This document shows, piece by piece, positions 1-58,012 of a stretch of DNA of 58,012 nucleotides (positions within the stretch are counted from its first letter, which is position 1; every line of letters starts with the position of its first letter). The position numbers were made by a program, and so were the translations under genes. Source of the stretch: Lentisphaerota bacterium (GTDB lineage: Bacteria > Verrucomicrobiota > Lentisphaeria > Victivallales > Victivallaceae); contig SUWK01000008.1 of NCBI GenBank assembly GCA_015061525.1, positions 1 to 58,012 on the forward strand, in the 5' to 3' direction. A model generated the notes under the pieces. The model was not told where the DNA came from, made no database searches, and saw only the letters and a program-made list of their open reading frames with translations.

Positions 1-249
1 CGGCTTATTGCTCGTCCTCCGCTCATCCTCGCGACATTTGTCGCATCGGCTTTGCTCGCATGGAAATGCTCGCAAAGTACATTCGCATGCGGACTGCGCG
101 CTCGGCGGCAACCGCCTCGCACCCGTGTGTTGAACATGCCACAGAGGGCATCAACCAATATCGGGAACAGAGCTTTTCGTAAAAAGAAAACCCCGGCGGG
201 TGTTACTCCACAGGGGTTTTGCAAAGCTTTTTTCAAAAGCGTCGATCAA

Positions 250-269
250 GCACGCCCAACGAGGCGTGC
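250..269. repeat. Hairpin in intergenic repeat (copy A of covarying stem)
   Basis: Perfect 7-bp stem GCACGCC/GGCGTGC around a 6-base loop, preceded by the shared lead-in TTTTTTCAAAAGCGTCGAT. Equivalent stems with different but still complementary bases occur at 56100-56118 and 56515-56533, which points to selection for the structure. Confidence 0.75.
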
Positions 270-293
270 GCGACAGTTCGCTTTCTTTGCCAA

Positions 294-317
294 GCTTTCT
301 TTCTCGCGAAAGAAAGC
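294..317. repeat. 10-bp perfect hairpin in intergenic repeat
   Basis: Arms GCTTTCTTTC and GAAAGAAAGC around TCGC. The identical hairpin recurs at 56143-56166 and a degenerate 8-bp version at 56019-56038. It could act as a terminator-like or REP-like structure, but it has no clean T-tract of its own. Confidence 0.75.
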
Positions 318-662
318 GGAGTGGGGCGAGTGCCTTTGGCACTCTTTCCGGTCGCTCGCGGCTTATTGCTCGTCCTCCGCTCATCCTCGCAACATTTGTT
401 GCGTCGGCTTTGCTCGCATGGAAATGCTCGCAAAGTACATTCGCATGCGGACTGCGCGCTCGGCGGCAACCGCCTCGCACCCGTGTGTTGAACATGCCAC
501 AGAGGGCATCAACCAATATCGGGAACAGAGCCTTTTGCAATATGCTGCTCCAATATGGATAATGTGGAAAAATCCGGGGGGATCTGCGCTTGCAAAAGGT
601 GTGAAACTGTGGTATTTTAAGAGAAAAGCATTTTATATTCAACTATACGCAAAGGTGAAATC

Positions 663-3600
663 ATGCAGTTGTTCAGCAAGGCGGTTCCGGTTTGGAGCTG
701 TGCAGAGAAAGAGGTTGCCGACCAGTACCGGCTTTTCCGTAAAGAATTTGTTATGCCGGAAACGTTTGACGGGAGAGTTTACCTGAATATTTCCGCCGAC
801 AGTACCTATACTGTATTTATCAATGCTGCGCGGGTTAAGATCCAGCAGATTGCCGATTTTCCCGGCGATTTGACCGTAAGTCAAGTTGATATATCCTCAA
901 TGCTTAAAGCCGGTAAAAATGTGATTGCCGCCGAGGTTCACTATAACGGCGAAAGATTTCTCACCTACCGTCCCGGTACAGCATTCATCTGTGCGGAGAT
1001 CACCGATGGCAGAAATGCGTTTGTTTCCACTGATGAAAGCTGGAAGTGCTGTGTTTCTCCGGATATGCAGTCGGGTTTGAATTGCAAACTTACCAGTCAG
1101 CTGGGATTTGTTTTCTGCAAAGATGCCCGCAAAAGTGTTGCATTCGCGGATAGCGGTTTTGATGACAGCGCGTGGCAAAATGCCGTCAGATGCAAGGGCA
1201 GTGAAACGTGGAAATTTTCCTTGCGTTCCGTGCCGCAGCTTAAAGAATTCACCCGTCCGGATGCGTTTGTCCGGCAGATGGGGTATCTCAAGCGTGCCGC
1301 CGAAGAGGAAACTTTTGCGGTAACGAATTTCCGGGATTTTCTTGCGCCGCGCCGTCCGAAAGAGTTTTTCAGCGTCTTTGATCCGGCACAGTTGAGCGAT
1401 GATATGCTCCGCAATGGACTTTATCTGCCCGGAACGCGGAAATTTGATTTTGAACTTGCCCCGCTTGCCGACGGCTGCAACGGTTATTATCTGATTTTGG
1501 ATATGTTAAAGGAAACGGTCGGCTTTATCGACGTGGAGATCTGTCTGCCCGATGGTGCAGTTGTCGATATCAGTCACGGCGAACATCTGGAAGACGGCAG
1601 GGTAAGTTCCCTGATCGGCAACCGCAACTTTACCGACCGCTTTATCGCCAAAGCCGGATGGAACCATATTTTCTGCAACCACCGCCGTATCGGCTGCCGT
1701 TACGTGGAACTGCATATCACCAACTGCGGTCACGAAACGGTTCAGATCCGCTACGCCGGAGTTACCCCGCTGGAGCTGCCGCTGCCGTCTCAAGCAGGGT
1801 TTGTCAGTGAAGACCGTCTGCTTATGCATATAAACAAAGTTTCCATCGACACACTGAAACTTTGCATGCATGAACATTACGAAGATTGTCCGTGGCGCGA
1901 ACAGGGGCTTTATGCTTACGATTCACGCAACCAGATCATGTACGGTTACTATGTGTGGGGCAATTACAGCTTTGTCCGTGCCTGTCTGGACTTGCTGGGC
2001 AAAAGTTATGACGGCAAACGCTATCTGGAACTGACCTCACCGGGGTACACCACTTTGACCATTCCGGTATTTACGATGGTATGGATCACGGAACTTTACG
2101 AATATTACCTTTACAGCGGATCTGATGAGCTTTCACATAAATGGATAAATCAGGTCGATGCGATCATTGATGCCGCGCTTGCTGAAAAAGTGGAAAATAT
2201 GCCGGAATTGTACCATTCAGGAGTCGGCAGCAAGATTTGGAACTTCTCGGAGTGGAACGGCGAAATAAGTTCCCTGAAAGAACACCCGCAGGCCCCGTAC
2301 AATGTTTACTTCTGCGAAGCGATGCGTTCGGCGGCAAAACTGCACGATTCTCTCGGTAATACGGAGCGCGCCGCGTTTCTGCATGAGCGTGCCGGGGCTC
2401 TGGGCAAAGCGGTGGAAAAGGCGTTTTTCAGCGAAAAAATGCAGTGCTACTCCGCTGTCGCGGGCAAGGACGATCAGGGATATGAACATATTCAGGCGAT
2501 CATGCTTGCCAATGAGCTGGTTCCGGCGGAGCGTCAGATGCTGCTTCACGGCAAATTCCATGCCGGATCTCTGCGCGGTATCGACTTGAGTGCGCTGCTG
2601 TATCTGGTGCGCAGCATGATGAAAGGCAATGCGTGGTCACGCAAGTTCCTTGTGGAATATTTGCGGCGGATATTGGAACCGGTGGTGCTTTCCGGGGCGA
2701 CGTCATTGTGGGAGACACGGCAGGGGGCGACCGATTTCGGATATGCCGGCAGTCTGTGCCACGGCTGGAGCAGTGTGATGCCCGGATTCTGCGGCATGTG
2801 TATTCTCGGGGTCACACCGCTTGAACCGGGATTCAAAACCTTTGAGGTCAAACCGTATGCTGCCGGTCTTACCCATGCTTCCGGCAGTGTTCCGACTCCG
2901 GCAGGTATGATCTATGTTTCATGGAAAAAATGCGATGACGGTCTGCATGTGCTTGTCCGCCATCCGGCTGGCTTGAAGTGTGTTACATCTGATTATGCCG
3001 AGTGTCCGGCAGAGGAATTCAAGGTGTCAGCTTATAATGAAAAGGAGTTTGCCGAACCGCTCTGGATCTCGCACCGCGGTGAATCAATGGATGCTCCGGA
3101 AAACACCATCCCGGCTTTTGCGCTTTCTCTGGAAAGAAATACTGACGGTATGGAGTGCGATGTTCACTTTACAGCCGACGGCAAAGTGGTCTGCAGCCAT
3201 GACGGCAATACCCGGCGGGTCGGCGGAACCGATGCGGTCATCGCGGAAAAGAGTTTTGATGAACTGCTGAAAATCGACGTGAGCAATGGCAAAGCCGGTT
3301 TCACCGGCACCAGAATACCGCTTTTTGCCGATACGTTGAAATATCTCGGTAAAAACCGGCAGTATTTTGTGGAGATCAAAGTTACCGATCCGGCGATGGT
3401 GCAGGCGGTTATTGAGCAGCTTGATGCCGCCGGGATCGCTCCGGAACAGGTCACCGTGATAAGTTTCTTTGATGAAGTCATTAAAAACTTCAAAGCTGTT
3501 GCTCCGGAGCGTAAAGCTCTGCTGCTGGTCGGCGGCAATCCGGTGTGCAGTGCGGCAGAGGTCATCGACCGCCTGATGGCGTGCCATGCCGACGGCGTGG

Positions 3601-3782
3601 ATATCGCGGCTGCGGATAATATCGATCAGGAATATGTGAATATATTCCATCGTGCCGGATATGATTTTGCGGTCTGGACGATAGATGACCCGGAAAAAGC
3701 TGCGCGTTTTGCCGCAATGGGCGTGGATGCCATTACCAGCAACTGCGCTGCCAAGCTCAAAAAAGAGCTTGCCGGCAAGTAA
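663..3782 (+). CDS. GH78-like (alpha-L-rhamnosidase-like) protein fused to a glycerophosphodiester phosphodiesterase domain
   Basis: 1039 residues, starting at an ATG behind AAAGGTGAAATC. The N-terminal ~380 residues look like the beta-sandwich modules of GH78 proteins. Residues ~390-720 fit an (alpha/alpha)6 catalytic domain with the segment EDCPWREQGLYAYDSRNQ near residue 406, the counterpart of the GH78 DCP..RE signature. A C-terminal beta domain follows. From H804 (HRGES...ENT) to the end is a GDPD domain, with MECDVHFTADGK and a following SHDGN supplying the expected metal and catalytic acidic and histidine residues. No signal peptide is visible, so a cytoplasmic location is inferred. 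GH78 enzymes release rhamnose from glycans; GDPDs cleave glycerophosphodiesters. Combining both in one chain is unusual, and the substrate is not evident. A strong terminator follows. Confidence 0.8.
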   Translation: MQLFSKAVPVWSCAEKEVADQYRLFRKEFVMPETFDGRVYLNISADSTYTVFINAARVKIQQIADFPGDLTVSQVDISSMLKAGKNVIAAEVHYNGERFLTYRPGTAFICAEITDGRNAFVSTDESWKCCVSPDMQSGLNCKLTSQLGFVFCKDARKSVAFADSGFDDSAWQNAVRCKGSETWKFSLRSVPQLKEFTRPDAFVRQMGYLKRAAEEETFAVTNFRDFLAPRRPKEFFSVFDPAQLSDDMLRNGLYLPGTRKFDFELAPLADGCNGYYLILDMLKETVGFIDVEICLPDGAVVDISHGEHLEDGRVSSLIGNRNFTDRFIAKAGWNHIFCNHRRIGCRYVELHITNCGHETVQIRYAGVTPLELPLPSQAGFVSEDRLLMHINKVSIDTLKLCMHEHYEDCPWREQGLYAYDSRNQIMYGYYVWGNYSFVRACLDLLGKSYDGKRYLELTSPGYTTLTIPVFTMVWITELYEYYLYSGSDELSHKWINQVDAIIDAALAEKVENMPELYHSGVGSKIWNFSEWNGEISSLKEHPQAPYNVYFCEAMRSAAKLHDSLGNTERAAFLHERAGALGKAVEKAFFSEKMQCYSAVAGKDDQGYEHIQAIMLANELVPAERQMLLHGKFHAGSLRGIDLSALLYLVRSMMKGNAWSRKFLVEYLRRILEPVVLSGATSLWETRQGATDFGYAGSLCHGWSSVMPGFCGMCILGVTPLEPGFKTFEVKPYAAGLTHASGSVPTPAGMIYVSWKKCDDGLHVLVRHPAGLKCVTSDYAECPAEEFKVSAYNEKEFAEPLWISHRGESMDAPENTIPAFALSLERNTDGMECDVHFTADGKVVCSHDGNTRRVGGTDAVIAEKSFDELLKIDVSNGKAGFTGTRIPLFADTLKYLGKNRQYFVEIKVTDPAMVQAVIEQLDAAGIAPEQVTVISFFDEVIKNFKAVAPERKALLLVGGNPVCSAAEVIDRLMACHADGVDIAAADNIDQEYVNIFHRAGYDFAVWTIDDPEKAARFAAMGVDAITSNCAAKLKKELAGK

Positions 3783-3813
3783 TTAAAGCCAGTCGGGTAA
3801 AAATTTTTTCTGT

Positions 3814-3845
3814 GCCGCTCCGGATAATTTTCGGAGCGGCATTTT
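3814..3845 (+). terminator. Rho-independent terminator, probably bidirectional
   Basis: 9-bp perfect GC-rich stem GCCGCTCCG/CGGAGCGGC followed by ATTTT. It lies between two convergent genes; an A-rich stretch on the other side gives U-rich RNA for the opposite strand, so it may serve both. Confidence 0.8.
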
Positions 3846-4726
3846 CATTTGTTTTCTTTGCGGTATTGGCGGGGAGAAACTCCCATGTGCTTGTGAAAAA
3901 GGCGGGAAAAGTAGTTGGTGTCGATAAAACCGCATTTTGCGGCAACGTCAGCTATCGGCAATGAGGTGTTTTTCAAAGCATAGCAAGCCTTATCCAATTG
4001 GTTCTGCAGCTGATACTGCCGGGGAGACAATCCGGTGGCGTCTTTGAAAAGTTTGAGCAGATTACTGCGCGACATGTGAGCTATGCGGGTGAGTTTGCTT
4101 ATGGAACACTCTGCCGCAGCGTGAGTATTCAAATATTTCTGCACTTGCCGGATGATCCCGGCAGCTGGGGATTCCGACAGGAGTTTCCCCGGATAAAAGC
4201 GGATGATTTTGCACATGATCAACGTCATCAGTGCCAGACGGCTGCTTTGGGAACCGGGCAGAGCAGGATCCTCCTCAGCCATGAATTGCTTCAGTAATGC
4301 AGCGATTTGCGTCATATTTTTTGCCCCGATGTCAAAATGGATGACCGGAGTATTATTCAGCGGAGAGAAAAGCTGCTGGAAGCCGTCGGTGTGCGATAAA
4401 CCAAGCTGATCAAAAGGCAGCTGTTCCGGATGATAAAGGACGTTGAAAAGCTGCAGAACTTCATCGTCTGCAACTTCATAACCGTGAGCAGTATCCCGCG
4501 GGATGATCAATACCGACCCCTTACGGAGCGGAAAACTTTCGCCATTGAGCAAATGAGTACCGCTGCCACCATACACGCAGACCAATTCAATATAGTCATG
4601 GGTATGCAGCACCAGCGAATCTCTCTGATTTTTTTCCCGGCGGACAGTCAGCGGGAAATCGCCTCTGCTCGCGATATAAAAAGTAAGTTTTCTTTTCTGC
4701 ATGTCTTTACTATAATTCACACTCAT
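3845..4726 (-). CDS. AraC family transcriptional regulator
   Basis: 293 residues. N-terminal cupin-type sensing domain (around ERDSLVLHTHDYIELVCVY... and LRKGSVLIIPRDTAHGY, roughly residues 25-100) and a C-terminal pair of helix-turn-helix motifs from ~185 to 290, ending with the AraC signature region CGFIDTNYFSRLFHKHMG and PRQYR. It probably senses a sugar or glycoside. It is divergent from the pseudopilin gene at 4881, and the 154-bp gap between them contains an 8-bp inverted repeat (4770-4799) that could be its operator. The inducer cannot be read from sequence. Confidence 0.9.
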   Translation of the reverse strand: MSVNYSKDMQKRKLTFYIASRGDFPLTVRREKNQRDSLVLHTHDYIELVCVYGGSGTHLLNGESFPLRKGSVLIIPRDTAHGYEVADDEVLQLFNVLYHPEQLPFDQLGLSHTDGFQQLFSPLNNTPVIHFDIGAKNMTQIAALLKQFMAEEDPALPGSQSSRLALMTLIMCKIIRFYPGKLLSESPAAGIIRQVQKYLNTHAAAECSISKLTRIAHMSRSNLLKLFKDATGLSPRQYQLQNQLDKACYALKNTSLPIADVAAKCGFIDTNYFSRLFHKHMGVSPRQYRKENK

Positions 4727-4769
4727 ATCTTTTGCAAATCAAATAATAATTTTTTTGTGCTGAAAATTT

Positions 4770-4799
4770 GGACTTTTGTTAAGGTTTTAAGAAAAGTCC
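4770..4799. promoter_or_regulatory. Inverted repeat, candidate operator between divergent genes
   Basis: GGACTTTT and AAAAGTCC, 8-bp arms separated by 14 bases, midway between the AraC-type gene and the pseudopilin operon. A TATATT hexamer lies just downstream (4805-4810). The position suits binding by the divergent regulator; this is inference only. Confidence 0.4.
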
Positions 4800-4880
4800 T
4801 ACAGTATATTTACTCTATACAAGCACAAATGATATGTCGTATGTCAAGTGCAGAATAACCCAAAAGAAAGGTGTGATGTT

Positions 4881-5624
4881 ATGAAAAAACTCTCTGATCA
4901 GAGAGTAAAGCTGTACAGCTTTACTCTTATTGAACTGCTCGTGGTCATCGCCATCATCGCGATCCTGGCGGCGATACTGCTGCCGGCATTGAACAGTGCC
5001 CGTGAACGCGGCCGTACCGCCAGCTGTATCAACAACCATAAACAGCTCGGTACCGGTATGATGATGTATGTGAATGACTGGGGATATTATGCCAGACGCG
5101 GTGCAGGCGGCGGTGACGGCTGGTTCTGGACTCATCTGATCGGTCCCTATGTCGGTGCAGCTCCGACTATAACCAATGGAGTTCCGGGATTTTCCAAAAC
5201 TGTGGAAATTCCGATTTTCCTCTGTCCCTCTGATGCTGCTCCCAAATGGACTATCGAAAGTCAGAAAAACCTTGCCGGTGCCGGAGGCTGCAGCTACGTT
5301 CTCAATGCCAATCTGGTTCAGACCGGAGGAACGATCAACGGTGTTATGTATGGTATGGCGGAAAGCAAGGTGAAAAATGCTTCGCAAAAATTTATGATCC
5401 TTGACGGTCCGGGGGACGCGGTAGTGGGAACTGCTGATGGACATGAACGTATTGCTTACCGTCACCCCGGCGCCGGCGTTATTCCGTCAGCCAGTCAGAC
5501 CAGCAATGCAGGTGTCGGTATCAACGTGACTTTCGCCGATGGTCATGCCGCCACCGAAAACCGTATCGTAACCAACAAGCTTGATACGACCATCACCGAT
5601 AAGCACTGGAGTGCTTCCAAATAA
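4881..5624 (+). CDS. Prepilin-leader pseudopilin, DGH C-terminal motif
   Basis: 247 residues; start chosen at the ATG preceded by GAAAGGTGTGATGTT rather than an in-frame upstream ATG at 4848. A short leader ends at [10 protein letters not shown], followed by one long hydrophobic helix and the conserved segment [13 protein letters not shown]. These are features of type II/IV pseudopilins processed by prepilin peptidase and anchored in the inner membrane. The C-terminal globular part ends with [11 protein letters not shown]. In relatives this is an H-X9-DG motif, but here the histidine is 24 residues before DG. First gene of a run with the GH28-like and DUF4838-type genes. Codons 4-16 form two adjacent palindromes (4890-4927). 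Confidence 0.9.
4890..4927. repeat. Two overlapping palindromes inside pseudopilin leader codons
   Basis: A 16-bp perfect palindrome (4890-4905, centre GATC) overlaps a 26-bp perfect palindrome (4902-4927) containing GTAAAGC...GCTTTAC. The second spans the codons for V-K through F-T of the prepilin cleavage region. The same arrangement recurs at 28788-28825 and partly at 38028-38047. Confidence 0.85.
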
Positions 5625-5676
5625 AAAACGCATCATAATGAACGCTGTCTGTTACATATAAGGAATGAAACGAAAA

Positions 5677-7155
5677 ATGCTGCAAGTTTCCAAAATAAAC
5701 CTCGTGCCGGACTGGTATTACAAAGATTCCGATTGTCTGGCTCTGCCGGGGGTGGAAGTTTATCTCAACGGTGTTAAAGCTGAAGTTCACAGCAGCCGCG
5801 AGTCGGCAGTACCATTCAACCGGATATGGCCGGGCAGACAGCGTTCACTTGATCAGACCGAGTTGGCAGGTTTTGTCAACTTTGCCTCCGACGAAAGCGT
5901 AGAGGTGAAGGTGGTCATCAATAATGAGTGGGAGTTTGACAAAGCGGTCATCCGGCCGCTTTCCAAAAATGTCAAAACGCAAGTCAATGGCAGAGAAGTT
6001 ACACTCACACTCACCGAACCGGGGCAGTACGCTCTGGAACTTGGTACTTATCACCAGCTGATCTACCTTTTCTTTGACCCGGTAACTCCGGAAATCAAAG
6101 CTGAAGATGTCGATTACTACTTCGGTCCCGGTGTCCATTTCCCCGGGGTCATAAATCTGAAGTCCGGCGATAAAGTTTATATCGACCGGCAGGCGGTCGT
6201 GTTCGGAAATATTTTCGGTCGCGGCGTCCGGGATATCCATATTTTCGGCGGCGGTATCTTGAATGGAGCTGCTGAAAACCGGATATTCGGCGGATTTATT
6301 GAAGTTTTCTGCAAATCCACCATAAAATTCTACAACTCCGATCATATTCGTATCGAAGATATAATCGTGCAGGATTCCAGCCAGTGGACGACCAGTTTTT
6401 TCAGCTGCAGCGATATTGTTATAAACCGGCTCAAAGTGGTCGGTCAGTGGCGGTACAATACTGACGGTGTGGATTTCTGCAACTCCAATCACATAAAAAT
6501 CACCGATTCTTTTGTCCGGGCATTTGATGACGGACTGGTTTTCAAGGGCTACGATTCCATGCCGTTTTACACCGTGCCGGAGATCCGCCGGGAAATGTCT
6601 GTTACCGACATCGAAGTGCGCAACTGTACCGTCTGGTGCGGCTGGGGCAGAACGCTCGAAATCGGCGTGGAAACCTGTGCGCCGGAATATAAAAATCTCC
6701 TTTTTGAAAATTGTGATCTTATCCATAACTCTGCTTCATGTCTGGATATTCAAAATGGTAATTACGCCACCATCCACGATGTGACGTTCCGCAATATCCG
6801 TATTGAGTACCAGACGGAAACTCTGCCGGAAATATATCAGAGAAGTGAAGATGCAGTCTATGACAATCAGGGCGTTATGGGCGTGCCGCGGATCATCACT
6901 ATCGCCAATGCGCGTTACGGCGGACAAACCGGAAAATTCGGCGATACATTCGATATTCTGTTTGAGGATATAAAAGTTCTTGCCGAAGAGGGCGTTCCGG
7001 AAAAATTGCCGGTCTGTTTCGGCAATTTCAGCGATGATGTCAAAGTGGCAGACATCACCATCCGCAATCTGACCGTCAACGGCAGAAAGATCACTTCCGC
7101 TGATGAAGTCGATCTGAAAGTTATCGGCAAAGTCGATAATGTCAAGTGGGAATAA
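5677..7155 (+). CDS. GH28-like right-handed beta-helix glycoside hydrolase
   Basis: 492 residues. The ATG at 5677 is preferred because AAGGA (5660-5664) lies 12 bases upstream; the in-frame ATG at 5665 directly abuts that site. An N-terminal beta domain (to ~140) precedes a pectin-lyase-fold beta-helix. Motifs typical of GH28/GH49-type enzymes are present: YNTDGVDFCNS and AFDDGLVFKG, which hold the paired acidic residues. A GHG-type motif was not recognised, so this is a divergent member. It hydrolyses a polysaccharide or oligosaccharide of unknown identity. No signal peptide is visible, which suggests a cytoplasmic role on imported oligosaccharides. It follows the pseudopilin gene by 52 bp. 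Confidence 0.8.
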   Translation: MLQVSKINLVPDWYYKDSDCLALPGVEVYLNGVKAEVHSSRESAVPFNRIWPGRQRSLDQTELAGFVNFASDESVEVKVVINNEWEFDKAVIRPLSKNVKTQVNGREVTLTLTEPGQYALELGTYHQLIYLFFDPVTPEIKAEDVDYYFGPGVHFPGVINLKSGDKVYIDRQAVVFGNIFGRGVRDIHIFGGGILNGAAENRIFGGFIEVFCKSTIKFYNSDHIRIEDIIVQDSSQWTTSFFSCSDIVINRLKVVGQWRYNTDGVDFCNSNHIKITDSFVRAFDDGLVFKGYDSMPFYTVPEIRREMSVTDIEVRNCTVWCGWGRTLEIGVETCAPEYKNLLFENCDLIHNSASCLDIQNGNYATIHDVTFRNIRIEYQTETLPEIYQRSEDAVYDNQGVMGVPRIITIANARYGGQTGKFGDTFDILFEDIKVLAEEGVPEKLPVCFGNFSDDVKVADITIRNLTVNGRKITSADEVDLKVIGKVDNVKWE

Positions 7156-7190
7156 ATTGAAGTTTTCACAATAATATACGGGAGATGAAA

Positions 7191-9989
7191 ATGAAAAAAT
7201 TCTTGTCAGCGGCAGCGGTTTTAACTGCAGCAGTGTCACTTTACAGTGCGGTGATCGTGGAAAACGGTCAGGCAAAAGTTCAGATCGTGGTTCCTTCCGG
7301 AGCCAACAATGTGGAAAGTTACGCGGCGCAGGAGCTTGCTGAACACCTTAAACTTATTTCCGGTAAAGATGTTCCGGTGGTGAGCATCCCCTCCGGCAAA
7401 GTTCCGCAGATCCGTCTGGGACGGGCGGCGAAGCTGGATATTTCCAAACTGCCGGGCAACAGCGCACTGGTCAAAATCGGTGAAGCTGATATCGACATTG
7501 CCGGTATCGACGGAGAAGGTTCTGCGCTGAAAAGTTCAGTTCCTGCCGGTACGCTTTTCGGTGTTTATGAATTTCTGGAGCGTGAACTCGGTGTCCGCTG
7601 GCTGTGGCCCGGCAAACTGGGAACGATCGCCCCGGCAAAAAACAATATCAAACTTGATCCGAATTCTTATCTGGTCGATCCGCCGATGGACTCCGCCGGA
7701 TGGCGTTTTTACGGTTCCGGCGGGAAAGGCTGGGCTTCAGAAGCAAACCGCCGGAAATTCAACCATGATACCCATGTCTGGCTGCGCCGTCACCGGTTCA
7801 ACAGTCTGGTTCATGTCGGTTACGGTCACGCGTACATCAACTATATGAAACTTTATTACAAGGACAATCCGGAACTTTTCAATCTGCTGCCCAACGGCAA
7901 ACGTATCTCCGACCCTACCTACTTCAACGGCAGAGCTGATCTGGTCAGCATGTGTGTCAGCAATCCCGATCTGGTCAAACGTACGGTCGCCGACTGGGTG
8001 GAACGCGGTACAAATACCATGCTCAATGTCAATGAAAACGATACCGCCGGCAAATGCGTCTGCGCCAACTGTCTGGCTCTGGACAACAATCCGGATAAGG
8101 ATCGCGTGGCACGGGCAAAAAAACGCTTTGATGCCAAAGATAGATATTGGTACTCTGAACTTGGTTCATTGAGCGACCGTTACGCGGCATTTTACCTCGC
8201 CGTGCAGAAAGAAGCCGACAAGATCAAACCCGGAAACCGCATGGTCGGCTGTATCTACGGCAACTACTATGAGGCTCCGACCAAACTGAAACTCAACGAC
8301 CGTATCATCATGCGTTTCTGCCCGCCGCTCATGTACCCGTGGACAGATGCCAAGATCGCCATGTTCAAACGGCTCTGGAAAGGCTGGGCGGATGCCGGTG
8401 TCAGTTTGATGCTCCGCCCGAACTTCACCCATGACGGGCACAACTTCCCGCTGATGTATCACCGTCAATTTGCTGAATGTTTTGACTTTGCCCGGGATAA
8501 CGGTTTGAAATATTCCGACTTTGACTCCCTTACCAGTGTGTTCGGGGTCAACGGTATCACCCACTATGTGATCGCCGCCAAAAACTACAGCGGCAGAGAT
8601 AAGAGTGTCAGTGAATTGGAAAATGAGTACCTTTCCGCTTTCGGCAAAGCCGCACCGGCGATGAGAGAGTGGCTGGAACTGATGACCGCCGCCACCGCAA
8701 AAGGTTACAGCAGCGATGACAACAGCGTGGAAGGCAGCAGTTATTACACCTCATTCTATGAGGTTGCCGATCTGGTCTTTACTCCGGAAGTGATGAAAAA
8801 GGGCAGAGAACTGCTTGAAGCTGCGGAAAAAGCTGCTGCCGGTGATGCTGCAGCTCTTGAAAGAGTAAAATTTGTCCGCGCCGGTTATGAAGATGCCGCC
8901 ATCGTGCTGGAAGTGCAGAAAGGTGTCGTCCTTTATCAGAAAACCGGTGATACATCACTTGCAGCAAAGGCGATGAACGATCTGGCAAAATTCCGTAAAG
9001 AAAATGAACATCTCGGTTACTGCGACCTCGGTCTGTGCTACAGCCGCGAAGCGCGCAAATGGCCCATGCACCTTGCCCAGCTCGGCGGCAACAGCAAAGA
9101 ATTGACCAATTGGACGGTCGCTTTTGATCCGGATAATAAAGGCGTCAGTGAGAAGTGGTTCAGCAATATTCCTGCCGGAACTCTGGCAGTCAAAACCGAC
9201 AACCATCTGGAACGCAGCGAGGCTTATGCCAAATTCACCGAAAACCGTGCCAAAGAGCGGATCCCGGCATGGTATATCAATAAATTCAATATCGCCAAAG
9301 TCAATAATAAACAGGCGTTGAAACTGACTTTCGGCGCGGTCGACGGCAATGCTGATATCTACCTCAACGGCAAACTCATCCACAGCCGCAAATATCCCCA
9401 TAACGGTAACGGCGACTCCTGGAAAGAGCCGTTTGACGTGGATGTGACCGGCAAGATCCGTGCCGGGGAAAACGTCCTTGCCGTCCGGATCACCAAAGAT
9501 AACCGTTTCGGCGGTATGAGCGGTATCTGGCGGTCGGTTTTCCTCTCCGCCGGCAAAGTCAATGTCGCCAATATCCCGGTCAAAGGCTGGGTACTCAATG
9601 CGCCGATGGGAAAATTCACCGGTAAAAATTCTGCCTATCCGCTTATTCTCTCCTGCAAAAGTGCCGGAAAAGCGGTCAATGCCTATCAGGGTGTCTGGGG
9701 CAGATTCTACCGCAATGAAAAGGTAACCAAAGGTCTGACCTATGAGGTGGTCGTCCACTTCAAACAGAAAGGTAAAAGCCGTTTTGAAATGTGGGTTCGT
9801 ACCGACAAGAGCGGTCTGGGCAAAAACAATATCAACGTTGCCGGGCCCAATGAAGATAATGCCGAGCGTACACTTACGGCACGTTTCACTGCCGGAGGCA
9901 GCAATGCCGGAATCTATTTGAATTTGCTCAAAGGTATCGGTGAAGTGGAAATTTATTCCATCAAAATGTATCCGGCAACTGAACTTTGA
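7191..9989 (+). CDS. Exported DUF4838-type glycan-active protein with C-terminal 'GVWGR' module
   Basis: 932 residues. The ATG at 7191 has GGGAG 6 bases upstream; the one at 7185 directly abuts it. Signal peptide MKKFLSAAAVLTAAVSLYSA. Residues ~20-160 resemble the N-terminal domain of alpha-glucuronidases and related enzymes (YAAQELAEHLKLISG...GVYEFLERELGVRWLWPG). A DUF4838-type TIM-barrel-like region follows, with a C-x-C-x2-C cluster (KCVCANC near 286). Residues ~690-790 form a GH2-like sugar-binding domain (ADIYLNGKLI...GIWRSVFLS). The last ~135 residues (from ~798) are a separate module containing GVWGRFYR, also found in the next two genes. Substrate unknown; uronic-acid-containing glycan is a guess. 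Confidence 0.85.
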   Translation: MKKFLSAAAVLTAAVSLYSAVIVENGQAKVQIVVPSGANNVESYAAQELAEHLKLISGKDVPVVSIPSGKVPQIRLGRAAKLDISKLPGNSALVKIGEADIDIAGIDGEGSALKSSVPAGTLFGVYEFLERELGVRWLWPGKLGTIAPAKNNIKLDPNSYLVDPPMDSAGWRFYGSGGKGWASEANRRKFNHDTHVWLRRHRFNSLVHVGYGHAYINYMKLYYKDNPELFNLLPNGKRISDPTYFNGRADLVSMCVSNPDLVKRTVADWVERGTNTMLNVNENDTAGKCVCANCLALDNNPDKDRVARAKKRFDAKDRYWYSELGSLSDRYAAFYLAVQKEADKIKPGNRMVGCIYGNYYEAPTKLKLNDRIIMRFCPPLMYPWTDAKIAMFKRLWKGWADAGVSLMLRPNFTHDGHNFPLMYHRQFAECFDFARDNGLKYSDFDSLTSVFGVNGITHYVIAAKNYSGRDKSVSELENEYLSAFGKAAPAMREWLELMTAATAKGYSSDDNSVEGSSYYTSFYEVADLVFTPEVMKKGRELLEAAEKAAAGDAAALERVKFVRAGYEDAAIVLEVQKGVVLYQKTGDTSLAAKAMNDLAKFRKENEHLGYCDLGLCYSREARKWPMHLAQLGGNSKELTNWTVAFDPDNKGVSEKWFSNIPAGTLAVKTDNHLERSEAYAKFTENRAKERIPAWYINKFNIAKVNNKQALKLTFGAVDGNADIYLNGKLIHSRKYPHNGNGDSWKEPFDVDVTGKIRAGENVLAVRITKDNRFGGMSGIWRSVFLSAGKVNVANIPVKGWVLNAPMGKFTGKNSAYPLILSCKSAGKAVNAYQGVWGRFYRNEKVTKGLTYEVVVHFKQKGKSRFEMWVRTDKSGLGKNNINVAGPNEDNAERTLTARFTAGGSNAGIYLNLLKGIGEVEIYSIKMYPATEL

Positions 9990-10008
9990 GAAAAGTTCCG
10001 GTGAACAT

Positions 10009-10037
10009 TTGCATTTTGTTTTGCAGTGTGCTATCTT
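10009..10037 (+). promoter_or_regulatory. Predicted sigma-70-type promoter
   Basis: TTGCAT, 17-base spacer, TATCTT, ending 42 bases before the start codon of the first small secreted protein gene. It could allow that gene pair to be expressed apart from the large upstream gene. Confidence 0.5.
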
Positions 10038-10079
10038 ATAAGTATCTTGCGGCACAATGAAATGAAAGGAAGATGTACC

Positions 10080-10544
10080 ATGAAAAAAGCAATTTTTACC
10101 TTCGCCGTCCTGTGTGGAATGCTGTCGCTCTGTGGTGAGGAGATCCCCGCAAACGTATGGACAAAAAGCACCATGCAGGGTAAATTCACCTTTGACCAGC
10201 AAGCGGCGTATCCGATCAAACTCGCCTGTTCCGAGGCTTCTGCCGGAGCCAGGATCGCCAAAGTCGGGGTCTGGGGCAGATATATGTATCATGCCAAAGT
10301 CGAAACCGGAAAAACCTATGAACTTAAAGTCACCTATTCATTGACCGGCAATGCCAAAACCCGTCTTTATCTCTGGCTGCGCGGCGGTTATATCACCAAT
10401 ATTTCCTGCCCCAAAAAAGGCGAGGATCTGGTCACGTCCAGAAAATTCACCGTCAACAAAGATCAGCTTTCCATCTACCTCAACTTGATGGATGATACCG
10501 GTGAATTGACGGTCAAATCTGTTGAACTGAATAAAGTTGACTGA
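10080..10544 (+). CDS. Small secreted protein, stand-alone 'GVWGR' module
   Basis: 154 residues. Start at the ATG behind AAAGGAAGATGTACC. Signal peptide MKKAIFTFAVLCGMLSLCGE, then one domain of ~130 residues predicted to be all-beta. It shares an ordered set of motifs with the C-terminus of the upstream DUF4838-type protein and with the next gene: (M/I)QGKF.., (G/K)VWGR.Y, a basic-charged G(K/L)TYE(L/V)..., W(L/V)RGG and a closing (I)YLNLMDDTGELTVKSVEL. Likely a carbohydrate-binding-type jelly roll; function unknown. Periplasmic or extracellular. Confidence 0.8.
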   Translation: MKKAIFTFAVLCGMLSLCGEEIPANVWTKSTMQGKFTFDQQAAYPIKLACSEASAGARIAKVGVWGRYMYHAKVETGKTYELKVTYSLTGNAKTRLYLWLRGGYITNISCPKKGEDLVTSRKFTVNKDQLSIYLNLMDDTGELTVKSVELNKVD

Positions 10545-10561
10545 AAAGGGAATTTTTACAG

Positions 10562-11017
10562 ATGAAAAAGTTTCTGCTTTGTGCAGCATTGTTTGCTGCG
10601 ATGGGTTCGCTTTTTGCCGTGGAACTGCCCGCTGCCGGATGGAAGATCCATACCATTCAGGGCAAGTTCAAATATCAGAAGGATAAATACCCGCTGCTCA
10701 TAAGCTGTCAACAGCCGACCGAGCGCGACGGCAAAGAGGGCGTCTGGGGACGGCTCTACCGCAAAGAGATGCTGGAAGTCGGCAAAAAGTACGAGATCAA
10801 AGTCACGTACAAAATGACCAACGCACAAAAACCGGTTATCGCCGTATGGGTACGCGGCGGTGCGGCATTCAATATGTTCGGCAGAGATGTCAACGTTTCC
10901 AAAACGTTGAGCCGTCAGTTCACTGTTGCCAAAGCGGAAACGATGATCTACATCAACTTGCAGGAAGGTACCGCCGATCTGGAAGTTGCTTCCGTGGAAA
11001 TTTCTCCGGTGGAGTGA
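10562..11017 (+). CDS. Small secreted protein, second stand-alone 'GVWGR' module
   Basis: 151 residues, 17 bp after the preceding gene with AAAAGGGAATTTTTACAG before its ATG. Signal peptide MKKFLLCAALFAAMGSLFA. The mature part repeats the preceding protein: IQGKFKYQKDKYPL, GVWGRLYRKE, KKYEIKVTYKMTN, WVRGG and YINLQEGTADLEVASVEI. A strong terminator closes the unit, so the two small genes appear to be the end of this carbohydrate operon. It is a tandem paralogue with unknown ligand. Confidence 0.8.
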   Translation: MKKFLLCAALFAAMGSLFAVELPAAGWKIHTIQGKFKYQKDKYPLLISCQQPTERDGKEGVWGRLYRKEMLEVGKKYEIKVTYKMTNAQKPVIAVWVRGGAAFNMFGRDVNVSKTLSRQFTVAKAETMIYINLQEGTADLEVASVEISPVE

Positions 11018-11039
11018 AAAAACAGTAAAAAACTTGCAG

Positions 11040-11080
11040 TCAGCACTGTTCCTGATTCCGGGACGGTGCTGATTTTTTTT
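11040..11080 (+). terminator. Rho-independent terminator
   Basis: 13-bp stem (TCAGCAC/GTGCTGA extended by a G-T pair and GTTCC/GGGAC) with a 7-base loop, followed by eight T residues (11073-11080). Confidence 0.9.
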
Positions 11081-11178
11081 CCGGTCAGCTGAAACTTCAC
11101 TTGCAAGGGATTTTCCGTCAGGTGATGCTGCGCATGGATATCCGGTGATCTGAAACATTGTTTTTTTTGTATCCCTGC

Positions 11179-11206
11179 TTGTAAATCATTTTTTATATGA
11201 TATATT
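11179..11206 (+). promoter_or_regulatory. Predicted promoter of exporter operon
   Basis: TTGTAA, 16-base spacer, TATATT, ending 39 bases upstream of the first gene of the three-gene exporter operon. The region is strongly AT-rich. Confidence 0.6.
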
Positions 11207-11245
11207 ACAACATCTCTTGATAAAAATAACCAACGGGGGTGGGAA

Positions 11246-12187
11246 ATGAAAAAAACGATTATCATTATTCTGATTCTGTGTGTCGCCGCTTTGGGGTACT
11301 ACGGCGTGAAGACTTACCGGCACAATGCCCGGTACAATCAGCCCGGTTTCGCTTACGGTAACGGCAGACTTGAGGCAACAGAGGTTTCTGTTGCTACCAA
11401 ACTTGCCGGAAAACTTGATGCCGTTTACTGCGATGAGGGGGATATGGTCAAAAAAGATGACGTCCTCGCCATGATGCAGCTCAATGTCCTCAATGCCGAA
11501 CTTGCCCGGGAGAAAGCTGAATTGAAACGTTCAGAGGCAGAACTCATGCAGAAAGAGAGCAAGCTCAAATTTGCGTTGAGCGAAAAAGAACGTTATGCCG
11601 GGCTGATCGCCAAAAATGCCACCACCAAAGAGCTGGCGGAAAAGGCTGAAAGCAATTACCTTACTGCCGATGCCGATGTCGCCGCCGCCCGTGCCGCCGT
11701 TGAGATCGCCAAAGCCAAAGTCGCTCTGATCCAGGAGGATATAAACGATTCCAGACTCGTTTCCCCCATCCGCGGCAGAGTTCAGTACCGGGTCGCTGAA
11801 CCCGGAGAGGTTTTGAGCAGCGGAGACAGTGTGTTGAATCTGGTGGATCTGACCGATGTTTACATGACCTTTTTCCTGCCTGCCGGAGTTGCCGGAAAAG
11901 TTAAGATCGGTGCCAATGCCCGCATTGTGCTGGATGCCGCCAAAGATACTCCGATCCCCGCAAAGATCACCTTCGTTTCCAGTGTCGCCCAGTTCACTCC
12001 GAAAACGGTGGAAACTCCGGAAGAGCGGCAGAAGCTCATGTTCCGGATCAAAGCCAAAGTTGACCCGGAACTGCTTGACCAGTATATTGATTACGTTAAA
12101 ACCGGTCTGCCGGGTGAAGCATGGGTGCAGTTGGATGAAAATGCCAAATGGCCTGAATTTTTGCAGCTCAAAAGTGAAAGAAAGTAA
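11246..12187 (+). CDS. HlyD-family periplasmic adaptor (membrane fusion protein)
   Basis: 313 residues with a ribosome site GGGGGTGGGAA. A single N-terminal membrane segment (IIIILILCVAALGYYGV) is followed by the first half of a lipoyl/barrel-sandwich domain (SVATKLAGKLDAVYCDEGDMV), an alpha-helical hairpin (~80-165, rich in A, E and K) and the second half (SRLVSPIRGRVQYRVAEPG), then a beta-barrel. It would link the inner-membrane ABC exporter encoded by the next two genes to an outer-membrane channel. The order matches the yhiI-rbbA-yhhJ arrangement of enterobacteria. Cargo unknown. Confidence 0.88.
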   Translation: MKKTIIIILILCVAALGYYGVKTYRHNARYNQPGFAYGNGRLEATEVSVATKLAGKLDAVYCDEGDMVKKDDVLAMMQLNVLNAELAREKAELKRSEAELMQKESKLKFALSEKERYAGLIAKNATTKELAEKAESNYLTADADVAAARAAVEIAKAKVALIQEDINDSRLVSPIRGRVQYRVAEPGEVLSSGDSVLNLVDLTDVYMTFFLPAGVAGKVKIGANARIVLDAAKDTPIPAKITFVSSVAQFTPKTVETPEERQKLMFRIKAKVDPELLDQYIDYVKTGLPGEAWVQLDENAKWPEFLQLKSERK

Positions 12188-12196
12188 AGCGACATT

Positions 12197-14977
12197 ATGA
12201 AAAGTGCCACCGATACAGGCGTTTCGCCCGTGGTGAAACTGGAGAATGTCAATTTTCATTACGGCAAACGCGCTGCGCTTACCGGTTTTTCTCTGGAGAT
12301 CGCGCCGCGCAAACTCGTTGGATTGATCGGTCCTGATGGCGTGGGTAAATCCACGATGCTGTCGCTGATTACCGGTGCCAGAGCCGGACAGACCGGGAAG
12401 ATAACCGTTCTCGGCGGTGATATGAGCAGCAAAGCCCACCGGGATGCGGTCTGCCCCAGGATTGCATATATGCCGCAGGGGTTGGGGAAAAACCTTTACT
12501 TCACATTGACTGTGGAGGAGAATCTGCAGTTTTTCGGCAAACTTTTCGGACATGATGCCGCCGAAAGACGCCGCCGAATAGATCACCTGACTCGCAGTAC
12601 CGGGCTGTATAACTTTCTTGACCGTCCCGCCGGGAAACTTTCCGGAGGGATGAAACAGAAACTGGGGTTGTGCTGTTCGCTCATCCATGACCCGGATCTG
12701 CTCATCCTTGATGAACCAACCACCGGAGTCGATCCGCTGGCGCGGCGGCAGTTCTGGGACCTGGTGGACAGTGTCCGCGAAAGCCAGCCCCATATGACTG
12801 TGGTTGTCGCAACCGCTTATATGGATGAAGCTCAACGGTTTGAGTGGCTCATCGCTATGGATGACGGCAGAATTCTGGATACCGGCACCCCGGCGGAACT
12901 GCTTGAGCGGACCGGCTGCCGCAATCTGGATGATGCCTTTATTCAGCTGCTTCCGGAGGAAAAACGTGCCGGTCACAAAACTCTGACCGTGCCGCCGTTG
13001 AGTTCAGAGGGAGAAGAGATCATCGCCATTGAAGCGGAAAATCTGACCAGGAAATTCGGCTCATTTACTGCCGTTGACCATGTAAGTTTCAAAATCCGGC
13101 AGGGGGAAATTTTCGGATTTCTCGGTTCCAACGGCTGCGGCAAGACCACGACCATGCGTATGCTGACCGGCTTGATGACTCCGACAGAGGGCAGGGCGGA
13201 ACTTTTCGGGAAACCGATCGAGGCGGAAAGCATGGAAACTCGGCTCCGGCTCGGTTATATGACCCAGCTTTTTTCACTTTACAATGAGTTGACGATCCGG
13301 CAGAACCTCATGCTGTATGCCAGATTGTACCGGATCGGAGAAGCGGAGGTGGCAAGCCGGGTGGATGAGATGCTTGAACGCTTCCAGCTTAATGACTATG
13401 AAAATGTCACTCCGCAATCCCTGCCGCTGGGTATCAAACAGCGTTTGTCACTGGCGGCGGCGGTCATCCACCGTCCGCAGATATTGATACTGGATGAGCC
13501 GACTTCCGGAGTTGACCCGGTGGCGCGGGATCTTTTCTGGGAGCTGATTATTGAGTTGTCCCGCCGGGACAAAGTTACGATCTTTATAACCACTCACTTT
13601 ATGAATGAAGCTGAAAGATGCGACCGGATATCGCTGATGCACGCCGGAAGGTCGCTGGCATGTGATACTCCGGCAAATCTGGCAGCTGCCCGCAAAGCAC
13701 CCTCTCTGGAAGCGGCATTCATCGACTGTCTGGAAGAGGCGGACCAGTCATCCGGAGAGAAGGTCGCCATTGCTGAAATCAGTGAAGGATCCGGCAGCAG
13801 CGGAAAACGCAAAAACTTGTGGCGGCGTTTTCTGGAGAGCAACAACCCGAAATTCAGTATTCAGCGGGTAAGCTGCTGTTGCTGGCGGGAGTTTCTGGAA
13901 CTGCTGCGCGACCCCATCCGTGCCACGCTGGCGATTTTCGGTGCATTATTGCTGATGCTGGTGATGAGTTTCGGTATAAGTATGGATGTGGAAGATCTGA
14001 AGTTTGCCGTACTTGACCGTGACGGCAGTATATTGAGCAATAATTACGCTTTGAATATTGCCGGTTCGCGGTACTTTATTGAACAGCCGCCGATCCGGAA
14101 CAGTGAAGAACTTGAAGAGCGTTTACGCAACGGGGAATTGAGTCTGGCGATCGAAATACCGCCGGATTTCGGGAAGGATGTGGAAGCCGGCAGAGAGCCG
14201 GAAGTCGCATTCTGGATAGATGGTGCCATGCCGTCGCGGGCGGAAACGGTCAACGGTTACGTGACGAGTCTGCACAAACAGTGGCTGGACGAGCGCAACC
14301 GGGAGTCCGGAATGACGCAGGGCAGTAAAATCAACGCCGGTGTGGAGACCCGTTACCGGTACAATCCGGATGTATTGAGTCTGCCGGCGATGGTTCCGGC
14401 AGTCATTCCGCTGCTGCTGTTGATGATTCCGGCGGTATTGGCGGCATTGGCGGTGGTGCGTGAAAAGGAGATGGGTTCGATCATCAACTTGTACGTCACT
14501 CCGCTTTCCCGGCTGGAATTCATGCTCGGCAAACAGCTGCCGTATGTGCTGTTTGCCATGATAAGTTCGCTGATGCTGGTGACGATGGCGGTGACGATCT
14601 TCGATGTTCCGGTCAAAGGGAGTGTGCCGGTACTGGTCATATCGCTGATACTTTACAGTATGTGTGCCACCGGATTGGGATTGCTGGCATCGGCGGCGAC
14701 CCGCAGTCAAATCGCAGTGATTTTTATGACGCTGCTGGCGACGATGATCCCGGCGGTGCAGTTCTGCGGTATGATCGACCCGGTGAGTTCCCAGGAGGGC
14801 GTGGGCAGGGTGATCGGTACACTGTATCCGACCAGTTATATGCTGCTTGTCAGCCGCGGAGTATTCAACAAGGCACTTGGTTTTGCCGATTTGCCGTTGG
14901 AATTGACCGTTTTGCTTGTCATGGTTCCGGTGGTGCTTCTCGCCGGAGTGATGTGCTTGAGAAAACAGGAGAAGTGA
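12197..14977 (+). CDS. RbbA-type ABC exporter: two ATPase domains fused to an ABC-2 permease
   Basis: 926 residues, 9 bp after the adaptor gene. First nucleotide-binding domain: Walker [10 protein letters not shown] (~47-55), signature KLSGGMKQK and Walker [14 protein letters not shown]. Second domain: Walker [10 protein letters not shown] (~310) and Walker [14 protein letters not shown]; its signature is LPLGIKQR, lacking the usual SGG. Residues ~560-926 form an ABC-2 permease with one N-terminal membrane helix, a large extracytoplasmic part and about five C-terminal helices. It exports an unknown substrate together with the adjacent half-permease. Confidence 0.9.
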
Positions 14978-14983
14978 CAAATT

Positions 14984-16102
14984 ATGAAACAGACATTGAA
15001 AAATATCTTCTGTCTGGGGGTGAAGGAACTGCGCGGATTGTGCCGGGATTACATGCTACTGGCTCTGATCGTGTACGCTTTCACGATGGGTATCTACATT
15101 ACAGGTACATCTGCCGGTGATACGATCGCCAATGCGGCGATCGCAGTGGTGGATGAAGACCGTTCGCAGTTGTCCCAACGGATCTTCGATGCTTTTTATC
15201 CGCCGATGTTTCACCGTGCCGAAGAAATTTCCATGTCGGAGATCGACCCCGCGATGGATGAGGGAAAGTACACCTTTGTCGTGGTGATACCCGGCGGTTA
15301 TCAGCAGGATACTCTTGCCGGACGCGATCCGGTCATCCAGCTCAATGTGGATGCCACGCGCATGGGGCAGGCATTTACCGGGGCGGGATATATCCAGCAG
15401 ATCGTCAGTAAAGAGGTCAATTCTTTTCTCAACAACGGTCAGGAAATCAAAACCCCGGTCAAAACCGTGGTTCGCAACCGTTACAATGCCAATCTGACCC
15501 AGAGCTGGTTCAAGGCGGTCATGCAGCTGGTCAACAACATCACCATGCTGGCGATCATCCTGACCGGTGCGGCACTTATCAAGGAGCGGGAAAACGGTAC
15601 TCTGGAACATCTGCTGGTCATGCCGGTGACGCCGTTTGAGATCATGTTTTCCAAAATATGGTCGATGCTGCTGGTGGTGCTGGCGGCGTCGTTGGTGTCG
15701 CTGACGGTGGTCATCATGCAAGTGCTTGCAGTTCCGGTAAACGGTTCACTGCTGCTGTTCACCTGCGGCGTGGCACTGCATTTGTTTGCGGTGACGTCGC
15801 TGGGGATTTTCCTTGCGTGTATTGCTCAAAATATGCCGCAGCTGGGGATGCTGATGATTCTGGTACTGCTGCCGATGCAGATGCTTTCAGGCGGTTCCAC
15901 TCCGCAGGAAAGTATGCCGGAATGGGTGCAGACGGTGATGATGATCGCGCCGACAACACATTTTGTGGATTTCGGTCAGGCGATTCTTTTCCGGGGAGCC
16001 GGATTGGATGTGGTCTGGAAACCGTTTCTCATGCTTTTCGGAATCGGAGCGGTACTGTTTATTTTTTCGCTCGGCAGATTCCGCAAAAGTGTGGCACAGT
16101 AA
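14984..16102 (+). CDS. ABC-2 type permease
   Basis: 372 residues, 6 bp after the RbbA-type gene. One N-terminal membrane helix (LLALIVYAFTMGIYITG), an extracytoplasmic domain to ~180, then five or six helices including the ABC-2 conserved KERENGTLEHLLVMPVTPFEI loop. It probably pairs with the permease half of the upstream protein to form the channel. A terminator follows. Confidence 0.9.
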   Translation: MKQTLKNIFCLGVKELRGLCRDYMLLALIVYAFTMGIYITGTSAGDTIANAAIAVVDEDRSQLSQRIFDAFYPPMFHRAEEISMSEIDPAMDEGKYTFVVVIPGGYQQDTLAGRDPVIQLNVDATRMGQAFTGAGYIQQIVSKEVNSFLNNGQEIKTPVKTVVRNRYNANLTQSWFKAVMQLVNNITMLAIILTGAALIKERENGTLEHLLVMPVTPFEIMFSKIWSMLLVVLAASLVSLTVVIMQVLAVPVNGSLLLFTCGVALHLFAVTSLGIFLACIAQNMPQLGMLMILVLLPMQMLSGGSTPQESMPEWVQTVMMIAPTTHFVDFGQAILFRGAGLDVVWKPFLMLFGIGAVLFIFSLGRFRKSVAQ

Positions 16103-16188
16103 AAAGAGGCTGACCGGCAGAAAGACCGCACGGAGTGCGTGCCGGGGGGGCAGTACGGAAACTTTTGAATTTGCCTCTGTAAAAAGAG

Positions 16189-16225
16189 ATTCCGCCGGAT
16201 GGGGTGTATCCGGCGGAATTTTTAC
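16189..16225 (+). terminator. Bidirectional rho-independent terminator
   Basis: 11-bp perfect stem ATTCCGCCGGA/TCCGGCGGAAT with a 9-base loop and T-rich tail; on the other strand the stem is followed by TCTCTTTTT. It separates the exporter operon from the convergent beta-helix gene. Confidence 0.85.
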
Positions 16226-16242
16226 TTTTCTGAAGCGCAAAC

Positions 16243-18114
16243 TTACTTTGCGCGGGGCAGGGCATCCGGGGAGAATGACACTACCGGGTTGAGGTCACCG
16301 CCCAAACTGACGGAGGAGTCTTCTTTCATCTCGGTGACTTCAATGCTCCATATCTCGGATTTGGCGAAGAAGGTACGCGTATGCTGGAAGTTCCGTGCCA
16401 GCGTGACCCGTTTCAATTCACCCATGACCTGATTTTTGCTCTCGTTGCGGATGACAGCGGAAATGTATTCGCTGTTCTGACCTTTGAACTGCAGAGCCAC
16501 CACTTTGGCTCCGGCGGGAACTTCAAAGTAGAGTTTCGCTTTGGAGAATGCAAACAAGCTGAGGTTTTCCGCGACCATGCCGTTGCCCGGACGCCCGGAG
16601 CTGAATTTGGGAAATCCGGTGACATTGACAAAGGTGTAGAAACCGGTTTCCGGTGCTGTAAAGGTGCAATCCTGTTTGACTCCGGAGGGAATGGAAAATT
16701 CTTTTATCACTTTTCCGGAGGGGGCAAGCAGTTTCACCGGCAGGGCGTACTTATTATTGCCCAGAACTTTGTTGTTGATCGTGACTGTGACACTTTCACC
16801 TTTATCGGCATACTGGATGAAGCGCAGTTTTCCTCTGAACCACAATCTTTCGGACGCTGCCGGACACTTTTCTGCAGCGGGTGCAGTCAGTTTGGCGATA
16901 TTCAGTTCTGCCTGGGCAAAGGGGGCATTGGCGGCGTCGATTTTGTTTTCGGCGCACCATTTTTTCAGGTCAAAGGCTTTGCCGTTGATCTTGAGCGTTC
17001 CATTGATCTCCGGAGAACCGTTGGTGGAGTTGAAACTGATCGCTTTGCGGCTGCCGGAGTTGAGCAGTTTTACATTGTCAAAAGTTATATTGGCAAAGGG
17101 GGAGTTTGCTTCAGTGCGGAAGTTGAAAGGTTCAAAAATGGTGTTTCTGCCGTCAAATGTGCAATTTTTCGCAGTGATGGAAAAACCGTCTTTGTGCTGG
17201 TTGAAAATGGATAACATCCATTTCCCCTTACCCGAAGCAACGCAGTTTTCCAACAGAATACTGCCTTTTACCTGGGAGTGACCGGCGGAACAATCTATGG
17301 CGATGGCAGAGAAGTTGTTGCCGGTGAATTGGCAATCTTTGACCGTTACGGAAACCGGTTTGGATGCTGCGGTAAGCGGAGTAAGGTGAAAGAGGATACC
17401 GTCACCGGCGTTACCGGTAAACGTACAGTTTTCCACCCGGCAGTTGATGAGGTATTCTTTGGGGTTGTTGGGTTCAAAGTCGATGCCCGCCATCGGTGCA
17501 GTGCCGTTAGTGGTGTCGAAACGGCAGTCTTTGATCAGCAGATTTTCTGCGGAAATGATGGAACATCCCTGACGGTGGTGGTCTTCTGCGATGATGTTGG
17601 TGATAGTGACGTTTTTGGAATCGTTGATGTAGATACCATCGCCGCCGCTGGAACGGATGGTCAAATCAGTGATGGTGATATTTTCCGCGTGGGAGAAACT
17701 CAAAAGATGCCGCCATTCGGATTTTTCATACTTTTTGATATCCAGATAGTCAGCTTTCTGCATGGCGAGGATATTGTCACCCTCGCCTTTGATGGTGATG
17801 TTTTTGACATATCTGCCTTCAAAAAGGCAGTCGAAACGGGATTTGTATTCGCCTTTTTTTGCGATGACCTGCGTACCTTTGGCAAAAATCAACGTCAAAT
17901 CGGAACGCATTTTTATCGGACGCAGAATCCACGGTTTGCCGACGTTGTCCACTATGACGGTCGCAGCACCGGAGTCGATGGCTTTCTGCAGCGTTTCAGT
18001 GGCATCATCGGTATTGAAGCCGAACTTGGAGGCGTTGACTGTTTCTCCGGCGGCAAAGGCGGCAAAAAACAGCGCGCATACGCCGGAAATGAGGAGCATT
18101 TTGATTTTGTCCAT
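16243..18114 (-). CDS. Exported right-handed parallel beta-helix protein
   Basis: 623 residues. The internal ATG at 18114 is chosen because AAAAAAGGA lies 8 bases upstream; an in-frame upstream ATG exists at 18141. Signal peptide MDKIKMLLISGVCALFFAAFAAG. Residues ~25-390 are a pectin-lyase-type beta-helix, starting with a pectate-lyase-3-like segment (FNTDDATETLQKAIDSGA) and repeats such as NITITDLTIRSSGGDGIYINDSKNV. The remaining ~220 residues are beta-rich and may bind carbohydrate. It is probably a polysaccharide lyase or hydrolase acting outside the cytoplasm; catalytic residues were not assigned. Last gene of a six-gene minus-strand operon. Confidence 0.75.
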   Translation of the reverse strand: MDKIKMLLISGVCALFFAAFAAGETVNASKFGFNTDDATETLQKAIDSGAATVIVDNVGKPWILRPIKMRSDLTLIFAKGTQVIAKKGEYKSRFDCLFEGRYVKNITIKGEGDNILAMQKADYLDIKKYEKSEWRHLLSFSHAENITITDLTIRSSGGDGIYINDSKNVTITNIIAEDHHRQGCSIISAENLLIKDCRFDTTNGTAPMAGIDFEPNNPKEYLINCRVENCTFTGNAGDGILFHLTPLTAASKPVSVTVKDCQFTGNNFSAIAIDCSAGHSQVKGSILLENCVASGKGKWMLSIFNQHKDGFSITAKNCTFDGRNTIFEPFNFRTEANSPFANITFDNVKLLNSGSRKAISFNSTNGSPEINGTLKINGKAFDLKKWCAENKIDAANAPFAQAELNIAKLTAPAAEKCPAASERLWFRGKLRFIQYADKGESVTVTINNKVLGNNKYALPVKLLAPSGKVIKEFSIPSGVKQDCTFTAPETGFYTFVNVTGFPKFSSGRPGNGMVAENLSLFAFSKAKLYFEVPAGAKVVALQFKGQNSEYISAVIRNESKNQVMGELKRVTLARNFQHTRTFFAKSEIWSIEVTEMKEDSSVSLGGDLNPVVSFSPDALPRAK

Positions 18115-18152
18115 GTTGTTTTTCCTTTTTTTTATTGACACAAGTCAGTGAA

Positions 18153-20780
18153 TTATTCAATGACCAATAATATACCATGTTCCGGTGAAACCGGGATCGC
18201 TTCATCTTTTTCAAAGAAAGCTTCCGCCTGAAATCCTGCAATTTCCGGTGCATGGAAACGGAAATCACCTGCCGGGAGCAGTTCCTGCGGAATATGCAGA
18301 AGTACTTTTTCCTCCTGTTTGCTCCATGAGGCAACTGCGATCACGGTGGCTTTGCCGCCGTAATATACGGAGCAGTGGACATCCGGATGGGAGGTTCGCA
18401 ATTTTCCGGGAAACTCCTCTTCCAGAATAAGCCGGGCATCCGGGATACCGCAAGTGTCGGCAAAATTCCAGAATTTCCGTGGATCACCGAACCAGCCGTA
18501 GCGGTCAGTCATGCCGAAAAGCATCCCCCGTGCGGGGTTGGCACGCTGGAGCATCTGCCCCATGTGACCGGTGGCTCTGCCGGAGATCTCAATAAGATAG
18601 TAATCGTAGTCTGCGGCATTGTATTCGTAACATTCCCCCAGCCAGAGTCGGGTGTAATAGGGCATATTTGCCATATCACGCAATGGTACGGAGGTATTGC
18701 CGTAGAAGGTTTGCGACTGTAATGCAAACTGGTTCCATGCGTGGAAATCTATGATCGGCATGGTGTTGTGAGCATATTTTTCAAAAATGCGGTAGATGCG
18801 CTGGAAACCATTTCGGGAGATGAAAATATCATCCAGATAAAGAACGTCGAACGGACACTTTTCCAGCATACAGCGCAGTCCTTCGCAGTAGAAGTTTTCA
18901 AAGCGGGTGTTGACGCTCAACTGCAGTGCCAGATCCACGATCCCTTCTGCCGGCCCGTTCCGGATCACTTCCGCCCAGCCGGTAAGATAGTTGCCGCAAA
19001 CATGCCGGATTATCCAGGGATGCACTCCGGAGCGGTAGTTGGTTGCGGGCAGAGATTCTCTGCCGCTGCCGGGGAAAAAGATTTCTCCATTAAGCGACCA
19101 GAACGGCCAGAACTCCGGACACATTACCGCCAGCTGACGGCAAGTGTAGTACAAACCGACTTTGAAACCCTCTTTGTGGGCGCGGGCTACGAAGTTCTGC
19201 AGTTTTTCAAACGAAAGCTGCGAAAATGGATAATTCTGGATCGGATTGAGCAGCAGCGCGTGGTGGATATTGATGATGTTCACCCCGTCCTGACGCAGTT
19301 TGTCAAAATCCACATTATCTATCGGATCGGGGTCTCCTGCAGTGTGGCCGTGCATGTAAAACTGCCAGATGCGTTCATTCCAGTGACGTTTGGCATCGAT
19401 CGGGCGGAACGGCGTGAACTGCATTTCAAAGCCGTATTCGAGCTCCTGATCCGCAGTGATTTGGCGCGCTCCGCTGTAAATGACGGCAGTACCGCCGGCA
19501 ATGCTGATGCCGCCGCTGCCGTTGTTGTACCAGGCATCGGGCAGATGCAGTTTGTTGAAGTTATAGTGGCAGTTGCCCATCGGCATGTGACTGCGGCTGT
19601 CGCGCAGACGGATACCCATACCGCCGTCAGTGCTGCCGCACCAGTAACCATCCTGCCAGCGGTTGCGGTTCCAGACCCACTCAATTTGTTCCGGAGTTTT
19701 GCCGCCGTGGAGATTTAATCCCATGAAATACTCTTTTTCGGCATGGGATATTTTCAGCATGGAGTTATTGATGGCAATGGTTTTTTCCGGTTTCAAAAAG
19801 AGCTGGAACGAGAGGAAACCGTCAAACTCCAGACTTCCGGCAAGGCGTGCCGGAATATTCCCGACTCTGCCGGAAACTTCCCATCTTATACACAGATCGC
19901 TTTCTTCGGTAAATTTCAGACTGTTTCCAGTAAATGCTTCATCATCTGCCGTGAACGTTACCGGAGCAGTAAAGAGCGGAATTTCGCTGCCGTCGGTTCT
20001 GGTATTGCCGTCAGTATAAGTTGAATATGCCTGCAGCGGCAGACCGTTGGCATCCAGTTCCAGCGCGTGTCCCAGCCAGAAAAGTTTGCTGCCCTGCCGT
20101 TTGAGCGGGATGAATGGGGCAAAGACGGTTTTATCCTGGCCGACGGTGGAGTTGAGCCATGCCAGACGGGCAAGGCGGTGATCGTCATCTTCACCGCGAT
20201 TGGCGATTTTTTCCCCGCTGACGTTCAAGGTAAACGGTATCGCGACTTTGTCAGCAAGTGAGTCCGAGGTGAGGAAAAGTTTACCGGAAAAATTACCATC
20301 TGCCGTTTCCGGGATGGTGAAGCCGCACCACAAAGGACAAATGCTGCTGCTTTCCACATTTACCGTTTTGGTGAAGTTTTTTCCGTAACAATCCACACCG
20401 CCGAGGTTGAAACAGGTGAAGTCCGCAAATGGCAGTTCGGCATCAAGGCGGATATTTTTCAGCATCAGTTCATTTGTCCATATCATCAGCTGAAAGGTCA
20501 GAAACTCCCCGGGGTTGCCGGTAAGTTCAACTCTGCCCAAAGTGCCGGTTTTGCCGTCAAGAACAGTTTTCGGAACTTTGAAAAAATTGGTGACCGGGTA
20601 TTCGCGGGGAATTCCGAAAATATAGAATTTCGCCGGGTTGTTTTTTTTGTAACTCTGTATGGTTGAGTAATCTGCAAAATCGCACATTTCCGGGGAATGC
20701 CCGAAAAATTTTAAAAACTCTGCATCGCACTCCGCAGATTGATTAGTTCCGTCAATCCGAGTAGAATTATTTTTTTTCAT
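18153..20780 (-). CDS. Large DUF6067/GH123-like putative glycoside hydrolase
   Basis: 875 residues without a signal peptide. The N-terminal ~480 residues appear beta-rich. The segment from ~480 (WNERIWQFYMHGHTAGDPD, LRQDGVNIINIHHA, GFKVGLYYTCRQ, DVLYLDDIFISRNG) reads as a TIM-barrel of the DUF6067 type, related to GH123, with DD in VLYLDDIF a candidate for the active site. A C-terminal beta-sandwich follows. The ribosome site is weak, so expression may depend on the upstream genes, from which it is separated by 35 bp. Family placement is from motif resemblance only. Confidence 0.65.
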   Translation of the reverse strand: MKKNNSTRIDGTNQSAECDAEFLKFFGHSPEMCDFADYSTIQSYKKNNPAKFYIFGIPREYPVTNFFKVPKTVLDGKTGTLGRVELTGNPGEFLTFQLMIWTNELMLKNIRLDAELPFADFTCFNLGGVDCYGKNFTKTVNVESSSICPLWCGFTIPETADGNFSGKLFLTSDSLADKVAIPFTLNVSGEKIANRGEDDDHRLARLAWLNSTVGQDKTVFAPFIPLKRQGSKLFWLGHALELDANGLPLQAYSTYTDGNTRTDGSEIPLFTAPVTFTADDEAFTGNSLKFTEESDLCIRWEVSGRVGNIPARLAGSLEFDGFLSFQLFLKPEKTIAINNSMLKISHAEKEYFMGLNLHGGKTPEQIEWVWNRNRWQDGYWCGSTDGGMGIRLRDSRSHMPMGNCHYNFNKLHLPDAWYNNGSGGISIAGGTAVIYSGARQITADQELEYGFEMQFTPFRPIDAKRHWNERIWQFYMHGHTAGDPDPIDNVDFDKLRQDGVNIINIHHALLLNPIQNYPFSQLSFEKLQNFVARAHKEGFKVGLYYTCRQLAVMCPEFWPFWSLNGEIFFPGSGRESLPATNYRSGVHPWIIRHVCGNYLTGWAEVIRNGPAEGIVDLALQLSVNTRFENFYCEGLRCMLEKCPFDVLYLDDIFISRNGFQRIYRIFEKYAHNTMPIIDFHAWNQFALQSQTFYGNTSVPLRDMANMPYYTRLWLGECYEYNAADYDYYLIEISGRATGHMGQMLQRANPARGMLFGMTDRYGWFGDPRKFWNFADTCGIPDARLILEEEFPGKLRTSHPDVHCSVYYGGKATVIAVASWSKQEEKVLLHIPQELLPAGDFRFHAPEIAGFQAEAFFEKDEAIPVSPEHGILLVIE

Positions 20781-20815
20781 TTTTTATGGATAGGGTATTT
20801 ATTGTATGAACTCTT

Positions 20816-21598
20816 TTACATGGATTCTATCTTTTTCCGCAAGCTTGCTGTGGAGCAGAATGAGTGCCGCGGATAGAACCGGAAGTGTCCGGTCTCCCGC
20901 AGATAATTGCCCAGCGCGTAATTGAAGCATCCTCTGGAATTGATGAATTGTCCCCAGAAACCGAAGTGCCAGCGGACATCCCGGTTCTCTTCACTCAGAT
21001 TTTTCTGCCACTCATCCGGGAAGATGGCGAGCCATTTGCTGTAAGAATTGAGCCAGGTATCGGTATACAGTTCAACAGCTCCCATATTTTCCGCCCTGTC
21101 GAGCAGCTTGAGGAAACACTCTTTGATATATTCCGGATAATCAAAGAATGAATCCGGCTGTTTGTCATTGGAGATGTGAAAAGTCAGCCGTTTTGTTCCC
21201 GGAGTGAGGACAAAATTGTGCCTGAGGAAACCGCACTGGTTCCACGCGGTCGCGGAACGGTCACGGTAATCTCTGACACAGCGGGCATCAAGCCGGGGCT
21301 TGATGAATTCAAAGCCGTTTTCTTCAAATTCCGCAGCTGTCCGGCTTTGCTGCCAGATCGCTTCCAGGGCATCTCTGAACTCTGCCCAGTAGGGAGTATC
21401 AAAGTAGTACCCGGTCGGATTCAACGCTTCCGGATTGAGATCGGTTTTGCGGAAAATATCCACTATGTTTTCCAGAGCATCAGCAAAAGTGAGTTTCGGA
21501 GTTTCTTTCAGAACTTTATGCAGAAAGAAGAGCTTGAGCCTGACTATCTGGTAGAGGTACTCCCGGTGTTCTTCAAGAGTTTTCGGCTGATTTTTCAT
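20816..21598 (-). CDS. Conserved-looking hypothetical protein
   Basis: 260 residues with GGAAG before the ATG. I do not recognise the family. No signal peptide or membrane segment is seen, so it is probably cytoplasmic. The protein is rich in aromatic residues and Arg (FDTPYWAEFRDALEAIW, DYRDRSATAWNQCGFLRHNF, WHFGFWGQFINSRGCF). It is read 15 bp after the pseudopilin gene in the same direction and 35 bp before the DUF6067-like gene, so a role in the same sugar pathway is inferred. Confidence 0.6.
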   Translation of the reverse strand: MKNQPKTLEEHREYLYQIVRLKLFFLHKVLKETPKLTFADALENIVDIFRKTDLNPEALNPTGYYFDTPYWAEFRDALEAIWQQSRTAAEFEENGFEFIKPRLDARCVRDYRDRSATAWNQCGFLRHNFVLTPGTKRLTFHISNDKQPDSFFDYPEYIKECFLKLLDRAENMGAVELYTDTWLNSYSKWLAIFPDEWQKNLSEENRDVRWHFGFWGQFINSRGCFNYALGNYLRETGHFRFYPRHSFCSTASLRKKIESM

Positions 21599-21613
21599 TA
21601 TTTCTTCCGTAAC

Positions 21614-22336
21614 TTAATAACTGAATGCACTGTTGGGGGAGCGGTCGGCAGACTGCGGATTGTGCCGCCAGGGACTGTTGTCCTTATCTGCGGGGGGCAG
21701 GACGCTGGCGTAGAGGTTTTCCAGCCAGGCCTCACCGGCACCGGAGGCGGTTGTGGTTTCCACATGACCGTCAGCCCGGGCGAGTGTTGCCGAACTGCTG
21801 TGACGCGCCCAGATATCGGCAAAGTTTTTCTCATATACATAGTAACCGGTGGTGCGTCCATTGCTTTTCAAAGCACAATCCACGATCGTAATCTGACTGG
21901 AGGGAGATTTGACGAGCGACTGTTTCAAACCGTTGAAGTAAAGGTGGTTGAAGCCGTAACTGATATACTGCCAGTATGCATTGTAGCTGGTGAGATTTTT
22001 GCCGATGAGCGCGTGCATATTCGGATTGGTGTCGCTTGGACACATCTGAACCGGGATCGGGGTGTAATTCTGCTGGGCAAAGTACAAGTTCCAGCTCACG
22101 CTCCAGCCGCTCATCGGGGTGGTCAGTTTCAGTGGGTAGTAATCATCATTGTCGTCGACGTACTGTACCATGCCCAACCCGAACTGTTTAAGGTTGTTGA
22201 CACAGCTGGCAGTGCGTCCGCGTTCACGGGCACTGTTGAGTGCGGGCAGCAGGATTGCCGCCAGAATCGCGATGATGGCGATCACGACCAGCAGTTCGAT
22301 CAGAGTGAAGTGTTGTTTGCGTGAGGATGTGTTCAT
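21614..22336 (-). CDS. Prepilin-leader pseudopilin with H-X9-DG motif
   Basis: 240 residues. Leader to [11 protein letters not shown], hydrophobic helix, [26 protein letters not shown]-terminal region has [14 protein letters not shown], an exact H-X9-DG motif as in prepilin-processing-associated proteins of planctomycetes and lentisphaeras. Its ATG overlaps the stop of the upstream fucosidase gene by ATGA, and AAAGGAGAG within that gene's last codons is its ribosome site, so the two are translationally coupled. Unlike three of its paralogues, its leader codons carry no palindrome. Confidence 0.9.
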
Positions 22337-23616
22337 AATTTACTCTCCTTTTGTTGGGTTGGTGTGTTACCGGGAAAATAACTTTTTTCATTTATATCAA
22401 GTTTTTCAGCCAGAGCTGCTTTGATAACGTATGGCGGGGTGAGTTCCTTCAGACCGGTGATGAGCAGTTTGTGCCAGTCATACTCATTGCGGTGTTCATG
22501 GGTATAGTCAAGTTTTCTGCCGTTTGCCAGCAATGAAACGCTGTTGATTTCCGAACGGATACCGAAAAGTTTTATTTCGCTTGTCCGGCTGGTGACCCAC
22601 AGGTAAACAGCGTTTTCTTTGGCAGTAAGTTCGCCCCAGTGAAAGTCAAAAGGCTGGATCAGCTGCTGACAGTCTTTTGCTCCGTACAGAGCTTCACTGT
22701 TATCTTTCAGAAACCTGCCGAAATGCTTGAGCCGGGTCACTGCCGGAGCCGGGAAAGTTCCGAGTTCCGTGGGACCGACATTGAGCAGATAGTTGGCATT
22801 GCGGCTGCACATCCGAGCCAGATTACGGATCAGGGTCAGAGGTTTGCGGTAGTGATCATCTTTACGGTGATAGCCCCAGCTCTCATTCATCGTCCCCAGA
22901 CCTTCGGTCGGTCTGGTGAAAGCATAGCGGGGAATGGCGTTGTCACCGAGTGAATCGTAATCGCCCTTGCCGTTGCCGACTCTGCCGCTGACCAGACACT
23001 CCGGCTGGAGGCTGTGGACAAAATCGGTCAGCTCTTTGCTCTCGCTTTCGGTAATGGTGTTCGGAGTGTCAAACCAGATGATGGCGATCTCTCCGTAGTT
23101 GGTGAGGATCTCGCGCAGCTGGTGTTTGACTTTGCCATTGAGATAGCGGGCAAAGGAGTCGTGGTTTTCCCGCGGCGGGAAATCCCAGTTGTTGCCGGAC
23201 GCGTCGGCTTCGTGCCAATCCTGATCCTGCGAGTAGTAACAGCCGAGTTTGATACCGTATTTTCTGCATGCTGCGGCAAGTTCCGCCAGCACATCCCGAC
23301 CGAAAGGCGTGGCGTCGACCACGTTGTAGGAGTCGTAGGTGCTGTGAAACATGGCAAAACCGTCATGGTGTTTGGCGGTGAATACCAGATATTTCATTCC
23401 CGCATCACGGATCTGTTTCACCCATTTGTCAGCGTTGAAATCTGCCGGGTTGAATTTTCCGGCAAGTTTTTCATACTCTTTAATGGGGATCCGGAATTTA
23501 TTCATCACCCATTCTGATACCCACGGTACATCCATATTGTCCCATTCGCCGCCGGGGACAGCGTATAATCCCCAGTGGATGAACATACCGAAACGGGCGT
23601 TTTCAAACCAATTCAT
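22333..23616 (-). CDS. Alpha-L-fucosidase, GH29
   Basis: 427 residues from the ATG at 23616, which has GAGGTG 7 bases upstream; an in-frame upstream ATG lies inside the end of the previous gene. Starts directly with the GH29 barrel: [50 protein letters not shown], and [11 protein letters not shown], whose Asp fits the catalytic nucleophile. A short C-terminal beta region follows. It hydrolyses terminal fucose from glycans. No signal peptide, so it probably acts on imported oligosaccharides. Confidence 0.9.
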
Positions 23617-23627
23617 TTTTTTACACC

Positions 23628-25274
23628 TCAAGGGATAAGGAAAAATTCCATGTCATCAAAAAGAGCAGTTTTCCCGTGATAACTGCGGACACCTGCATGG
23701 ATTTCGATCTTTTCCGCTTCATCGGGTATAAAGATCGCGAACAGTGCCATTTTCCAGCCGTCGGCAAGCGGTTCGGTAAAGGCAACTGACGGACGTTCAG
23801 TCTGTTCCAGAACTTTCTGACCTTTATTGGTGTAAAAGTGCATACTCAGACCGGGGGTGATGCCGTTTTCGTGTTTGACTTTTGCGCGGACAAGATACAA
23901 TTCACCGGCTTTGACCGGGATGCGGTTGGAGTACATCGAGCCGAAAGTGACTCCGGAAAATTTGGCATGTTTTTCCGGCGTGACAGTTACCGTGCCTTTT
24001 TTTCCGGAAAGCCAGACATTCAAACCGACTTTGCCGTTCTCAAAGTCCGCTTTCCAGACCGTTTTCGCTTTGCCCGCAGCAAACTGCTTTTTCGCGTAGC
24101 TGAGCGGATCGCGTGCTGCGTCGATAGCATCGAAAAGTCCGGGGAGGATCTCCGGCCAGAGTCTGGCTTTGCCGCCGCCGGCACGTTTATGGGCGTTTTC
24201 ATAGTACGGCAGCATGGTAAAGGGCCACCATTTGGCGGGAGTTTCATAGTAGAGCCAGACGTATTCAGCAGAGGCGTTGAGCGCGTGATGGAGGTTGCGC
24301 CGGAAGAGCGGCATGCGTTCCATAAGCGGGGATTTGACCTGCCAGAACCCTTTGGTATTATAATACGCATCCAGATAAAAGGGGATGGCAATACCGGATT
24401 GGAGCAGGATCTTCTGCCAGAGTTCCGGGGCGGCAAGTTTCGGGGTGAGGGTGTAGTGGTCATTGACGATCTTGTAGTAATCGGTACGCAGACTGGAAGT
24501 ATAACCGACCAGCTCAGTTCCGTCGTAGAGTTTTGCCTGCGGGGGCAGTTTTTCAAACATGCCGTCAAAGAATGCCGGACTTAAACCGTACATCTGGTTT
24601 TTGAGATCTTCTTTAAGATCAGCTGAAGCAAGGGAGGGAAAGTTGATGGCATAAGTACCCAGTACTGCGATGATCCTGATATCGGGGAAATGTCTGGTCA
24701 TTGCCTGGATCATCTGCCGGCCGCGCTGACGGGCCTTGGCATAACTTTCTTCAAAAGTTTTGCCGCTGGCCGGATCGTATTGGAAAATCGGATGATATTT
24801 GTCGCCGCCGTAGTGTTCGATGTCCATAAAGATACCTTTCAAGCCGCACTCTTTGGCAACTTGAGCGAGAATGCCGACGTTATTGAAGACGGTTTCCCAT
24901 GCTGCATCATCAAAAAGACCGAAATTGCATTTGGTGGTCGCCATGTAAACGAAGTTGTCCGTCCACTTTTTGAATTTCACCTGCTTGAGTGCCGCGACAT
25001 CTTCATCGAAGAAACTCCGTTCCCATTTCAAACCGCTGAAAATGCTGTGGCGGTAGATGGTATGCTCTTTGCCGTTGATAGTTTTACGGATGTCAAAGTG
25101 CAGACAAATTCCGTCGATGGGGCAGTATTGCTCCATGGTCTCCTGATGCTGCAGCAGTTGTTTCGGAGTAAGGGAACTGAAACCGGTTGCAACGATCTTT
25201 TTTCTTTCGGCAGCAGCTGTGATTAATGATACACAGCACAGTGCCAGCGGCAGTGCTTTCTGTAAAAAATTCAT
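23628..25274 (-). CDS. Exported glycoside-hydrolase-like protein with C-terminal beta-sandwich
   Basis: 548 residues from the ATG at 25274 (GGGGAG upstream); the longer in-frame start at 25319 lacks a site. Signal peptide MNFLQKALPLALCCVSLITAAA. Residues ~25-390 look like a TIM barrel with candidate acidic active-site segments CGLKGIFMDIEHYGGD and YVWLYYETP, but I cannot name the family. Residues ~400-548 resemble a carbohydrate-binding jelly roll (WKADFENGKVGLNVWLSG, IPVKAGELYLVRAKVKH). First gene of the operon with the fucosidase, from which it is 11 bp away; a role in fucosylated-glycan breakdown is inferred. Confidence 0.65.
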   Translation of the reverse strand: MNFLQKALPLALCCVSLITAAAERKKIVATGFSSLTPKQLLQHQETMEQYCPIDGICLHFDIRKTINGKEHTIYRHSIFSGLKWERSFFDEDVAALKQVKFKKWTDNFVYMATTKCNFGLFDDAAWETVFNNVGILAQVAKECGLKGIFMDIEHYGGDKYHPIFQYDPASGKTFEESYAKARQRGRQMIQAMTRHFPDIRIIAVLGTYAINFPSLASADLKEDLKNQMYGLSPAFFDGMFEKLPPQAKLYDGTELVGYTSSLRTDYYKIVNDHYTLTPKLAAPELWQKILLQSGIAIPFYLDAYYNTKGFWQVKSPLMERMPLFRRNLHHALNASAEYVWLYYETPAKWWPFTMLPYYENAHKRAGGGKARLWPEILPGLFDAIDAARDPLSYAKKQFAAGKAKTVWKADFENGKVGLNVWLSGKKGTVTVTPEKHAKFSGVTFGSMYSNRIPVKAGELYLVRAKVKHENGITPGLSMHFYTNKGQKVLEQTERPSVAFTEPLADGWKMALFAIFIPDEAEKIEIHAGVRSYHGKTALFDDMEFFLIP

Positions 25275-25338
25275 ATAACTCCCCGTTTTTGACTGGATTT
25301 TTCCATACCGGCATTTCAATTCCGGTAATCACAAGTTA

Positions 25339-25367
25339 ATTATAGCCGTTGAAAAGGGAAAAAACAA
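25339..25367 (-). promoter_or_regulatory. Predicted promoter of the minus-strand fucosidase operon
   Basis: On the minus strand, TTGTTT, 17-base spacer, perfect TATAAT. It places the RNA start about 60 bases before the ATG at 25274. Confidence 0.6.
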
Positions 25368-25430
25368 TCCATTTTAACAATTTTTTTGTTCTTAAATATA
25401 AAAAAAGTTGTCCAAAATTAACATTTGCGT

Positions 25431-25459
25431 TTGGAAATCCAATTTTGCTGCACTATATT
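25431..25459 (+). promoter_or_regulatory. Predicted promoter with embedded palindrome
   Basis: TTGGAA, 17-base spacer, TATATT upstream of the AraC-type gene. The -35 hexamer is part of the 12-bp palindrome TTGGAAATCCAA (25431-25442), a possible regulator site shared with the divergent fucosidase operon. Confidence 0.5.
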
Positions 25460-25494
25460 ATTCCGTTCAATAATTTATCAACACGGAGCAGTAT

Positions 25495-26313
25495 ATGAAA
25501 ATAGAAATCGGGGCGGCCCATTATACCCAGCTTGACTCCAACTGGAATACCGATGCTTTTATGCCGTGGTCGCGGATTATCCCCTGGTCGCGGATCTATT
25601 TTCCGGTCAAAGGCGGCGGAGTGGTGAAAACTCCGGAAAAGGAGTATATCCTTACTCCTGGTAAAGTGGTATTGATCCCGGCATTTGCGGCGATTCATAT
25701 CAGTTGTCCGGATTATCTGGAGAAGTACTGGTGCCACTTCAATATCTATTTCAATAACGCGCAGGATGACTTTTTCACTTTTTTTCACGATCCGCTTGAA
25801 TACACTCTCAAAGATGATGAATTTGATTATTATTCGCTGATTTTCAAACGGTTGGTCGCTGCGTACAATGTTAATAACAAAACCAGCCGTACCGGTTGGG
25901 AACAGCTCATGGCACAGTCAGCATTGTCATTGCTGCTGGAACCATTCCTTTTCAAAGTCACCGGTGACTGCCAGCGTCAGGAGTTCCCGTTGATAGTAAA
26001 AATCATCTCCATCATGCAGCGGGAAAAATATGCGCGTTTATCTATGGAGGATCTGGGAAAAATGGCCGGTCTGCATCCCAACTATCTTTCAAGGATATTC
26101 CGGGAAAAAATGGGACGCAGTCCGATGGAATATATGAAAACGATGCGGATGTACCGGGCGTGTCAGCTTCTGGTGAACAGTTCCAAGTCGATCAGTGAGA
26201 TCGCAGAGGAGGGCGGTTACGAAAATGTTGCCTCCTTTTCCAAAGCGTTCCGTCTGTGTTACGGTATCAGTCCGCGCACCTATCGGCTGGCACTGAAAAA
26301 TAAACGTCAATAA
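25495..26313 (+). CDS. AraC family transcriptional regulator
   Basis: 272 residues, ribosome site CGGAGC. N-terminal cupin-type domain (WSRIYFPVKGGGVVKTPEKEYILTPGKVVLIP) and C-terminal AraC double helix-turn-helix (~170-268) with LSRIFREKMGRSPMEYMKTMRMYRACQLL and ENVASFSKAFRLCYGISPRTYR. It is divergent from the fucosidase operon across a 220-bp gap holding promoters for both, which makes it the best candidate regulator of that operon. Confidence 0.9.
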   Translation: MKIEIGAAHYTQLDSNWNTDAFMPWSRIIPWSRIYFPVKGGGVVKTPEKEYILTPGKVVLIPAFAAIHISCPDYLEKYWCHFNIYFNNAQDDFFTFFHDPLEYTLKDDEFDYYSLIFKRLVAAYNVNNKTSRTGWEQLMAQSALSLLLEPFLFKVTGDCQRQEFPLIVKIISIMQREKYARLSMEDLGKMAGLHPNYLSRIFREKMGRSPMEYMKTMRMYRACQLLVNSSKSISEIAEEGGYENVASFSKAFRLCYGISPRTYRLALKNKRQ

Positions 26314-26342
26314 CCGGCAAACTTCGGAGAACAGCCGTTTTT

Positions 26343-27158
26343 TTAATGACCTTCAGCGGGTTCTGCGCCCTGACGGAAACCGGAGGGGGAACAGCCGAAT
26401 TTTTTCCGGAAAACTTTGGCAAAATAGTTGGCATTGGCAAAGCCGCACTCTTCGGCGATCTCTTTGAAACTGCGTGAAGTCGTCCTTATCAGTGTCAACG
26501 CCTGCTGCAGCCGGATGGCGGTCAGATACTCAATGGGGGTCATGCCGGTGGCGGCACTGATGTTGCGGTTCAAGGTGGTCGGGTGGATATTGAGCGTGGC
26601 GGCAAGCTGTGCCGGATGCAGTTCCGGATCGGCGAGGTTTTCTTCCACCAGAAGTTTGAAACGTGCCGAGAGCGTGGTTTCCTGCGGTTCTCCGGCAAAA
26701 GCGAGGCAGAGTATTTTGTACCCGTCCGCACTGGCAAGATACTCCCCGTAGGGCGCGTAATTGTGCAGATTGATATCCAGCGACTGAAATATTTCCAGCG
26801 GGCATGGTCCGGCGTGAAAAGGTGTGCGCGTGATATTGAAACATTGGATCAGATGTTCCAGATTATCGCCGTCAAAAGTGAGCCAGCAGTACTCCAATGG
26901 AGTGCTTTGTATGGATATATCGTGGATGTCGCCCGGCAAATAGAAACAGACGTTTTCCGGCTCAAGGGTATATTTTTTACCGTGATGCCGCAGCACGGCG
27001 CTTCCCCTGATGCCCCAGAACATCTGGAGAAAATTTTTCTGCGCTTTTTTATCGTGCCAGACCGGTTCCGGAATGCGGTAATGACCGAATGACCGGACAT
27101 GAACCAGTGCCGGAACTGACGGTTTGGGCGGATAGCGGAATGTAGGATTTATTACCAT
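26343..27158 (-). CDS. AraC family transcriptional regulator
   Basis: 271 residues from the ATG at 27158; a longer frame exists to 27269 but overlaps the divergent promoter region. N-terminal cupin domain (GIRGSAVLRHHGKKYTLEPENVCFYLPGDIHD) and C-terminal AraC helix-turn-helix pair (LAATLNIHPTTLNRNISAATGM, CGFANANYFAKVFRKKFGCSPSGFR). It is convergent with the preceding AraC-type gene and divergent from the gene at 27365, which it may control. Confidence 0.9.
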   Translation of the reverse strand: MVINPTFRYPPKPSVPALVHVRSFGHYRIPEPVWHDKKAQKNFLQMFWGIRGSAVLRHHGKKYTLEPENVCFYLPGDIHDISIQSTPLEYCWLTFDGDNLEHLIQCFNITRTPFHAGPCPLEIFQSLDINLHNYAPYGEYLASADGYKILCLAFAGEPQETTLSARFKLLVEENLADPELHPAQLAATLNIHPTTLNRNISAATGMTPIEYLTAIRLQQALTLIRTTSRSFKEIAEECGFANANYFAKVFRKKFGCSPSGFRQGAEPAEGH

Positions 27159-27287
27159 AAAAAACCTGACAGGTTGAATAGTTGTTGAATGTCTCTGTTT
27201 TATTAATATAAGTTTCCGAAAAACAGTTGTCAACCATGAAAAATATAGAAATGCATTTTTTTTACCCATATTGCTTGTTTTTTACTC

Positions 27288-27316
27288 TTGGCAAAATCAA
27301 GATCATGTGGTATAAT
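27288..27316 (+). promoter_or_regulatory. Predicted strong promoter
   Basis: TTGGCA, 17-base spacer, perfect TATAAT. Transcription starting near 27323 excludes the upstream in-frame starts of the next gene and supports its ATG at 27365. Confidence 0.7.
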
Positions 27317-27364
27317 TTATGCAGAAACGAAAATTGTGGCATAATTACGGATAAAAGAACAGCG

Positions 27365-28741
27365 ATGAATAGTTTTCAGGTGAGAGGGTTCAATCCCTGT
27401 GAAAGTTTGCTCCGGCACACACCGGAACAATTGACTGCTTTTATCCGGCGCATGAAAGAGCTTGATTTCAACTCGATCATCATCCACAGCGATTACGGCT
27501 GGATGCGTTACCGCGAATTGATCGAACGCGAATGCCGTAATGCCGGAGTGGAGATAACTCTGATGGTCTTCGGTCCCCGGACGTTTTTCAGTTTGACTGA
27601 CTGGCAGAGCCGGTGGTTCGCCAAAGATGAAAACGGCAAACCTTTTTCCGCTGTGCCGGAGTGCGAAACCCATCCGTGTGCGGCAGAACCTGAAGCAATT
27701 GAGGCATTTCAGGAAGGCGCGGAAAAGTACATCGCTTCTCTGCCGTGTTCCATCAAACGTCTGCACATGCGGGCCGGGGACGGGTTGATGTTCTGCCGTT
27801 GTGAGAAGTGCCGGAACATTCCGGAACACGAACAGTATCAGCCCTTTGTCGCGGCATTTGTCCGGGCGGCGAAAAAGGTGCGCCCGGATCTGAAACTTGA
27901 AACCGATCTTTATATCAAGCGTTACGCTGTCCCCCGCGATCCGGAACCGTACCGGGAGCTTGACCGGCTGATGTTTGACACCTTTTACCGGCATCCGTTT
28001 TTCCCGATCGGTTCAAAGAATGACCAGTGCAACCGTTTCGTCATGCAGTACGCTGCTCCTGAAGGCTGGGCGGATGCGGATACCCCCAATGAATTTTACC
28101 TCAAACGGCTCAATGAGTGGAACGATCTTTTCCCCGGAAAACTCTACATCCATGAAAATGTGATGTGTCAGGGCTACTGGGGAGTTCCCCAATACAATAC
28201 CGGAGTTTATCTGGCTGATTTGGATTTGTACCGCAAACTCCGTCTGGCGGGGGTCTGTTATGAGGCTTATGAACCGGGCTACCCGGCGTTTGAAAAGATT
28301 TTTACCCAACTGGCGCAGGGCAAACGCTCCGGGGCGGTTCCGGAGCTGGAAAAAATTCTTCCGCAGAGCGGTCTTAAAGTTTTCTGCCATGACGCATCGT
28401 TCCCGTTTGAAAAATATCTTGATCCGTTTTATGCAAAACTGGCGCGCTGGTTTGCCAAAATGCTGGAAACCGGTTTGAACGCCGCCGAGTTCCGTGAGCT
28501 GGTCACGTTTGAGTGGGATAATGAACTGCTGCTTGATCCGGTACTGGTCGGTTACGCCGCTGCCCGCGGCGGGATGCTGAAAGGCAACTTGCGCTTTGAC
28601 GACCTTTCCGGTGCGGCGCAGGATCTGATTTCCCGGCGGAAACTCTGGGATTTTATGGAGGATATCCCGCCGGATCAGGATCCCCGGCAGGTGTGTAAAG
28701 ATTTGATATTTGAGTTCGTTCAAAAAGTTCGTGATAATTGA
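27365..28741 (+). CDS. Putative cytoplasmic glycoside-hydrolase-like protein (DUF4838-like barrel)
   Basis: 458 residues; start set by the promoter at 27288-27316, ribosome site weak. No signal peptide. It starts like a TIM barrel (FQVRGFNPCESLLRHTPEQLTAFIRRMKELDFNSI in part, then IIIHSDYGW). A cysteine cluster MFCRCEKCRN (~140) resembles the C-x-C-x2-C segment of the DUF4838-type protein at 7191-9989, and both are followed by a stretch surveying a 'participants' helix. The family and substrate are not certain. It is followed 32 bp later by a pseudopilin, repeating the enzyme-pseudopilin pairing seen elsewhere in the window. Confidence 0.6.
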   Translation: MNSFQVRGFNPCESLLRHTPEQLTAFIRRMKELDFNSIIIHSDYGWMRYRELIERECRNAGVEITLMVFGPRTFFSLTDWQSRWFAKDENGKPFSAVPECETHPCAAEPEAIEAFQEGAEKYIASLPCSIKRLHMRAGDGLMFCRCEKCRNIPEHEQYQPFVAAFVRAAKKVRPDLKLETDLYIKRYAVPRDPEPYRELDRLMFDTFYRHPFFPIGSKNDQCNRFVMQYAAPEGWADADTPNEFYLKRLNEWNDLFPGKLYIHENVMCQGYWGVPQYNTGVYLADLDLYRKLRLAGVCYEAYEPGYPAFEKIFTQLAQGKRSGAVPELEKILPQSGLKVFCHDASFPFEKYLDPFYAKLARWFAKMLETGLNAAEFRELVTFEWDNELLLDPVLVGYAAARGGMLKGNLRFDDLSGAAQDLISRRKLWDFMEDIPPDQDPRQVCKDLIFEFVQKVRDN

Positions 28742-28773
28742 ACATCAACCCCTAAAAAAAGGAAAAGTGTCTT

Positions 28774-29535
28774 ATGAAAAAATCATCACTCCAACATGTT
28801 GGAGTAAAGCACACGTGCTTTACTCTCATCGAACTGCTCGTGGTCATTGCAATTATCGCCATTCTGGCGGCAATACTGCTCCCGGCTCTGAACTCCGCAC
28901 GTGAACGCGGCCGCGCCGCCAGCTGTGTGAGCAATCTCAAGCAGTGCGGTATGGCGCACAACAGTTATGCCCAGGATTATGATGATTACAGTTTGGCATA
29001 CAGTATCGATCCGCTTGCCGGTAAGCAGTCATATTGGACATATTATCTGGCTCCCTATCTGGGCGGTACGGTCGATCACTCGGCAAGAACTATTGATTGC
29101 GATACTCTTTTGTGTCCGTCATCGGCAGAGTTGAACAAGATCGGTTACGGTGTTCTGATCACCCGCCCGACTGATGATCATCAGCTGCATGGTGCAAGCA
29201 ATGTCAACGGTTTTTCGCGTACTATGGCGCAGAGATGCACCAAATACGTCAGGATCGCCAATCCCTCGCAAGCGGTTTCCATGATCGATGCCTCAACTAA
29301 ATTCAACAGTGTTTCCACAGAAAATCTGAACCTTGCTTACTGCTTTGCCTGTTTCGGTAAAACTCTTTACGGTAATAATGACTCTGACCCCGGTTCAAAT
29401 ATCGACCCGCGCCACAACGATGCGGCAATGACGCTTTACACCGACGGTCATGTCGGTTCACTTACCAGAACGCTTCTGGAAACCACCACTTCAGCAACGA
29501 ATGACTTTTTTGGACATTACGGCTTTGCTAAATAA
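28774..29535 (+). CDS. Prepilin-leader pseudopilin with H-X9-DG motif
   Basis: 253 residues, ribosome site AAAAAAAGGAAAAG. Leader to [11 protein letters not shown], hydrophobic helix and [25 protein letters not shown]. The C-terminal part carries [14 protein letters not shown], an exact H-X9-DG. Probably processed by prepilin peptidase and held in the inner membrane with a periplasmic head. Leader codons contain two adjacent palindromes (28788-28825) of the same layout as in the gene at 4881. It lies between the gene at 27365 and the giant enzyme at 29566. Confidence 0.9.
28788..28825. repeat. Two adjacent palindromes inside pseudopilin leader codons
   Basis: An 18-bp perfect palindrome (28788-28805, ACTCCAACATGTTGGAGT) overlaps a second inverted repeat (28802-28825) with 10-bp arms GAGTAAAGCA/TGCTTTACTC and loop CACG. 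The inner GTAAAGC/GCTTTAC arms are identical to those in the genes at 4881 and 37998. Confidence 0.85.
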
Positions 29536-29565
29536 TAATTGCATAATTTTCAAGGAGATAACAAC

Positions 29566-32500
29566 GTGAAAAAAAATTTGCTTTTGCTGGCACTTGCCGG
29601 TGTTTCAGCGGTACTCGGTGCAACGGAGGTCTACCGCGCACAAGGCAAGGGTGACTGGGACGGCAGACCGCCGGTTTCTGCGGACGGAGTATTTCAGGGC
29701 AAAGCCAATGCCCGTTATATCGCCATGAAATCATTCAAGGTGGTTCCCGGCAAAGAGTATACTGTTTCCGGTGAGTTCCGTCTGCTCAATGAGAGCAGAC
29801 CCGGGGCGTTCTTTTTCGGTACGATGCCGATGAATGCTGATGGTAAACGTATCGAAACCCAGTATCACCGCAAAGATCCCGGGGTGGTGCTCGCTGAACT
29901 TGCCGCGCCTGCCGCCGCCGGAGCAAAAGAGATCATCATCAAAAAAGCTCCCAAGTGGGAAAATTCCAAAAATTGTCCGGTCGCGCTCAATGCCGCTGAG
30001 GATGACAGCGATATTCCCAATTTCAACACGGCGATTTGCAAAGCGGTCAAAGTTTCCGGAAACAACCTTGTCCTGACGCTTGCCGCTCCTTTGAAAACGG
30101 CGTTTCCCGCCGGAACCAAAGTGCGCCGTCACCGTTTCGGAGCTTCATTTATCTACACTTCCACCGGCGGGAAAAAACTGACCGATCAGTGGCAGACTTT
30201 TTCCGGCAGGTACAGTTTTGATAAAGGCATCTGCCGCTGGGCACCGGGAACGGCACAGGCAAGCGTGGTCATACTGCCTGCCGGAAAGACCGGAACTCTG
30301 GAATTCCGCAATATTACTGTCACTGAAAGTGATGCGGCAAAAGCTCCGGCTCCGGCAAAGGTTCTTCCGGCAGTCAAAGTTCCGCAGAAAAGTTCCGCGG
30401 TCGCCGTCGGCAAACTCTGGCAGCCGTCAAGTGCCGCCGACTGGAGCGGCAAAGTGGAGTTCGCAAACGGCGTTTTCAAGTGTGACTCCTATCAGCGCAC
30501 CCTTTCCAATGCGACGTTCAAGATCCAGCCGGGTAAAAAATACACTCTTTCCGGAGAATTCCGTGCCGTCGGAGTTAAGACCAGACAGCCGTTTTTCTTC
30601 GGTTTCATGCCGTTGGATGTCAACGGAAAACGTATTGAAACTCATTATTACCGCAAGCTGAACGGCTTTGAAATGACTTTCCTTGCCGCTCCTGCCGCTG
30701 CCGGAGCAAAGGAGATCATTCTGAAAAAAGCCGCCACATGGCAGGCATTGAAACCCGGTCAAACCTATCTTGTCGCGCTCAATGCTGCCGATGATGACAG
30801 CGATATTCCCAATTCAAATATTGTCATGGGAACAATTCTCAACAGCGGTGATAAAAGCATCGTCAAATTGAACCGCCCTCTTGCCAAAGCTCTTGAGGCA
30901 AACAGCAAAGTGCGGCTGCATACTTACGGTGCATCCTTTATTTATGCTGCTAACGGCAATCTGACTGATAATTGGCAGAAATTTTCCGGAACCGTCCAGT
31001 TTGATACCGGTGCTGTCCGCTGGGCCCCCGGAACCGTCCAGGCTAAAATCGTCATCCTGCCCGCCGGACGCGGCGGTACGATGGAGTTCCGCAATATTTC
31101 CATTACTGAAGAAAATGGTGACCTTGCCATCCTCCGTGATGGTGAGGTCAATATGGCGCGTCAGTCGGCGGTAATCGAGGTCAGCGACTCCGGGGAAAAG
31201 GCTCAGTTCCGCCCCGGAGCGATGTACGACGGCAAACTGCAGACTGCATGGATAACCGGTGCCGCACAGAACGATCATGATATCACCGTCCACTGGTTCA
31301 AGAAAAATGTTACAGTTTCCGGGGTGTGGATGGATATGACTCCGGTGGACTACAACTATAAAAAAGACTACTCATATTTAAGTTTGCTCGCCGGTGTGGT
31401 GCCGGAAACGTACAAAGGAAAGACCACTTTGCCCAAAGAGATAAAAATAGAGTACAAACAGTACGGCAAATGGCATGAGCTTGGTGTTTTTCCGGTCAAG
31501 GGCAATCATTTTTTTTGCCGTTTTTCCAAAATATTGCATGATGTTCAGCGTCTGAAACTCTCTTTCAACACAGCTCCCGGTGAACGGGCGGCAATCAAAG
31601 AATTCCAGATCGCAGGCATCGCCGGAAACGGGGTGGAAACCTTGCGCAATGTGCCGAGTATCAGCGCACACGGGGCGTTTTTTATCTGGTATCCGGAAGC
31701 TCCGAAAGGTTCTCCGCAGGATAAAGCCATCACCGGTTATTTCCGCACGCCCTTTACTCTTTCCGGTAAAAAGCCGGTTGCGGCAGTCCTTTCCTCCGCC
31801 GCCTACAATCAGGCGGAATTTTACCTCAACGGCACCAAACTTTACCGCACGCCGCTTACCGTTTCCGAATCCAAACCGAAAGTTTCACGGTTCAATGTGC
31901 CGCTTTCTTTGCTGAAAGAGAAAAACGTTTTCGCTTCCATCGCCGATAAAACCGATATGGCAGGAGGTATGTACGGTGTGATCTATCAGTTGGCAATCCG
32001 TTATGCTGACGGTACGATCCAGCGGGTGAACAGCTCCGGAGCAACAACGAAAAGTTCTCTTGTCAAAGCTGATAACTGGAATACGCAGTTTGACGGATTT
32101 GAAAACTGGAAACCGGCACACAACCGTTTCGGTTCAGGCGGCTATCCCGGTGACTTCTGGTCAACTGACTTCAGCGAACCGTTTTTTGCCGATGAGGTCG
32201 AATTGATCTCCTGCAAACTTACTCCCGCCATTCCCAAAAGCGGTGAACGCTATACGCTGGAAATGGAGTTCAACATTCCCAAACCGCTGAAACACAACTA
32301 CCGGGTGACTGCCCGTTACGGCGGATTCAGTCTGGAAGCTTACGCGGATTACAATCTGGGATACAATATCACTGACCTTGCCCAGTCATTATTTATCGGT
32401 GATACCGGCAAAAAACGCTGTGTTATTTCCGGCAGCTGGGTAGAAGAAATTACGGAATCTCTGCCGGTGCGTATTGCGGTATCAAACGGCAAAGAACAGG

Positions 32501-34875
32501 CTTTTGTCAAAACCAAAATCGGCAAAATGCTGTCCGCACCTATTGAAGGGCAGGTCGCGCTGGATCTCGGGGCTCCGGCTCCTGAACTCAAGCCCGGTTT
32601 TCCCAAAGCTGAACTGGTCAACGGCAGATGTATGATCGACGGTAAATACCGGGCATTGATATTTATCGGAGCCAACAAGATGACCGGCGGCAGAGTCGCT
32701 GACCAGTTGGATAATGAAGCTTTGGACATGGTGCGTATTCACAAAGTTTCCGTGGTTGCGCCCCCCAGTGAACGCAAAGCGGTGCTCGATACGGCAGTCG
32801 GTATTTTTGAGATGTGTGCCGGTTATACATTGCGGAAAAATCCGGATGCCAAGATCATGGTCGTACTGGAACTTGATCCAATCTCAGAATGGCTCTATGC
32901 CAATCCGGATGAGCAGATCGAACTTGGCGACGGCAGCCGTATTATGGGATTTTACAATAACCGCGGTTACGGGAATTTGCAGGTCAAAGCGAGTATGGCA
33001 AGCGAAGCGTACCGCAAAATGATCTATGACAGTGTCCATGAATTTATCACCCGGCTGAAAAATCATCCTTACGCCAACAGCGTGGCGGCGGTTTCTTTCG
33101 CCGCCGGACTTGCGTCGGAAAACAATTGGGGTGTCGACCGTTACAACTTTGCCAAAGGCAAACGTTCCCGCGATACGTCGCTTGCCGGTGACTTCGGTGT
33201 CGCCGCGCGTCATACGCTGATCAAATTTCTTGCCAAACGTTACCAAAATGATGCCCAGTGGGCAAAGGCGTGGAAACTTGAACCCAATTCAAAGATGAGC
33301 GATCTGAACTCCTTTGAGATTTGGCCGCATGACAGGATCCAGAATATTCTTCTGTGGCGCGACCGCCCGAAGGATAAATTCATTTTCCGTGACAGTCAGG
33401 TCGAGGGCAAAGCTTTTGAAGATCTGGCGGAGTTCTGCTCCATCACCCGCGCGGAAACGATGGATCTGGCAGCCAAAGCGGTGAAAGAGGCATCGGATTT
33501 CCATTTGATCACCGGTACTTATGCCGGATATGTCTTCCCGCAGCTGATCAACAACCCGACCGGCAGTTCGATCTACTCCGGTCATGCGGCATCGAAAATC
33601 TTGCGTGAAAGCAAATATTTTGACTTCTTCAGTTCACCGCAGTGGTGTCATACGCTGGATCTGCCGAATTTCTACAGCGTGCTGAATGATTCTCTGGCTC
33701 TTTTCGGCAAGACCTATGTGGTTGAGGGCGATATCCGTACTCACTCAGCGGAATTCGGTTCGCTTTACAGCCGCAAAGAGATGGTTTCCCAGATGCGCAA
33801 GATCACCGGCATGATGCTCGCCAAGAACTTCGGAGCCTGGTTCCTCGGCTGGAGTTACAGTTTTGCCGGTCCCAGAGGCGTGCGTTTCTTCTCCGATCCG
33901 GCTTTGATCAGAGAACTCAAATCTCTGCGTATTGCCAGTGAATTGCCCCCCGTCAAAGAACCGGCCGCCGGAAACCGCATCGCCCTGCTGGTCAGTGAAC
34001 ACAGTGCATGGCACATGGACTTGATGTCGCCTGCCAATACGGTTCATGCGATGATGCTTTACAAAAATCTGCACAAATTCCTCCGCACCGGTGCCGGATG
34101 CGACATCATGGCTCTGGAGGATCTGCCGCAATTGGTCAAAACCGGCAGACTCAAGGACTACAAATTTGTAGCGTTTTTCAATGCGTTCCACCTTGATAAA
34201 GGATTGCGTTCACTTATCAATAAAGAGATGAAACGCGACAACCGGACGCTGTTGTTCTTCTATGCTCCGGGGTATCACGATGATGAATTTAACGCCGGTA
34301 AAGGCAGCTCGGTTTCCACGGCGGCGATCGCGGATCTTTTGGGAGTAAAAGAGGTTTCCATGCTGAAAGAGGCGCATTTGATCGGTAATTTGTGGAACAA
34401 TGGAGCGGTTTCCGACTGCAGCATTTGGTGGGATGTCCACCAGAAAGCAGCTTTTCAGGATGCTATCGGTCCGGTCTTCTGGCTGCCCGGAAATGCCAAA
34501 GTGGAAAAACTTGCCTCGCTGCGTATGGATGGCGTCACCCACACCGACAAGATCGGTGCGGCAAAGATCAAAGGCAAAGATCATACCGTGGTTTATGTGG
34601 CAGTGCCGGATATTCCCGGTGCGGTGCTTAATCAGCTGGTGAAAGAATCCGGTACGGTCATCGCCGCCGACGGAGATGTGACGGTCAACTGCGGCAACGG
34701 ATTTTTGACGGTGACCAACACCGGAAACGATCGTGAAGTCACGTTGAGATCGGCATACAAAGCCGATTGGATCGAGCTGCCGGATAACAGCAAAACTGCA
34801 AGCCGTACCGATACGGTCAAGCTGCCGTTTGAGAAATTCCAGACCAGATCGTTCCGGTTGATCCCGGTCAAATAA
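29566..34875 (+). CDS. Giant exported multidomain glycoside hydrolase (GH42-like catalytic region)
   Basis: 1769 residues. A GTG start is chosen because AAGGAGATAACAAC precedes it. Signal peptide VKKNLLLLALAGVSAVLGA. Residues ~18-255 and ~278-517 are an internal duplication (shared RIET.Y.RK, AAPAAAGAKEII, DDSDIPN, RWAPGT.QA). Then come an F5/8-type discoidin-like domain (~524-688), a GH2-like beta-sandwich (~702-878), another beta domain, and a TIM-barrel region (~1017-1460) with ASENNWG and TYVVEGDIR as candidate acid and nucleophile. A GH42-like alpha/beta domain (from RIALLVSEHSAWHM, ~1470) follows. Probably a surface or periplasmic galactosidase-like enzyme; substrate unknown. A terminator follows. 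Confidence 0.75.
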   Translation: MKKNLLLLALAGVSAVLGATEVYRAQGKGDWDGRPPVSADGVFQGKANARYIAMKSFKVVPGKEYTVSGEFRLLNESRPGAFFFGTMPMNADGKRIETQYHRKDPGVVLAELAAPAAAGAKEIIIKKAPKWENSKNCPVALNAAEDDSDIPNFNTAICKAVKVSGNNLVLTLAAPLKTAFPAGTKVRRHRFGASFIYTSTGGKKLTDQWQTFSGRYSFDKGICRWAPGTAQASVVILPAGKTGTLEFRNITVTESDAAKAPAPAKVLPAVKVPQKSSAVAVGKLWQPSSAADWSGKVEFANGVFKCDSYQRTLSNATFKIQPGKKYTLSGEFRAVGVKTRQPFFFGFMPLDVNGKRIETHYYRKLNGFEMTFLAAPAAAGAKEIILKKAATWQALKPGQTYLVALNAADDDSDIPNSNIVMGTILNSGDKSIVKLNRPLAKALEANSKVRLHTYGASFIYAANGNLTDNWQKFSGTVQFDTGAVRWAPGTVQAKIVILPAGRGGTMEFRNISITEENGDLAILRDGEVNMARQSAVIEVSDSGEKAQFRPGAMYDGKLQTAWITGAAQNDHDITVHWFKKNVTVSGVWMDMTPVDYNYKKDYSYLSLLAGVVPETYKGKTTLPKEIKIEYKQYGKWHELGVFPVKGNHFFCRFSKILHDVQRLKLSFNTAPGERAAIKEFQIAGIAGNGVETLRNVPSISAHGAFFIWYPEAPKGSPQDKAITGYFRTPFTLSGKKPVAAVLSSAAYNQAEFYLNGTKLYRTPLTVSESKPKVSRFNVPLSLLKEKNVFASIADKTDMAGGMYGVIYQLAIRYADGTIQRVNSSGATTKSSLVKADNWNTQFDGFENWKPAHNRFGSGGYPGDFWSTDFSEPFFADEVELISCKLTPAIPKSGERYTLEMEFNIPKPLKHNYRVTARYGGFSLEAYADYNLGYNITDLAQSLFIGDTGKKRCVISGSWVEEITESLPVRIAVSNGKEQAFVKTKIGKMLSAPIEGQVALDLGAPAPELKPGFPKAELVNGRCMIDGKYRALIFIGANKMTGGRVADQLDNEALDMVRIHKVSVVAPPSERKAVLDTAVGIFEMCAGYTLRKNPDAKIMVVLELDPISEWLYANPDEQIELGDGSRIMGFYNNRGYGNLQVKASMASEAYRKMIYDSVHEFITRLKNHPYANSVAAVSFAAGLASENNWGVDRYNFAKGKRSRDTSLAGDFGVAARHTLIKFLAKRYQNDAQWAKAWKLEPNSKMSDLNSFEIWPHDRIQNILLWRDRPKDKFIFRDSQVEGKAFEDLAEFCSITRAETMDLAAKAVKEASDFHLITGTYAGYVFPQLINNPTGSSIYSGHAASKILRESKYFDFFSSPQWCHTLDLPNFYSVLNDSLALFGKTYVVEGDIRTHSAEFGSLYSRKEMVSQMRKITGMMLAKNFGAWFLGWSYSFAGPRGVRFFSDPALIRELKSLRIASELPPVKEPAAGNRIALLVSEHSAWHMDLMSPANTVHAMMLYKNLHKFLRTGAGCDIMALEDLPQLVKTGRLKDYKFVAFFNAFHLDKGLRSLINKEMKRDNRTLLFFYAPGYHDDEFNAGKGSSVSTAAIADLLGVKEVSMLKEAHLIGNLWNNGAVSDCSIWWDVHQKAAFQDAIGPVFWLPGNAKVEKLASLRMDGVTHTDKIGAAKIKGKDHTVVYVAVPDIPGAVLNQLVKESGTVIAADGDVTVNCGNGFLTVTNTGNDREVTLRSAYKADWIELPDNSKTASRTDTVKLPFEKFQTRSFRLIPVK

Positions 34876-34900
34876 AATCCAGTTGAAAATACGCTTCGCG

Positions 34901-34952
34901 CCCTCCGCTTGAATATAGTATTAACCGTGCTATATTAAACGGAGGGTTTTTT
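34901..34952 (+). terminator. Rho-independent terminator
   Basis: Outer stem CCCTCCG/CGGAGGG and inner stem AATATAG/CTATATT, followed by six T residues (34947-34952). It ends transcription of the 27365-34875 unit before the aat gene. Confidence 0.85.
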
Positions 34953-34983
34953 GCAAAGTGCAAGTATAGAGGAATGAATTTAT

Positions 34984-35664
34984 ATGCCGTCAGCAGTGGT
35001 CAGAAGTATGTTCCCACCGCCGGAAAACGCCGATGCCAATGGGGTGGTGGCGATTTCCAGGCAGATCACTTGTGCCATGCTTGCCGATGCTTATACTCAC
35101 GGTATTTTTCCGTGGCCGTTTGCCGAAAACGAGGTGGTTCCGTGGATGTGTCCTCCGGCACGCGGGATAATTGAGGTTGACAAGTTCCATATTCCTGAAA
35201 GTTTGGTAAGGGAGATGAAAAAGTTCCCCTTTATATTGAAAGTGGATCATGACTTCAATGCGGTTATAAATGCCTGCGCCCGGGTCAGCCGTCCGGAGCA
35301 GGAGGGCACGTGGATAACTTCGCAGGTCATTGCCGCTTACAATGAGTTTCACCGGGCGGGGTTTGCTCACAGCTTTGAAACGTATACTCCTGACGGTGTG
35401 CTTGCCGGAGGATTGTATGGCGTATCGGTAGGTAAAATATTCTGCGGTGAAAGCATGTTTTACCATATTTCAGGAGCATCGAAATTTGCCTTTGTCAAAA
35501 TGGCAGAAATGCTTGACACTATGGGGGTGAAGATCATTGATACCCAGATGGTGACCGGTGCGACGGCAGCTTTCGGAGCGCATGAGATCCCGGCTGAGGA
35601 GTATCTGAAATTGCTTGGAAGATACGGCGGGGGACCGCTGGATTTTTCGGTATTGCGGGGGTGA
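34984..35664 (+). CDS. aat: Leucyl/phenylalanyl-tRNA-protein transferase
   Basis: 226 residues, the normal length for Aat. It transfers Leu or Phe from tRNA to N-terminal Arg or Lys of proteins, marking them for the ClpS-ClpAP N-end-rule pathway in the cytoplasm. Family signatures: YTHGIFPWPFAENEVVPWMCPPARGII, EQEGTWITSQVIAAYNEFHRAGFAHSFE (in two parts), GGLYGVSVGKIFCGESMF and a closing DTQMVTGATAAFGAHEI. Ribosome site AGAGGAATG. It is followed within 4 bp by a PocR-AraC regulator. The only clear protein-quality-control gene in the window. Confidence 0.95.
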   Translation: MPSAVVRSMFPPPENADANGVVAISRQITCAMLADAYTHGIFPWPFAENEVVPWMCPPARGIIEVDKFHIPESLVREMKKFPFILKVDHDFNAVINACARVSRPEQEGTWITSQVIAAYNEFHRAGFAHSFETYTPDGVLAGGLYGVSVGKIFCGESMFYHISGASKFAFVKMAEMLDTMGVKIIDTQMVTGATAAFGAHEIPAEEYLKLLGRYGGGPLDFSVLRG

Positions 35665-35668
35665 ACGC

Positions 35669-36520
35669 ATGTTTAATTTTCAGGAAAAGGCCGTCAGATG
35701 TTTTGAAACGTGGAGCGGCACGACGGTATCCATTCACGGTTATTGCAAAGAGTATGAGTTGATGTTTGATATCAGCCGTTCCAAACACCAGCATCCGTTG
35801 TGTATGCAGATCAAAAGGACGCAATGCGGTGCAGTTTCCTGTCCGACGGTGGATATGGCACAGCTTGCCAGTGAGATCCACCGTTTCCGGAGCGGCGGAA
35901 TAAAGCGGTGTCCGTCAGGTCTGCTGGAGTTTTTTATGCCGGTATGGGATGGTATCCGTCTGCAGGCGATACTTTTTGCCGGGGTACGGCGCGCTCCGGA
36001 AAATTGGATACCGGCGGTTCCGATGCTGGATCTGGGGCAGGGCAGTGACGGATGTACGCTTGAGGCGCAGGTGTTGAAAGATGGTGAAGAGGAAATGATC
36101 CTTGAAGGTCTTGCCCAGCTTGCGGCACGATTGAAGCAGTTTGTTGATCCGCTGCGTGATAATGTATTGGGCGACAAACAGGATATGCCGCGGGATATGC
36201 TGATACGGTATCTGATATGCCGCCATTACAGCAAGCCGGGGCAGAGTCTGGATATCATCAGCAAGGCGTTGAGTTTGAGCAAAAGCCGGACGCTGCACGT
36301 CATCAAGGAGGAGACCGGTCAGAATCTTCTGGAACTGCTCAACTCAGTCCGGCTCAATAATGCGTGTTTCCTTTTGAGTTCATCACTGAAACCGATTCAT
36401 GTGATTTCCGAGGAGTGCGGTTTCGGCAATATTTCCAACTTTTTCCGTTTATTCCGTAAAACGTATGGAGTTACACCTTTGAATTTCCGCAAGATAAATT
36501 GCAAAATTCAGCCAAAATAG
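35669..36520 (+). CDS. PocR-type sensor domain / AraC helix-turn-helix regulator
   Basis: 283 residues from the ATG at 35669, four bases after the aat stop; the longer frame overlaps aat. Residues ~20-120 fit a PocR-like ligand-sensing domain, with Cys residues in CMQIKRTQCGAVSC and RCPSGLLEFFMPVWDG followed by ILFAGVRR. Residues ~180-283 are an AraC helix-turn-helix pair (ISKALSLSKSRTLHVIKEETG, CGFGNISNFFRLFRKTYGVTPLNFR). The cluster of cysteines could bind a metal or cofactor. It may control the divergent-in-function but co-oriented oxidoreductase/pseudopilin/GH20 unit downstream. Confidence 0.8.
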   Translation: MFNFQEKAVRCFETWSGTTVSIHGYCKEYELMFDISRSKHQHPLCMQIKRTQCGAVSCPTVDMAQLASEIHRFRSGGIKRCPSGLLEFFMPVWDGIRLQAILFAGVRRAPENWIPAVPMLDLGQGSDGCTLEAQVLKDGEEEMILEGLAQLAARLKQFVDPLRDNVLGDKQDMPRDMLIRYLICRHYSKPGQSLDIISKALSLSKSRTLHVIKEETGQNLLELLNSVRLNNACFLLSSSLKPIHVISEECGFGNISNFFRLFRKTYGVTPLNFRKINCKIQPK

Positions 36521-36643
36521 CTGAAAATGCAACTTTTTCAGCCATATCCCTACTACTATTTTTTATTGATTTGCGTAATATTATATTGTAAGTGTAAATA
36601 TGCAGATTTCTGAAAAATGCAACAGAGGAGATCCTGATCGGAA

Positions 36644-37969
36644 ATGAATATTCAATGGAATCAGAAAAGTATTCCCCTTGCTGCCGATTGTGATATCGCG
36701 GTCATCGGAGCCGGGCCCGGCGGTATCGGTGCTGCGGTACTGGCGGGGAAAAAAGGCAGAAAGGTGGCGGTCTTTGAACAATCCGGCCGTCCCGGTGGAA
36801 CAGCGGCAGTGTGTGAAGTTTCCCCCTTCATGCTCTCCGGGGATACGAAACGTTTTTTCGATGCACCGGTATTTGCCGATTGGCTCAAAAGGATCATCGC
36901 CTATCTGCCTGAAGATTTGCGCTCCAGACAGAGCAGTGCCAAGTGCAGCGATTCATCAGGCCGGTTGATCACTCCGGCGATCGCTGCGCTCGCCGCAGAA
37001 GATATGCTGCTTGATGCCGGTGCCGAACTTTATTATCACTACCGTCTGGTGGATGTCATCATGGCGGATGACGGAAACAAAATCGAGTATATCATCCTTC
37101 ATTCAAAGAGCGGTTTTTCTGCGGCGAAAGCCAAAGTTTTCATCGACTCATCCGGCGACGGCGATCTTGCCGCGCTTGCCGGTTGTCCCTTTGAATTCGG
37201 TGATGATCAGGGCGGCTGTCAGCCGATGACCACCTGTTTTGATATGGGTGATGTGGACGTTATGGGCGGCGATGTACGCAGTGCGGAGTTTCAGGAAGTT
37301 TCCCAGAAACTTTATACGCAGGCGGTGCAGGACGGCAAACTTTCCTCGCCCCGGGAAAATCTGCTCTGTTTCAACGCTCACGACCGGCACGGGGTGCATT
37401 TCAACACCACGCGGATCATCGGCATGGATGCCACAAACGGTAAAATGCGTTCGGATGCCGAGATCGAGGGAAGAAAACAAATAAGAGAGTATATCGGATT
37501 TCTCCGGGAGTATATGCCCGGATTTGAAAAATCCTCTTTGCGGACATTCGGTGATGTCGGGGTACGCGAAAGCCGCCGTATCCGCGGCAGAAGTTATCTT
37601 ACCCGTGATGATGTGAATAACTGCCGCTGTTATCCGGACGGCATTGCCCGTTGCAATTATGGTATAGATATCCACAATCCCCGGGGCAAAGGAACGGAAG
37701 TAACTTATTTCAAACCGGAAGACTTTTACGAAATTCCTTTCGGATCACTGGTTCCGCAAAAGGTGGATAATCTGCTCATTGGCAGCCGCTGTATTTCCGG
37801 TGATGTTGCAGCGCACAGCAGTTTCCGGGTGATGCCGACGGTTTGTTCCATCGGGCAGGCGGCGGGTGTGGCAGCCGCTGTCGCAGTGGAAAAAGGTTTG
37901 AAAATTCCGGAAATCGACGGAAAAATCGTCAGGCGGGAGTTGAATGATTTCGGGGCACAATTGGATTGA
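36644..37969 (+). CDS. FAD-dependent oxidoreductase
   Basis: 441 residues. N-terminal dinucleotide-binding motif DIAVIGAGPGGIGAAVLAG (from ~16), the second adenine-ribose acidic residue in VAVFEQSGRPGG, and a C-terminal FAD segment LLIGSRCISGDVAAHSSFRV. It fits the FAD_oxidored (PF12831-type) family often found in carbohydrate loci of this phylum. Substrate unknown; oxidation of a sugar or polyol is only a guess. Ribosome site GAGGAG. Followed 28 bp later by a pseudopilin gene and then a GH20 gene. Confidence 0.82.
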   Translation: MNIQWNQKSIPLAADCDIAVIGAGPGGIGAAVLAGKKGRKVAVFEQSGRPGGTAAVCEVSPFMLSGDTKRFFDAPVFADWLKRIIAYLPEDLRSRQSSAKCSDSSGRLITPAIAALAAEDMLLDAGAELYYHYRLVDVIMADDGNKIEYIILHSKSGFSAAKAKVFIDSSGDGDLAALAGCPFEFGDDQGGCQPMTTCFDMGDVDVMGGDVRSAEFQEVSQKLYTQAVQDGKLSSPRENLLCFNAHDRHGVHFNTTRIIGMDATNGKMRSDAEIEGRKQIREYIGFLREYMPGFEKSSLRTFGDVGVRESRRIRGRSYLTRDDVNNCRCYPDGIARCNYGIDIHNPRGKGTEVTYFKPEDFYEIPFGSLVPQKVDNLLIGSRCISGDVAAHSSFRVMPTVCSIGQAAGVAAAVAVEKGLKIPEIDGKIVRRELNDFGAQLD

Positions 37970-37997
37970 ACAACAATAAAACAAAGGAGTGATAGTT

Positions 37998-39035
37998 ATG
38001 AAACAAAATGGTTGCCAAGTTGTCGAAGTAAAGCACATGAGCTTTACCATTATTGAACTGCTCGTAGGCACTGTTATCTCATCATGGCATTTTTTTACAC
38101 ACAAATCCACATGTGAGACAAAACAAAGAAGTCCGCTTTTCTTGAAAAGGGGAGTGGGGTTTGGGGAGAGGGGAAAAACCTCTTTTCCCGCCCGCTCGGC
38201 GGGTTGCGAAAAAACTCGCCCTTCCGTCTTCGTTTCACTACGCCGTGACGAGTCGCTTCGCTGGGGCTCGGATTTATCATCACAAAGAATTCCGCTTTTT
38301 TTGAAAGAGAAAGGGGGCGCGGGGGAAAGGGAAAACTTTTTTTCCCGTGAAAAAAAGTTTTCCTTGTCCCCCGCACACTCATTTACCTTGATCGAATTGC
38401 TGGTGGTTATTGCCATCATCGCCATTCTGGCGGCGATCCTGCTGCCGGCGTTGAACAGTGCCAGAGAGCGCGGCAGATCAGCAAGCTGTATCAACAATCT
38501 CAAGCAGCTTGGTTTGAACTCCATGTCGTATGTTACAGACAATGATGATTTTTTCCACGCTCCTATCGGTACGATGTTCAACAAACTTGACCGCCTTTAC
38601 TTCGGCGGTCCGGCGGCAGCAGCGGATGATTATTTGTTTTCCCCCATGTTCAGCTGTCCGAGCAATCCGGCACCGGAGGTTGAGGTGGCGAATTTCGGCA
38701 AGGCGCTTTATTACAAGCGCATAAGCTATCTTTTGAATAAGAACCTTTCCGGTCAGGCAGATGCTCCATTAAAATACACCCGGGTCTCCAAGCCTTCGTT
38801 CCTCGTCTATATTCTTGACCGCAGTATTGAGATGTGTACCCGCGCTTCCGGAACTGATACCAGCAACACTTACAGCTACAGTCAGACAGTGTGCGCTCCG
38901 GGAGTCCACAATAAGAATGTCAATATCCTCTTTCTTGACGGACATGTGGAAACTCATGCCGACAGCGATACCGAATTTATCGGTACCGGCGGAGTACCGC
39001 TGCGCCGCCGCTGGGATCCCAACTACAATCAGTAA
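37998..39035 (+). CDS. Pseudopilin with duplicated prepilin leader split by an in-frame repeat insert
   Basis: 345 residues, against 240-253 for complete paralogues. Start at the ATG behind AAAGGAGTGATAGTT. A first leader-like segment [12 protein letters not shown] (F16) is followed by about 110 residues rich in K, R, G and S ([14 protein letters not shown], then [27 protein letters not shown]), then a normal second leader [13 protein letters not shown] (F129), [17 protein letters not shown] and [14 protein letters not shown], an exact H-X9-DG. The distance between the two F-T codons is exactly 339 bp. The insert includes a segment 136/138 identical to the window end. If translated, which leader is processed is unknown; it may be a pseudogene or a recently disrupted gene. 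Confidence 0.8.
38028..38047. repeat. Palindrome inside pseudopilin leader codons
   Basis: 7-bp arms GTAAAGC/GCTTTAC around ACATGA, at the same codons (V-K to F-T) as the palindromes at 4902-4927 and 28802-28825. The upstream companion palindrome seen in the other two genes is degenerate here. Confidence 0.8.
38075..38376 (+). repeat. Repeat element inserted in pseudopilin coding sequence
   Basis: Sequence between the two leader segments. Bases 38111-38248 match 57875-58012 with two differences. The element contains two related sub-repeats (from ~38131 and ~38291, both reading PLFLK...GER), hairpins GGGAAAA/TTTTCCC (38171-38189) and CCCGC/GCGGG (38191-38203), and a near-perfect 56-base inverted repeat at 38319-38374. 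No transposase is encoded. Confidence 0.85.
38319..38374. repeat. Near-perfect 56-base inverted repeat ending the element
   Basis: Inner arms of 14 bp (38330-38343 with 38350-38363, loop CCCGTG) plus outer arms GCGGGGGA/TCCCCCGC (38319-38326 with 38367-38374). Nearly every base between is paired. It ends five bases before the second leader segment (SFTLIELL) resumes. Confidence 0.85.
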
Positions 39036-39053
39036 GTTACCGAGGGATCAGAG

Positions 39054-40934
39054 ATGAAAAACATCGATAAATTAACCGTTTCATACTCCGGACTTACTCC
39101 GGAACTGCGCAGTGCGCTTACCGTGCTGTCTGCGGAATATCCGGTGATTTTGTCGGAAAACGGCGGCAATCTGGAGTTCCGCAAGATTGCTGATCCGGAA
39201 GTTTTTTGCAAAGTCAGCTGCATTGACGGTAAATATGTGGTGGAATACTCCACGTTATCCGGAGCTTTGCGCGGTGTCGGCAGCGCGTTTGCCGATATTG
39301 AGTGCGAAGAGCGTACTCCCTTTATCCGGCTGGGGATCATGCTGGATGTTTCCCGTAATATGGTCATGAAAGTGGAACACTTCAAAAAGTGGCTCCGCCG
39401 TCTGGCGTTGAGCGGATGCAATCAGGTGCAGCTCTATTGTGAAGATACCTATAAACTTGATGGAGAACCATTTTTCGGTATCTATCGCGCACCTTACACG
39501 CTTGAGGAACTGCAGGAAATGGATGCGTATGCCGATTCTCTGGGGATCGAATTGATCGGCTGTATCCAAACCCTTGCCCATCTGGAGCAGATCCTGCAGC
39601 ATCAGGCGTATGCAGATATCAGAGATAATGAGAAAATCATGCTCGTTGACAGTCCGGCAGTGGAAACGCTCGTACGAAAGATGATCTCATTCTGGAGCAA
39701 AGCGTTCAAGAGCCGCCGTCTGCATGTGGGCATGGATGAGGCACACGGTCTTGGCAGAGGCAGATTTCAGACACTTCACGGCCCGGAGGGTGAATCATCA
39801 CTGATGACCCGGCACTTGAAACTGGTTTCCGGTATTTGCAAAGAGTATGGAGTTGCTCCGATGATCTGGTCGGATATGTTTTTCCGCATGACCAACCCCG
39901 GACACGTTTATTACGATCTTGAGTCACCTTTCCCTGCCGGTATTGAAAAAGAGATCGATCCGGATACCATTCTGGTCTATTGGGATTATTATCACCGCGA
40001 CCGCGAGTCTTATACGAAAATGATCGCCCGCCACCGGGAACTGGGTAAAGAACCTTTGATGGCATCGGGAATATGGACGTGGAGCCGCATGTGGTACGAT
40101 CACCGCAAAACAATGGAAACTGCCATTCCCTGTATTGAGGTGTGCCGCGAAGAAAAGATCACCGAATTATCTTTTACCATGTGGGGCGATGACGGAGCAT
40201 ACTGCCATTATGATTCAGCACTGGCGGGAATAATCCGCTGTGCGGATATCGCTTTCGGGGTGGATGATGAAAAAGAGAGTGCTGCACGTTTTGCGGCAAT
40301 TTGTCAGGCGGATTATTTTGTTCAGACCGCAATCGGGGATATCCACGGTGAAACCGGCGGCATTGCCGATGATGACTCGGTGGAGATTTTCCCCGCAATG
40401 GTGCTGTGGGATGATCCGCTGCTGGGAATATATTACAGCAACTGCAAGTGCGCGCATAAGGAGTTTGACCGCAATTATATAGAACTTCTGCAGCGGATTT
40501 TGGACAAAATCCTGCCTTGTGAAGCGGAAAATAATGCCGGAAAAGTTGATTATGCTGTCGCTGTACTGCGGGCGTTGATCGGCAAACTTCAGCTGCGTAT
40601 GACCCTTGAAAAAGCCTATTACGGAAAAGACTGTGCCGCTCTGGCAGCTGTCGCTGAACAGAGTGTGCCGCAGGTGATTGAACAGATCAAACTGGTATCA
40701 AGACTTTTCCGCCGCAACTGGCTGGAGTGCGCCCGTGCCAACGGCATGGAGCGGATCCAGGCGCGTTTTGCCGGACAGATCTGTCGTCTGGAAGAGCTGC
40801 AGGAGCGCATTACCGGAGTGCTGAACGGCGAAATCACGCAGATAGATGAATTGGAAAATCCGTTGTCAAGAGATCTTCCGCCGCAGCGGATGAACTTCTA
40901 CAACCGGGTTTCCAGCGGTTCAAATCACATTTGA
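39054..40934 (+). CDS. Beta-N-acetylhexosaminidase-like, GH20
   Basis: 626 residues; ribosome site GAGGGATCAGAG, 18 bp after the pseudopilin gene. A short N-terminal beta/alpha domain leads to a TIM barrel beginning IRLGIMLDVSRNMVMKVEHF. The catalytic Asp-Glu pair is D228-E229 in HVGMDEAHGLGRG, as in GH20 enzymes of the GcnA type, and WSDMFFRM lies on a later strand. It would release terminal GlcNAc or GalNAc by substrate-assisted catalysis. The long alpha-helical C-terminus (~470-626) is typical of GcnA-like members. No signal peptide: cytoplasmic trimming of imported oligosaccharides is inferred. Confidence 0.85.
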   Translation: MKNIDKLTVSYSGLTPELRSALTVLSAEYPVILSENGGNLEFRKIADPEVFCKVSCIDGKYVVEYSTLSGALRGVGSAFADIECEERTPFIRLGIMLDVSRNMVMKVEHFKKWLRRLALSGCNQVQLYCEDTYKLDGEPFFGIYRAPYTLEELQEMDAYADSLGIELIGCIQTLAHLEQILQHQAYADIRDNEKIMLVDSPAVETLVRKMISFWSKAFKSRRLHVGMDEAHGLGRGRFQTLHGPEGESSLMTRHLKLVSGICKEYGVAPMIWSDMFFRMTNPGHVYYDLESPFPAGIEKEIDPDTILVYWDYYHRDRESYTKMIARHRELGKEPLMASGIWTWSRMWYDHRKTMETAIPCIEVCREEKITELSFTMWGDDGAYCHYDSALAGIIRCADIAFGVDDEKESAARFAAICQADYFVQTAIGDIHGETGGIADDDSVEIFPAMVLWDDPLLGIYYSNCKCAHKEFDRNYIELLQRILDKILPCEAENNAGKVDYAVAVLRALIGKLQLRMTLEKAYYGKDCAALAAVAEQSVPQVIEQIKLVSRLFRRNWLECARANGMERIQARFAGQICRLEELQERITGVLNGEITQIDELENPLSRDLPPQRMNFYNRVSSGSNHI

Positions 40935-40955
40935 GATCGGGGAGTATTGGTTGTC

Positions 40956-42128
40956 ATGGGTATGAAAATATTGATCGCAGCGGCAAACTCCTGTGAACAG
41001 GACAAGGTGAAAGCTGATTTTATATGTTCAGGAAAGAGTGATGAGGCGGTCATCAATCAGGCAGTTGCGCTGCTCACACGCGGAGGAACGGTGCAGCTGC
41101 TTGACGGAGATTACTTTATTGAAGATTTTTCTTCAGAGGGCAATTCTGCGGTATGTGTCGGTTTCAATGACGGCAACGCCCGGGTGGTGAATATCATCGG
41201 GGATACGGAAAATAAGTCCTACAACACCGCTTACGGAGTGGTTCTGCATGTGCCGGAACATACGGTCAAAGCTCTTGATCCGGATGTTACTTACCGGGTT
41301 TTTTACGGTTGTGCCGCCAAGCCGGATATGGAACCGGACTGGTTTACCTACACGCATGTGAATAATGTGAACTTTGAAAATTTTTACATCAAATTTGCCG
41401 ATGCCACGCGCAAACTTGTCGGAATAGACTGCAGTAATTTCGGTTCCAGTATGCTCAAACAGATCGGGATTTACACCGACCGCTATTTCCCAGACCGTTT
41501 TCTGCATCTGAAACCGGCGACTCCGGTTTCCGGCTGTATCGGGGTGATAAGCAATCCGTCATCCAATGATGAGATGTCAAGGATCGGCATGGATACGGTT
41601 TGCGTCGGCGGAGTGCATACGGCATTTTATATCAATGAAACGGATAAACTCATAATGCGGAGCTGCACGACAGCGCGCTGCTGTTACGGTTACGTATTCA
41701 AGGGCGGTTTGAAGACGTTGACACTGCTGAATTGTTCCGATGAGGGCAATACTCATTTGCCGCATTTTACGGTGAAACCGGGGCGTCCGGGGCATATCAG
41801 CAATATCGACTTCAATATTGAGCGTTTCAATTCAGCTTATATTCCGGATGATCCGGATGGCAATTGCGAACCGCATGCCACCGAAGAGTTCCCCGATTCA
41901 TGGTTCGGTTTCATTTCCTACACGCTTCAGGGCGAGGCATTCGGTTTGAAAAGTTTCTGGAAAGAGGGACACGGCAGAAATATCAAAACGGTCAACCAGA
42001 ACCACAGCCGCACGGTATTGCCGGAATATCCGGAATATCTGGAAAGCATTTTTGATGAAGCCACCAATAAAACTGTCACTTGGAACGGCAGAAACTGGGT
42101 TGATGCGATGGGAAATATTGTCAAATAA
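40956..42128 (+). CDS. Right-handed beta-helix (pectin-lyase-fold) protein, function unknown
   Basis: 390 residues from the ATG at 40956, 11 bases after GGGGAG; a TTG at 40947 is possible but sits 2 bases from that site. No signal peptide. Begins with a pectate-lyase-3-like module (SDEAVINQAVALLTRGGTVQLLDGDYFIEDF), then irregular beta-helix coils. Conserved-looking segments include GIDCSNFGSSMLKQIGI and CVGGVHTAFYINETDKL. Related proteins are found in sugar loci, but no catalytic residues are apparent. It lies 22 bp after the GH20 gene. Confidence 0.7.
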   Translation: MGMKILIAAANSCEQDKVKADFICSGKSDEAVINQAVALLTRGGTVQLLDGDYFIEDFSSEGNSAVCVGFNDGNARVVNIIGDTENKSYNTAYGVVLHVPEHTVKALDPDVTYRVFYGCAAKPDMEPDWFTYTHVNNVNFENFYIKFADATRKLVGIDCSNFGSSMLKQIGIYTDRYFPDRFLHLKPATPVSGCIGVISNPSSNDEMSRIGMDTVCVGGVHTAFYINETDKLIMRSCTTARCCYGYVFKGGLKTLTLLNCSDEGNTHLPHFTVKPGRPGHISNIDFNIERFNSAYIPDDPDGNCEPHATEEFPDSWFGFISYTLQGEAFGLKSFWKEGHGRNIKTVNQNHSRTVLPEYPEYLESIFDEATNKTVTWNGRNWVDAMGNIVK

Positions 42129-42146
42129 CCACAAAGGAGGATAAAA

Positions 42147-42641
42147 ATGAAAAAAATCATATTTGCAGCTGTGCTTTTTTGTACTGCAGTGCTGACGGCG
42201 GCGGAAGTCCCGCTTTATCCGGTTGCCAAAAAACAGACTCCGGCAACTTGCGCCGCATGGGAGGAGAATGGCGGAATGTACCGTATAGCATTCAAACTTC
42301 CGGCTGATACTGAAGCAGATTTCGGTATCGTCAATGTCTATATTTTTGCGGACAACGATCGGACAACCGGCAGAAAAAATATGGGTAATGAATATTTTCT
42401 GGATGTGACAAAATCCATGGTTTCCACCTACAGTGCCGACGGTAAGGGTACGCTTCACCGTAAAGCGGTCACTGCTGTCCGTGATGGGGAGTGGTATATT
42501 TTGAGTTTCTCCAAAAATCTTGCCCCCGATACTCCACTCAAGGAGTTTGAGATCGTATTTGCGGATAAAAAAGGTAAACGCGACCGGGTCAATCTGCGGG
42601 GTAATGCCCTGGAAAAAGCGGTTTTGCCCGCAGTAAAATAA
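42147..42641 (+). CDS. Small secreted protein, stand-alone copy of the next protein's N-terminal module
   Basis: 164 residues, ribosome site AAAGGAGG. Signal peptide MKKIIFAAVLFCTAVLTAAE. The mature domain matches residues ~20-150 of the product of the next gene over nearly its whole length: IFADNDRTTGRK.MGNEY, S.YSADGKGTLHRKA, WYI.SF, LKEFEIVF. It is likely all-beta and periplasmic or extracellular. Ligand unknown; a glycan-binding role is inferred from context. Gap of 18 bp from the preceding gene and 16 bp to the next. Confidence 0.8.
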   Translation: MKKIIFAAVLFCTAVLTAAEVPLYPVAKKQTPATCAAWEENGGMYRIAFKLPADTEADFGIVNVYIFADNDRTTGRKNMGNEYFLDVTKSMVSTYSADGKGTLHRKAVTAVRDGEWYILSFSKNLAPDTPLKEFEIVFADKKGKRDRVNLRGNALEKAVLPAVK

Positions 42642-42657
42642 AGGAGGACGCTGAAAG

Positions 42658-45141
42658 ATGAAACGGATTATTTTCATTTTCGCGGTATGTTTTGCCGCAA
42701 TGACGCTTTTCGCCGTTGACGGGCAGTTTTTTACTGCCAAAAAAGGTTCTCCGGCAGAGGGTGCGGTACTGGTCAGGAAAAATGTCACACTGGCTTTGGC
42801 ATTCAAACTTGCGCCGGATGCTCCGGAAAATTTCAATCTGGCAAATATCTATATGTTCACCGACAGTGACCGTAATACCGGACGCAAGGGTATGGGCAAT
42901 GAATATTACTTTGACATTGCCAAAGGTCAGATGTCCAGTTATGCTGCTGACGGGCAGGGGACATTGCACCGTAATGCGCTGACGGTCTTGCGTGCCGGTC
43001 AGTGGTATATCATAACTTTTGATGAAAGTATCACTGCAGGAAATCCGATCAAAGAGTTTGAGATCATTTTCAACGGTAACGGAAAACGCGGTGTGGTAAA
43101 TGCTCGCGGCAAGGGTGCCGGTAAAGTTGATGTGCCGGATTTCCCGGAGCGCGGAAAAAAAGCAGCTCCTGCTCCGGCAGGATCAAAGAGTGCAGCAGCG
43201 GTCAAGCCGGCGGCATCTTTCGGTGAAGTTGAGGTGTTTCTTGCTCCATCGCTGGCACAACTGCAGTCAGCGGCGGACTCCACCAAATTGAAAAAACTGG
43301 AAATCAACGCTCTGCGTAATTCCTATGAAGATTTCCAGCTGGCGGTGTGGTTCGGCAAGCCCGACCGCGGAACATTGCGGCTCTATTGGGATGATATCAA
43401 AGATGCCGACGGTAAAAAACTTACCGGAGCGAAACTGAAATTTTTCCATTTTGTCAAAGTGCCTTTTTCCGAACCGATCGCCAATAATGTCAAACGCAGT
43501 ATAAAGGTTTCCTCCAAAGAGCCGGTTCTGCAGAAAATGGTGCCTGACCGGTTGACTCCTTATGCGCAGGGAGCGAAAGCCGGGGACTATAAACTCTATC
43601 TTGCCAAGACTTTCACTGTTTGGTACGCAACGGCATTTTTTCCTGCGGAAACCAAGCCGGGAAAATATTCTGCGGATCTGCGTCTTACCTATCCGGGCGG
43701 CGAAGAAAAACTGACGGTAGTTTTTGATGTCAGGGATTTTGTGGTTCCCGACCGGCCGAATTTCGTAATGTTCGCGGATATGCCGCGTCTGGTCAATTAC
43801 GTTTCACGTTTCAATGAAAACAAGGCGTATCCCAACGCGATGACCCTTGATCTGGAAGCGTGTCTGAAAGATATGAGTGAACACCGTGTCGCACTGCGTT
43901 CACTGCCCGCCAAAGTCGGTCTGACCTTTGATGAGAAAGAGCAGCCGGTATTGGATTTTTCCAAATTTGATCCGCTGGCATCTTATGTGCTGGATGAGTT
44001 GAAAATGAATACCCGCATGGAAATGCCGCTGGCGACTGTTTCCACCGGACACAGCAGCAATTATACCAAGTTGTACGGTCCTATAGACAGTACACAGATC
44101 AGTGATGAGTTCCGCCGCAAATATACCGCCACGCTGCGGGCGACTCTGAAGCACCTGCGGGAAAAGGGGTGGGATAAGTATTTCTTTGCCTATTACTCTG
44201 ATGAACCGGCACGTTCGGATTTCGGGCAGATGGCGGAGGTCGCACGGATTATTAAAGCTGCTGACAAGTCGCTGGTGCCGTGGATCTACGGACCCGGTCC
44301 CCGTGAGGAGTTCATGGATGTGCTGGACACTTGGATGGGCGGATTCGGTACTCCGCTGGAAGAGGGGGAGATCCAGGGCGATGCCAATGGCAAATGTGTT
44401 TCCAAAGCGATTGCCCGCGGTGACCGGATCGGTGTTTACAATCCCCATCCGGCATACGCACTCAATGTGCCGCCGACCTTCACGCGTACACTTTACTGGT
44501 GGGCGTATCAGCAGAATCTTTATTGGATGAGCATGTACTGTCTGGGGTATTTTACCACCGGGCCGCAGGATTTGACCAACCGCCGCTACTGGCACTACTG
44601 GGTCTATCCGCCGACTCCGGGCAATGCGATGTGTTGGGAAAGTTCCATCCGTTGGGAAGCGACCCGCGACGGTATGATCGACTACGAACTGTTGTTTGCC
44701 GCCCAGAAATCGGTGGAACGCTTGAAAAAACAGCTTCCATCGGCGGCGAAACTCTCTGATAAATGTGTCGCTCTGGAGTATGCCAATGCGGTGAGTTTCA
44801 ACCGGGAAAACCGCAGTGAAGATGCCGCGCTGCTGAAAAAAGTGCGCGACCGGCTGATCGGGGAAGTTGAACAGCTTTCAGAAAAAGCCAACCGTGAAAT
44901 TCCGGCATTTGCCCATTACCGTTTTGAAAACGGCATGGTGAAACTGGAAGTTTATGCTCCGGAAAAAACGGTTGTCAGATTCTCTGTAAAAGGTACAGAA
45001 CCGGCATGTGTGACGGTTGCCGGGAACTCTCCGGCAGTACATACACTGCCGGCAGAACCGGTCAAAGATCAGATCGTTGAGATCACGCTTGACGGCAAGC
45101 GCACCATTTATAAACAGATATTCATGCCATACGGCAAGTGA
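42658..45141 (+). CDS. Exported GH123/DUF4091-like glycoside hydrolase with N-terminal accessory module
   Basis: 827 residues, ribosome site AAAGGAGG. Signal peptide MKRIIFIFAVCFAAMTLFA. Residues ~20-150 are the module also encoded separately by the preceding gene (MFTDSDRNTGRKGMGNEY, YAADGQGTLHRNA, KEFEIIF). An Ala/Pro/Lys-rich linker (~163-185) leads to a beta domain and a GH123/DUF4091-like barrel with the catalytic-type acidic pair D515-E516 in YYSDEPARSDF. WWAYQQNLYWM and a final RDGMIDYELL helix are typical of DUF4091 enzymes. Probably an N-acetylgalactosaminidase-like enzyme, consistent with the nearby GH20 gene; substrate not proven. Confidence 0.8.
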   Translation: MKRIIFIFAVCFAAMTLFAVDGQFFTAKKGSPAEGAVLVRKNVTLALAFKLAPDAPENFNLANIYMFTDSDRNTGRKGMGNEYYFDIAKGQMSSYAADGQGTLHRNALTVLRAGQWYIITFDESITAGNPIKEFEIIFNGNGKRGVVNARGKGAGKVDVPDFPERGKKAAPAPAGSKSAAAVKPAASFGEVEVFLAPSLAQLQSAADSTKLKKLEINALRNSYEDFQLAVWFGKPDRGTLRLYWDDIKDADGKKLTGAKLKFFHFVKVPFSEPIANNVKRSIKVSSKEPVLQKMVPDRLTPYAQGAKAGDYKLYLAKTFTVWYATAFFPAETKPGKYSADLRLTYPGGEEKLTVVFDVRDFVVPDRPNFVMFADMPRLVNYVSRFNENKAYPNAMTLDLEACLKDMSEHRVALRSLPAKVGLTFDEKEQPVLDFSKFDPLASYVLDELKMNTRMEMPLATVSTGHSSNYTKLYGPIDSTQISDEFRRKYTATLRATLKHLREKGWDKYFFAYYSDEPARSDFGQMAEVARIIKAADKSLVPWIYGPGPREEFMDVLDTWMGGFGTPLEEGEIQGDANGKCVSKAIARGDRIGVYNPHPAYALNVPPTFTRTLYWWAYQQNLYWMSMYCLGYFTTGPQDLTNRRYWHYWVYPPTPGNAMCWESSIRWEATRDGMIDYELLFAAQKSVERLKKQLPSAAKLSDKCVALEYANAVSFNRENRSEDAALLKKVRDRLIGEVEQLSEKANREIPAFAHYRFENGMVKLEVYAPEKTVVRFSVKGTEPACVTVAGNSPAVHTLPAEPVKDQIVEITLDGKRTIYKQIFMPYGK

Positions 45142-45165
45142 TATTTCAGCCTGATTTTAACAAAG

Positions 45166-45206
45166 CTGCTGTAAAACCGGGAAAAAGTTTTGCAGCAGTT
45201 TTTTTT
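45166..45206 (+). terminator. Rho-independent terminator
   Basis: 12-bp stem CTGCTG-T-AAAAC/GTTTT-G-CAGCAG with a 9-base loop and eight T residues (45199-45206). It ends the 36644-45141 run and overlaps the stop codon of the convergent LysR gene by one base. Confidence 0.85.
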
Positions 45207-46123
45207 CAGCAGAGTTCAGTTTTCGGGAGAGTTTCCGACAGCAGCCGCAGAAAATTATTGATCACCGGAGCGGTGCTTCCATCCCGGAAACCAGCCAGCA
45301 GTGAGCGGTTCAATTTTACCGGGACATTACGGAATATGATGTTTTCATGCCGGATATTGTCGTTGTGCATGAAAACAAATCCCACTCCCAAACCGGCGGC
45401 GACAAATTGCAGAACTCCCCGGGAGCCGATGACTTCGTGGGTTACCGGCGGCAGTGAACCGCAATTGGTCATAAATATTTCATCCCATGCTTTCCGCAAA
45501 TTCGGAGCTTCCTCGGCTGGAGGCATGATAAAGTGGGTGTTTTTCAAATCTTTAATGGTCAGTTTTTCGATTTTTGCCAGTTGACTCTGCGGATGGATGG
45601 CAAGCGCGACATTCAGCGGCAGCAGTTTTTTTGCGGTAAATCCGTCCGGCATGATGATATTGTCACTGCCAGCGAATATTGCGATATCGGCATTTTCGTG
45701 GCACAGACAGTCAAAGCGGCTGAGTGACATCGGCATATCCAGTATTTTCATGCGGACTTCCGGATAGCGCAGAGCCATTTTTTTGCAGATCATACCAAGA
45801 TCAATATAATCGTAGGCGATACTGCTGACGGCTACTGCCAGAGAACCGCTCTCTCCCCGGGAGCTTTTTACAGCCTCCTGCTGGGCTTTGAAGATATCGC
45901 CGGGAATATTTTTTACGCTGTTGTAATAGCTTTTTCCGGCGATCGTCAGTTTGATTTCCCATTTGTCGGAGCGGTCAAAGAGCGTTACTCCAAGTTTGTT
46001 TTCCAATTTCTTGATTTCACTGCTCAAGGTCGCCTGGGAGATCTTCAACTGCGCCGCGGCTTTTGCAAAGTGCAGTATTTCCGCTAAAACCAGAAAATTC
46101 TGAATTTGTTTTATTGATACCAT
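45206..46123 (-). CDS. LysR family transcriptional regulator
   Basis: 305 residues. N-terminal winged helix-turn-helix (FLVLAEILHFAKAAAQLKISQATLSSEIKKLENKLGVTLFDR in part) and a C-terminal LysR substrate-binding domain (~90-300). It is divergent from the membrane glycosyltransferase gene at 46230 across 106 bp and is its likely regulator. Effector unknown. Confidence 0.92.
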   Translation of the reverse strand: MVSIKQIQNFLVLAEILHFAKAAAQLKISQATLSSEIKKLENKLGVTLFDRSDKWEIKLTIAGKSYYNSVKNIPGDIFKAQQEAVKSSRGESGSLAVAVSSIAYDYIDLGMICKKMALRYPEVRMKILDMPMSLSRFDCLCHENADIAIFAGSDNIIMPDGFTAKKLLPLNVALAIHPQSQLAKIEKLTIKDLKNTHFIMPPAEEAPNLRKAWDEIFMTNCGSLPPVTHEVIGSRGVLQFVAAGLGVGFVFMHNDNIRHENIIFRNVPVKLNRSLLAGFRDGSTAPVINNFLRLLSETLPKTELC

Positions 46124-46166
46124 TTTTCAATAGCCTTTCATCAATTATTATTGGTATTTTAATATA

Positions 46167-46195
46167 TTGCAATAAAGCAATAAATCAAGTATATT
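46167..46195 (+). promoter_or_regulatory. Predicted promoter of the GT2 gene
   Basis: TTGCAA, 17-base spacer, TATATT, in the LysR-GT2 divergent gap. It overlaps an imperfect TATTGCAATA/AGCAATA repeat that could be a LysR site. Confidence 0.6.
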
Positions 46196-46229
46196 ATCCC
46201 GAGCAAAGCAGAAAAAGAGAACAAATATT

Positions 46230-47633
46230 ATGACAAAATTGAAAAAAGAGTCGAAAGAATTTATCTTTTCCGCAGAAAAACGATCGTTGCGTGAATATTT
46301 GCTGTGGTTGTTTTTGATGGTATTTACCGGATTGTCTTTATGGACGGTTGCTGCCGGGAAAGATATACTTGTGCAAAAAATATCCGGTTCACTGTATGGA
46401 AAGATATTTGTTTATTCTTTTTTGTTTTCGGTATGTTATTTTCTTTTTCTTCTTGTATCAACATTTTTCTGCCGCCGGTGGAAAATCGTTTATGATGGAG
46501 ATGAGCTGCCGGAGTGTACAGTATTGGTTCCTGCGTACAATGAGGGCAGGCATGTGGCGGAAACGGTGAAAAGTATCCTTGAAAGTGATTATCCGGCAGA
46601 AAAATTCCGGGTTATTGCCATCAATGACGGTTCTGTTGATGATACGCTGTATTGGCTGAAAAAAGTTCAGAAAAAATTCCCGCAGCTTACGGTGATCGAT
46701 CTGAAAGAAAATCAGGGAAAAAAACATGCACTTTATCAGGGGATAACTGTCAGTAAAAGTGATTTTTTTGTTACAGTTGACAGTGATTCCATTCTCAAAA
46801 AAGATACTTTGTATAAAATATTACAGCCTTTTGCCGATGAAAAAGTCGGTGCGGTTGCCGGTTTTATTGCCGGGAAGAGTGATGTGCGGAATTGTCATGT
46901 CCGCATGTTGGATGTCATGCTGGTTTTCGGCTGTGAATTTCTCCGGCGGGCACAGAGTGTTTACGGCAATGTATTCTGTACTCCCGGAGCATTGAGTGCC
47001 TATCGCCGAAGTGCAGTTATGCCGATTCTTGATCAATGGCTCAATCAGACTTTTTGCGGCAGGGAGGCCCGTATCGGTGAGGATCGTGCAATTGCGACAC
47101 TTTTGCTGCGCAGCGGCTGCAAAATCGTTCATCAGTATGAGGCTCAGGCGTTCACTTGTCTGCCGTCAAATTATCGCGGAGTATGTAAAATGCTTCTGCG
47201 TTGGACGAGGAGCGATATCCGGGAAAATATATTGATGACACCGTTTGTCCTGAAAAATCTGACCGTTTTTTCCATGCGTTCAGTGAATTTATTCATCCAC
47301 TGGCTGATGTTGTCGGTCAATATGCTTTTACCGGCAGCAGTTGTGCCATTGAGCATATATGGTCTGTATTCAGGTGAATACAGTTTTTTTCATCTGCCGG
47401 TGCTTTTTCTGCTCACGGTTTTGTGGAGTGTGATTCCGGCGGCTGTTTATTTCCGTCAATGCCGGTCATTGCCGTTGACGGTTTGGGCATTTTTATCAGG
47501 ATTCTACAATTTGACCGGCTTGGCATGGATACCATTTTATTCCATGCTTACCGTAAACAACTCCAAATGGCTTACCAGAGAGGTGAAAAAAAACGTATCA
47601 GCCGATCGGCAGCCGAATGAAAAAATATTATGA
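46230..47633 (+). CDS. Membrane glycosyltransferase family 2 (processive-synthase type)
   Basis: 467 residues. Two N-terminal membrane helices (~25-75), then a GT-A catalytic domain: VLVPAYNEGRHVAETVKS, AINDGSVDDT, VTVDSDS (DXD equivalent), EDRAIATLLLRSG and LLRWTRSDIRENI, the R/QxxRW-type motif of hyaluronan, chitin and cellulose synthases. Three or four membrane helices follow (~345-440). It would polymerise and extrude a polysaccharide from UDP-sugars. It stands alone apart from the divergent LysR gene, and its stop overlaps the convergent HAD gene by 6 bp. AT-richer than the sugar loci to the left. Confidence 0.85.
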   Translation: MTKLKKESKEFIFSAEKRSLREYLLWLFLMVFTGLSLWTVAAGKDILVQKISGSLYGKIFVYSFLFSVCYFLFLLVSTFFCRRWKIVYDGDELPECTVLVPAYNEGRHVAETVKSILESDYPAEKFRVIAINDGSVDDTLYWLKKVQKKFPQLTVIDLKENQGKKHALYQGITVSKSDFFVTVDSDSILKKDTLYKILQPFADEKVGAVAGFIAGKSDVRNCHVRMLDVMLVFGCEFLRRAQSVYGNVFCTPGALSAYRRSAVMPILDQWLNQTFCGREARIGEDRAIATLLLRSGCKIVHQYEAQAFTCLPSNYRGVCKMLLRWTRSDIRENILMTPFVLKNLTVFSMRSVNLFIHWLMLSVNMLLPAAVVPLSIYGLYSGEYSFFHLPVLFLLTVLWSVIPAAVYFRQCRSLPLTVWAFLSGFYNLTGLAWIPFYSMLTVNNSKWLTREVKKNVSADRQPNEKIL

Positions 47634-48413
47634 AAGTTTCGCCACGAGTTCAGCAAGACCGCTCATGATATATTTGGGAGTATAGGCGAAACGGTTGATG
47701 TCTTCTTTGGCGGTGACACCGGAAAGCACCAGAACCGTATCCACTTCAGCTTCCACTCCGGCGATGATATCAGTATCCATCCGGTCGCCGATAATCACGG
47801 TTTCCCGGGACATGGCGTTGAGGTATTTGACGGCGCGCCGCATCATAAACGGGTTGGGTTTACCGATAAAGTAGGCTTTTTTGCCGGTGGATAACTCAAT
47901 GGGGGCGATCAGAGAACCGGTCGCCGGAACGATGCCTTTTTCTGTAGGACCGGTCAGGTCGGGGTTGGTTCCGATGAGTTTTGCACCTTTGAGAACCAGG
48001 TGTACTGCTTTTTCCAACCGTTCAAAACTGTAGGTGCGTGATTCTCCGACGACGACGTAATCCGGATCGACATCATTCATAGTGATGCCTTTTTCGTAAA
48101 GAGCATTGGTAAGTCCGGCTTCCCCGATGACGAAAACGGAACAGCCGGGGTTCTGACGTGAGAGAAAATCGGCGGTGGCAAGTGCGCTGGTGTAGAAGTG
48201 TTCCGGAGAAACCTGAATCCCCAGTCGGGAAAGTTTTTCCGCCAGTTCCCGGGGAGTTCGTTCACTGGAGTTGGTGAGAAAAAGATATTTGAGACCGCGT
48301 TCTTCCAACATCTGTACAAACTCTGCCGCTCCGGGAAGCAGATTGTTGCCGTGGTAAATGACACCGTCCATATCGGAAATAAACGCAGTTTTATTTTTCA
48401 ACTCTTCCAGCAT
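47628..48413 (-). CDS. HAD-superfamily phosphatase, NagD-like (class IIA)
   Basis: 261 residues. HAD motif I DMDGVIY, motif II FLTNSSERTP, and motif IV GDRMDTDIIAG; the C2-type cap lies between. NagD-type enzymes dephosphorylate nucleotides or sugar phosphates in the cytoplasm. Ribosome site TAGGAGA. Monocistronic, with its own promoter (48441-48468). Confidence 0.9.
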   Translation of the reverse strand: MLEELKNKTAFISDMDGVIYHGNNLLPGAAEFVQMLEERGLKYLFLTNSSERTPRELAEKLSRLGIQVSPEHFYTSALATADFLSRQNPGCSVFVIGEAGLTNALYEKGITMNDVDPDYVVVGESRTYSFERLEKAVHLVLKGAKLIGTNPDLTGPTEKGIVPATGSLIAPIELSTGKKAYFIGKPNPFMMRRAVKYLNAMSRETVIIGDRMDTDIIAGVEAEVDTVLVLSGVTAKEDINRFAYTPKYIMSGLAELVAKLS

Positions 48414-48440
48414 AAAAAATCTCCTATCTGTATCTTTTAT

Positions 48441-48468
48441 AATATACCACAGAGGTACAGTTTTTCAA
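48441..48468 (-). promoter_or_regulatory. Predicted promoter of the HAD phosphatase gene
   Basis: On the minus strand, TTGAAA, 16-base spacer, TATATT, 27 bases before the start codon. Confidence 0.6.
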
Positions 48469-48561
48469 TAGTATGTTGAACCGGCAGATGAAAAAAGATG
48501 ATGCGGCGGAACGACTGAAGATCCATACGGCTTTTCCGGAGGACTTTTGCGGTTGAATCAC

Positions 48562-48590
48562 TTGATTTTAGTATGAAATGGTGATATGTT
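48562..48590 (+). promoter_or_regulatory. Predicted promoter of polysaccharide-decoration operon
   Basis: TTGATT, 17-base spacer, TATGTT. It implies an RNA start near 48597, which excludes the GTG/ATG-type start at 48578 for the next gene. Confidence 0.5.
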
Positions 48591-48640
48591 ACAATGAGTT
48601 AATGATTTGTATCACTTTTTCAGGGGATTTTTTGGGGAAA

Positions 48641-49510
48641 ATGTCATCGGAGTTGGAAAATTTCACCAGAGCAGGGGAACTCGGTGCGATAAAAGAGAAT
48701 ACTCCATTGTGGGATATTGCGGTATTCGGGACGACACAGGTTTTTCATGCGCTTGACTTTTTTCCGGTCACTGATGTAAAAGGTGTGAATCTTGCTTTTG
48801 AAGTGCAGCCGTTTCTTTACGATACTATGCTGCTCAAGCGTTTTGCCGGAAATATCCGCAAGGGCGGCATCGTACTTTTCGGTATTGCGCCATGCAACTT
48901 TATGCTGTACGATTTTTTTCCGTCGATGCGGAACTCGTACCACTTTAAGCGTTATTATCTGATGTGCGGAGCCGGGTTCCATGCAAGCTGTTCTCCGGCA
49001 GAGGCGTGTCTGGTCAAGCTGAAATATTTTTTCAAATCAGTTTTTCACCGTTTGTCTTTTTGCAGAAAATGTGATGATAATGATTTTTCAGCAACTCCTG
49101 AGGCACTGGAAAAAGATGCTGTGGAAACAGTGAAAGATTTTCAGAAAAATTTTTTCCACGCTCCTGATTTCAAGTATCTTATTGATGAAAGTGTGATTCA
49201 GAAAAATATTGATATTCTCTGCGGCAGTATTGATTTTGCCCGTTCTTCAGGTCTGAAACCGATGTTGATGCTGGTTCCGAATTCTCCGGCATTTTACAGG
49301 GAACTTGATGAAGATGTCATGAAAAGATACTTTGGGGAACCGTTTGAACAAGTGGTGCGGAAAACGTCAGTTCCGGTCATGGATCTTATGACGGAACCGC
49401 TTTTCGCGGCAAATGAAAACTATCTGGATGCTTTGTCAATGTCGGCAGCGGGGCGTAAAAAATTTACAGAACATCTGGTCAATATAATAAAGTCTGGTGA
49501 TTATGCTTGA
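48641..49510 (+). CDS. SGNH/DltD-like protein with substituted catalytic residues
   Basis: 289 residues from the ATG at 48641. Alternatives in frame are 48602, and a TTG at 48632 with AGGGGAT upstream. The N-terminus IAVFGTTQVFHALDFFPV lies where SGNH-type proteins carry a G-S-S nucleophile block, and the C-terminus NYLDALSMSAAGRKKFTEHL lies where they carry D-x-x-H before G..kFT. Here Ser is replaced by Thr and His by Ser, so it may be inactive or act differently. Likely linked to O-acylation of a polysaccharide, given the two downstream genes, with which it overlaps or is closely spaced. The assignment is motif-based. Confidence 0.55.
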   Translation: MSSELENFTRAGELGAIKENTPLWDIAVFGTTQVFHALDFFPVTDVKGVNLAFEVQPFLYDTMLLKRFAGNIRKGGIVLFGIAPCNFMLYDFFPSMRNSYHFKRYYLMCGAGFHASCSPAEACLVKLKYFFKSVFHRLSFCRKCDDNDFSATPEALEKDAVETVKDFQKNFFHAPDFKYLIDESVIQKNIDILCGSIDFARSSGLKPMLMLVPNSPAFYRELDEDVMKRYFGEPFEQVVRKTSVPVMDLMTEPLFAANENYLDALSMSAAGRKKFTEHLVNIIKSGDYA

Positions 49511-51290
49511 AATAAATTTAAAAAGTCAATGTTCAGGCTGCGGTTTGTGCAGCACAGTATGCCCCGCAAATTGTCTTGAAATGAAAACGGACCGGGAAGG
49601 CTTCCGTTACCCTTCGTGCGATACGGAAAAATGTATCTGTTGCGGAAAGTGCGAAAAGGTCTGTCCGGTACGGAAGCGGACATTTTTGCCTCCCAGGGAA
49701 AGTTTATCAACGGCAGTGGCAGCGATAAACCGGGATGAGGCTGTCCGTCAGGACAGCACCTCCGGAGGTGTTTTCAGCGCACTGGCGAATGATGTTTTTG
49801 CCAGAGGCGGATTTGTCGGTGGTGCGGTGTATCTTGAGGATCACAGTGTTAAGCATATTATCACCGGTGATCCGGAACGGTTGGCGGATCTGCGCAGCAG
49901 TAAATATCTGGAAAGCCGCTTTGAGGAAATTTTTCCGGAAACCGGGAAGCTGCTTGAAGACGGCAAACTGGTCTTTATCACCGGAACTCCATGCCAGATC
50001 GCCGCACTTTACAGTTATTTGGGGAAGGATTATGAAAATCTTCTGACTTGCGATTTTATCTGTCTGGGAGTTCCCTCTCCGGAGGTGTTCAAGTCTTACA
50101 TGCGCCAGCGCGAAAAAGAGGCCGGAGCCAAAGCCGTGAAAATCAAGTTCAAGGACAAAACTTTCGGATGGCACAACTTCGCGCTGCGTATCGATTTTGA
50201 AAATGGTATCCGCTATTGTCAGGATCGTGGACATGATCCGTTTTTTATCGGTTATCTGCAGTATAAAAACTTTTCCCGTCCCTCATGCTATGAGTGTGCA
50301 TTCAAAGGCAGACAATGTGCCGATCTGACTGTCGGTGATTTCTGGGGCATTGAGAAGATCGCCCCGGAAATGGATCAGGATAAAGGTACTTCACTGATTT
50401 TGATCAATACATCCAAAGGCAGAGCAGCGGTTGAGCGTATAGAGGATAAAATGATTTGCCGTACTATGGCGGCACAGGATATCCTGCCGGGCAATCAGGC
50501 GTGGAAAAACTCGATTTCTCCAAAAGGAGGCAATCGGAAAAAGTTTTTTGCTGCATTGAAAAAATATGATTTTGACCGGGTGGCAGTGACATATTTTCCG
50601 ATGAAAGGAAAGGGAAAACTATTCCGTAAATTGCGCAGTTTGAAAAAGTTGTTCAAGTGTATCAAATACTCCGGTTTCTCGCTGTCTGCTTATTTTAATA
50701 CCTTGAAATATAATCTCTTCGGCGGAAAAAGAGTCTCTTCGGATGAACCGTTGCGGCTGTTAAGTTATCCTGCTGTGAAAATCAGTATCAGCCGTAAGGC
50801 GCGGTTGAAACTGCTGGGTGATCTGGTTCTGGGACAGCCGCAGTGTCCGGGATCATCACTGGAAACGAGGATTCTGCTTGAAAATGAGGGCAAATGGCTG
50901 GCAACCGGAAATTTTGCCGTGTATGCCGGCAGTTTTGTCAGAGTTTTGAAAAATGGTGTGCTGCAGACGGCATCTGGATTTATCAATGAAAATGTTCAGA
51001 TCACCTGCGCGGAAAAAATCACCATCGGTGATGACTGCAATATCGGCAGGGATGTGATTATCCGCGATTATGACGGTCATACGATCGACCCTTCACAGCC
51101 AATTTCCGCGCCGGTGCGTATCGGAGAACATGTTTGGATCGGTCAGCGGGCGATGATTTTGAAAGGTGTCACCATCGGTGACGGGGCGGTTATTGCCGCC
51201 GGAGCGGTGGTGACGCACGATGTTCCGGCAGGGGCACTGGCAGCCGGAGTTCCGGCAAAGGTCATCCGGGAAAATGTGGATTGGAAATAA
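49503..51290 (+). CDS. Fe-S/F420-dehydrogenase-beta-type protein fused to a hexapeptide acetyltransferase
   Basis: 595 residues; its ATG overlaps the end of the preceding gene by 8 bp. Two 4Fe-4S motifs (CSGCGLCSTVCP and CICCGKCEKVCP, ~10-55), FrhB/FdhB-like N and C domains (~70-340) with CYECAFKGRQCADLTVGDFWG. After a basic linker, residues ~440-590 are a left-handed beta-helix O-acetyltransferase (ITIGDDCNIGRDVII, VWIGQRAMILKGVTIGDGAVIAAGAVV). The Fe-S part is a known neighbour of polysaccharide pyruvyl transferases in capsule loci, as here. Having the acetyltransferase in the same chain is unusual. Probably cytoplasmic, modifying an activated glycan. Confidence 0.85.
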   Translation: MLEINLKSQCSGCGLCSTVCPANCLEMKTDREGFRYPSCDTEKCICCGKCEKVCPVRKRTFLPPRESLSTAVAAINRDEAVRQDSTSGGVFSALANDVFARGGFVGGAVYLEDHSVKHIITGDPERLADLRSSKYLESRFEEIFPETGKLLEDGKLVFITGTPCQIAALYSYLGKDYENLLTCDFICLGVPSPEVFKSYMRQREKEAGAKAVKIKFKDKTFGWHNFALRIDFENGIRYCQDRGHDPFFIGYLQYKNFSRPSCYECAFKGRQCADLTVGDFWGIEKIAPEMDQDKGTSLILINTSKGRAAVERIEDKMICRTMAAQDILPGNQAWKNSISPKGGNRKKFFAALKKYDFDRVAVTYFPMKGKGKLFRKLRSLKKLFKCIKYSGFSLSAYFNTLKYNLFGGKRVSSDEPLRLLSYPAVKISISRKARLKLLGDLVLGQPQCPGSSLETRILLENEGKWLATGNFAVYAGSFVRVLKNGVLQTASGFINENVQITCAEKITIGDDCNIGRDVIIRDYDGHTIDPSQPISAPVRIGEHVWIGQRAMILKGVTIGDGAVIAAGAVVTHDVPAGALAAGVPAKVIRENVDWK

Positions 51291-51302
51291 CGTGGGCAAA
51301 GA

Positions 51303-52358
51303 ATGAAGATTACCGTATTGACTCATCCACCGGCAAAGAATTACGGCGGTATTTTACAGGCATTGGCTCTGACCGGAGTGCTTGCCGAGTTGGGGCACGA
51401 GTGTTCGGTGTTGTACGGACCGGTGAAAAAGAAATCATTTTTCAAGCGGGTATTTGAACGCTTACGGGAAGCGGCAGGCTGCGGCAGGGAAAAGGCGTAC
51501 CGGAATTTGAAACGTTTTGTCCGGGAAAATTTACCGGTGACGGAACCGTGGTACGGGAAAACGGTTCCGGAAAGTGAATGTTTTATCGTCGGCAGTGATC
51601 AGGTGTGGCGACCGGCGTACACGCCGCTGCCGGGAGCGTATTTTCTGGATTTTCTGCCGCCCGGATCTACCGCGAAAAAGATCGCATATGCAGCAAGTTT
51701 CGGGGTGGACAGTTGGGAGTTTTCACCGGCGCAGACGGAAAAATACGGCGAACTGCTCCGGAAATTTGATGCGGTAAGTGTCCGGGAAAAGAGCGGTATA
51801 TCATTGTGCCGGGAGAATTTCGGTTGTGAAGCTGTGCAGATGCCTGATCCGACCCTGCTTCACGATGCAGAGTTCTGGCGGAATTTTGCTGCCGGAAGCA
51901 AAGATGTTAAAACTCATCCGGAAAAAGGGACTCTTTTTACCTATTTTCTGGATCCATCACCGGAAAAGAATTCATTGGCGGACTCGTTTGCTGCCTCGGC
52001 GGCTTTGCAGCGGGATGATTTCATGCCGGCCGGTAAAAAAACTGTCAGACGTCCGGTCGGGGAGTTTATCAGCGGTATAGACGGGGCAAAATTCGTGCTT
52101 ACGGACTCATTTCACGGGATGGTGTTTTCCATGATACTGGGGAAACCGTTCGCTGTCACCGGCAATTTGAAACGCGGGATGACCCGGTTCAGCCTGACCG
52201 CTGAAGCCGGAATACCGGAAGTTGTTCTTACCGGAAATGATGGTGTTGAAAAATTGCTGGAACTTTATTCGGATATCTCCCGCTATGAGAAGATCAAAGC
52301 ATTTTTGAAACGCGAGCGGGAGCGTGGAAGGCAGTTCTTGACCGGATATCTGTCATAA
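51303..52358 (+). CDS. Polysaccharide pyruvyl transferase family protein
   Basis: 351 residues, 12 bp after the Fe-S/acetyltransferase gene; a GTG-containing lead gives a weak ribosome site. Family motifs: NYGGILQALALTGVLAELG, CFIVGSDQVWRP, VSVREKSG, MPDPTLL and DSFHGMVFSMILGKPF. Members add a pyruvyl ketal to sugar residues of exopolysaccharides or wall polymers, using phosphoenolpyruvate. Together with the two upstream genes it forms a small glycan-decoration operon. Confidence 0.88.
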   Translation: MKITVLTHPPAKNYGGILQALALTGVLAELGHECSVLYGPVKKKSFFKRVFERLREAAGCGREKAYRNLKRFVRENLPVTEPWYGKTVPESECFIVGSDQVWRPAYTPLPGAYFLDFLPPGSTAKKIAYAASFGVDSWEFSPAQTEKYGELLRKFDAVSVREKSGISLCRENFGCEAVQMPDPTLLHDAEFWRNFAAGSKDVKTHPEKGTLFTYFLDPSPEKNSLADSFAASAALQRDDFMPAGKKTVRRPVGEFISGIDGAKFVLTDSFHGMVFSMILGKPFAVTGNLKRGMTRFSLTAEAGIPEVVLTGNDGVEKLLELYSDISRYEKIKAFLKRERERGRQFLTGYLS

Positions 52359-52391
52359 CTGCATATCCGCAGCATCAATTTTTATTCCGGC

Positions 52392-53390
52392 TCAGTTGGT
52401 GCATTTGACGATACGGAAGTATACTGCCAGACACCACACTCCGGCGAGTACCACCCAGAGAATGATTCCCTGAATGACCGGACGTACTCCAAGCTCTTTA
52501 AGTTTATCTTTATTCAAATTTGCTCCGATAAAGAACAGAGTGATGATCATCAGATATTTGGAGATGTTTTTTATAAATTTTCCACTCTGACCGATATATT
52601 CTGCTGCTGCGGGCATGATCTGCGGCAGCCAGGTGACCAGTGCGGAAGCGATGAGGAAACCGGGAATGAACCACGGAACGCGCAGTTTGAATGTACTTTT
52701 TTCTCCCGGAGTTTTTTCCGCAGCAAAGCAGGAAATGAAGAGCGTTACCGGCACGATCCACAGTGCCCGGGCAAGTTTTACGGTGGTTCCCGTCGCCAGA
52801 GCTTCTTCACCGTAAGCCATTGCCGCACCGACCACTGAACTGGTGTCGTGGATCCCGAGTGCCGCCCAGTAACCGAATTGCAGCTGATCGAATCCCAATG
52901 CTCTGCCGATCACCGGAAATATCCATAACGCGACAGCATTGAGCAGAAATACGGTTGCAGAAGCCAGGGCGATCTCATGGGCTTTGGCTTTCAGTACCGG
53001 GGCGGCGGCGGCGATGGCACTGCCGCCGCAGATGGAAGTGCCGATACTGACCAGATAAGCGGTGTTTTTGGAAACCCGGAATATTTTACCAAGCGTTACT
53101 CCCAAACCGATACCGATGGCGATTCCGGCAAAAGTGCAGATGAATCCGTTACCTCCGGCGCGCAGAACATCCATGAGATTCATACCGAACCCCATGCCGA
53201 CGATAGTAGCTCCCAGTAAATTGGATGTATATTTGGAGGTATATTGGGCAAAAGGATTACCCCAGAGGATCGAAAAAAGGATTCCGGTCAAGACTGCCAG
53301 ACCGGGAGCCCAGTTCCCCGCCGGACTCCACAGCCACGGAACGAAGAAAAAAGCTGCGGCAACGATGATGAAACACAATTTTTTAAACAT
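52392..53390 (-). CDS. YeiH/UPF0324 family putative transporter
   Basis: 332 residues, about ten membrane helices. Characteristic segments: NLLGATIVGMGFGMNL, YLVSIGTSICGGSAIAAAAPV and ALGIHDTSSVVGAAMAYGEEA. Family members are proposed inner-membrane anion (sulfate) exporters; the substrate is not proven. Ribosome site AGGAAG, own promoter at 53429-53457. Convergent with the pyruvyl transferase gene. Confidence 0.92.
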   Translation of the reverse strand: MFKKLCFIIVAAAFFFVPWLWSPAGNWAPGLAVLTGILFSILWGNPFAQYTSKYTSNLLGATIVGMGFGMNLMDVLRAGGNGFICTFAGIAIGIGLGVTLGKIFRVSKNTAYLVSIGTSICGGSAIAAAAPVLKAKAHEIALASATVFLLNAVALWIFPVIGRALGFDQLQFGYWAALGIHDTSSVVGAAMAYGEEALATGTTVKLARALWIVPVTLFISCFAAEKTPGEKSTFKLRVPWFIPGFLIASALVTWLPQIMPAAAEYIGQSGKFIKNISKYLMIITLFFIGANLNKDKLKELGVRPVIQGIILWVVLAGVWCLAVYFRIVKCTN

Positions 53391-53428
53391 GGTACTTCCT
53401 GTATGTTTGTTGCTTTGGATGTTTGCTT

Positions 53429-53457
53429 AATATATCGCCGGAACAGCGTTTTTTCAA
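53429..53457 (-). promoter_or_regulatory. Predicted promoter of the YeiH-type gene
   Basis: On the minus strand, TTGAAA, 17-base spacer, TATATT. Confidence 0.6.
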
Positions 53458-53545
53458 TACACCTGCACTCTTTATTGCGGTTGTTTCATCTGTTTTTTTC
53501 AAAGGCAGCTGGTCGCGCGCGGATATGATTTCAGGAGGAATAAAT

Positions 53546-53574
53546 TTGACAAATGTACGATTTTGTGTTAAATT
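53546..53574 (+). promoter_or_regulatory. Predicted promoter of the repeat/hydrolase gene
   Basis: Perfect TTGACA, 17-base spacer, TAAATT, ending 42 bases before the start codon at 53617. Confidence 0.6.
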
Positions 53575-53616
53575 ATCAAAATAAGCAATTTATCTTGGTG
53601 TTTTTGAGGTAATGGT

Positions 53617-55512
53617 ATGCGAAAACGGCTTTGTTTTTTTCGTTTGATATTACTATGTATAATTTTTATTCTGTATGATCTTTGTGCTGAAAATAAAATC
53701 ATCCGTAAGAAAACAGTCCGGAATGCTGTTGTTACTGCCGGAGACCGTTTGACGATCCAACAAGACGGAAAAACATATAACACAACCTTGCAAGGCGGAA
53801 TTGAAGATGTATTCAAAGGCGGAGTATCAAACGATGCAGTTGTAAAAAAAGACGGCAAACTCTGGCTTGCCGGTGGAAAATCATTCCGGGCAGTCATCCA
53901 TGACGGCGGACTAATGGAGGTTCGGGAACATCGTGGGAACTCCAGCTATTCTGCCGATACCAAAATTATGGCTGACGGCTGTATGAATGTCTTCAGTAAT
54001 TCTCTGGCAGAAAAAATCACGGTACACAAAGGTGGACTTTTGCGGGTTTATCTCCCAAAATCTTTGATAAACGATGTAACAGTTTTATCCGGCGGGGTGC
54101 TTCATGTTTGGAAACACGGAACTGCACAAAATGTCTATGTTGCTCCCGGCGGTTTATTGGATCTGCGAGAAGAATCTCCCGTACTGAAAGGTACTATCCG
54201 TGTAGCCGGACAGCTTAAAGCAAGTTTTGATCAAACGCCGGATGTCAGTCAGGCGAAAATCATCATTGACTTGACCCAAAGAAACGTTTCCGATGATTTT
54301 TGTGTCAAAAACTTTGCTTATCTCGGGAAGGCAGATTTTTGCATTAACGTTGCAGAGAAACAAAATATGGGGTTGTATAAATTGGCAACCGGAGCAGTCA
54401 GCGGGATAAAAGATTGGAAAATAAAAGTAGGAAATCATTCTCTGCAGCTAGCTCTGCAACGATCTGTTTTGTATGCAGACAAGTATTATACATTGAGTCA
54501 GCACAAAGACAGTTCTATCACATTGACCATCTCGCAAAAAGCATTGTCTGAATCTGAACTTTCTGCCATGTATGAGGAAATGACCAATGGCAGAATAGGA
54601 CAATTTGCCTTGAATATGGGTTCGCCAAAAGCGGCATATTATTTTGCTGAACATAACATTATGCGAGGTGATCCTGAATTGCAGTATGCAGTAATATATA
54701 TACATGGCGCAAGTGGAGGCGAAAGAGATGCTGCAGGGCGTATGCGGCATGAACTGAAACGATACAAAAGTAAAGAAAAAGTTTATTGTATAGCACCATC
54801 ATTTTTCACAGAAGGAACTTGTCCGGCAAACAAACAAAAACGTACATTGATTTGGGAAGGTGGTTGGCGCGGTGGAAGTTCTGCCGTCAATGGAAATCAC
54901 GTCAGCAATTTTGACGTTATTGACGAATTTTACCGGATACTGTCAAACAAAAAACTTTATCCGAAAATGAAACGCATTACTTTAGCCGGCTTCTCTGCAG
55001 GAGGTCAATGCGTCAACCGTTATGTCGCGGTAGGGAAAATGCCGGTATCGCCAACCATTGAAACTGTATTCGTTGTGGGCAATCCATCCGTGTATCTTTA
55101 TATTGATAAATTACGGTTTCAAAATGGTAAATTCAAAAAAGTAAAATCAAAGTCGAATTATAACAAATGGTTTTTGGGCTTGAAAAACCGTTATCCATAC
55201 AGCAAAAAAACAGGAAAAATGCAAATTCTCAACAATCTTTATTCAAGACCGACGCTTTATTTCTGTGGTACTGTTGATACCGGGAAAGCAATGCTTGATG
55301 TCAATGAAGCGGCAATGCTGCAGGGAAAAAATCGCTATGAACGTTTCCTGATATATCAAAAACATGTGGCGCGCTATCCGGATTGGAAACAAAAAACAAG
55401 ATTTTTTTCAGTTCCGGATATAGCACATTCTTCTACGGTGTTTTATAAAAACAATATTATTCAGAAATGGATTTTTGGTGAAACACTTCCAGACGGTAAT
55501 GAAAACAGATAA
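53617..55512 (+). CDS. Exported protein: autotransporter-like repeats joined to an alpha/beta hydrolase
   Basis: 631 residues, ribosome site GAGGTAATG. Signal peptide MRKRLCFFRLILLCIIFILYDLCA. Residues ~28-200 hold about eight short repeats of the AIDA passenger type (VTVLSGGVLHVWKHGTAQNV, YVAPGGLLDLRE), which normally build a beta-helix. Residues ~355-631 form an alpha/beta hydrolase: oxyanion region IYIHGASGGERDA, nucleophile elbow GFSAGGQCVNRY, and catalytic His in PDIAHSS. No outer-membrane beta-barrel is present, so it is not a complete autotransporter. The gene is visibly more AT-rich than those to its left and lies next to repeats, so recent transfer is plausible. Substrate unknown. 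Confidence 0.75.
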   Translation: MRKRLCFFRLILLCIIFILYDLCAENKIIRKKTVRNAVVTAGDRLTIQQDGKTYNTTLQGGIEDVFKGGVSNDAVVKKDGKLWLAGGKSFRAVIHDGGLMEVREHRGNSSYSADTKIMADGCMNVFSNSLAEKITVHKGGLLRVYLPKSLINDVTVLSGGVLHVWKHGTAQNVYVAPGGLLDLREESPVLKGTIRVAGQLKASFDQTPDVSQAKIIIDLTQRNVSDDFCVKNFAYLGKADFCINVAEKQNMGLYKLATGAVSGIKDWKIKVGNHSLQLALQRSVLYADKYYTLSQHKDSSITLTISQKALSESELSAMYEEMTNGRIGQFALNMGSPKAAYYFAEHNIMRGDPELQYAVIYIHGASGGERDAAGRMRHELKRYKSKEKVYCIAPSFFTEGTCPANKQKRTLIWEGGWRGGSSAVNGNHVSNFDVIDEFYRILSNKKLYPKMKRITLAGFSAGGQCVNRYVAVGKMPVSPTIETVFVVGNPSVYLYIDKLRFQNGKFKKVKSKSNYNKWFLGLKNRYPYSKKTGKMQILNNLYSRPTLYFCGTVDTGKAMLDVNEAAMLQGKNRYERFLIYQKHVARYPDWKQKTRFFSVPDIAHSSTVFYKNNIIQKWIFGETLPDGNENR

Positions 55513-55660
55513 ATCTTTGTCACCGTCTGCACAATAAGTTTATTGCGCAGGGACCTGCTGGCAAGCTGGTGACCTCTTACAGTGGAGAATTTCGGGGGAT
55601 TTTATGCGGCTTTAGTGCGTTCTCCGGGAGAAAACTCTCATTTTTCTTTCTTCCTTTATA

Positions 55661-55685
55661 TTTGTTAATGTCCCAAATTTTGTGA
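55661..55685 (+). repeat. 25-bp direct repeat, copy 1
   Basis: Identical to 55727-55751 (66-bp period); core TTAATGTCCCAAATTTTG. Repeated end-sequences of this kind occur at the termini of IS21-type insertion sequences, so it may be an IS scar; no transposase is nearby. Confidence 0.8.
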
Positions 55686-55726
55686 TGGGACGAGTTGTTT
55701 GACAAAAGTGCATCTGACCTTTATTT

Positions 55727-55751
55727 TTTGTTAATGTCCCAAATTTTGTGA
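55727..55751 (+). repeat. 25-bp direct repeat, copy 2
   Basis: Perfect copy of 55661-55685. Confidence 0.8.
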
Positions 55752-55936
55752 AACGGAAGCATTAGGTTATAAACAAACATCTCTATCAGTGTATAAAATA
55801 TATTACATAAACAGCAATTTGTCAACTGCCCAATCACGGTTTGACAACAACCGGCTTGTCGCAGCTTTATGCGAAGCCCGATGGATGCAGTGCAAGGCAG
55901 ATCGCACACGGGCTTTTTGCCAAGTTTTTTTCAAAG

Positions 55937-55959
55937 GCTCTGTTCCCGATATAGGTTGA
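55937..55959. repeat. Left imperfect terminal inverted repeat of the 554-bp element
   Basis: Reverse complement of 56468-56490 with 21 of 23 bases matching. Together they bound the repeat unit that is shared with the left end of the window. Confidence 0.7.
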
Positions 55960-56099
55960 CAACATATTGCGCACACAAGTTGTGGAGGGTGTTACTCTAT
56001 TGAGTTTTTTTGCCAAGCTTTCTTTCTTGCGAAAGAAAAACCCCAGTGAAACTTCTTCCACAGGGGTTTTGCAAAGCTTTTTTCAAAAGCGTCGATCAA

Positions 56100-56118
56100 G
56101 CCGCGACAGCGAAGCGGC
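56100..56118. repeat. Hairpin, copy C of covarying stem
   Basis: Stem GCCGC/GCGGC, loop GACAGCGAA; same lead-in as the hairpin at 250-269. Confidence 0.75.
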
Positions 56119-56142
56119 GCGACAATCCGCTTTCTTTGCCAA

Positions 56143-56166
56143 GCTTTCTTTCTCGCGAAAGAAAGC
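56143..56166. repeat. 10-bp perfect hairpin, second copy
   Basis: Identical to 294-317. Confidence 0.75.
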
Positions 56167-56317
56167 GGAGAGGGGCGGGACACTTCGTTTCCCTCCCCTC
56201 AAACTCCCCTCCCTCAAGGGCCTTCCCGTGACTGTTGCGGGGCATTGGGTTCTTCCATTAAGTTATTGCGCCTGCGCTCCCGGGGCGAGTGCCGTCGGCA
56301 CTCTTTCCGGTCGCTCG

Positions 56318-56490
56318 CGGCTTATTGCTCGTCCTCCGCTCATCCTCGCAACATTTGTTGCGTCGGCTTTGCTCGCATGTAAATGCTCGCAAAGTACATT
56401 CGCATGCGGACTGCGCGCTCGGCGGCAACCGCCTCGCACCCGTGCGTTGAACGTTCCACGGAGGGCATCAACCTATATTGGGAACAAAGC
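56318..56490. repeat. Third copy of the 173-bp repeat core
   Basis: Matches 1-173 and 359-531 with scattered substitutions; its last 23 bases form the right inverted end. Confidence 0.85.
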
Positions 56491-56514
56491 TTTTTTCAAA
56501 AAAGCGTTGATTGA

Positions 56515-56533
56515 GCTGCGACAACGGAGCAGC
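56515..56533. repeat. Hairpin, copy D of covarying stem
   Basis: Stem GCTGC/GCAGC, loop GACAACGGA. Compared with 56100-56118 the middle pair changes from C-G to T-A while pairing is kept. Confidence 0.75.
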
Positions 56534-56615
56534 GAGACAACCCGCAACCTGCTGAGCAGGACCACGATGCATCCACTGCCGGACTCAAACCTTGAGAAAA
56601 ATTTTTTATAATCGC

Positions 56616-56643
56616 TTGACATTTAAACAAAGAGTGATATAAT
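56616..56643 (+). promoter_or_regulatory. Strong predicted promoter of regulator-pseudopilin operon
   Basis: Perfect TTGACA, 16-base spacer, perfect TATAAT, 60 bases before the start at 56704. Confidence 0.8.
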
Positions 56644-56703
56644 ATATGTGAAAACAAAGTGATGTATACAACACTTTACTTTAATAATTTCCGGAGGGGT
56701 ACA

Positions 56704-57786
56704 ATGACACTCAATTCAGATGATTTTTGCAAACACGGACAAATCTACGCTCAACTGTTGGAATCTTTTTCTTCCGGTAAATATAAAATCGGTGAAAGAG
56801 TTCCTTCAGAAAGAGAAGTTGCCGCTGCTTTACAGGTGAATATCCGCACCGTGCGCCGGGCATTCCGGGATCTGATACTTGGCGGCATTGTGGAAAAAAA
56901 GGTCGGTTCCGGAACCTATCTCAAAGCATTTCCCCACATTGCATGGGAAAAAAAGCCTGTCAATGTAATTATAAGCAATGATTACGCTCCTCAAGGGCGG
57001 CGGATGATCGAACATCTGCTGCCGGAAATCGCTGCCGAAAAGGGTCGCAGCGTCCGTCTGATCAATGTTGCTGACAAAGAGGTGGATAAAATTTTACGTT
57101 CAGCGATCGCTCTTGAACAAAGTTCCATTCTCTGTCTGATAAATCTTGATGACGCCAGAGCGGTGTTTGAAAATCCCAAACTTTTTGCCGCTATCAGCAA
57201 CAACAGCTCATTCCGCGGCGTTCCCTGCGTAATGTGCGACGACCGGAAGGGGATCACAAAACTGGTCAGACATCTGCAAAATAACGGACACCGGCGTATT
57301 GCTCTGGTGAAACCGTGCAGTAAATTCGGTGACGGAGTAAGCTCTCTGCAGGCGGAAGCCTGGCGGGAAGCTCTCGGCAGAGATTTTGATCCGGAGCTGG
57401 AAATTTCCCTGCCGGAAACCAGAGATGATTATATACGTTCAGCATACAGCATTGTCAGGGAAAAAATTGCCGGAATCAATTTCAGTGCGATGATCTGTAC
57501 CATTGATGAGTTGATGTACGGTGCTATGGCAGCGATCCGGGAAAGCGGCAAACGTATTCCTGAAGATATTGCCATTGCTTCCATCGGCAACTCACCGCTG
57601 GCAGAATTTGCCGCACCGCCGGTCACCAGTTGTGATCCATCTTTTGCCGAACATCTGCGGGCGGCATTTGATCTGCTGGAATACAATTACAATCACCCTG
57701 ATGCTCTGGAAACATCCCGGCTTATCCAACCGGAAATAATTATACGTAAATCAACTGATTTCACCAGAAAAGGAGAAGAAAAATGA
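56704..57786 (+). CDS. GntR-type helix-turn-helix / LacI-type sensor regulator
   Basis: 360 residues; the ATG at 56704 is used because CGGAGGGGTACA precedes it, not the in-frame ATG at 56659. N-terminal winged helix of the GntR family (KYKIGERVPSEREVAAALQVNIRTVRRAF, ending VEKKVGSGTYL, ~15-75) followed by a periplasmic-binding-protein-like sensor (~80-350) with LVRHLQNNGHRRIALVK and GKRIPEDIAIASIGNSP, as in LacI/AraR-type regulators. A sugar-responsive repressor is inferred. Its stop overlaps the start of the next pseudopilin gene (ATGA), so it likely controls its own operon. Confidence 0.9.
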   Translation: MTLNSDDFCKHGQIYAQLLESFSSGKYKIGERVPSEREVAAALQVNIRTVRRAFRDLILGGIVEKKVGSGTYLKAFPHIAWEKKPVNVIISNDYAPQGRRMIEHLLPEIAAEKGRSVRLINVADKEVDKILRSAIALEQSSILCLINLDDARAVFENPKLFAAISNNSSFRGVPCVMCDDRKGITKLVRHLQNNGHRRIALVKPCSKFGDGVSSLQAEAWREALGRDFDPELEISLPETRDDYIRSAYSIVREKIAGINFSAMICTIDELMYGAMAAIRESGKRIPEDIAIASIGNSPLAEFAAPPVTSCDPSFAEHLRAAFDLLEYNYNHPDALETSRLIQPEIIIRKSTDFTRKGEEK

Positions 57787-58012
57787 GTTATCAGCAAAGA
57801 AATCATTTTACCCGGATCGAATTGTTAGTAAGTTCTGTTATCCCATCATTGTATTTCTTTACACGCCAATCTGCATGTGAGACAAAACAAAGAATTCCGC
57901 TTTTCTTGAAAAAGGGAGTGGGGTTTGGGGAGAGGGGAAAAACCTCTTTTCCCGCCCGCTCGGCGGGTTGCGAAAAAACTCGCCCTTCCGTCTTCGTTTC
58001 ACTACGCCGTGA
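57783..58012 (+). CDS. Pseudopilin, 5' part, carrying the same in-frame repeat insert (cut by window end)
   Basis: 76 codons to the window edge, all open. Ribosome site AAAGGAGAAG. Leader-like H|FTRIELLVSSV is followed by [21 protein letters not shown] and then [20 protein letters not shown], matching residues after F16 of the pseudopilin at 37998 in the same frame. The nucleotide match is 136/138 over 57875-58012. Whether a second, intact leader follows cannot be seen. ATG overlaps the upstream regulator's stop. Confidence 0.75.
   Translation, partial: MSYQQRNHFTRIELLVSSVIPSLYFFTRQSACETKQRIPLFLKKGVGFGERGKTSFPARSAGCEKTRPSVFVSLRR

Follow-up and report, generated by a model that had tools for sequence, protein, structure and literature searches.

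A translated cassette between two prepilin leaders of a Lentisphaeria pseudopilin gene lies at the probable attachment site of a clade of large serine recombinases

The pseudopilin gene investigated here carries two prepilin leaders separated by an inserted unit, which we consider, with a probability of about 0.7, to be a small translated site-specific cassette located at the attB of large serine recombinases (LSRs) targeting the leader codons FTLIELL|GT. The gene is found on contig C13 of the draft genome of a gut bacterium of the Lentisphaeria (2.83 Mb, 122 contigs, 89.6% complete), and the whole stretch of DNA analysed, 58,012 nt in length, is referred to as the window. If correct, this reading explains why roughly half of a large pseudopilin family contains an in-frame repeat, as the leader would be the attachment site of an integrase clade, and this leader-targeting clade spans several families of the class. 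An initial annotation of the window had interpreted the insert as a frame-keeping repeat insertion that might act as a switch; the former part of that interpretation is supported while the latter is not, and neither a serine-recombinase attachment site nor the cassette-borne nature of the second leader had been seen.

Results and discussion

The window gene and its two leaders

The two leaders, FTIIELLV beginning at 38043 and FTLIELLV beginning at 38382, are separated by exactly 339 nt in one frame and without any stop codon, just as initially annotated (Table 1). The open reading frame extends from an ATG at 37998 to the stop codon at 39033–39035 and encodes 345 aa, with ORF calling preferring an upstream GTG at 37989. 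In Pfam, the host gene matched PF07963 (32.3 bits) and PF07596 (39.3 bits), both above cut-off and only at or after leader 2, with which the protein's sole strongly hydrophobic stretch also begins; the first leader has no H-domain behind it. The insert was described as low in hydrophobic residues, which agrees with its GRAVY value of −0.71 vs −0.07 for the protein from leader 2 on and with its 20 K+R and 10 D+E among 105 residues. The sub-repeats and hairpins reported earlier were likewise recovered, the former as two 54-nt stretches that are 76% alike and the latter as a hairpin at 38310–38383 with 35-nt arms (83% complementary), the core of which is the perfect 15+15 palindrome. Palindromes similar to the one reaching into the first leader also occur at the leaders of other pseudopilin genes. 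A serine precedes leader 2; the usual residue ahead of a prepilin cleavage site is glycine. The genome contains one Peptidase_A24 match, i.e. one prepilin peptidase gene.

Two lines of evidence concerning the single insert were dropped: 14% of 5000 first-order Markov resamples were as open as the insert itself, and the 13 weak Rfam matches all concerned microRNA families far below gathering scores and were regarded as chance hairpin matches.

Table 1. Features of the two-leader pseudopilin gene and of a further cassette locus in the window.
Feature	Position	Strand	Remark
Start codon with N-terminal pre-sequence, pseudopilin gene	37998..38042	+	translation, 15 residues
7+7 palindrome GTAAAGC-6-GCTTTAC	38028..38047	+	extends into first leader
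First leader FTIIELLV	38043..38066	+	read as the host gene's own left attachment-site half (B)
GT of first Val codon, left breakpoint of the cassette	38064..38065	+	same dinucleotide as the LSR-element crossover
Left arm of the type-B cassette	38066..38110	+	weak likeness to the attP half-site of an LSR
Inserted unit, 339 nt (113 codons)	38066..38404	+	comprises left arm, filler and the new leader as far as its GT
Sub-repeat copy 1	38123..38176	+
Sub-repeat copy 2	38282..38335	+	76% of copy 1, spacing 159
Perfect 15+15 palindrome	38330..38363	+	4-nt loop, within the cassette
Second leader FTLIELLV	38382..38405	+	cassette-borne, followed by H-domain
Pseudopilin from leader 2, stop codon included	38382..39035	+	N_methyl and DUF1559 matches
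Further first leader FTRIELLV, then type-B cassette	57807..58012	+	ended by contig end

A clade of large serine recombinases at pseudopilin leaders

Locus comparisons show that a clade of LSRs in this class, as predicted from sequence, integrates at the pseudopilin leader and splits pilin genes. In the genome under study, contig C18 carries a B-long cassette with its second leader, which is followed by an LSR gene instead of a pilin body. The C18 element is 6,026 bp long, has a GC content of 0.36 vs 0.41–0.44 in its flanks, and encodes the LSR together with a small resolvase and an SNase-like protein; two further ORFs match one phage family of unknown function. At the far end of the element the pilin body resumes, and the joined flanks constitute one open pilin frame of 371 aa. 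As the element sits directly behind the leader of the B cassette, the LSR appears to have integrated into a cassette-supplied leader. The arms of the element are inverted repeats around GT, read as attP half-sites; a short core shared by attL and attR together with inverted attP half-sites was thus found for C18, and a GT core was also present at the two G178 sites described below.

The C18 protein (588 aa) matched PF00239 (1.3e-9) and PF07508 (5.1e-10), both over the cut-off, as well as a PHROG integrase (2.6e-45), while the zinc ribbon PF13408 scored 15.1 bits, below its cut-off of 25.3. With Resolvase catalytic and Recombinase domains in one long protein, it qualifies as a predicted LSR. 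One scan of viral contigs with six peptide patterns gave no match, and a viral source of the LSR was not retained; 49 phage records matched the LSR, and the ten listed had 23–25% identity.

A search of 120 relatives (E ≤ 1e-20) identified 25 LSR loci in 17 genomes, and a split pseudopilin was present in 20 of the 25 loci fetched. Extending the search to 387 genomes of the phylum (E ≤ 1e-30) gave LSR matches in 14 genomes with five new loci, four of which again contained a split pseudopilin. Overall, the pseudopilin was split in 24 of 30 LSR-homologue loci, lying at most about 200 bp from the LSR 5' end in 21 of the 30 and with the pilin junction ~0.9–1.2 kb from the LSR in L267, L271 and L299; no pilin junction was seen in the remaining 6/30 (L261, L269, L273, L274, L280 and L297). 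As a control, 11 loci with other Recombinase-domain LSRs from nine other genomes of the genus were inspected, none of which had a pilin leader in the fetched locus, and such LSRs were dropped as potential drivers; the control loci were taken with 1,500 bases on each side of the domain match and thereby cover less beyond the gene ends than the clade loci do.

The clearest insertions were found in G178, a single-contig genome (5.7 Mb) from another family of the class, where two 100% identical LSR elements of 1,893 bp reside in two different pilin genes. Between the two sites, the host sequences on the left side are dissimilar as far as the base preceding GT, and those on the right side are dissimilar starting with the base that follows it. 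A similar LSR element of 1,838 bp was found at L264. In L275, L278 and L282 the first Val codon is replaced by ATC, and the crossover may lie one codon later in these loci. Within the genus, where cassettes are widespread, just one of 34 genomes yielded a leader-targeting LSR, for which reason most cassettes of the genus look like scars.

At two of the LSR loci (L263 and L271) the leader half and the body half of the split pilin are in opposite orientation, as if the segment between the att sites had been inverted.

Breakpoints and arms of the cassettes

The breakpoint of the type-B cassettes is the GT in the first Val codon behind FTLIELL, a position which coincides with the predicted crossover of the LSR clade. 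Mini-elements using the LSR attB would share its breakpoint, and this was the case for type B, with 21 of 21 left junctions at GT; type A was less clear. In the first leaders of type B in the genome under study, the base after GT was an A in 21/21, and the third base of the last Leu codon varied. At the right junctions (16 loci per type-B ending), the third-base entropy rose from 0.9–1.0 before GT to 1.6–1.9 after it. The left junctions of type A vary at the base after the first GT, and their breakpoint may lie one codon later.

The left arms of the cassettes were compared to the attP arms of the C18 element, using 20,000 random 45-mers of the window as background for the arm p values. The type A arm matched over 33 nt (88%, E 1.5e-7) and the type C arm over 22 nt (91%), the half-site p value for both being 5e-5 (the floor). 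The type-B arm in the window had p values of 0.007 and 0.03 against the two half-sites, a weak likeness, while the best B-type arms of relatives (L194, L199 and L160) reached 2e-4 or lower. A p value of ≤0.01 to a half-site was obtained for 11 of 25 distinct arms of the genome and 13 of 31 arms of relatives vs 0 of 81 H-domain controls, leaving 14/25 and 18/31 left arms, respectively, that did not reach 0.01; owing to relatedness among the arms, the counts lack independence. A right-hand attP half-site was absent from the cassettes, the right end of which is a leader copy, and the cassettes are for this reason not simple mini-elements.

These junctions also bear on the alternative that survives best, in which RecA-type homologous recombination or gene conversion acting on the conserved leader spreads the cassettes with no recombinase involved today. 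With at least 84 leader-bearing genes there would be ample homology, and such a process would sit well with the several codon haplotypes found in the right-hand leaders of type B, with the hybrid A–B cassettes of L061 and L063 (see below) and with 33 of 34 genomes of the genus in which no leader-targeting LSR was found. It would, however, be expected to carry donor codons into the first leader to a varying depth, whereas the varied first-leader codons persist right up to the GT in 21/21 type-B cases; moreover, the left arms resemble attP half-sites, and the GT of the cassettes is the GT of the LSR crossover. We therefore regard recombination on leader homology as an unlikely main route and retain site-specific integration as the preferred explanation.

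The cassette family and its distribution

PF07963 gave 86 matches in the genome, two of which were first leaders of already counted genes. The surroundings of the other 84 were taken, and 80 loci were counted, leaving out C77, two on C5 and one overlapping another locus. Counting only cassettes placed immediately before the leader next to the H-domain, 41 of the 80 pseudopilin loci contained one and 39 were plain. The 41 cassette loci comprised 16 for each of two type-B endings, six of type A and three of types C–E. Stacked cassettes were found at six of 79 loci, five with three leaders and one with four, and at nine more loci at contig ends a first leader is followed by an A or B cassette running off the contig. 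Because contig ends fall inside cassettes, the cassette counts are lower bounds and misjoins are possible.

When the window insert was used as query, 75 matches were listed in its own genome, some of which represent the reverse strand of its hairpin, and matches were found in 27 of 60 genomes searched as relatives (own genome included), where a few of the weakest, outside the genus, may correspond to the leader alone. Among the matches listed, the best 80 named loci were all from Lentisphaerae or Lentisphaeria metagenome-assembled genomes, and several of their record titles mention sheep colon or roe deer cecum. When two other pilins of the window served as queries, the orthologue searches mostly returned leader-region matches and were set aside.

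All cassette copies whose context was read sit at a pilin leader; of the first-look candidates, 40 of 82 and 40 of 76 were scored, and copies outside pilin genes may additionally exist. This distribution is relevant to the idea that the cassettes are selfish palindromic elements like those of Rickettsia (RPEs), inserted more or less at random and observed only where they are in frame and tolerated. The cassette does contain hairpins and palindromes, and its peptide is in frame, translated and neutral (see below), but insertion into unrelated genes of the RPE kind was not encountered among the context-read copies: all of these lie in genes of the pseudopilin family, where they share a single codon position and terminate in a copy of the leader. 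We consider random insertion very improbable.

Two hybrid cassettes were noted (L061 and L063), in which a type A left part is joined in frame to a type B right part with no leader between them. At L055 and L088, a repeated stretch immediately preceding the leader contains runs of N; these may mark tandem copies of a palindromic N-terminal unit on which the assembly failed.

Reading frame, selection and empty sites

The initial annotation raised the question whether inserts in other pseudopilins are always multiples of three, and nearly all of them are: 37 of 38 leader-to-leader intervals in the genome were multiples of three (36/37 when restricted to informative ones, as the interval of L088 contains Ns) and all 38 were open, while 39 of 39 distinct intervals from relatives were both in frame and open, most of the loci behind the latter figure coming from a protein-pattern search. 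Out-of-frame copies at a similar frequency, which the initial annotation had named as grounds against its reading, were not seen, as only one of the 38 complete intervals is shifted. This exception, L071, has one extra C, and the same C is carried by L070, which is ended by its contig end. Copies are related by descent, so the intervals are not independent events; even so, the family-wide count is strong evidence, whereas the openness of a single insert is weak.

No selection on the inserted peptide was found, the substitutions being neutral in the three sets tested. For type A (10 copies), 5 synonymous and 16 non-synonymous distinct substitutions were observed vs 5.0 and 15.1 expected. The corresponding values were 11 and 28 vs 10.2 and 28.2 for B183 (17 copies), and 40 and 97 vs 35.4 and 97.9 for B180 (17 copies), the latter set containing 1 stop vs 4.7 expected. 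Neutral substitutions in combination with open, in-frame intervals indicate that the frame is kept and the peptide is not.

A syntenic orthologue without interruption was found in the sister species G028, with flanks ~78% identical, providing the comparison with an uninterrupted orthologue that had been suggested as a check and supporting the proposal that a repeat element was inserted directly behind the first leader. A second pair consists of L113, an empty site in the genome under study, and L157, the filled site in a sheep-colon relative. An interpretation of this pair as a conversion tract downstream of leader 2 was dropped, the whole downstream part being only ~75% identical.

The phase or processing switch suggested earlier left no trace in these data, and no purifying selection on the inserted peptide was seen. 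Seen more broadly, a functional switch or a selected N-terminal domain could account for a frame kept in 37 of 38 intervals, and the genome does possess a site-specific recombinase of a kind able to excise; yet synonymous and non-synonymous changes in the tested sets are at neutral expectation and the sister orthologue does without the insert, which makes a selected function about as improbable as random insertion. An assembly artefact is the least credible explanation of all, for despite the 122-contig draft with several contig ends inside cassettes and a relative locus (L165, compared to L073) that could be a misjoin, the cassette architecture recurs in separately assembled relatives and inside long contigs, and LSR insertions occur twice in the single-contig genome G178.

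The locus just mentioned was kept out of the evidence: L165 and L073 are 99.5% identical over ~1 kb upstream up to the leader and diverge thereafter, one continuing as a plain pilin and the other with a cassette, after which both the pilin body and the next gene are different ones, a divergence that could stem from a rearrangement at the site or from an assembly misjoin. Furthermore, L150, an orthologue of the L106 locus, shares its ATG and first codons and then continues with B-type cassette sequence, with no recognisable first leader ahead of it.

Proposed mechanism

In our best reading, the cassettes are site-specific scars or mini-cassettes that regenerate the leader. Each would have the form [attP half-site + filler + leader], and insertion would convert leader|H-domain into leader|cassette-leader|H-domain, providing the gene with a fresh, intact leader. 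The renewed leader would leave the site open to more insertion, as in the stacks and in the LSR element found behind a cassette. As the two junctions occupy an identical codon position within one and the same motif, the frame would be preserved, and later internal indels and stops would be removed only insofar as they block translation into the pilin body. The cassettes might descend from LSR elements whose right half was lost and which were joined to the leader of another pilin, and they might move through an LSR acting in trans, or by excision and reintegration. Being located ahead of the predicted prepilin cleavage site, the inserted peptide may be tolerated and may leave with the pre-peptide.

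A more far-reaching version, which we put forward as a tentative proposal with somewhat worse than even odds, is a self-renewing translated cassette system that lands at the prepilin leader codon, regenerates both gene and attB through its own leader and hides in the pre-peptide. The cell would possibly cut off this pre-peptide, so that dozens of paralogues could carry stacks at little cost.

LSRs with a naturally amplified target would thereby become available, and the cassettes may be an example of mobile DNA that is tolerated through translation ahead of a presumed cleavage site. They also represent many natural insertion scars in which the healing of intragenic integration sites can be studied. 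For annotation, a word of warning is warranted, as the first leaders and long N-termini of these pseudopilin genes can be insertion scars.

Comparison with known systems

The residues LVEML encoded at the attB of the pneumococcal prophage PPH100 presumably belong to the leader of ComGC. Prophages in comGC thus provide a precedent for integration at a prepilin leader: a pneumococcal serine integrase (Int2b / PPH100) is reported to insert in comGC after nucleotide 58 and before nucleotide 59 (unpublished data of the authors cited in PMC7600539), and the PPH100 attB as listed in PMC8637289 reads LVEML on the other strand, as translated here. The likeness consists in a serine integrase acting inside a pseudopilin gene (PMC7600539). 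In the pneumococcal case, one target gene is disrupted by a whole prophage, whereas in Lentisphaeria a large paralogous family is targeted, the elements can be little more than an LSR gene, and half of the counted loci contain translated, leader-regenerating cassettes.

Multi-targeting LSRs that use many genome sites and a dinucleotide core have been described (Durrant et al. 2022, PMC10083194), and DNA competence genes are enriched among their targets. Those enzymes reach many sites through relaxed specificity, while the many sites of the Lentisphaeria LSRs represent one coding motif of paralogues; the terms pilin, pilus and Lentisphaer do not occur in the text of that paper (PMC10083194). 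RPEs are likewise small in-frame repeats that are translated within coding genes, but they occupy unrelated genes (PMC10969869), unlike the Lentisphaeria cassettes with their single codon of one gene family, their leader-copy end and their stacking. No published account of LSRs at pseudopilin genes or in Lentisphaerota was found in the open-licence library searched; a Legionella secretion paper and a Mesorhizobium ICE paper among the hits seemed unrelated, judging by their listing.

Further palindromes and repeats

In many pseudopilin genes, perfect palindromes straddle the start of the leader and follow the gene's own synonymous Phe-Thr codon choices. Stems of ≥7 were found in 19 of 79 genes; shuffling the upstream sequence lowered this number to a mean of 0.4, and swapping leaders between genes to a mean of 8.6 (max 14). 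Such palindromes were located in the window at 4902–4927 and 28802–28825 and at loci L046, L049, L052, L055, L080, L083 and L092, as well as at L093, L098, L099, L103, L104 and L108. The window has five long palindromes, two of which straddle a leader start. In addition, the 24-nt palindrome GCTTTCTTTCTCGCGAAAGAAAGC occurs twice, at 294–317 and 56143–56166, near both ends of the window; each copy is followed by similar GGAG-rich sequence, and the pair perhaps represents another dispersed repeat.
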